Source: Deltaproteobacteria bacterium
Lineage (GTDB): Bacteria > Acidobacteriota > Holophagae > Holophagales > Holophagaceae
Length of the DNA: 34,789 bases
Assembly (NCBI GenBank): GCA_020048105.1
Contig: JAIFMW010000102.1
Location: forward strand, 1 to 34,789
Reading direction: 5' to 3'
Positions 1 to 34,789 of the stretch are shown in pieces. How positions within the stretch are numbered: position 1 is the first letter of the stretch; the number at the start of each line of letters is the position of its first letter. Under the pieces are notes generated by a model. That model was not told the origin of the DNA, made no database searches, and worked only from the letters and a program-made list of their open reading frames with translations. Both the position numbers and the translations under genes were made by a program.

Positions 1-273
1 GGACTCGCTCTCTTAATGATCCTGCCGCTATTCGTGCTCATTTTCATCCGACGCACCTGGGCCGTGCGAACAGTCCAAATCGGGCTCGTACTGGGCAGCA
101 TCGAATGGCTTCTGACCCTTTGGATGTTGGTACAGGAGCGCCGAATGGCGGGGATGCCTTACTTGCGCTTGGCCATCATTCTAGGCTCCGTAGCAGTATT
201 GACAGGGCTTTCGGGCCTCATCCTCCGAACCAAACACTCTTCAGAAGCAGCAGATTCAGGCCGATCACGATGA
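1..273 (+). CDS. hypothetical small membrane protein (5' end truncated by the window)
   Basis: Frame is open from base 1 to the TGA at 271-273. Translation has about three hydrophobic stretches. Confidence 0.55.
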   Translation, partial: GLALLMILPLFVLIFIRRTWAVRTVQIGLVLGSIEWLLTLWMLVQERRMAGMPYLRLAIILGSVAVLTGLSGLILRTKHSSEAADSGRSR

Positions 274-1489
274 TGGCAATGATCCAAAGGAGCCATTTCT
301 CAACCCCCCGATTCACGTAACTGCCCATGACCTTGCGCGACGAGGTAAGGCTGAGTTGCAGCACGATGGTGATGGGCAGCTGCACGCTCAGCAGGACCTG
401 ACTCAGAAGCAGCGCCTTGAAGGTATCAGTGATGAAAAAGACCGCCGCCAGCGCTGGCACCAGCGTAACGAGCAGGCCCAGTTTCGTGCGGCGATCGGCA
501 ATGTCGTAGGTGCGGCCAAAGATCCCAGCAAAGATGCTGCCGCCCGCCATTCCGGAGGTAATGGTGGAAGCCACCCCGGCGCAAAGCAAAGCGGACGCGA
601 AAATCAAAGCGGAAGCAGGGCCGACAATGGGCCCCAGCATGGCTTCGGCCTGTTCGAGGGAATCCACGGGCACCTTCTTCTGGAAAAAGGTCGCGGCGGC
701 GAGCAGGATCATGGCGCTGTTGATAGCCCAGCCGACAATCATGGAAGTCAGCGTGTCAAAAAATTCAAACCGGAGGTGGTGTCGAATCGCATCCTCGCCC
801 TGTTCGTGCCATTTCCGACTCTGGATAAATTCGGAATGCAGAAAGAGGTTGTGCGGCATGACCACAGCCCCTAGCACGCTCATGACAATGGTGGTGGAAC
901 CCAAGGGTAATTGGGGCTTCACCCAACCCACCAGCGCGCTTGACCAGACCGTATCCACCAGCAATAGCTCGACCAGGAAACCCAGGCCGATGAGTGACAC
1001 GAAACCCACGATGAGTTTTTCGATGCGCCCATAGGAATTCAAAAACAACAACCCGCCAACCACCACGGCCGTAAGGCAAGCGCCCACGCGAAGCGGTATA
1101 TGAAACAACATGCCCAGGGCAATGGCCCCACCCATGATTTCCGCAAAGGCCGTGGCAATGGCCGCCAGCACGGCCGAACCCAGGGCAGGCCGAGACACCC
1201 ATCGGGGCAAATGCTCCGTGGCTGATTCCGAAAGGCAAAGCCCCGTAACGATGCCCAAGTGCGCGGCATTGTGCTGCAGCAGGATCAACATGAAGGTGGA
1301 CAGCGTAACCACCCAAAGCAACTGATAGCCGAATCCCGCGCCTGCCGCTACGTTGGAGGCCCAATTGCCTGGATCGATGAAACCCACGGCCACCAGCATT
1401 CCCGGGCCGAGAAAGCGCAGGGGGCTCCAGGCACCCGGCAAAGGGTTGCGCAAACGCCAATGCTCACGAAAATCGGCCCAGGTTTTCAT
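218..1489 (-). CDS. mntH: Nramp family divalent metal (Mn2+/Fe2+) transporter
   Basis: 423 aa polytopic protein with the TM1 motif GFIDPGNWASN and the TM6 motif MPHNLFLHS, diagnostic of Nramp/MntH. Confidence 0.9.
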   Translation of the reverse strand: MKTWADFREHWRLRNPLPGAWSPLRFLGPGMLVAVGFIDPGNWASNVAAGAGFGYQLLWVVTLSTFMLILLQHNAAHLGIVTGLCLSESATEHLPRWVSRPALGSAVLAAIATAFAEIMGGAIALGMLFHIPLRVGACLTAVVVGGLLFLNSYGRIEKLIVGFVSLIGLGFLVELLLVDTVWSSALVGWVKPQLPLGSTTIVMSVLGAVVMPHNLFLHSEFIQSRKWHEQGEDAIRHHLRFEFFDTLTSMIVGWAINSAMILLAAATFFQKKVPVDSLEQAEAMLGPIVGPASALIFASALLCAGVASTITSGMAGGSIFAGIFGRTYDIADRRTKLGLLVTLVPALAAVFFITDTFKALLLSQVLLSVQLPITIVLQLSLTSSRKVMGSYVNRGVEKWLLWIIAIIVIGLNLLLLKSVWFGG

Positions 1490-1666
1490 GGGAGTTTGGA
1501 TGCCGCAGGGGCCAGAGTCATCCCAGGTCGGTTGTGCATGGTTGCCAGGTTTCGAGCCATGGTTTGAAAAATAGCAGGAAGACCGGGAGAAGTGCAGACA
1601 GCGTTAGCTTGGGTACGAAGCCCTCTGCCGCATAATGATCTTTCCCACCACCATTCCGGAGCCTCC

Positions 1667-2938
1667 ATGACCACCTGGACCCTTGATGCCACCGAGAAGC
1701 AGGCCTTGCTCGATCGGTTTCTCCGCTACGTCAAGATCGATACGCAGAGCGACGAGGACGCCACCTGTTTTCCCTCCACCGAAAAGCAGAAGGATCTTTC
1801 CCGTTTATTGGTAGAGGAACTGAAGGCTCTGGGCTGCATCGATGCAGCCATGGACGAATGGGGCTATGTTTTCGCCACGGTACCCACCAACCTCCCCGCC
1901 GCGCATTCCGCCGTGCCTGTCATCGGTTTCCTGGCCCACGTGGACACCTATGCGGGAACCCCTGGTGGTGGCGTTAAACCTCAACTCATCTCCGCCTATG
2001 AAGGTGGCGATATTCGCCTAACCGGAACCGGTGATTCGATCACTGTGGCCACAAATCCCAATCTCGCAAATTGCCTGGGCCATACCCTAATTCACACCGA
2101 TGGCACGACGCTCCTGGGTGCGGACGACAAGGCCGGTATTGCCGAAATCATAACCCTGGTGGCCTGGTTGAAGGCTCACCCAGACTTCCACCACGGTGCC
2201 CTGCGCATCGGCTTCACCCCCGATGAAGAAGTGGGGCGTGGCACTGAACATTTTGATGTGACGGCCTTCGGCGCGAACTACGCCTACACGCTGGATGGTT
2301 CCGATCTGGGCGAGATCGAAGACGAAACCTTCTGCGCCGATACCGCCATCGTCACCATCAAAGGCCACGATGTGCATCCCGGCTACGCCAAGGGCGTAAT
2401 GATCAATGCCGTGCGCGTGGCCTCGGCCATCGTCAAACGCCTGCCCCAGGATCATCTTCCGGAAACCACGGAACTCCGCGAAGCCTACCTTCATCCCTAC
2501 CAGTTCACCGGCGATGTAACCAAGGCCGAGATCAAACTGCTGGTGCGGGCTTTCAGTGAAGAGGAGTTGAAGGAGCAGGAAGACACCCTCCGCGAGATCC
2601 TCGCCGAGGTGCAATTGGTCTTTCCCGGTGCGGTGCTCCACCTGGAAGTGAAGACCTCGTACCGCAACATGGGGTACAAAATTGCAGAGGATCCCAAGGT
2701 GCTGGAATACGCGCTGGAAGCCGTGCGACGCCAAGGCATCGCGCCCTTGCAGAAGGCCATCCGGGGTGGTACCGATGGCGCTCGGCTGTCCTTCATGGGA
2801 CTGCTGACGCCCAATATCTTTGCGGGCGGCCAAAGTTTTCATTCAGTCAATGAATGGGTGTCCTTGGAATGGATGGCGGCGGCGGTAGCCGTTTCCATTC
2901 AACTTTTGGATGTCTGGGTGGAAAAGAGCCGTTCCTAG
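1667..2938 (+). CDS. pepT: peptidase T (tripeptide aminopeptidase, M20 family)
   Basis: Starts MTTWTLDATEKQALLDRFLRYVKIDTQSDED. Contains M20/PepT motifs GFLAHVDTYAG, GADDKAGIAEI, FTPDEEVGRGTEHFD and IRGGTDGARLSFMGLLTPNIFAGG. GGAG upstream of the ATG at 1667. Confidence 0.95.
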   Translation: MTTWTLDATEKQALLDRFLRYVKIDTQSDEDATCFPSTEKQKDLSRLLVEELKALGCIDAAMDEWGYVFATVPTNLPAAHSAVPVIGFLAHVDTYAGTPGGGVKPQLISAYEGGDIRLTGTGDSITVATNPNLANCLGHTLIHTDGTTLLGADDKAGIAEIITLVAWLKAHPDFHHGALRIGFTPDEEVGRGTEHFDVTAFGANYAYTLDGSDLGEIEDETFCADTAIVTIKGHDVHPGYAKGVMINAVRVASAIVKRLPQDHLPETTELREAYLHPYQFTGDVTKAEIKLLVRAFSEEELKEQEDTLREILAEVQLVFPGAVLHLEVKTSYRNMGYKIAEDPKVLEYALEAVRRQGIAPLQKAIRGGTDGARLSFMGLLTPNIFAGGQSFHSVNEWVSLEWMAAAVAVSIQLLDVWVEKSRS

Positions 2939-2942
2939 CCCC

Positions 2943-4820
2943 ATGGAAACCGTTCAGCGCGTCCTGTTTGTTGACCCTTCCACGGGCTTCTACCGCCTCC
3001 GTCGCTATAACGTAGGCGATTACTTTGGCCCCGTGGATCTCGGGCTGCACATCTCGGATCGCTGGCGCAGCCTCAACTTTGGAACAGGACTGTTCGCCGG
3101 TTCCATCCTGCCTGGCAGCAACCGCCTGATCGTCACGGGCTTTTCGCCGAGCTGGCGGGGCTTTTTCGTCAGCAGCATGGGCAGTGCGGGACTCGCCTTC
3201 GATAATCTGGGTATCAATCTGGTGAGCCTAGTCGGCAAGGCGCCGGTGCCTTCGATTCTTTGCTTGAACCGCAATCACGGCGAGGAAATCGATGTCGAAG
3301 TGGTGCCCGTGGATCTGGCCAAGGCCTGGGCGCGAGGCCGAGGTGGCGTGTACGGAATGATGGAAGAAGTGCTGGAGCGCTTTGGTTCGCGCTTTGCAAC
3401 GGATCCCCGCATCCTGGCCGTGGGCCCCGCTGCACTCGCCACCGACTTCGGCGCCATCGGCAGTGCGCCCATTATCAAAGGGCGGCTCACGGCGGTGGAT
3501 ACCTGGGCGGGTCGAGGCGGCATGGGCTCCCAGATGCTGCAGGAACACGGCATTGCGGCCGTGATTTATGGCGGGACCTTCATCGACGAAGACTTTCGGG
3601 ATCGCAAGGTCGCCGACGACTGGTTCGAGGAAAAATACCGGCAACGCCTTGCGGCCAAGGACTTTGAAGCCACCACCAAGTACCGTTTCGATCCCAAGTT
3701 TCAAACGGGCGGCACCTTTGGCATTAACTACGCTTCCATCAAGGGGCGCATGCTCAGTTTCAACTATCAGAGCATTTTCGAAACTGAGGATGCACGGTTG
3801 GACCTCCATCAGCGGTTTGTGCTGGATCACTACCTAAAACAATTCAACGAAGAAACCATTCAAACCCGCAGCCAAGCCACCTGTGGTGAACCCTGCGCGG
3901 CCCTTTGCAAGAAATTCCAAGGGGACTTCAAAAAGGATTTCGAACCCTACCAAACCATGGGACCACTCTGCGGCATTTTCGATCAGCGCGCGGCGGAGCG
4001 CCTAAATGGCAAAGCCGATGCGGCGGGCTTCGATGGCATCGCCATTGGCGGCGTGCTGGCCTGGCTCATGGAATGCCTGATCAAGGGCGATCTCACACCG
4101 GCGGAACTGGGTGTGGGCGCCTTGCCGAATTGGAAGCTGGAGGGTTTTGACGTGGTGCAGGATTCCATGCAAAACGCCGAGCTGGGCGTGCAACTCATGA
4201 ACGCCATTCTCGAAAAACGTGGCCTGCTAGATCTTTCCGAGGGTGTTCGAAAATGGGCGCGACTGGTGAAACGCCAAAAAGGCGTGCGCATTCTGGATAG
4301 CTTTGTGCACACTGCCAACGGTCGTCGCGGCTGGATGGTGCCCAACCAGTACTGGACTCCCGGTGTGCTGGCCCCCATGGCGATCATGGGCAAGTACTAC
4401 ATGTTCTATGGCCCCGAGTTCTTTGCACCGCGCACGCTGGGGCGCATTTGCGCCGAGCGCTTCAAGGCGGAACTGGTTATGGACAACCTGGGCGTCTGCC
4501 GCTTCCATCGCGGCTGGGCCGAGGAGATGCTGCCTGAAATCATGGAAAGCCTCTATGGCCAGCGCGAAGCCTTCCTGCAAGCCATCGAAGTGGCCGCCAG
4601 TCGTATCAATAGCCGCAACGCCTCGATCTACTGGGAATCCGAGCGCAACCTGGATTTCCTGCTCACCTATCTGCGTCGCCGCCGCGATATTGATGGCGAC
4701 CAGAATGCCGAACTCGCCACCTGGATTGAAGCCTTCGAACGCGACAAAAAGGAAGCCGGACTGTCCTGGTGGTTCGAGCTCAAAAAAGGCATCGACGAAA
4801 GCCTGCGAGCTTTCCTCTAG
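2943..4820 (+). CDS. aldehyde:ferredoxin oxidoreductase (tungsten/molybdenum pterin enzyme family)
   Basis: About 625 aa with the AOR N-domain pattern (GTGLFAGSILPGSNRLIVTGFSP, GRGGMGSQM), an Fe-S motif CGEPCAALCKK and a distal DNLGVCRF cysteine. Starts 4 nt after the pepT stop. Confidence 0.88.
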   Translation: METVQRVLFVDPSTGFYRLRRYNVGDYFGPVDLGLHISDRWRSLNFGTGLFAGSILPGSNRLIVTGFSPSWRGFFVSSMGSAGLAFDNLGINLVSLVGKAPVPSILCLNRNHGEEIDVEVVPVDLAKAWARGRGGVYGMMEEVLERFGSRFATDPRILAVGPAALATDFGAIGSAPIIKGRLTAVDTWAGRGGMGSQMLQEHGIAAVIYGGTFIDEDFRDRKVADDWFEEKYRQRLAAKDFEATTKYRFDPKFQTGGTFGINYASIKGRMLSFNYQSIFETEDARLDLHQRFVLDHYLKQFNEETIQTRSQATCGEPCAALCKKFQGDFKKDFEPYQTMGPLCGIFDQRAAERLNGKADAAGFDGIAIGGVLAWLMECLIKGDLTPAELGVGALPNWKLEGFDVVQDSMQNAELGVQLMNAILEKRGLLDLSEGVRKWARLVKRQKGVRILDSFVHTANGRRGWMVPNQYWTPGVLAPMAIMGKYYMFYGPEFFAPRTLGRICAERFKAELVMDNLGVCRFHRGWAEEMLPEIMESLYGQREAFLQAIEVAASRINSRNASIYWESERNLDFLLTYLRRRRDIDGDQNAELATWIEAFERDKKEAGLSWWFELKKGIDESLRAFL

Positions 4821-5353
4821 TGCGTTTCGTGCTGCGTGTTCTCCTGGCTCTGGCCTCGATTCCGGGCATCGTTGTTCACGAACTAGCCCACCAGGTGTTC
4901 TGCCACCTCACGGGTACTCGGGTGCTCAGGGTGCGCTACTTTCGCTTTGGCATTCCTCCCGGCTATGTTTTGCACGAACGCCCCCGTTCGGCGTTCCGAC
5001 ATGTGCTGATCGGGCTAGGGCCGCTGTTTGTGAATAGCGCGCTGGCCTTTGGTCTAGGCTGGGTTTCGTTGAAGGGCTTGGTACCTGCAGAATCCATTTG
5101 GCTGCAAAAAGTCGTGCCACTCTGGCTGGCCATCGCCATTGGTATGCACGCCTTTCCCAGCTACGGCGATGCGGAATCCATCCTGGATGCCATCTGGAGT
5201 CGCGGAGCGGGCTTACTGGCCAAGATCTTCGGGACTCCCATCGCCCTGCTCATGTTCCTCGGCGCCTTCCTGGCTAACCTTGGCTTGGATTTAGTTTTCG
5301 GTGTGGGCATTGGCGTTGGGCTGCCGCTCTACTTACTGAAGGGCCTCAAATAG
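4820..5353 (+). CDS. M50-like membrane metalloprotease family protein
   Basis: GTG start overlaps the AOR TAG stop by 1 nt. Motifs HELAH in the first helix, GPLFVNSALAF and GMHAFPSYGDA; several TM segments. Confidence 0.65.
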   Translation: MRFVLRVLLALASIPGIVVHELAHQVFCHLTGTRVLRVRYFRFGIPPGYVLHERPRSAFRHVLIGLGPLFVNSALAFGLGWVSLKGLVPAESIWLQKVVPLWLAIAIGMHAFPSYGDAESILDAIWSRGAGLLAKIFGTPIALLMFLGAFLANLGLDLVFGVGIGVGLPLYLLKGLK

Positions 5354-8300
5354 CCTGTTCCTGCCTCAGAGGGAAAAGCAGGGTAAAGGTAGTGCCCTGG
5401 CCCACTTCACTTAAAACACGCACCTTCCCTTGGTGGGCCTCCACGATGCGGGAAACAATGGCTAGGCCTAGACCGACACCAAGATTGGCATCCTTCAAAG
5501 AGGCTTGGCGATAGGGATCGAAGATGTGGCAAATCTGGTCGGGTGCAATTCCGGAACCGTTATCGCTCACTTCAAAACAGAGCCTGGGCTGAGTCGTGTT
5601 TTGATCGTAACTGGCGACCAAGGTGATGGTGCCGCCCTGGGGCGTGTATTTCAGGGCGTTGCCTAAGAGATTGGAAAGGGCGCGTTCCACCTTGCCAGGG
5701 TCGGCAGTGAACTCAGGCAAGCCCTCGGCGCTTGGCGAAAGGAGCGTAATTTCCTTTTTGCTGCACTGCGACTCAAAGGCGCCACGCACGGCCACGAGAA
5801 TACTTTCGGCATCCACCTTGGCGAGATCCAGGGGCATGCCACCTTCTCGGGTGCGGAACACTTCAAGCATGTCGTTGAGCATGGTGATCATGTGGCGAAT
5901 GCTTACTCGTGCGCGCCCCAGTAAGCGCAGATTCAAGGTCTGTTCCTCTTCCATGATGTCCAAAGTGCCCATGATGGCCGTGAGCGGAGACCGAAGATCA
6001 TGCACGAGCATGGCCGTGAGTTTTTCCTTTTGGCGATTGGTCTCGTGGAGGCGCGCATTGGCCAGGGCGAGGGCCTCCGTTCGCTGAGTCACCCGGGTTT
6101 CTAATTCAAGGGTGTTTTTCCTTAACTGGGCCAAACGCCACTTGAGCCCTCCACCGACCAGCACGCTGCCAAAAACCATTGAAGCGGTAAGGAACCACCA
6201 CGTCCGGTACCAAGGAGGCAACACTCGAATGCGCAGGCTAACCCCCTGTTCATTCCAAAGGCCATCGGAATTGGAACCCTTCACACGCAGGGTGTAATTG
6301 CCGGGTGGAAGCGTTGTAAAGGTCAGCAGGTTCCGGTTGCCAAGCAGGCTCCAACGGTCCTCGAGTCCTTCGAGTCGGTACTGGTATTGGTTCTGTTCAG
6401 GGGCCACGAAGTGCAGAGCCGCAAAGGTGAAGGTGACCACGGTATCCCCGGGCAGCAGCGTGAGTTCCGAACTCTCAGTGATGCTCTTAGTCAGGATCTT
6501 TCGATCCTGGAAGGGCTTATCTATCGGCACAGGCTGGTTGAACAACTGAAAATCCGTCAGAACCAAGGCCGGCACGTTGGCATTGATCGTAATGTCGTCG
6601 GGATGGAAAAGATTGAAACCCCGGGTGCCTCCGAAAAAGAGTTCACCCGAAGCTGCCCTAAAGGAGGCCCGGCGCAAAAATTCGTTTCCCTTGATCTGAT
6701 CCTGAGCACCAATGGCTCGCCCCTTGAGGGTGCGCCGATCGAAGCGGTAGAGGGCTCGACTCGTGCTTACCCATAGAATCCCTTGGCTGCCCTCCTCAAT
6801 GGAGGTAATCACGGTGGTCGGAAGACCAGCATCTGTATCGACTCGGGCAAAAATCGGCTTGGGTCCATTCCAGGGTGGGATCTCCATGCGGTTAAGCCCA
6901 CCACCGTTGGTGCCAGCCCAGAGAATGCCCTCGCCATCAATATGAAGGCAGAACACATTTGCATAATTCAGCGAACCCGGTTTTCCATCGGGGCGGTAGA
7001 CCCGGACTTCCCCTGTATCGGGTCGAAAACGGGCAATGCCATTGAAGGTAGCCAGCCACAGGGTGCCAAAACTGTCCTCGCGAATATCATCCACGGTATC
7101 CGTGCCCAGAGCCTTATCCCTGATACTGAAGGCCTTGACGTTCCCCGTGGCAGGGTCAAAGCGACTCAATCCACCATCCATGCTGCCAACCCAGAGATTC
7201 CCCCGGCTATCTTCGCGAATGCAGTTAACGAAGTTGCTCCGCAGGCTCGCGGAATTGCCGGTTTTATTCCGGTAATGGGTGAACCGAGGGCGTTCGCCGG
7301 GGGCGGTACCATCCACTCGGAATAATCCACCCGCAAATCCGCCACCCCAGAGCCGCCCAAGGCGATCCTCATACAAACAGGTCACCACGTCATCCTGTAA
7401 AGAGCCCACCCCAGGCGCTGAGCGGAAGTGCTCGAAATCAAGTGCTTCGCCCCCACGTTTGGGGATTGCCCGATTCAAACCCGCAGCTTCGGTAGCGACC
7501 CAAAGACTGCCGAAGCGATCAACCAATATGGCATTGATCGCGTTACCACTCAGGCTCGTGCTATTGGAGGGATTGTGAAGGTATTTCACCAAGTTACTGC
7601 GTTCCCGTTCCTCACCGAAGGCGTTGAGCGCAACCTTATTCAGGCCTGAGACATAACACCCCACCCATAACACGTTGGACCGATCCTCATAAATCGATTC
7701 CACGGCATTGCTGCTCAAACTAAAGGGATCCCGAGCATCATTCACAAACCGCCGAAAGCGAGGTGGATCTTCCGGACGCGGCCGGGGCAGCATGCGGTGC
7801 AGGCCACCGCCATCGGTACCGATCCACAATGTCCCAGCACGATCGGAAACGATTCTACGCACATGATCCTTCCCAAGCGCACCGGGCATTCCGGATTTCG
7901 CAAGGTGGCGCTGAAACCGGGTTTGACCGGGAAGCAGGCTAAACAGCCCCTGTTCGCATCCGATCCAAATAACGCCATGCGGATCCTCCCCGATGGCATT
8001 GATATCCCTTGGTGCTGAGCCATCGGTGGGCGCTGTGAAAGCCTGGAAGGTAATGCCACTGGCACCCCTTTCCACTCGAGCTAAACCACCATCCTGAAAT
8101 CCCAGCCACACCTGCCCTTTGTTGTCGCACAGGATGGCCCGGGGATCAAAACCCGGAAGGCTACCGAGTTTGGCAGGGTTGGGCAGAAAGATTACGGGGA
8201 CCGGGTTGGGCGCTAGGACCTGAACACTAGAGAAAAGGGCAAGGCCACTCCCATAGGTGCCAACCCAAAGATTCCCGTCCTTATCCTCGGCCAGGGTCGT

Positions 8301-8723
8301 GATGTCCTGGGGCGCTTCCGGATCAGCCTGAGTCAGGGACACACGCTGGAACGCATCATGGTCCCGATCATAGCGATGCAGGCCTCCGGACATAGTGCCC
8401 ACCCAAAGGTTGCCATTGCGATCCTCCAGAAGGGAGGTAATCCAGTTCGCCCGCAAAGAGCGGGAATTGCCCTCCTCCCGGCGAAAGGGCCTAAACGTAG
8501 TTCCGTCATAACGGTTCAGGCCATCCTCGGTGCCAAACCACATGAAGCCGCGCTTGTCCTGAAGGGCCGCATACACAGTGCTTTGAGATAAGCCCTGGCT
8601 CACACTTAAATGCTGAAATTGAACCGGGGTTGGCCGGGAAGTCCAGGGGCGCAGGCGGTTCTCTTCCCCTTGCAACCCGCAAGCGATCACCAGGCTTAGA
8701 AGAATATTGAGCCAGCGCTGCAT
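5346..8723 (-). CDS. two-component sensor histidine kinase with Reg_prop beta-propeller and Y_Y_Y periplasmic domains
   Basis: N-terminal signal-like segment; many repeats of the form G(N/T)LWVGTxxGGLxR; Y_Y_Y region (YQYRLEGLEDRWSLLGNRNLLTFTTLPPGNYTLRVKGSNSDG); a TM; HisKA (MLVHDLRSPLTAIMG) and HATPase (NLLGNALKYTP, DNGSGIAPD, GVGLGLAIV). No C-terminal REC or AraC domain. Confidence 0.9.
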   Translation of the reverse strand: MQRWLNILLSLVIACGLQGEENRLRPWTSRPTPVQFQHLSVSQGLSQSTVYAALQDKRGFMWFGTEDGLNRYDGTTFRPFRREEGNSRSLRANWITSLLEDRNGNLWVGTMSGGLHRYDRDHDAFQRVSLTQADPEAPQDITTLAEDKDGNLWVGTYGSGLALFSSVQVLAPNPVPVIFLPNPAKLGSLPGFDPRAILCDNKGQVWLGFQDGGLARVERGASGITFQAFTAPTDGSAPRDINAIGEDPHGVIWIGCEQGLFSLLPGQTRFQRHLAKSGMPGALGKDHVRRIVSDRAGTLWIGTDGGGLHRMLPRPRPEDPPRFRRFVNDARDPFSLSSNAVESIYEDRSNVLWVGCYVSGLNKVALNAFGEERERSNLVKYLHNPSNSTSLSGNAINAILVDRFGSLWVATEAAGLNRAIPKRGGEALDFEHFRSAPGVGSLQDDVVTCLYEDRLGRLWGGGFAGGLFRVDGTAPGERPRFTHYRNKTGNSASLRSNFVNCIREDSRGNLWVGSMDGGLSRFDPATGNVKAFSIRDKALGTDTVDDIREDSFGTLWLATFNGIARFRPDTGEVRVYRPDGKPGSLNYANVFCLHIDGEGILWAGTNGGGLNRMEIPPWNGPKPIFARVDTDAGLPTTVITSIEEGSQGILWVSTSRALYRFDRRTLKGRAIGAQDQIKGNEFLRRASFRAASGELFFGGTRGFNLFHPDDITINANVPALVLTDFQLFNQPVPIDKPFQDRKILTKSITESSELTLLPGDTVVTFTFAALHFVAPEQNQYQYRLEGLEDRWSLLGNRNLLTFTTLPPGNYTLRVKGSNSDGLWNEQGVSLRIRVLPPWYRTWWFLTASMVFGSVLVGGGLKWRLAQLRKNTLELETRVTQRTEALALANARLHETNRQKEKLTAMLVHDLRSPLTAIMGTLDIMEEEQTLNLRLLGRARVSIRHMITMLNDMLEVFRTREGGMPLDLAKVDAESILVAVRGAFESQCSKKEITLLSPSAEGLPEFTADPGKVERALSNLLGNALKYTPQGGTITLVASYDQNTTQPRLCFEVSDNGSGIAPDQICHIFDPYRQASLKDANLGVGLGLAIVSRIVEAHQGKVRVLSEVGQGTTFTLLFPLRQEQAI

Positions 8724-8803
8724 TTACCTTCCCCGGAGAATGCTTCGGCAAGTTCGGCTCGCGATCTTAGAACAGAATCCTCGACCTTCCCCTACCGATC
8801 CCG

Positions 8804-9949
8804 ATGCCCGACACTTGTCCCATGGTCGATATTGGTTTCAGTGCCCCCCGTCCCGCTCAGATTCGCCGCTTGGGGCGTGTTTTTTACGAGGCCGGTCTGC
8901 GAATGCAGAAGGCCCTAGCTCTGGATGTGATGGGCGGGGTCCTGCCCGATCAGATCCTGGTACTGGAACACCCTCCCGTCTTTACCTTGGGGCGCAACGC
9001 CACCCGCCAGGATATTCACGTTAACGACGCCTTTCTGGAAGAGCGTGGCGTCGAAGTGTTTGAAACCGACCGGGGCGGCCAAGTCACGTACCACGGGCCG
9101 GGCCAAGTGGTGGTCTACCCCATTTGCAATCTGGGCGATGGCCGCAAGGATCTAGGCCGTTTCGTGCGGGGCCTAGAGGAAGCCATGATTCGCACCGCCG
9201 CCGATTTTCAGGTGATGGCCGAACGCCTGGAGGGCTTTCCTGGCGTGTGGGTCAACACCGAGCGGGGCTGGGAAAAACTCGGCGCCTTGGGCATTCACCT
9301 GAAGCGATGGATCTCCACCCATGGCATCGCCTTCAACGTGGCGCCCGAACTGCACCATTTCCGCTGGATCACGCCCTGTGGCATCACCGACAAGGGCGTT
9401 TGCAGCCTGGCCGCGCTACTGGGCGATGCGGCTCCCACCTGGGAACAGGCCGCCGAACGGCTGGTCCACCACATCACCGAAGTCTTCGCCTATGAGCCGC
9501 TACCGGTGCAACCCCATTCCCACACCGTTTCAGCCCTTACCTGGCGCCGTGGCCCCACGGGCCCCGAGGTTCTCATGATGCTGCGCCAACCTGATCAGGG
9601 CCTCTGGTGGTCGAGCGTCACGGGCCTTCTAGAACCCGGTGAAACCCCTGAAATCGCAGCCCATCGCGAACTGCGCGAAGAAGCTGGCCTCTCTGGAACT
9701 CTCAGCACCTTGGATTTTTCTCATACCTTTTGGGTGGATCCCGTGCTGCTGGGACTTCCCCCAGGAGAACCCCGCTTCAACACCGAGACCTGCTTCCACG
9801 TGGAAGTGGCACCGGATGCCACCGTGCAATTGGCCCTCGAAGAACACAGTGAATATCGCTGGTGCGGCCTGGATGAAGCCCTCCTGCTGATGCGCTGGGA
9901 TGGCTCCAAGCACGCGGTCAAATTATTACGAAGGATCCTAAGCGCCTGA
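8804..9949 (+). CDS. lipB: octanoyltransferase LipB fused to a C-terminal Nudix hydrolase domain (NudB-like)
   Basis: LipB motifs RGGQVTYHGPGQVVVYP, EKLGALGIHLKRWISTHGIAFNV and PCGI. These are followed in the same ORF by a complete Nudix box GLLEPGETPEIAAHRELREEAGL. Start may be 8804 or 8822. Confidence 0.9.
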   Translation: MPDTCPMVDIGFSAPRPAQIRRLGRVFYEAGLRMQKALALDVMGGVLPDQILVLEHPPVFTLGRNATRQDIHVNDAFLEERGVEVFETDRGGQVTYHGPGQVVVYPICNLGDGRKDLGRFVRGLEEAMIRTAADFQVMAERLEGFPGVWVNTERGWEKLGALGIHLKRWISTHGIAFNVAPELHHFRWITPCGITDKGVCSLAALLGDAAPTWEQAAERLVHHITEVFAYEPLPVQPHSHTVSALTWRRGPTGPEVLMMLRQPDQGLWWSSVTGLLEPGETPEIAAHRELREEAGLSGTLSTLDFSHTFWVDPVLLGLPPGEPRFNTETCFHVEVAPDATVQLALEEHSEYRWCGLDEALLLMRWDGSKHAVKLLRRILSA

Positions 9950-10180
9950 TTATCCGCCACTCACCGGCGGCATTAGAGCCACTTCATCCCCGTCCATCAG
10001 CACCGTTTCCGGGCCAGCAAAGCCTTGGTTCACGGCCAGGAGTGCTTCCTTGGGCAGAGCTGCAAACCTCGATTCCAGCAACAAATCCGCCAAGGTCGTC
10101 CGCTCGGGAAGTTCCCAATCCAGGTTTTCGAAGCCAAGCAGATCGCGATACCTGGCGAAGGCGCGGAGTTGAATCTTCAT
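9950..10180 (-). CDS. moaD: MoaD/ThiS family sulfur carrier, molybdopterin synthase small subunit
   Basis: 76 aa from MKIQ, ending VALMPPVSGG with the C-terminal GG. ATG overlaps the TGA of the upstream tamB-like gene (ATGA). Confidence 0.85.
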   Translation of the reverse strand: MKIQLRAFARYRDLLGFENLDWELPERTTLADLLLESRFAALPKEALLAVNQGFAGPETVLMDGDEVALMPPVSGG

Positions 10181-13100
10181 TTCGGGCTCCAACTATGCCG
10201 AATTTCCCCGGCAGGGTTCAGACCCGAGACTCCGGATTGGCTGCTGAGGCCCAGTTGCAGCACGAGATCGCCTAGGCGCATTTCGATTTGACCACTGAGC
10301 GTGGTGACACCCCCCGCCTTCTTCTGGGTGAAGACCAAGGGCACTTTCCAGCTCTGGAATGCGAGCGTTTTCCCCAGGGTGACGGTGCTTTCGGAGGTGC
10401 CCGAACTGCCCGGTCGCCAAACCACGTTGACGCGGTCCAGATTGAAGGTACGCCGCATCCGTTCTTGAAAATCCGCCAGGGCCAAGGTCGTCAGCAACCC
10501 GGTGCTGGTCTTGGCCAAACCGTAGGACAAGGCCGACGAGGCGTTGGAGGTTGATCCAATCGTGGGCGCCAGAGAAGGATCGATGAGAATCGCCGTGACT
10601 TCATCCCTTCGCAAGGCCGGGGTGGAAGTGGGTCGCATTTCGAGGCCATCTAGCGTCCCGCGAATCTGCAAATTGACTAAGTAGGGCGGCACATCAACTC
10701 GGCCTTGAATATCCAGCAGGGGATTGCGGCTTCGAGGATCTAGAAAATCGATGGAACCTCGTTCCAGCACAATATCGCCCGCCGGCAGCAGGTTGGTAAT
10801 GCGCCCGCCCGGCAGAAAGACCATCTTTCCCTTCAAACCCGGTTGGGCCAGGGTGCCTCGCACGTAAAAGGGGCCTTCCGGTCGCCCTTGGAGCTTCAGC
10901 AGATTGGTCTCGAAAACCCAGGGATTCACCAACTGCAGTTCGAGGGCGAGGTCGATGCGCGACAAAGGATCGTCGGGATCCAAGCCCGAGGCTCCCGACA
11001 AATTTCCAAGGCTATTGGAAAGGATCAGATCCCGCAGATTGATATCGGCCCGATAGAGCATCCGGTTGGCCCGCAGGGTGCCCGAAAGCGTGCCACCATC
11101 CTCGTCATTGCCTTTCAATTTGGCGTTCAGGCTGCCCTGAAGCTCAAAGCCTTCCGGGATATCGCGGAACTCAAAATCATTCAAACGGACTTCCAGCAGA
11201 TAGTCTTCAAGCCCACCGAGCCCCCACTTGGCTTCGCCCCAGAGTTTCAATTTGCCTTGAGCCATCGTGCCCAAGGCGGGCTCTTCTTCCGGCAACAGAA
11301 TTTTCCGCCCTTGGAAACGAACGGTGAACCCCAGATCCTCCACGCTCTGCGGGTAGCCCCGGATCAAGAGGCTGCCCTGTTTTAAGCGCAATTCGCCATC
11401 CAGGGTGGGCTCTTCGTAGGGACCCCCCACGGCCAACTCAAAACTGGCGCTGCCGTTGGGTTCCAGATCGCTCAACAAACTGTAGGAATCCAGTTCCATC
11501 AAATGGTTCGCAATGGGCTTGAGCTTGGCCAGTTCGGCGGAACCCTCGAGCTTCAGAGCCATCGGTGTGGTGGCATCAAAGGGCACCTTCCCTGAGGCCC
11601 GGAAGGAGGCGACATTCCCAGCGGCCCCCGTGGTGGCATTGTTCCGGCCCACCAACCGCAGATCAAAATTCGCACCTCGAGCATCGCCCTCCAGGGCCGT
11701 AGCTTGCTCTTGCGAAAGCTGGAAGCCATCGAAGGAACCGACCAATTCGTTGAGATTGCCTTTCCAGGCCAACCCCTGCTCATTCCAAAGCCCATCGGCC
11801 ACAGCTGTTAACCGCAGGTCCTGGATCAGGTCCCGGCTCAATCGGGTGGCCAATTGGGTCGTATCGGCGGTGCCGGGTTCGATCCTTACATCGACAGAGC
11901 CAACCATGCCCTTGGGGGTATTCCATCCCATGGCAGACAGAAAGGGTCGCTCCTTACCAAACATCCCCACCTGCAGATCGAGGCCCTCAAAGGTGTTGTG
12001 AAACGAGCCCTCGAGCCCTTCGAGGCTTTGATCCCCCAAAAAGAGGCGTCCTCCTCGGAAGGTGACCTGTCCCTGAGGCAGTTCGATAGGTCCCATGGGT
12101 TGCGTCCAGGGCCCATCCAGCCGAGCGTCCACCTTGGCCTGAAAACGTGGCCCGGGAATGCCTAAAGCCTCCGAATCCACATCTCCCTTCAGCCAGGTCT
12201 GCCAGGTTCGGCGGCGCAAATCCATGTTCATGCCGCCCTGCAGGGCCAGCAATCCGACCATAGGTTCGCCATCCTGCCCCAGGGTGGCCAGACTTTCGCC
12301 CAGGCGCAGATTCTTGACCTGAATTTGGTCTCCCTCGATATCCATGGCGAAATCGCCGCACACGGCGGGCAGTGTCAGGCCATAGACCTTGGACCCTTCC
12401 GCCTGGGCGCTGCCCTCGAGAAGGATTCGCGAGAAGGGGCCATGCAACCGTGTCCAGCCACTGGCCATGCCCTCGATACGAATTTCGTCGAGATCCAGGT
12501 CGGCAGCCTTCAGCCCTTCTTCGATGGGAAGACGGAAGGCGCGGTAACACATGTCCATCTGGTCGACACCGGCTGGTAAATCGGCCCAGGTGAGCCAAAT
12601 GTCGCCCCAGCCGCGCCCTTCACCCTTGAGCAGTTCGATATTTTGAACCCGAAGTTCATTGCGATTGATGGTCACTTCAGCGCGAAGAAGGTCGGCGCCG
12701 GCGCCGTGCCAGCGGGCATCCTGGACCTTGCAATCACCCGCAAGCTGCAATCCCTCCGAGGGGTTCCAACGCACTTGGGCCTGGGCCTGAACTTGGCCAG
12801 ACATCCGATAGGGCACAATGATGCGCTTCGTTTTGGGCCCTTCGGCATCGCCAATTTCCCAAGCACCCAGAACCTTGGCCACCACCGAGGCATCGGTATC
12901 GACCGTGCCATCGGCTGAAATGTTGCGCACCCCGCGCTTGCCGAGAGCACCCAAAACGCGCCCCTGAAACGCAAGTTCCGGAAGGTGCAATTCCACCGCT
13001 TCAGCCTTAAGCTGGCCCTTTTTCAGTTCCACCTGCGCCTTGCCAACATCGGCCCCACCCTGGGTAAAACCCACCTTAAGATTCAACACCACGCTATCCA

Positions 13101-14304
13101 GCGAGGGCATCGTGGAGACCACATTACCGTTTGGCAACGTTTTCCAGAGATCGCCCGGCACAAAGGCATCCCCTTCCAGATTGAGCTGGGCCTTGGATAA
13201 GAAATCCGCTCTTACCAATGCAGCTGCCGGGGCCAGCCCCACCTCACGGCCTTTGACCTGAAGCCGACTACCCTCCCCAGCTCGCCAGCGGCCTTGAGCT
13301 TCCAGCGAACCATCCGCAGAAGCCCAGGCTAGGCGTTGAATGCTGGCTTGGCTAGAAGTCCCGCTGGCGGAGAGTTCCAAATTGCCGGGAGTCAGTTTCA
13401 ATTGAGGGCTTTTTAGATCGTGACCACTCAGAGCGATCGTCCAGAGAGGTTCTCGAAGCAGACCCGAGGCCTCCGCCTTGAAATCCAGAGTGCCGGTGCC
13501 ATCGCCCCCATGGGGAGCCAACAATCGCCGCAATTGCCCAAGGTCCAAATGACCACTCGTGGAAGAAGTCACCTTCTCTGTTTTGGGATCGAAGCTCCCC
13601 TTCAGGGTCACTTGGGATTGCCCTAGCTTCAGCCCGGATTGAATAATTGCCAGAGTGCCCTGATTGATTTCGCCCTGCATCGCGAACTGCCCTTTAAGGG
13701 CCGCGGGGCCTTGGCCTGCCTCCATATCCTTTAGCCCAAGAAAGAGTTTGAGGTGCTTGGCCCGTTCGCCTTGCCCATGGGCCGAAAAGGAGGTCTGGAA
13801 TACCGGCATTCCCCAAGCGGGTTCGTTAACCCTGAGGAAACCCTCCAGGATGGAAATTCGATCCACTTCCCAGGAGAGTTCGGTTTGTTTGGGAGGCCGC
13901 TCACGCAACCGAATCTGCGCAAGGTTCGCCGCATTCAGGTGGATAACGGGGCGCTCTACAATTAGGTTCCGGATGTGCAATTTCCCCCGAATGGCAGAGA
14001 CCAAATCCACGCCGAATTCGATTTTCCTTGCACGGAATAGATCCCCGCCCAGTCGAGGTTCCACGGCCACGAAGCGCCCTTGGAGCAAATGGTATTCCAA
14101 GCCATCCCACTGAAGCCCAAGGCCGATCTCGGCTCGCACCGCATCATCCGCCTGCCGAGCGACCCAACGAGCCACAGCCGGTCGTCGCAGCGTCCAGTTC
14201 ACCGAACCCACCAGGACCGAACCCGTCACCAAGGTGTACGTGATTCTGCGAAACCAGCGACGGGACCACAATGCCCGGAATCCTACCCGGCCCGGCGCTT
14301 CCAT
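10177..14304 (-). CDS. translocation/assembly module TamB-like (DUF490) protein
   Basis: About 1375 aa, one N-terminal TM, long repetitive AsmA/TamB-like beta structure, and a C-terminal DUF490 pattern (LSYGLAKTSTGLLTTLALADFQERMRRTFNLDRVNVVW...). Confidence 0.8.
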   Translation of the reverse strand: MEAPGRVGFRALWSRRWFRRITYTLVTGSVLVGSVNWTLRRPAVARWVARQADDAVRAEIGLGLQWDGLEYHLLQGRFVAVEPRLGGDLFRARKIEFGVDLVSAIRGKLHIRNLIVERPVIHLNAANLAQIRLRERPPKQTELSWEVDRISILEGFLRVNEPAWGMPVFQTSFSAHGQGERAKHLKLFLGLKDMEAGQGPAALKGQFAMQGEINQGTLAIIQSGLKLGQSQVTLKGSFDPKTEKVTSSTSGHLDLGQLRRLLAPHGGDGTGTLDFKAEASGLLREPLWTIALSGHDLKSPQLKLTPGNLELSASGTSSQASIQRLAWASADGSLEAQGRWRAGEGSRLQVKGREVGLAPAAALVRADFLSKAQLNLEGDAFVPGDLWKTLPNGNVVSTMPSLDSVVLNLKVGFTQGGADVGKAQVELKKGQLKAEAVELHLPELAFQGRVLGALGKRGVRNISADGTVDTDASVVAKVLGAWEIGDAEGPKTKRIIVPYRMSGQVQAQAQVRWNPSEGLQLAGDCKVQDARWHGAGADLLRAEVTINRNELRVQNIELLKGEGRGWGDIWLTWADLPAGVDQMDMCYRAFRLPIEEGLKAADLDLDEIRIEGMASGWTRLHGPFSRILLEGSAQAEGSKVYGLTLPAVCGDFAMDIEGDQIQVKNLRLGESLATLGQDGEPMVGLLALQGGMNMDLRRRTWQTWLKGDVDSEALGIPGPRFQAKVDARLDGPWTQPMGPIELPQGQVTFRGGRLFLGDQSLEGLEGSFHNTFEGLDLQVGMFGKERPFLSAMGWNTPKGMVGSVDVRIEPGTADTTQLATRLSRDLIQDLRLTAVADGLWNEQGLAWKGNLNELVGSFDGFQLSQEQATALEGDARGANFDLRLVGRNNATTGAAGNVASFRASGKVPFDATTPMALKLEGSAELAKLKPIANHLMELDSYSLLSDLEPNGSASFELAVGGPYEEPTLDGELRLKQGSLLIRGYPQSVEDLGFTVRFQGRKILLPEEEPALGTMAQGKLKLWGEAKWGLGGLEDYLLEVRLNDFEFRDIPEGFELQGSLNAKLKGNDEDGGTLSGTLRANRMLYRADINLRDLILSNSLGNLSGASGLDPDDPLSRIDLALELQLVNPWVFETNLLKLQGRPEGPFYVRGTLAQPGLKGKMVFLPGGRITNLLPAGDIVLERGSIDFLDPRSRNPLLDIQGRVDVPPYLVNLQIRGTLDGLEMRPTSTPALRRDEVTAILIDPSLAPTIGSTSNASSALSYGLAKTSTGLLTTLALADFQERMRRTFNLDRVNVVWRPGSSGTSESTVTLGKTLAFQSWKVPLVFTQKKAGGVTTLSGQIEMRLGDLVLQLGLSSQSGVSGLNPAGEIRHSWSPK

Positions 14305-14305
14305 T

Positions 14306-15253
14306 TCAGCCCTTCTCCCCACAACTTGGGCAGGTTGCGGCATTGCGCGGTAAGGGTCGATAGCAGAAGCGACAGAGACGAGGCTGTGTGTTGGTGCTGG
14401 GGCGCTGAGAGGAAGGTGGCGTTTTCATCACGGGCAGACCTGCACTGCCCAGGGGCCGCGTTTCTTTGGCCATGGAATCCTTCAACCTGCGCAGATCCTC
14501 CAGCAAGGCATGGGCAGATAAATACCGCTCACCCAGATTCACCATCAGCGACTTCATCACCACTTCCGAAAAGGCCTTCGGCACGGCTTGGTTCTTTAGA
14601 TGCGGTGCCACCACGGGCTGAGTCTGGAACGCCTGGGCGATCTTCACCGGGTCCGCGTCATAGAAGGGCACGGTGCCCGTGAGCATTTCGTACATCGTGA
14701 TGCCCAAACTCCAAAGATCGCTTTGAAACACCGCACGGCCTCGGAAATGCTCGGGAGACATGTATGGCGGGCTGCCAATCCGGGTGCGGGCAAAAAGATC
14801 CTGAGTCGCCAACACACGCGAAGTTCCGAAATCCGTCACCTTGGCGACGCCTTCGGCGGTGAGCAAAATATTGGCGGGTCGCAGATCGCGATGGATGACC
14901 TTGTGGGAATGCGCTAAGCCAATGGCCGAGGCCACGTCGATAGCGATATCCAGTGCCCTCAGAGGGTGCAGGCAACGCTCGCGACGGATGTATTTATCCA
15001 GGCTTTCACCGTCAACGTATTCCATCACCATGAAGAAGGTGTCGTCCTTCTTTTCCACCGTGATCAATTCAACGATATTGGGATGTTTCAAGCCCGCCAT
15101 GATGCGGGGTTCTTGCAACAGACTCTGTTCATCTTGCTGGTGGTGCGGTACCTTCAGCGCCACCTTGCGATTGAGCAACTTGTCCTCGGCCAGGTAGACC
15201 GTGCCAAACCCGCCCGCACCAAGTCGGTCGAGGATCTGGTACTTGCCCAGCAT
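14306..15253 (-). CDS. serine/threonine protein kinase (PknB/Hanks type) with C-terminal zinc ribbon
   Basis: MLGKYQILDRLGAGGFGTVYLAEDKLLNRKVALKV, VIHRDLRPANILL, TDFGTSR, SPEHFRG, and a C-terminal CRFC...CPSC. The start at 15253 is preferred because the upstream extension runs through an intrinsic terminator. Confidence 0.88.
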   Translation of the reverse strand: MLGKYQILDRLGAGGFGTVYLAEDKLLNRKVALKVPHHQQDEQSLLQEPRIMAGLKHPNIVELITVEKKDDTFFMVMEYVDGESLDKYIRRERCLHPLRALDIAIDVASAIGLAHSHKVIHRDLRPANILLTAEGVAKVTDFGTSRVLATQDLFARTRIGSPPYMSPEHFRGRAVFQSDLWSLGITMYEMLTGTVPFYDADPVKIAQAFQTQPVVAPHLKNQAVPKAFSEVVMKSLMVNLGERYLSAHALLEDLRRLKDSMAKETRPLGSAGLPVMKTPPSSQRPSTNTQPRLCRFCYRPLPRNAATCPSCGEKG

Positions 15254-15335
15254 TTGTTCTTTGGAAAGCAAAGACACTCCCACGTTTCCACCAGAATGCC
15301 CTGAAACGAGGGTTTGGTGGGAGATGGCATTAAAA

Positions 15336-15363
15336 AACACGCCCCGAAAAGACGGGGCGTGTT
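15336..15363 (-). terminator. intrinsic terminator downstream of rpoD
   Basis: 11 bp perfect stem (aacacgccccg / cggggcgtgtt) with a 6 nt loop. On the minus strand it is followed by a T tract (aaaaaa at 15332-15337 on plus). Confidence 0.85.
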
Positions 15364-15380
15364 GGGTGACGGCTTTGGGT

Positions 15381-15428
15381 GAGCCCAAGAAAGCCTTCAA
15401 GGTCTTGGAATAGCGCGGATGGCGAATC
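15381..15428 (-). repeat. partial duplicate of the rpoD 3' terminus
   Basis: Reads attcgccatccgcgctattccaagaccttgaaggctttcttgggc on minus, encoding [15 protein letters not shown]. This is the same peptide as the rpoD C-terminus 110 nt upstream, with synonymous differences. Confidence 0.9.
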
Positions 15429-15489
15429 CTGTTCGCATCCTTTGGATGCTCACAAATCCGCCCCCAGCATTAGCCGAAGGACCCGCGGG

Positions 15490-17202
15490 TTAGCCCAAGA
15501 AAGCTTTAAGCGTCTTGGAATAGCGCGGATGGCGGATTTTTCTCAACGCCTTGGACTCTATTTGCCTAATACGCTCGCGGGTGACAGCAAATTCGCTGCC
15601 GACTTCTTCGAGGGTATGTTCCGAGGCCTCATCGCCAACACCGAAACGCATGCGGAGAACCTTCTCCTCACGCTCGGTCAGCGTCTGGAGCACGGAATTG
15701 ACGGTCTCCTTGAGGCGCTGCTGAACGACCTGCTCCACGGGGGAAGTGACCGTCTTGTCTTCGATGAAGTCACCAAGGTGGGAATCTTCCTCTTCGCCGA
15801 TGGGCGTTTCGAGGCTGATGGGTTCCTGAGCAATCTTCATGACCTTGCGCACCTTGGACACGGGCATGTCCATGGCATGGGCAATTTCCTCGCTCGAAGG
15901 TTCGCGCCCCAGCTTCTGCACCAGCTCACGCTGGGTGCGGATCAGCTTGTTGATGGTCTCGATCATGTGGACAGGAATACGAATCGTCCGGGCCTGATCC
16001 GCGATGGCGCGGGTGATGGCCTGACGAATCCACCACGTGGCGTAGGTAGAGAACTTGAAGCCACGGCTGTATTCGAACTTGTCCACGGCCTTCATCAAAC
16101 CGATGTTGCCTTCCTGAATCAGATCCAGGAACTGCAGGCCACGGTTGGTGTAGCGCTTGGCGATGCTGACCACCAGACGCAAGTTGGCTTCGATCAATTC
16201 GGCCTTGGCACTGCGACTGATGCTTTCGGCGTCCTTGAGCGTGGCGTAGTCCGCATGGAAATGCTCGGTGTTGGTTTCGAACTTGGCGAAGAAGCGCACC
16301 AGTTCGGCCTCGATCTGAGTAATTTCCTTTTCGTATTTATCCTTGAGGCCCGCAAAGGCAGGATTTTTTAAACGATCCTTGAGCTCCCGGAGACGGCGCT
16401 CACCTTCCCGCACCTTGGTGTGGTTGTGGGTGATCTTGTCGATCAGGCGCGTCACGGCCAGGCTGTTGAGCCCCAGGCGACGAACTTGACGGGCCACCCG
16501 GCCCCGAGCCAACAGGATTTCACGATCGATTTTTCGTTTCTTGGGCAGGGTTTTGCCGCTGGCCTTCAGTTCGATGACATCCTGCAAGGCCTGCTCGTAG
16601 GACAGTAATTTTTCGAACTGATGATGCACATGCTGTGTGGCCGAAGTGCTCTCGGCGTCTTCGTCCTCGTCCACCTCGTCGGAGAGACCCACGACTTCGC
16701 GGATCTTACCGGGGTTTTCTTTAAGCATCTTGCCAATATCGATGAGGAGACTGGCGGCGAGACGTGAACGCGACAGAGCACGCATGACGCGACGAACACC
16801 CATCTCGATGCGCTTGGCGATTTCGACTTCATCCTCGCGCTTCAGAAGCGGAACGGTTCCCATTTCCTTGAGGTACATTCGGACGGGATCGTTGAATTTA
16901 TCGCTATCGGGCGAATCGATTTCGCCTTCTAAGTCTTTTTCCAGCTTGGAAGGAATTCCCGCGGCGGAGGCTTCGGGCTCCAACTGCTCACGATTGGCGA
17001 GCGCTTCTTCCTCGGTGACACCAACGCCTACGCCCAGTCGCCCGAACATGGTGATGATGTTTTCCAAATCCGCAGGCAAGGATGCCGACGGCGGGAGGAA
17101 TGAATTTAATTCATCCACCAGGACAAAGCCGCGGGTCCTGCTTAGCGAGATGAGGGCTTTCGTGAGCTGAAAATAATTGTCACGCGGTGCGGTCGGATCC
17201 AT
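15490..17202 (-). CDS. rpoD: RNA polymerase primary sigma factor (sigma-70)
   Basis: Region 1.2-4.2 sequences: [100 protein letters not shown]. Start chosen at MDPTAPRDN. Confidence 0.95.
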
Positions 17203-17357
17203 CAAGACCTCAAAGAGCCACGGATCTTGCGATCCTGGGAGAAACAACCTGCAAAGAAGAGCAGACTTGGTTGATGGGTAGAACAATCCCATAATGCCAA
17301 GATCGTCCGGAACCTCTCAGTATAGGAGGCTTCCTGATTTATGCAAGGGTTAGAAAA

Positions 17358-19097
17358 TTAGAATGCCGTAGATCGGCGGCTACGCTGCTGCTTCTGCAAT
17401 ATCGATTTCCGCCTCAGTAGATCCATCAGGCGAGATTCAACTTGCCGGTGCACAAAGGGATCCGCCATGGTCGCAGGATCTTGAATTTGGCGATTGAGGG
17501 CCTGAATTTCCCGCTGAACATAAGCTGCTTCGAGTTTCTGAATGGCACCCTCGGGAGCCAATTCAGCATCATCTTTGGCTGCCCAAGCAGCCTGGGCATG
17601 ACGCAATGCAGCCAGCGCACCTTCGGGGATGCCCTCATCTTCACCTTCTGCATCCAGCAGACATTGCAGCAAGGGAGCACCCGTAAGGCTTTCCCACCAC
17701 GTGGCTGGCAGTTCTTCCACGCGACGGCGAACCTCCGGATCCTGACACAGCGCCAGGAAGGGCCGCAGCAGATCATCCACTTCCTCGCCGATGCTAGGCG
17801 TCGATTCCACCGCTTCATGGCTGGGTTGAATGGCCCGGCTCCGTACGGCGTGATCGAATTCATTGAGCGGAATCTGCAACTGATGGGCAAGGCTTGCGAA
17901 AAGCTCACGCCGTTCAGGCGTGTTGGGCAAAAAGCCCAGGAATTCCGCTAGCTCCCGGAGGGCGGCCATGCGGTCGGGAATTCGCCGCACATCCTTGCCA
18001 CTCAGGGCGCGATTGATCACAAAACTCGTCCAATCTGGCGCATTGCGGACCAGTTCTCGAAAGGCTTCAGCGCCAAGCTTGAGACACCAGGTATCGGGGT
18101 CTTCTCCCAAGGGCAGCAACAGCAGGCGGACGTCAAACCCGGCGGGCAGCGCCAACTTCAGTGCCTTTTCCATGGCCCGGATGCCTGCGGCATCGCCATC
18201 AAAACAAAGCACGAGACGCTTGGAAAAGCGCCCCAACATCTGGAGATGATTCTCCGTGAGAGCCGTTCCCAAGGGAGCCACCGCTTGATTCACGCCCTCT
18301 TGGTGGAGTTGCAGCACATCGAAGTAGCCTTCCACGACCAAGGCGCCATCCTTGAAGCCGCCCTTGGCGCGATTGAAACCAAACAGCACCGACCCTTTGC
18401 TGAAGAGCTGGGTTTCCCGGGTGTTCAGATATTTGGGCTTATCGTCCCCGAAGGCCCGACCCCCAAAAGCAATGAGTCGACCGCGGGCATCGTGAATGGG
18501 AATCGTTAAACGATTCCGCAAAAAATCGATCATCGTCCCGCGTTCACTGCGCGCCGCCAGCCCTGCCTGCTCGATCAATTCCGGCGAGAACCCAGCCTTG
18601 CGCAAATGGCCGATCAGATTTTCCCAGCCTTCGGGCGCGAATCCGAAACCGGCCTCCCGACCGAATGCTTCCGTGATGCCCCGGTTCTTGAGGTAATCCA
18701 TGGCCTTGGGCGATTCCTGCAGCTTGCCTTGGAAGTAGGCCTGGGCACTATCCAGAGCCGCCCGTAGACGCTCCTCCAGATCCATATCTGCCGCCGAACG
18801 CTCGCGCTGCTTGGGCAACTCGATGCCCGCCTGCCCTGCCAATTGCTCTAAGGCTTCGGGAAAACTCAAGCCCTCCCGCTCCTGGAGCCAGGAAAAGGCA
18901 TCTCCATGCTTGGCGCAGCCAAAGCAATGATAGAAACCCCGATCTCCCATCACCTGAAAACTGGGACTTCGCTCCGAATGAAAGGGACAAAGCCCCACCC
19001 AGGCACTACCCTGTTTGCGCAGCTTCACCGCTTGGCCCACCAGGGCCACCAAATCAGTCGCGTCTTTCACGCGTTGGACGAGTTCACGGTCACGCAT
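17358..19097 (-). CDS. dnaG: DNA primase
   Basis: CHC2 zinc finger (LCPFHSERSPSFQVMGDRGFYHCFGCAKHGDAFSWLQ), Toprim core (VVEGYFDVLQLHQEGVNQAVAPLGTALTENHLQML, LCFDGDAAGIRA). Directly upstream of rpoD, as in the macromolecular synthesis operon. Confidence 0.95.
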   Translation of the reverse strand: MRDRELVQRVKDATDLVALVGQAVKLRKQGSAWVGLCPFHSERSPSFQVMGDRGFYHCFGCAKHGDAFSWLQEREGLSFPEALEQLAGQAGIELPKQRERSAADMDLEERLRAALDSAQAYFQGKLQESPKAMDYLKNRGITEAFGREAGFGFAPEGWENLIGHLRKAGFSPELIEQAGLAARSERGTMIDFLRNRLTIPIHDARGRLIAFGGRAFGDDKPKYLNTRETQLFSKGSVLFGFNRAKGGFKDGALVVEGYFDVLQLHQEGVNQAVAPLGTALTENHLQMLGRFSKRLVLCFDGDAAGIRAMEKALKLALPAGFDVRLLLLPLGEDPDTWCLKLGAEAFRELVRNAPDWTSFVINRALSGKDVRRIPDRMAALRELAEFLGFLPNTPERRELFASLAHQLQIPLNEFDHAVRSRAIQPSHEAVESTPSIGEEVDDLLRPFLALCQDPEVRRRVEELPATWWESLTGAPLLQCLLDAEGEDEGIPEGALAALRHAQAAWAAKDDAELAPEGAIQKLEAAYVQREIQALNRQIQDPATMADPFVHRQVESRLMDLLRRKSILQKQQRSRRSTAF

Positions 19098-19180
19098 CGG
19101 AACTTACCAGCGTAGCGGGAACCAGAGAGGAGACGGCGAAGGTCGAAAAAAACAGAGTGCATTGTATTTTTTCTAGTGAA

Positions 19181-19194
19181 GTAAAATATTTTAC
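19181..19194. promoter_or_regulatory. 14 bp perfect AT-rich palindrome in a divergent intergenic region
   Basis: gtaaaatattttac equals its own reverse complement. It lies between dnaG (minus) and the 19250 gene (plus). Confidence 0.45.
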
Positions 19195-19249
19195 CGCCAC
19201 ACTTCGCCCTCCCATGGCAATCTGGATCGTCGCGAATGGAGAAATGCCG

Positions 19250-20254
19250 ATGAACAACCAAATCCTCGATACCGTTTTGCTCTTTTCCTTGCCCGCCTCG
19301 GGCAAATCGGAAACCCGCACATTCATGTCCAGCCTTACGCCTGAACAATGCGTGCAGGAAATGGCCATGGGCCCCACGGTGCAGTTGGACGACTATCCCT
19401 ACGTGCACCTGATGCACCGCATCGACGAAGAAATGGTCGCCCACGGCTGGAAGCGCGCCTTCTACCAGGGCCCCACCCGCCCTTTCCAGGATGATTGGAC
19501 CTGGGCCGTGCTCATCGAGCTGCTCAACGAAGACTACGAGTGCCTGGTCAACCGTCGCACCACCAATCCCACTAGTGCTGGCCAGGCCATCATGGATCGC
19601 CTGGATTGCGCCCGCGCCAAGGTCGGCCTCAGCGAGGCCATGGCTGAAATCCCCTACGGCATCCGCGCCAAGGTGGCCGAGGCCATCGAAGCCGAAGCCC
19701 GTCACGAACTCGACGTACTGAACGCCACCTGCAGTCAGGATCGCACGGGCAAAACCATCGTCATTGAATGCGCCCGCGGTGGGCCCAACGGCAGCGCCTT
19801 TCCCATCTGCCCGCCCCACGGCTACTGGAGCGCCTTCCAGCAGCTCAGCCCCCAGATTCTCGAACGCGCCAGCATCCTTTATGTGTGGGTGGATCCCGCC
19901 GAAAGCCGCCGGAAGAACATTGAGCGCGGCCTACCCAACGCCCAGGGCAGCATCCTGAACCACAGCGTGCCCATGGAAGTGATGCTCGCCCACTACGGCA
20001 CCGACGACATGGCCTGGCTCATCGAGCAGTCCGACAAGCCCGACACCGTCAAGGTCGAGCGCATCGTGGAAGTCGGCGATAAATACGAAACCAAGACTTA
20101 CTACCTCCCCGCCGCCCGCTTCGATAACCGCAAAGACAAAACCAGCTTTGTCCGCAAACCCAAGGCCCAGTGGCAGCCTGAAGAGATGAAGGCCCTGCAT
20201 GATGGGCTGGCCGGGGCGTTGCAGACGGTGCGGAAGGTTAAAAACGGACTGTAA
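19250..20254 (+). CDS. uncharacterised P-loop (Walker A-like) protein, possible nucleotide kinase
   Basis: MNNQILDTVLLFSLPASGKSETRTF has a Walker A-like loop after a hydrophobic strand. RBS-like ggag upstream of the ATG at 19250. Family not recognised. Confidence 0.7.
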   Translation: MNNQILDTVLLFSLPASGKSETRTFMSSLTPEQCVQEMAMGPTVQLDDYPYVHLMHRIDEEMVAHGWKRAFYQGPTRPFQDDWTWAVLIELLNEDYECLVNRRTTNPTSAGQAIMDRLDCARAKVGLSEAMAEIPYGIRAKVAEAIEAEARHELDVLNATCSQDRTGKTIVIECARGGPNGSAFPICPPHGYWSAFQQLSPQILERASILYVWVDPAESRRKNIERGLPNAQGSILNHSVPMEVMLAHYGTDDMAWLIEQSDKPDTVKVERIVEVGDKYETKTYYLPAARFDNRKDKTSFVRKPKAQWQPEEMKALHDGLAGALQTVRKVKNGL

Positions 20255-20328
20255 TTCTTCACAATCTCCGCTTCCGATCCATTAGGTTTCGATCGCGAAT
20301 CCAGCTGCATCTGCCTTTTAAAAGTCTT

Positions 20329-20374
20329 CGGGTTCGAGGGGAGCGCATTCCATTCTGCGCACCCCTCGAACCCG
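20329..20374. repeat. long intergenic inverted repeat / two-stage hairpin
   Basis: 13 bp perfect arms cgggttcgagggg (20329-20341) and cccctcgaacccg (20362-20374). The loop contains a second 5 bp stem, gcgca/tgcgc. Confidence 0.8.
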
Positions 20375-20513
20375 TTGCGGAATTGAGCGAAATGCCCCAA
20401 TCCATCATGCCGGCCCACTATCGGAAGCAAGGCGAATTCCCAGGCATACTTTAAAGCAGAAACGAGCGACCTCCAGCCCGATGGACCGTAGGCATACAGC
20501 AAAAGGACTCCCA

Positions 20514-20942
20514 ATGTTCCTTCCCTTTCTTCTTCCCGCCCTAATCGCCCAGGTTCCCGCTCCTCCCACTGAGCGGACGGCCATCGAAAAACCCATCCTG
20601 TCCTACTTCCGGTACCACCAGACGGGAGATCCCAAGGGCCTCTCCGAAGCCTTTCACCCAGATGCCCTGCTGCAATGGGCCGAGGGTGGTCAACGAAAAA
20701 TATTGACCCAAGCGGATTGGATTGCCCGAGCCGAAAGCCAAGCCACCAAGGCCGCTGGCAAGCCACGGCCCGAAGTGCGCTGCCAGATTGCCTCGCTGGA
20801 AATTACCGGAAATGCGGCCGTCGTAAAGGTGATCCTGGACTATCCAACCTTTCGTTTCATCGACTACATGCACTTACTCAAGCTCGATGGTGGCTGGAAG
20901 ATTGTGGACAAGATCTACCACCGGGAAGAGGGCAAGCACTAG
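20514..20942 (+). CDS. secreted NTF2-like / putative lumazine-binding family protein
   Basis: Short hydrophobic N-terminus (MFLPFLLPALIAQ) followed by an NTF2-like pattern ending MHLLKLDGGWKIVDKIYHRE. Confidence 0.65.
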   Translation: MFLPFLLPALIAQVPAPPTERTAIEKPILSYFRYHQTGDPKGLSEAFHPDALLQWAEGGQRKILTQADWIARAESQATKAAGKPRPEVRCQIASLEITGNAAVVKVILDYPTFRFIDYMHLLKLDGGWKIVDKIYHREEGKH

Positions 20943-22123
20943 ACCAGGTACAGCCGCTCCTGGGCCCTAGATAGCCACTCGCAGCCATCCTCCGTGACCG
21001 CCACGATTTCTTCGCAGGTGGCGATGCCGTGGCCCTCGACGGTGAGGCGGGGTTCCAGGGTGTAGCACTGGTCCTTTTCAACACGTAGATCCGGCAAGGC
21101 TCCGTAGCGTTCCCAGTGCGGGCAAAGCAGGCCTGCGCCATCGTGGGCGACGCGGCCGATCTGATGCCCCAAGGCGTGGGGATATTCGGGGTAGCCGCGC
21201 TCGGTGATGAAGTTCCGCGCTACGGAATCGACCTCGCCGCCCGTGACGCCGGGCTTCAGAAATGCCGCAGCGGCGCGAATGGAATCCACGATGGTTTCAA
21301 AACCGTGTTGCACGGCTTCGGGCGCTGCGGTTTCGCCAGGGCGCAGGAAATACCAGGTGCGCTGAAGGTCCGAGCAATAGTCATCCTTCTTTACGCCGAA
21401 ATCCACGTTCATGATGTGACCCGCTTCGATCACACGATCGGTGGGACCCGCATGGGCGCCCGCACTTTCGGGACCGGTGAAGACCGCCGGGCAATGATCG
21501 GGATCCCAGGCCAGGGTGAGGCCAGGCACTTTTTCCATTTCTTCGCAAATCATCGCCGCCACTTGTTTTTCGGTGAGGCCCACGCGAAGTCGCGGCGTCA
21601 GGCGATCAAAAATGGCAACGGTGTCTTCACAGGCAGCACGAACGCGAGCACGCTCCGCTGCGGATTTGCGACCTCGCAAGGCGGAAACCACTCGGTCGCT
21701 GGATTCCAGCCGAGCCCCGTAGGGAGTGCCTTCCAGCGCCTTGATCAAGGTCAAATACATGCCGTGGGTCATCCCATCGGACATGGTGTCATCCAGGCTG
21801 AAATTGATGGCGATGCGCTTGGGATCGAGGCGGGCAAGGACCTTGCGGAGTTCCTCGGACACACCACCCACATAGCCGATGAGTTCGCGGTAGAGACCAC
21901 GCATTTCCAGGGCCGCACGATCGAGGCTGCCCACGATGGCGATGCGTTCGCCCTGGGGCGTCAGCAGGAACGCGGACTGCCACGTCACATCGCCGCCCAC
22001 CACCAGATCGAAGCAAGGATCGTGAAGGGTGTGCGATTCGCGTGCGAACAAAAGCCACACATCGATTCCCATCTCGGTAAGGATCGCAGGCACCTGGGCC
22101 AGCTTTTCTTCCACCATGTCCAT
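20939..22123 (-). CDS. M24 family metallopeptidase (Xaa-Pro aminopeptidase-like)
   Basis: MNVDFGVKKDDYCSDLQRTWYF, HALGHQIGRVAHDGAG, LEPRLTVEGHGIATCEEIVAVTEDG: the metal-ligand pattern of M24 peptidases. Confidence 0.85.
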   Translation of the reverse strand: MDMVEEKLAQVPAILTEMGIDVWLLFARESHTLHDPCFDLVVGGDVTWQSAFLLTPQGERIAIVGSLDRAALEMRGLYRELIGYVGGVSEELRKVLARLDPKRIAINFSLDDTMSDGMTHGMYLTLIKALEGTPYGARLESSDRVVSALRGRKSAAERARVRAACEDTVAIFDRLTPRLRVGLTEKQVAAMICEEMEKVPGLTLAWDPDHCPAVFTGPESAGAHAGPTDRVIEAGHIMNVDFGVKKDDYCSDLQRTWYFLRPGETAAPEAVQHGFETIVDSIRAAAAFLKPGVTGGEVDSVARNFITERGYPEYPHALGHQIGRVAHDGAGLLCPHWERYGALPDLRVEKDQCYTLEPRLTVEGHGIATCEEIVAVTEDGCEWLSRAQERLYLV

Positions 22124-22125
22124 GT

Positions 22126-23316
22126 TTACTCCAGATCGTCAAAAAGGCTCATCTGCAGAGCCTGGGTGATATCCATGAGGGGCGTGAAGGCACCGGCGGC
22201 TGGCCAGGGGCGTTCGGCGGTAAAGGGGCATGGTGGTGGAATTTCGGGCGGAAGCCACCGAATGGCAGGTGGATGCGTCATACCTCGCATCAAAGCCGCT
22301 ACGGCACTTTCCTGGGGGATATGCGGCACCCGCAGCAAGGCGATGGGCGGATGAGCCACGATTTCCGCCATGGGCGCCGGGAAGTTGGCGCGAGCTTCGA
22401 TGGCGGAAAGTTCCCGGGGGTCCGTGCCAAAACCCGGGGCGAACAGCGGAGGGGCTGGCGGAATGGGAAGGCTGGCTCGCCACGGCAAACCTTCGCGCAT
22501 GGCTTGGTGACCCAGGCGGCTGGCAATACCAACATCGTGGCAACTGCCTACCCAGATTGGGCAGCAAAGGGATTCACGCAATTCGTTGGCCAATTCCTTG
22601 ACGCGGGCCGCAGCTTGTTCCCAATTGCCCCGACCAACCTCGAATTCGCGCCCCCCCAGGAAGCTGATTCGCCAACCCGCCCGGCGCCGCAAAAAGGGAA
22701 AGGCTTCTGGCCAGGCTCGGGCGGAAAGTCGGAGACTGAAATCCCACTCCAGTTTGGCCTGGGCATCTCCTATGACCGACGCCAGTTCGTTGATACCGAT
22801 TTCCGAAAGTGCTCCCAACGGCAGGGCCACTTCGCCCCACAAACTGCCTGCGGATAGGGGTTCCCCGGCTTCTGACTGGGTCTTTCCAAAACCGGGAATG
22901 GACCAAGCAGAACCGGACTCAGGTACCCACCCAATCCAGCCCTGACGCCACGCCTGTCCCAGGCGCCCCGTGGGTGGTTCAGGGGCGTGAAACCAGGCGG
23001 CAACGGGACCCTCCAGTTCCTCCGCAATCGCTGCCTCACGAAAATGAAGTTGAAGACCTGGTAACCGAACCAACGTGCCCAGGAAGGCGCGACGGTGTTC
23101 AGGAGTCATATCGTCAAGCCACGCCAACGGAGCATCCCAGAGCAGCGCCAAGCCACCGGGGAAAGCGCCCGAAACGCCGGCCAGGGCCTGCAAGGCCATC
23201 CATGGTGCCTCCCGCACGGAGACAACGCTATCCAAAACGCGGAGCGGCAACCAACCCGCCAGCGGCCCGTCCTGGCCCGTGCGTAGCAGGAAACCCCGAC
23301 CCTCATGAATTCTCAT
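22126..23316 (-). CDS. hypothetical protein with C-terminal QMSLF tail
   Basis: 396 aa ORF. Its ATG overlaps the thiD TGA (ATGA) and its stop lies 3 nt before the M24 peptidase start. No family recognised. Confidence 0.7.
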   Translation of the reverse strand: MRIHEGRGFLLRTGQDGPLAGWLPLRVLDSVVSVREAPWMALQALAGVSGAFPGGLALLWDAPLAWLDDMTPEHRRAFLGTLVRLPGLQLHFREAAIAEELEGPVAAWFHAPEPPTGRLGQAWRQGWIGWVPESGSAWSIPGFGKTQSEAGEPLSAGSLWGEVALPLGALSEIGINELASVIGDAQAKLEWDFSLRLSARAWPEAFPFLRRRAGWRISFLGGREFEVGRGNWEQAAARVKELANELRESLCCPIWVGSCHDVGIASRLGHQAMREGLPWRASLPIPPAPPLFAPGFGTDPRELSAIEARANFPAPMAEIVAHPPIALLRVPHIPQESAVAALMRGMTHPPAIRWLPPEIPPPCPFTAERPWPAAGAFTPLMDITQALQMSLFDDLE

Positions 23317-24122
23317 GGCACCACCGGCGCAAAACTGGGGCGTCCGATTCCGCCTGGTAGAACGGCCCGAGGCCAGCGATCCTGCATCCAGGCGCAGGCC
23401 TGCCGCGCTGCTGCAAGATCACCGGCTCCGCGCAATCGAAAGCCCAGCCAAGCCGAGGCCAAGGTGCAACCCGTGCCGCGACGATCACCCGCCAAACGAG
23501 GACGCACGCCTAGACTTGTGGACCCAGTGGCATCCACCCAGAAATCTTCCACAAGACCGGTCCCGTGACCACCCTTGAGCCAAACGGCCTTGGCTCCAAA
23601 GCCCAGGTATGCCTGGGCCAATTGTTCCGGGGAGGCTTCACGCTTCAAATCCCCGAAAGCCGCGGCCTCAGGCCGATTGGGGCAGACCACCCAAGCTCCC
23701 TGGCCCAGGATTATTTCCGCCATGCGACGAAGGCCTGCCCCGTCATGGAGCCCCACGCCCGAGGTTGGAGCCTGGATGGGATCCCAGATGGAACATCGCG
23801 GAGCGAACTTGGCTAACAAGGCAACCACGGAACGGAGGTCGGACAAGGGCAAGGCGCATAGGCCCAATTTGACACCCCAAACGCCCTGCAAATGAGGCCC
23901 TAAGGATTCTAGGCGCTCGATTGGCGGTATCGATGGAGCCACGATCTTTCCACACCCCAGACCGTTTTGAATTGTCTCGACCACCGGAATGCCCATGGGA
24001 TAGGCGCCCACTTCCCATAGGGTCAAGGCATCCCGCAGGATTCCTGCACCTGCGGAAGGATCCAGCCCTCCAAGACAGAGGGCTATGGGAATCGCTGGTT
24101 CCAGGGAGGAGACTGCCTGCAT
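23313..24122 (-). CDS. thiD: hydroxymethylpyrimidine/phosphomethylpyrimidine kinase
   Basis: ThiD/ribokinase-like motifs GGLDPSAGAGILRDA, VWLKGGHG and RRGTGCTLASA. Confidence 0.8.
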   Translation of the reverse strand: MQAVSSLEPAIPIALCLGGLDPSAGAGILRDALTLWEVGAYPMGIPVVETIQNGLGCGKIVAPSIPPIERLESLGPHLQGVWGVKLGLCALPLSDLRSVVALLAKFAPRCSIWDPIQAPTSGVGLHDGAGLRRMAEIILGQGAWVVCPNRPEAAAFGDLKREASPEQLAQAYLGFGAKAVWLKGGHGTGLVEDFWVDATGSTSLGVRPRLAGDRRGTGCTLASAWLGFRLRGAGDLAAARQACAWMQDRWPRAVLPGGIGRPSFAPVVP

Positions 24123-24141
24123 CCCTACTAGGGTGACACGC

Positions 24142-24450
24142 TTACACTTTCTTGTGGGGATGCACGATCTCGACTATGCGAAGGCCCAAGGTATCTTCGA
24201 GCACCGTCACTTCACCCCGCATTAAGACCCTGCCCTTGCTCAACACATCCATCGGCTCGCCAGCACTGCGCCGCAACTCGACCACGCTTCCAGCGTCGAG
24301 TTCAAGCAATTCACGGATGGTCATGCGCGTCTGTCCAAGCTGAATCTCAAGCGCGAAGGGCGTATCGATAAAGGGCATCAGTTCGCTGACCACGTTCTCA
24401 AACGTGATCACACGATCGGAATCAACTTTGTCGTTACGCTTGGTGGCCAA
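24142..24450 (-). CDS. fliN: flagellar motor switch protein FliN (SpoA domain)
   Basis: 102 aa with FALEIQLGQTRMTIRELLELDAGSVVELRRSAGEPMDVLSKGRVLMRGEVTVLEDTLGLRIVEIV. Confidence 0.9.
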   Translation of the reverse strand: MATKRNDKVDSDRVITFENVVSELMPFIDTPFALEIQLGQTRMTIRELLELDAGSVVELRRSAGEPMDVLSKGRVLMRGEVTVLEDTLGLRIVEIVHPHKKV

Positions 24451-24533
24451 AATGGAGTTCCTTAGAGAAGGTCAGGGAGTCAAGGGATCGACTCGAATGC
24501 CGCCCAGACGCCACAAATGCAACGCCCGTGCCA

Positions 24534-25151
24534 TCAGGCCGAGATGGCCCAATCGACGACCAGCACTTCCTTCACGGGTTTCTTGGGCTTCTTCAACTTG
24601 GGATCCACTTTCTCGCCCGGTTTCGGAGGCTTTGGAGCGAATTTTTCGTTTAGTTTGTCTTTGATTTCATTGCGAACAAATTCCCGAGTCTCGATATCCG
24701 AGGCTTCTTCCAAGGTTTTCCCCGAAAGCAATTCCAATAACAACGAGCGAATCTCACTGGATTCTGGGGTGGGCTTATCGCTAGTGGCGGCCTTCCCTAG
24801 TTCCGGATCCCGGAAAAGCACGTGCAATTCAACCTTCAAATAGGCGTTCTTGCGATCCAGATTAAGAATTTTCTGGTAAATCATCACGGCTGGCGCCTCA
24901 CCACCGCCATGACCTCCACCAGCTGCAGGCTCGTCCTCCTCCTCACCGGACTCAGCGTGAGCAGCGGCCGCTTCAGCAGCCGCCTTGTCGGCAGCGATCT
25001 TCTGGGGATCCGCCTGGGCCGCACTCTTGGCGGCGAGTTTCTTCTTCAGATATAAACCCCCACCGCCAAGCAGACCTAGAACCACTAGGCCGATCCCCCC
25101 AAAGATGATGAGTTTCTTCATTCCAAGCGCCTTTAAATCTGGAAGTTTCAT
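24534..25151 (-). CDS. fliL: flagellar basal body-associated protein FliL
   Basis: N-terminal TM (KKLIIFGGIGLVVLGLLGGGGLYL), acidic/Ala-rich linker, FliL-like C-domain (NAYLKVELHVLF... IRSLLLELLSGKTLEE), ending VLVVDWAIS. Confidence 0.85.
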   Translation of the reverse strand: MKLPDLKALGMKKLIIFGGIGLVVLGLLGGGGLYLKKKLAAKSAAQADPQKIAADKAAAEAAAAHAESGEEEDEPAAGGGHGGGEAPAVMIYQKILNLDRKNAYLKVELHVLFRDPELGKAATSDKPTPESSEIRSLLLELLSGKTLEEASDIETREFVRNEIKDKLNEKFAPKPPKPGEKVDPKLKKPKKPVKEVLVVDWAISA

Positions 25152-25171
25152 CCAACCCTCCGAGTCTTAAT

Positions 25172-25198
25172 TTATCGGCAATCAACCCAACAACCCTA
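25172..25198 (-). promoter_or_regulatory. candidate sigma28 (FliA) promoter for fliL
   Basis: Minus strand reads TAGGGTTG-N11-GCCGATAA. The -10 matches the sigma28 consensus GCCGATAA exactly, the -35 matches TAAAGTTT at 5 of 8, and the 11 nt spacer is exact. A GGAGGG RBS and the fliL ATG follow immediately. Confidence 0.7.
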
Positions 25199-25410
25199 AG
25201 TTCCGAAAGGGAGGGAATTTTCTGATGCCTTTTCCAGTCTGGCAAGGGTTTAGCGAAGCCCTTTTCGGTTACCGCTCCAGGAAAGGCGAGTCTACGCTCC
25301 CGAGAAATTCAACCGAGCAACTCTTGTAATTTGGTTCTCCAAACTGAATTACCGAATAAGCCCATCCCCTGCGAATCTACCTGTGATTTTTCTTATTTAT
25401 ATACGCTATT

Positions 25411-25447
25411 AAAAAAAGCGGTCCACAAATGTGGACCGCCTTTTTTA
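25411..25447 (-). terminator. intrinsic terminator of the HU gene (potentially bidirectional)
   Basis: aaaaaaa gcggtccac aaat gtggaccgc cttttttaa: 9 bp perfect stem, 4 nt loop, A and T tracts on both sides. Confidence 0.92.
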
Positions 25448-25463
25448 ATAGTTCTAGAAGAAA

Positions 25464-25760
25464 TTACTTCTTCTTCTTGCCGCCTTTGCCGTTCACATCG
25501 TCGGCCAGCTTCTTGCCGGGTTTGAACTTCGCAACCTTCTTGGCAGCGATCTTGATCTTCTGGCCGTCGCGGGGATTACGGCCAGTGCGGGGGCCACGGG
25601 CGACGACAGAGAAAGTGCCGAAGCCAACCAGGGTAACCTTGTCGCCAGCGCGAAGAGCGGAGCTAACGGAAGCGATCACCGTGTCCAGGGCGGCAGCAGC
25701 CTTGGACTTGTTTACATCAGCCTTTTCGGCGATGGCGGCGATAAGTTCAGCCTTGTTCAT
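25464..25760 (-). CDS. hup: DNA-binding protein HU
   Basis: MNKAELIAAIAEKADVNKSKAAAALDTVIASVSSALRAGDKVTLVGFGTFSVVARGPRTGRNPRDGQKIKI...; GGAGG RBS next to the ATG at 25760. Confidence 0.95.
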   Translation of the reverse strand: MNKAELIAAIAEKADVNKSKAAAALDTVIASVSSALRAGDKVTLVGFGTFSVVARGPRTGRNPRDGQKIKIAAKKVAKFKPGKKLADDVNGKGGKKKK

Positions 25761-25903
25761 GGAAACCTCCAAAAAAGGGAACTAAGTCCCATATTGAGAA
25801 AAATGTTTTGAACGCTCCTTCGAGACGTCCGCCGCTGTTGATTTTTCAAGAGCGAGCACTCTTGAAATCCCCGTGAATACTGGTCTGGCTCTTAACACCA
25901 AGA

Positions 25904-25954
25904 AGGTTAGGTCTGTGAATCAACTCCGTCAAGGGTTTAAGCATTTTTTTTTTT
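25904..25954 (-). promoter_or_regulatory. candidate HU promoter with A-tract (UP-like) element
   Basis: Minus strand: A11 tract (25944-25954), then TTGACG (25927-25932), a 17 nt spacer, then TAACCT (25904-25909). Confidence 0.4.
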
Positions 25955-26152
25955 GCGGATGCCCTGGTTTGGCTGTTCTAACGATGTGGATCATCCTCAA
26001 AGGCTTCCCCTATGGTCATCGTAAGCAATGCAAATCAACAAGATGCGCGTGGAACATAGACATCAGACTCGGTCTTTGCCCTGAAACCCACCCCTGGGCA
26101 GATTCTCGCTCAAATGAAGGGCATGAAGGCTCGGAAGGCCTACAATGTGGAC

Positions 26153-26959
26153 ATGCCTTTCCCCTATTTCCTGCGCCTAGCCTACATCGGCACCGACTTC
26201 CACGGGTGGCAGATTCAGACCCACCTTCGAAGCGTTCAGGCCGACCTTTGGAAGGCATTGCGGGCTTTTGATCCGGAGGCACCAATGCCTCAAGGCACTG
26301 GCCGCACCGACGCTGGCGTGCATGCCAGAGCACAGGGCGTGATTATCCAAATGTCCCGAGGATGGGAGCCCTACCGACTGCTATCCGCCATCAACGCGCA
26401 TCTCGCACCCGACGCACGGGTTCGAGAGGCCCGCCCGGTGCATGAAGATTTTTGGCCTCGGCACCACGCGCTAGCCAAACGGTACGTTTACCGCATCCAC
26501 CAAGGCCCGGCCGACGACCCTTTCGAGCGCAATCATCGTTGGTGGGTCCACGGCAGAAGCCTTCTCGACGCGGGCGCCATGGCCAAAGCCTCCGAAGTGC
26601 TCGTTGGAACCCATGACTTTTCGAGCTTTCGACACCAGGAATGCGCCGCCAAGACTCCAGTTCGAACCATATTTAAGATCGACGTCCTGGAACAGAATGG
26701 GAAGGTGGACCTTATCTTCGAGGGTAATCGTTTCCTTATGCACCAAGTTCGAATCATGGCTGGAACCCTAGTCGATATTGGAAAAGGGCGCATCCCCGGC
26801 GATCGCCTTGGACAGATTCTCGATGGCCGAGATCGTTCCAAGGCAGGACTCACGGCCCCGCCTCATGGACTCTGTCTCGAGGAAGTCTGGTACCAAGCAA
26901 GGTGGGGTATCGGAGAGCCTTGCCCATGGGGTGATGGCCCCGAAATTGGCTCTCATTAA
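26153..26959 (+). CDS. truA: tRNA pseudouridine(38-40) synthase
   Basis: LRLAYIGTDFHGWQIQ, GTGRTDAGVHARAQ, GNRFLMHQVRIMAGTLVDIGKGR. Confidence 0.95.
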   Translation: MPFPYFLRLAYIGTDFHGWQIQTHLRSVQADLWKALRAFDPEAPMPQGTGRTDAGVHARAQGVIIQMSRGWEPYRLLSAINAHLAPDARVREARPVHEDFWPRHHALAKRYVYRIHQGPADDPFERNHRWWVHGRSLLDAGAMAKASEVLVGTHDFSSFRHQECAAKTPVRTIFKIDVLEQNGKVDLIFEGNRFLMHQVRIMAGTLVDIGKGRIPGDRLGQILDGRDRSKAGLTAPPHGLCLEEVWYQARWGIGEPCPWGDGPEIGSH

Positions 26960-27028
26960 TCTCCGGCTGGGAATAGACCGAACAATCCCTATGGATCGTC
27001 CCATTAGAAGACCCGCAAGGAGGAAACC

Positions 27029-27925
27029 ATGAGCACCCCAAAACCCCGTGTTCTGATAATTGACGAACCTTCGGTTGGGCTGACCGAACTTTGCCAGTTG
27101 CTCGAAGTCGACTATCAGGTAGCCACGGCGACTGTTGCAGAGGCACAGGGTGTGGCCGAAGCCGAGGATAGCGAATTGATCCTCCTCGGCTTTGCAGCCA
27201 GCGGGGATGCTCTGGCCGTCTGCACCGCCCTGAAGTCCGAGCCGACCACAGCAGAACTGCCCGTAATCCTGATGGGTGTTCCCGGAGATGAGGCTACCGA
27301 AGCCAAGGCAATGAAAGCTGGCGCGGCAGACTGCCTTCCCCATCCCCTGCGCGCCGCCACCACTCTGGCTCGCATCAAGGTGCACATCGAGAATCGTCGT
27401 TTCCGGGGCATTCTGCGAAATCTTTCCTGGCTGGACGCAGTAACAGGCATCCCCAACCGTGAAAAATTTGATGAGGCACTGGATTCAGAATGGCGTCGCA
27501 ACGCCCGAAACCGCACCCCCATCTCCCTGGTTCTGATGGAAATTGACCATTATCAGGAATTTTGCGGACAGCACGGAATCCAGGCTGGAAACGAAGCGCT
27601 GCGACGCATGATCGGAGCCTTAACCGGTGGAATTCAACGGGCCGGTGATGTGGTGGGGCGCTTTAGTGATGGGGTCTTTGCCTGTGCCCTCCCCGAAACC
27701 GACACGCTGGGTGCAGTTTCGGTAGGGGAAAGAATCCGGGCTGAAGTCAACTCCATGGCCATCCCCCACGGAAGTTCCAGTGCCGCACCCTATGTCACCC
27801 TCAGTCTGGGTGTCGCCAGCCTGGTGCCTGGCCGTAGCGATCTTCTGGAAGACCTCAAGGTTTCAGGGGAACAAGCCCTGGATAGCGCCCGCAAGCGGGG
27901 TGGCAACCAAGTCGTTTTCGGATAA
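27029..27925 (+). CDS. degenerate REC + degenerate GGDEF domain protein
   Basis: GGDEF-type fold signature (LDAVTGIPNREKFDEAL ... LVLMEIDHYQEF), but the GGDEF loop reads SDGVF. The N-terminal REC lacks the phospho-Asp. AAGGAGG RBS before the ATG. Confidence 0.88.
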   Translation: MSTPKPRVLIIDEPSVGLTELCQLLEVDYQVATATVAEAQGVAEAEDSELILLGFAASGDALAVCTALKSEPTTAELPVILMGVPGDEATEAKAMKAGAADCLPHPLRAATTLARIKVHIENRRFRGILRNLSWLDAVTGIPNREKFDEALDSEWRRNARNRTPISLVLMEIDHYQEFCGQHGIQAGNEALRRMIGALTGGIQRAGDVVGRFSDGVFACALPETDTLGAVSVGERIRAEVNSMAIPHGSSSAAPYVTLSLGVASLVPGRSDLLEDLKVSGEQALDSARKRGGNQVVFG

Positions 27926-27928
27926 AAG

Positions 27929-28525
27929 TCACAGGGGCCGCCGCCCCTCCAGCGCCCGATCCAGAGTTAGGTCATCGGCGTATTCCAAGTCTGAGCCAAT
28001 GGGCAGGCCTAGGCCGATTCGGGTTATTTTTAGCCCAAGGGGCTCCAGAATTCTCGCCAGCCAACTGGCCGTGGCTTCGCCGTCCAAGGTCGGGTTAGTG
28101 GCTAGGACGATTTCGCGGATGTTGCCATCTTCCAGCCGCTTGAGCAATTCTCGGATTTTGAGCTGGTCTGGCCCAACGCCTCGCAAAGGCGCAATCAGCC
28201 CCCCCAGCACGTGGTAGCGCCCCCGGAAATGCCCACTGCGTTCGAAGGTCAACACATTGCTGGCCTCAGCCACTACGACCAGAACGCCAGTCTCTCGCTG
28301 GGGGTCCAAACATACCGGACACACCGGGCGGTCAGTAAATGAACCGCAGGTCTGACAGAAACCAACTTTATGAGCAGCCTGGTTCAACAATTCCCCCAGA
28401 TGTTCCATGGCCTGGGGGCCTTCCTTTAACAAATGCAGAGCCATGCGCTGCGCAGATTTAGAGCCCACCCCTGGCAGTTTTTGAAGGGCATCGACCACAG
28501 CTTCCAGAGGGGCGGGAAGTTTCAC
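27929..28525 (-). CDS. recR: recombination protein RecR
   Basis: LQKLPGVGSKSAQRMALHLL, zinc finger CQTCGSFTDRPVCPVC, Toprim-like YHVLGGLIAPLRGVGPDQL. Confidence 0.95.
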   Translation of the reverse strand: MKLPAPLEAVVDALQKLPGVGSKSAQRMALHLLKEGPQAMEHLGELLNQAAHKVGFCQTCGSFTDRPVCPVCLDPQRETGVLVVVAEASNVLTFERSGHFRGRYHVLGGLIAPLRGVGPDQLKIRELLKRLEDGNIREIVLATNPTLDGEATASWLARILEPLGLKITRIGLGLPIGSDLEYADDLTLDRALEGRRPL

Positions 28526-28824
28526 AGTTTCAAGCCTGGGATGTTCAAGCCACCCGTCATGCCGCCCGTAATCTGAGCCATGGCGTCTTCAGCCTTCTTT
28601 TGGGCGTCCTTGAAGGCAGCCATGATCAGGTCTTCCAACATGCTGGGATCCTCCGGATCCATGGCCTCCTTGGCGATGGAAATGGAAACCAGTTCCTTGG
28701 CACCGTTGACCGTTACGGTCACCATTGCACCACCTGCAGTACCTTCGGCGCGCAGATGCTGCTGCGCATCCGTCATTTTCTGCTGCATCGCCTGGGCCTG
28801 TTTCATCAGAAACCGCATGTCCAT
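28522..28824 (-). CDS. ybaB: YbaB/EbfC family nucleoid-associated protein
   Basis: 100 aa, MRFLMKQAQAMQQKMTDAQ... VTVTVNGAKELVSISI...; overlaps the recR start (ATGA). Confidence 0.92.
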   Translation of the reverse strand: MDMRFLMKQAQAMQQKMTDAQQHLRAEGTAGGAMVTVTVNGAKELVSISIAKEAMDPEDPSMLEDLIMAAFKDAQKKAEDAMAQITGGMTGGLNIPGLKL

Positions 28825-28839
28825 AAGAATCTCCTAAGG

Positions 28840-29391
28840 TTAAGAACGGGGATCAAGAAGGGGCAAGTGAAGGCGCCGAAGGCGCTTTGAAATGACCAGT
28901 AATAAGAAATACCCAACGGGCAAAGCCAGCAGAGAAAGCACGCTACCACCCACCAAGTAGGGCGCCAAAATGGGCTTCATCATCCGATACATCGCTTCAA
29001 AGCCACCTCGGGTCGCAAAACTCTGCCAACCGATCTCCCGCCAATGAATGCTCGAAAGATCCAGCGTTAGACCACGCCCCAAGAGCAGATTGCCCACATA
29101 GGCACTCGCGGTGGCAATTGGCACCATGGTCCAAGGATTGTTCAAGAAAGCGGCGATAAGCATTAAGGGACGGTGCAGCCTTCGAAAGACCAGGCAAAAC
29201 AGCAAAACCAGGGCGGTATGGAGACCCAGAAAGGGATTCCAGCAGATGGCAAAACCTAGCCCAAAACTAAGGGCAACTTGATGCGGGGTAAGTTCTGGAT
29301 GAAGGATATGCAGCTTAAGTCCAGCCCAAAAGCCGGGCTTCACGACGGTGGCAGAGGGTGTCGTCTGGGGTGTTTCAGGCGTTGCTGTCAT
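28840..29391 (-). CDS. DUF2062 domain-containing membrane protein
   Basis: LTPHQVALSFGLGFAICWNPFLGLHTALVLLFCLVFRLHRPLMLIAAFLNNPWT-like pattern typical of DUF2062. Confidence 0.85.
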   Translation of the reverse strand: MTATPETPQTTPSATVVKPGFWAGLKLHILHPELTPHQVALSFGLGFAICWNPFLGLHTALVLLFCLVFRRLHRPLMLIAAFLNNPWTMVPIATASAYVGNLLLGRGLTLDLSSIHWREIGWQSFATRGGFEAMYRMMKPILAPYLVGGSVLSLLALPVGYFLLLVISKRLRRLHLPLLDPRS

Positions 29392-30311
29392 TCGGTCCGT
29401 CGTGCGAAGTGGTCAAAACTCTGGTCTGGGTGAGGACTAAGTGCTTCCCCATCATAGATGAGGACCGGCCATTCCCGCCGACTGACCGCTTCCCCAACCT
29501 CCAACAGCGGTAAGCCCAGCCGCAATTCCAATACCTCGCGGGAAAGGCAGGAGGCAAAACACCGGGCAAAATCTTCGCCGCCCGAAATCTGATCACGATC
29601 CAATCCCTTTGATAGAACCACGCTGCAACCAGAGGCCTCGGCCAATACCCGCAGATCCTTGCTCAGGCCGTCGGAGAGATCCATGCAGGCATGCACCTCG
29701 GCGATTTCCGCCAACCGTGGCCCCAGGCCCAGGTTCGGCCGCGGGTCGAGATGGGCCGCCAGATCTTCGTCCGGATTCAAGGCATCCCACCGCTGTCCGG
29801 CCTGAAGTTTGCGCAGCCCGCGCAGGCTTCGCCCCAGCGGCTGATCCACGAAGACCCGGTCTCCGGGTCGCATTTCCGAACGGCTCAGCCAACGCTTGGC
29901 CGCCCCAAAGGCCGTGATACCCAACCCAAGCCCGGAAGGTCGGCCGACCGTATCGCCACCGATCACAGGCACCTGGCAAGCCATCGACGCCTGCGCGAGC
30001 CCGTCCAGGAAGGCCACCAGCCAATCCGCCTCCAATTCTGGACCCAAGGCTAACGTCAAGGTGAACCCCAGAGGCAAGGCACCGCTGGCATCCAGGTCTG
30101 AAAGGTTGGCCATCAAAAGTTTGCGGCCCAGCATTTCGGGCGGATGCCAATCCAGGCGAAAATGCTGCTCCGATTCCATTAGATCCGTGGTCACGAGCAG
30201 TTGACACCCCGGCGGCACCTGGGGCACGGCGCCGCAATCATCGGTCAGGGCTTCTCCGCCCGGGAACGTTTCCCGAATGTGGCGGATGATTTCGGATTCG
30301 GAGATTCTCAC
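29388..30311 (-). CDS. thiL: thiamine-monophosphate kinase
   Basis: DDCGAVPQVPPGCQLLVTTDLMESEQHFRLDWHPPEMLGRKLLMANLSDLDASGALPLGFTLTLALG; later DLSDGLSKDLRVLA and SGGEDF. Confidence 0.92.
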   Translation of the reverse strand: MRISESEIIRHIRETFPGGEALTDDCGAVPQVPPGCQLLVTTDLMESEQHFRLDWHPPEMLGRKLLMANLSDLDASGALPLGFTLTLALGPELEADWLVAFLDGLAQASMACQVPVIGGDTVGRPSGLGLGITAFGAAKRWLSRSEMRPGDRVFVDQPLGRSLRGLRKLQAGQRWDALNPDEDLAAHLDPRPNLGLGPRLAEIAEVHACMDLSDGLSKDLRVLAEASGCSVVLSKGLDRDQISGGEDFARCFASCLSREVLELRLGLPLLEVGEAVSRREWPVLIYDGEALSPHPDQSFDHFARRTE

Positions 30312-30434
30312 CAGCCTAGTTTCCCATAACTTTACGCATGTCCGGATTCCCCTGACACACCCGGGGATTGGACCCAGATCTCACCTCCTCTCGCTTGGCG
30401 ACCGATGGGATATCCAGGAATGTAAGGGAATAAG

Positions 30435-31229
30435 ATGGCCCGAATCGTAGTTGTGGACGACAACCCCAGCTCAAGGCTGTTCTCCTTGGCCTGTCTAAAA
30501 CAGAGCGGGCATGATGTCCAAGAGCTCGACCCGACCTGTTTGTTGGCGGTGTTGGGTGTATTGCACGATAATCCGCCCGATCTGCTGGTGACAGATTTGG
30601 TAATGCCGGGCTGCCCCGGAATGACCCTAATTCGAGCCTGCCGCGAAGATACCCATCTAAAGGATCTCAAGATCCTCCTCCTCACCGCCCATGGAGATCG
30701 AAAGCTTGCCCGCTTTCTCCAATTCATGGGAAATATCCATTACCTCAGTAAGCCCGTGGCTCCCCAGCAATTTGCAGAGTGCGTCGAATGCTTTCTGCAG
30801 GGAAACCTTGAGGTGGATCTCGGCTGGTCTCTCGATTGCCAAGGCGTAGTCGCGGTACTGGACGACAGCCACCTCAGCCGACTCTTCCATATGAAATGCC
30901 TGCAGCGAAACGGTTTCAAGCCCCTGGAGATCCTTCCGGACAACTTGACCAACGTAGTGAAAATTCTGGAACAGGCCAATCCCGATGCCTTGCTTCTGGA
31001 TTTGTTGATGCCCAATTTTCGGGGCGATGCCCTCCTGCGAACCCTGCGAGGTTCCGGTTCAGCGGCCCTGAGGGAACTCCCGATTTTGCTAGTGACAGCT
31101 CATCGGGCCAGTGATGTCGAGAACCTGCGCTCCCAGGAAGAGAATGTAAACGTCCTGTTTAAACCAGTCACTCCGCAGGATCTCGTAGCCAAGGTGCAAG
31201 AGTTGCTTCAATCCCACGGCAGTTCCTGA
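30435..31229 (+). CDS. tandem receiver-domain (REC-REC) response regulator
   Basis: Two intact REC domains: VVVDDN...LLVTDLVMPG...LLTAHG...LSKPV and AVLDDSH...LLLDLLMPN...LVTAHR...LFKPV. No output domain. Confidence 0.9.
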   Translation: MARIVVVDDNPSSRLFSLACLKQSGHDVQELDPTCLLAVLGVLHDNPPDLLVTDLVMPGCPGMTLIRACREDTHLKDLKILLLTAHGDRKLARFLQFMGNIHYLSKPVAPQQFAECVECFLQGNLEVDLGWSLDCQGVVAVLDDSHLSRLFHMKCLQRNGFKPLEILPDNLTNVVKILEQANPDALLLDLLMPNFRGDALLRTLRGSGSAALRELPILLVTAHRASDVENLRSQEENVNVLFKPVTPQDLVAKVQELLQSHGSS

Positions 31230-31321
31230 TGCTAAGCCAGAATCCGAACTTGGAGTCAGCGAGGTCGGGTGATAGCCTTGGCAATTCGCCCCGCCTGGGT
31301 CGCGATTTCAAAGGAGACTCA

Positions 31322-31576
31322 ATGGCCATTAAGAGTGTTTGGATCGAAGAAGGCTGCATCATGTGCAACGCCTGCGACGCCGAGTGCCCCGACGTTTTTT
31401 TGGTGACCGACAATACCTGCATGATCAAGGCCGATGTGCGGGAGGACGGCATTGAGTCCGAGAACCGTGACGAGAAGTCACCCCTGAAGGGAGAGTTTCA
31501 AACGTCCTTGGCCGACGCCGTCAAGGCCGCCGCCTCCGGCTGTCCCGTGGAAGTCATTCAGTTCGAAGAAGCCTAG
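31322..31576 (+). CDS. 4Fe-4S ferredoxin
   Basis: CIMCNACDAECPDVF plus a distal SGCPVEVI; AAGGAG RBS before the ATG at 31322. Confidence 0.88.
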   Translation: MAIKSVWIEEGCIMCNACDAECPDVFLVTDNTCMIKADVREDGIESENRDEKSPLKGEFQTSLADAVKAAASGCPVEVIQFEEA

Positions 31577-31595
31577 TTTACCGTTCAGGAAAGCT

Positions 31596-31623
31596 AAAGA
31601 GGCGCCCGGATGGGCGCCTCTTT
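31596..31623 (+). terminator. intrinsic terminator downstream of ferredoxin (also faces cheX)
   Basis: aaagaggcgccc ggat gggcgcctcttt: 12 bp stem with 4 nt loop, followed by ctttctt. Confidence 0.85.
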
Positions 31624-31650
31624 CTTTCTTGATGGCAACCAAAGGAAGCC

Positions 31651-32115
31651 TTAGCCCTCCTGCAACCCAACGTTCACTTCGAAATCACCGAAGGGAGTGT
31701 GGAAGGGAATACCGATGCAAGGCACGGAAGAGGACCGGCTGATCTTGTGGCCCGAGCCCACCACCACCGTTGGGACCGAGATGCTTAGGGAATAGCCATC
31801 CTGGATGAGGGAGCGCCGTGCATCACCCACCACGATATTGCCAATCTCGCCGATGGCATCTTCCACCGACTTGTTCATGCTGGTGATCTCTTCCATCAGC
31901 ATGTTTGATGCGATCTTGCAGGCTAGGCCTTCAGGAACGGAAATGATGATGGAGCCCGAGGTCTCGCCAGTAATGCCAATAATCGAGGAGATGTCGTAGG
32001 TGGTGATCAAGTCTTCCTTGGCTTCCAGCCCAATTTTTTCCGCCTGAATGCCCGCCATCATGTCCAGGCTTCGCAGGGTGGATTCAATAAAGGGATTGAT
32101 GAAGGCTACGTTCAT
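31651..32115 (-). CDS. cheX: chemotaxis phosphatase CheX family protein
   Basis: MNVAFINPFIESTLRSLDMMAG... ITGETSGSIIISVPEGLACKIASNM... EDAIGEIGNIVVGDARRSL. Confidence 0.88.
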   Translation of the reverse strand: MNVAFINPFIESTLRSLDMMAGIQAEKIGLEAKEDLITTYDISSIIGITGETSGSIIISVPEGLACKIASNMLMEEITSMNKSVEDAIGEIGNIVVGDARRSLIQDGYSLSISVPTVVVGSGHKISRSSSVPCIGIPFHTPFGDFEVNVGLQEG

Positions 32116-32241
32116 GGGGGCCTCGGAATGACAATCTTCTATGGTATCGGGCCATTTCAAAGGTTGATTAGTTTTCGCAAAGATTGAAGGCTGAGGGAAT
32201 CAGCGTCAGGATAAAGGTTTGCATCGAAAGGAAGGTGAACC

Positions 32242-32691
32242 ATGCTCGAACGCCTGCAAGCCGACCTAAAAGCCGCCATGCTCGCCAAGAACGGAGCCCT
32301 GACCAACGTCCTCCGCTCGGCCCTCAGTGCCTACCGGAATGAAGCCGTGGCCAAGGGACTAAGCCCCCAGGGCGTCCTGAGCGATACAGAAGCCGTTGCC
32401 GTCTTCAAACGACTAGTAAAATCCAGGGAAGATAGCGTGGAGCAGTTCACGAAGGTCGGACAAACCGAACGAGCCGCCACTGAACAAACGGAAATCGAAA
32501 TTCTAAAAGCGTACCTTCCCGCCATGCTGGAGGGAGTCCAGCTCGAAGCCGCAATCAAGGCCGTCATCGCCGAAACCGGTGCCCAATCCAAGAAAGATAT
32601 GGGCATGGTCATGAAGGGCCTCCAAGCCGCCCATGGCACTTCCTACGATGGCAAGGCCGCCAGTCAGATCGTCCAAGCCTTGTTGAACTAA
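32242..32691 (+). CDS. GatB/YqeY domain-containing protein
   Basis: 149 aa, NVLRSALSAYRNEAVAKG... FKRLVKSREDSVEQFTKVGQTERAATEQTEIEILKAYLPAML... DMGMVMKGL. Confidence 0.92.
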   Translation: MLERLQADLKAAMLAKNGALTNVLRSALSAYRNEAVAKGLSPQGVLSDTEAVAVFKRLVKSREDSVEQFTKVGQTERAATEQTEIEILKAYLPAMLEGVQLEAAIKAVIAETGAQSKKDMGMVMKGLQAAHGTSYDGKAASQIVQALLN

Positions 32692-32697
32692 AAAATA

Positions 32698-32779
32698 ACC
32701 ACGGAGCCACGGAGAGCACAGAGAAAGAAAACACCTGTAATATCCGCGTTTTTCTCCGTGTCCTCCGTGCCTCCGTGGT
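32698..32779. repeat. CTCCGTG-type intergenic inverted repeat
   Basis: Left arm accacggagccacggagagcacagag (32698-32723) pairs with right arm ctccgtgtcctccgtgcctccgtggt (32754-32779) at 22/26. The right arm has three CTCCGTG units. Confidence 0.85.
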
Positions 32780-32803
32780 GCACCCTCCGAAAGAGAATCC
32801 CAA

Positions 32804-34585
32804 ATGAAGCAATCCAAGTTATTGATCCAAACTCTACGCGAAACACCCAAGGACGCCGATGTTGTGAGCCAGCAGCTCATGATGCGGGCGGGCATGATCA
32901 TGAAGTTGGCCGCCGGTATCTACGATTACCTGCCCTTGGCCTTCCGAAGCATCAAGAAATTCGAACAGATCGTTCGCGAAGAACTGGAGAAGGACGGCTG
33001 TCAGGAACTCTTGATGCCCACCGTCCAGCCCGCCGAGCTCTGGCAGGAAAGCGGCCGCTGGTCCTTCTATGGCAAGGAACTGCTCCGATTCAAAGATCGC
33101 AAGGGCGGGGATTTCTGCCTTGGCCCCACGCACGAAGAAGTCATCACCGACATCGTGCGACGCAATGTGCGCAGCTACAAGCAGCTGCCCATGAACCTCT
33201 TCCAGATCCAGGGCAAGTTCCGCGACGAGATTCGCCCCCGCTTCGGCCTCATGCGCGGCCGCGAGTTCACCATGAAGGATGGCTACTCCTTTCACGTAGA
33301 TGACGCCGATGCCGACCGCGAGTACTGGGTGATGTTCAACGCCTACAAGCGCATCTTTGGGCGCCTGGGCGTAAAGTTTCGCCCCGTGGAAGCCGACAGT
33401 GGTGCCATTGGCGGCAGTTTCACCCACGAGTTCCATGTGCTCGCCGGCAGTGGCGAGGACGCCATCCTGAGCTGCGATGCCTGTGAATACACTTCCAACA
33501 TCGAAAAGACCGAAGCACCGCACCTTCCCGCTGGGGATCACGGCGCCGCCTTCGCGCTGAAGCCCGCGCATTTCTGCACGCCGGGCGTCATCGGCCAAGT
33601 GGAGCAGGCCGCTGGGATGAAAGATGCCGAGCACAATGGCATGCCACTCACGCAGACCAGCAAGTTTTTCCTGTACCGCGCAACCTTCGCCGATGAATCC
33701 ACCAAGCTCGTGGGCGCCACCCTGCGAGGCGATCATGAGGTAAATACCGTCAAGGTAAAGAATCATGTGGGCGCCATGGACATGGAGCTCTTGCCCATCG
33801 AAGAAGCCGAAGTGTTAACGGGCGCCAAGTCCGGTTTCATGGGCCCCGTGGGGCTAAAAAATATAGTAATGCTCGTGGATCGCAGCCTCCAAGGTGCGGT
33901 CAACCTCACTTGCGGCGCGAACAAAACGGACTACCACCACTTCGGTCTGGACCCCGCTCGCGACCTGCCAGGCTGCACCTTCGCCGATATTCGTATGGCC
34001 GCCGAAGGCGATTTATGCCCCCGCTGCAACAAGGGCCACTACCAGGCCTTCCGCGGCATCGAAGTTGGTCAGGTCTTCAAGCTGGGCACCAAGTATTCCA
34101 AGTCTATGGGCTGCACTTACCTTGATTCGGAAGGCAAAGAGTCGCCCATGGTCATGGGCTGCTACGGCATTGGCATCACGCGCACCGTGGCCGCCGTCGT
34201 GGAACAGAATTTCGATGCGGACGGCATCATCTGGCCTTGGCCGGTGGCACCGTATCACCTTCACCTGCTCAACCTTGATCCCGCCAATGCCGAGGTGAAC
34301 GAAGTCGCCACCAAACTGGAGAAAGACCTGGAAGCCGCTGGCTTCGAAGTGTTGCACGACGAACGTGAAGGCATGAGCCCCGGCGCCAAATTCAAGGATG
34401 CCGATCTGTTGGGCTTCCCCCTGCGCGCGACCGTGGGCGCCAAGGGTTTGAAAGATGGCATCGTGGAACTCCGTGACCGGCGCACCAAAGAAGTTCGGAA
34501 GTTCAGCCCCGACCAGATGGTGGCTGAAGTTATCGCAGCCCGAGATCGCATGATGCTGGAACTCCAAAAAGCAGGCGGGAGGTAA
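32804..34585 (+). CDS. proS: prolyl-tRNA synthetase (bacterial type with editing insertion)
   Basis: 593 aa, LLMPTVQPAELWQESGRW, CLGPTHEEVITDI, QGKFRDEIRPRFGLMRGREFTMKDGYSFH, then an insertion and the anticodon-binding region. Confidence 0.95.
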   Translation: MKQSKLLIQTLRETPKDADVVSQQLMMRAGMIMKLAAGIYDYLPLAFRSIKKFEQIVREELEKDGCQELLMPTVQPAELWQESGRWSFYGKELLRFKDRKGGDFCLGPTHEEVITDIVRRNVRSYKQLPMNLFQIQGKFRDEIRPRFGLMRGREFTMKDGYSFHVDDADADREYWVMFNAYKRIFGRLGVKFRPVEADSGAIGGSFTHEFHVLAGSGEDAILSCDACEYTSNIEKTEAPHLPAGDHGAAFALKPAHFCTPGVIGQVEQAAGMKDAEHNGMPLTQTSKFFLYRATFADESTKLVGATLRGDHEVNTVKVKNHVGAMDMELLPIEEAEVLTGAKSGFMGPVGLKNIVMLVDRSLQGAVNLTCGANKTDYHHFGLDPARDLPGCTFADIRMAAEGDLCPRCNKGHYQAFRGIEVGQVFKLGTKYSKSMGCTYLDSEGKESPMVMGCYGIGITRTVAAVVEQNFDADGIIWPWPVAPYHLHLLNLDPANAEVNEVATKLEKDLEAAGFEVLHDEREGMSPGAKFKDADLLGFPLRATVGAKGLKDGIVELRDRRTKEVRKFSPDQMVAEVIAARDRMMLELQKAGGR

Positions 34586-34588
34586 ACC

Positions 34589-34789
34589 ATGTCCGAAGGT
34601 CCGGTCTACCTGACCACCTTCATCGAAGGCGTTCTCGTTCACGGGAGCGCTACTCCCTTCGTGCTTCTGGTGCCCTGCCAGCATTCACCCCATCGGGGGT
34701 TGCTCATGCCGCCCCAGTCGCCGTGGTCTCCGGGCTATTTGCCACCGGCCCTGCTCCAAACCCAGATCACCGGCGGCTGGAAGATCCCC
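34589..34789 (+). CDS. hypothetical protein (3' end truncated by the window)
   Basis: ATG at 34589, 3 nt after the proS stop, with an AGGAGG-like sequence (gcgggagg) upstream; open to the window end. Confidence 0.55.
   Translation, partial: MSEGPVYLTTFIEGVLVHGSATPFVLLVPCQHSPHRGLLMPPQSPWSPGYLPPALLQTQITGGWKIP

Follow-up and report, generated by a model that had tools for sequence, protein, structure and literature searches.

The gene run that leads from fliL to an M24 peptidase gene in a Holophagaceae genome is best read, with a probability of roughly three in four, as two abutting units: a fliL-fliN cassette that would be transcribed from a FliA-type promoter, and a thiD-like gene that, with the gene following it, would have a promoter of its own, read-through from the first unit into the second being possible. 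The reading builds on sequence, conservation, gene order and the joint loss of fliL-fliN and flagellin, from which we infer transcription, the identity of the sigma factor and read-through. The window, i.e. the whole stretch of DNA that was analysed (34,789 nucleotides), belongs to a Holophagaceae (Acidobacteriota) MAG that is 82% complete and consists of 246 contigs. The features of the window that bear on this reading are as follows.

25464..25772, minus strand: HU gene (Pfam), the upstream neighbour in nearly all relatives.
25418..25439, no strand assigned: terminator-like hairpin between HU and fliL, with 9 pairs and, on visual inspection, a T run on each strand.
25195..25199, minus strand: -35 element in the register of the family, here TTAGG; most relatives have TCAGG before fliL, and the flagellin promoters have TAAAG.
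25172..25179, minus strand: GCCGATAA, assigned by sequence match and conservation as the -10 element of a FliA-type promoter.
25156..25161, minus strand: GGAGGG, from its sequence the probable fliL ribosome binding site.
24534..25151, minus strand: fliL (Pfam FliL, 41.9 bits), with orthologs in 24 family genomes besides its own.
24142..24450, minus strand: fliN, a short FliN-type protein (Pfam); the genes for FliM and a FliY-like protein lie elsewhere in the genome.
24130..24138, minus strand: TGT-CACCCT, assigned by conservation as the extended -10 of a candidate thiD promoter separate from that of fliL.
23313..24122, minus strand: thiD-like kinase (Pfam Phos_pyr_kin).
22126..23316, minus strand: unknown 396 aa protein, predicted to fold like a class III ribonucleotide reductase, with QxxLF near the C terminus.
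20939..22123, minus strand: M24 peptidase (Pfam), beside the preceding gene in the window's genus only.

A plus-strand frame of 153 aa (20481-20942) with a Pfam Lumazine_bd_2 match is convergent with the M24 gene and probably marks the end of the gene run.

The first-pass annotation of this DNA described a sigma28-type box, TAGGGTTG-N11-GCCGATAA, on the minus strand at 25198-25172. This description is accurate to the base, as are the distance of 20 nt from the end of the box to the fliL ATG at 25151, the GGAGGG between the two (25161-25156), and the gene spacings: 83 nt from fliL to fliN, 19 nt from fliN to thiD, an ATGA overlap of thiD with the 396 aa protein gene, and 2 nt from there to M24. 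The box has three mismatches to TAAAGTTT-N11-GCCGATAA and is the sole such match within the window, where 0.05 were expected from shuffles. Genome-wide, matches with three mismatches occur at chance level (12, vs 17 for the reversed pattern). Because they are not enriched, the match alone proves little, and the case for a promoter at this putative site is carried by position and conservation. In the register of the family, the -35 element is TTAGG at 25199-25195, separated by N15 from GCCGATAA and lying one base 5' of the box as first described. The -10 element is exact, the -35 element is a weak match with two of five bases off TAAAG, and the spacing is that of the family's flagellin promoters. 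Transcription from this promoter would be predicted to start at ~25166-25164, 13-15 nt before the fliL ATG.

Conservation upstream of fliL orthologs had been proposed as a check on the box. Among the named genomes, the two-part box T[C/T]A[G/T]G-N15-NCCGATRN was found in 29 of 37 usable fliL orthologs, a denominator that derives from 39 fliL loci by setting aside two of the ten misses that have no upstream sequence; several genera, the AT-rich g2 genomes among them, carry no two-part box. Outside the window the box mostly reads TCAGG-N15-NCCGATRA, compared to TTAGG-N15-GCCGATAA in the window. An alignment of 24 non-redundant sequences yields a footprint in which the majority base reaches 96% in the box columns, compared to 55% for spacer columns and 53% for upstream columns, a contrast that is partly built in, as these sequences were pre-selected for the box and several columns are fixed by the pattern. 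A strict pattern is matched by 11 of the 23 fliL regions examined in the family (shuffled mean 0.05), and the -10 core alone by 18 or 19 of the 23, vs 4 to 5 in shuffles; both patterns were defined after the sequences had been viewed.

The flagellin promoters of the family follow TAAAG-N15-GCCGAAWR, with a spacer one base longer than that of E. coli. The fliL boxes lie in the same register and share with them the -35/-10 arrangement and the CCGA core, but the flagellin promoters have TAAAG and GCCGAAWR where the fliL boxes have T[C/T]AGG and NCCGATRA. FliA is encoded in the window's genome (TIGR02479, 256 bits vs a cut-off of 189.6; contig C206 of genome G000), and so is FlgM. Conservation across genera, the flagellin-promoter layout and the presence of both proteins agree with the first-pass assignment: the fliL box very probably represents a lineage-specific form of the FliA promoter, with a spacer longer by one base and TCAGG or TTAGG as its -35 element. 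This provides a testable form of the late-flagellar sigma promoter for the Holophagaceae group, for which the literature searches made here, on Geothrix or Holophaga flagellar promoters, turned up no FliA promoter study. It is highly improbable that the box matches by chance or serves another factor. Such a reading would account for the lack of genome-wide enrichment, for TCAGG in place of TAAAG, and for the modest scores of the box with a flagellin-trained matrix, by which six other sites in the window score higher; however, it does not account for the footprint, for conservation at fixed spacing across genera, or for the match to the flagellin promoters.

Several further observations concern FliA-type sites and flagellar genes. 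The only exact TAAAG-N15-GCCGAWA in the window's genome (L132, G000:C242:5485-5511) precedes a small Pfam YjfB_motility protein. No flagellin was found in this MAG (82% complete). The pattern TCAGG-N15..17-CCGATRA was considered as a genome-wide regulon and rejected, since none of six inspected matches away from fliL was a convincing flagellar-gene promoter. Boxes at flgM are weak and restricted to three genomes, and no box lies near several genes that are annotated as flagellin-family members and are probably flgL. At the fliL locus of one relative (L022, G008), the match in the complete genome was reported with one in-frame TGA. On contig C206 (L065), genes named by their domains as flhA, flhF, flhG-like, fliA, fliM and a FliY-like gene (CheX and FliN domains) stand in a row. 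Because fliM and the FliY-like gene sit in this row, the fliN of the window encodes an additional FliN-type protein, which is short.

The arrangement resembles the E. coli fliLMNOPQR operon (PMC4183435), in which a FliA promoter also lies directly before fliL and the run includes fliN. In contrast to E. coli, the Holophagaceae spacer is longer by one base, the -35 element is TCAGG or TTAGG, and the cassette holds only fliL and fliN, followed by thiD and an unrelated gene. In E. coli, fliL is dual-regulated, and genes of this kind respond little to the deletion of fliA (PMC4183435). By this precedent, a housekeeping promoter after HU might always drive fliL-fliN, with FliA merely adding to its output. 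An element like CCTAAATACCGC is indeed found ~155-165 nt after the HU stop codon in many genomes, with or without fliL-fliN, the observation being one of positional clustering only. Nonetheless, this element barely exceeds the shuffled score and its equivalent in the window, near 25252, is weak, and a scan of the HU-fliL region for sigma70-type promoters returned 2 sites vs 1.8 expected, which makes dual control rather unlikely here. The terminator-like hairpin separates HU from fliL, whereas the 19-nt gap between fliN and thiD yielded no terminator-like site; fliL thus probably needs its own promoter, and thiD can also receive read-through. In the preferred two-unit reading, the Holophagaceae form of the FliA promoter (T[C/T]AGG-N15-NCCGATRA) would drive fliL-fliN as a late flagellar cassette.

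The start of the second unit is marked by a candidate promoter. A known promoter type combines an extended -10 (TGN) with a very short leader. An element of this kind, mostly TGKCATYCT, lies 4-12 nt before the thiD start in 36 of 41 loci with fliL-fliN, one of which (L191) is a poor match, TAAAGT, and in all 15 loci without them; with an earlier pattern, 21 of 31 were matched, vs 0.29 in shuffles. All three of these counts rely on patterns defined after the sequences had been viewed. Like other extended -10 promoters, the candidate element has a TG set off by one base from a YATNCT-like hexamer, and a start codon 4-12 nt further on; unlike them, it mostly has C as the first base of the hexamer. 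The hexamer of the window itself, CACCCT, is poor. Some of the loci that have no TG carry TATCCT or TACACT, as expected for an extended -10. A general survey of -10 hexamers near start codons gave a TANNNT peak at 12 nt; it was set aside as proof, ortholog redundancy having been kept in. The element (TGK-CAYYCT) would, presumably with the housekeeping sigma factor, drive thiD, the 396 aa protein gene and followers that depend on the genus. The product of the thiD-like gene matches Pfam Phos_pyr_kin, and its score of 62.4 bits with the NCBIfam ThiD model TIGR00097 falls far below the cut-off of 204.95.

The first-pass annotation had FliA driving a single transcript from fliL to M24, and named a separate promoter or a terminator before thiD as observations that would speak against it. 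At the level of sequence the former was found and the latter was not. Wherever fliL-fliN are present, the order is HU (unseen at G012) followed by fliL-fliN-thiD and the 396 aa protein gene; in the g11 genomes and in G028, G036 and G020, thiD and the latter gene come directly after HU, fliL-fliN having been lost without them. Flagellin is absent from all 11 genomes searched that have no fliL-fliN, and 8 of the 11 keep thiD and its neighbour, while three small g8 genomes have also no gene for the 396 aa protein. No FliA above the cut-off was detected in the g11 genomes. G028 and G036 have kept FliA and FlgM, and gave no flagellin, FliM/FliN or fliL match. The fliL-fliN pair also occurs in another family of the class, which suggests that the two genes were paired before they became linked to thiD.

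The M24 gene stands beside the 396 aa protein gene in the window's genus (g1) only and, by the comparison of gene orders, is a genus-specific insertion; G011, G004 and G014 have a primase and a sigma-70 factor in its place (domains checked on the window's copies). With a candidate promoter inside the run, and with genes that are neither gained nor lost together, the stretch from fliL to M24 is, as far as sequence comparison reaches, not one conserved operon. It is accordingly quite unlikely that thiD, the 396 aa protein and M24 stem mainly from a single FliA-driven transcript, which would place all three under motility control. The tight spacing on one strand, the constant order from fliL to the 396 aa protein gene and the lack of a detected terminator between fliN and thiD fit such a transcript, but a conserved extended -10 precedes thiD, M24 is confined to one genus, and thiD and its neighbour outlast fliL, fliN, the full box and flagellin. 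The genomes that have lost flagella and kept thiD provide a natural experiment that separates adjacency from co-regulation. In the two-unit reading, FliA transcripts may still run into thiD, and motile cells could in this way add to its output, although thiD expression would not depend on FliA.

The 396 aa protein could not be assigned to a family; Pfam, NCBIfam, PADLOC and PDB sequences gave no significant match. In one genome scan it was seen in Holophagales-type genomes only, its carriers among named relatives being Holophagaceae, Holophagales or unplaced Acidobacteria MAGs, several Geothrix species included. Two AlphaFold models, computed with different orthologs first, have pLDDT values of 90.9 and 86.5; both runs share one set of 22 sequences and are not fully independent. 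With the first model, the PDB yielded 34 matches at E <= 0.001, each of them a class III ribonucleotide reductase (TMq 0.44-0.60), and the second, with a 37%-identical ortholog first, also matched class III ribonucleotide reductases, almost exclusively so in both runs. The predicted models thus have the overall fold of class III NrdD. However, the protein differs from NrdD in its length of 396 aa, in the lack of sequence similarity to E. coli NrdD (hhalign), in having no conserved catalytic cysteine (no column holds cysteine in more than 10 of the 22 sequences), and in its QxxLF tail. The QxxLF motif lies within the last 18 residues in 51 of 53 complete orthologs and resembles the beta-clamp motif. 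One may speculate that a shrunken ribonucleotide reductase-like protein, restricted to Holophagales, docks to the DNA polymerase clamp via QxxLF and works with the thiD-like kinase, and that FliA read-through from fliL boosts the pair in motile cells; as a whole this is a long shot. With its predicted fold and clamp-motif-like tail, this neighbour of thiD may outweigh the promoter in worth.
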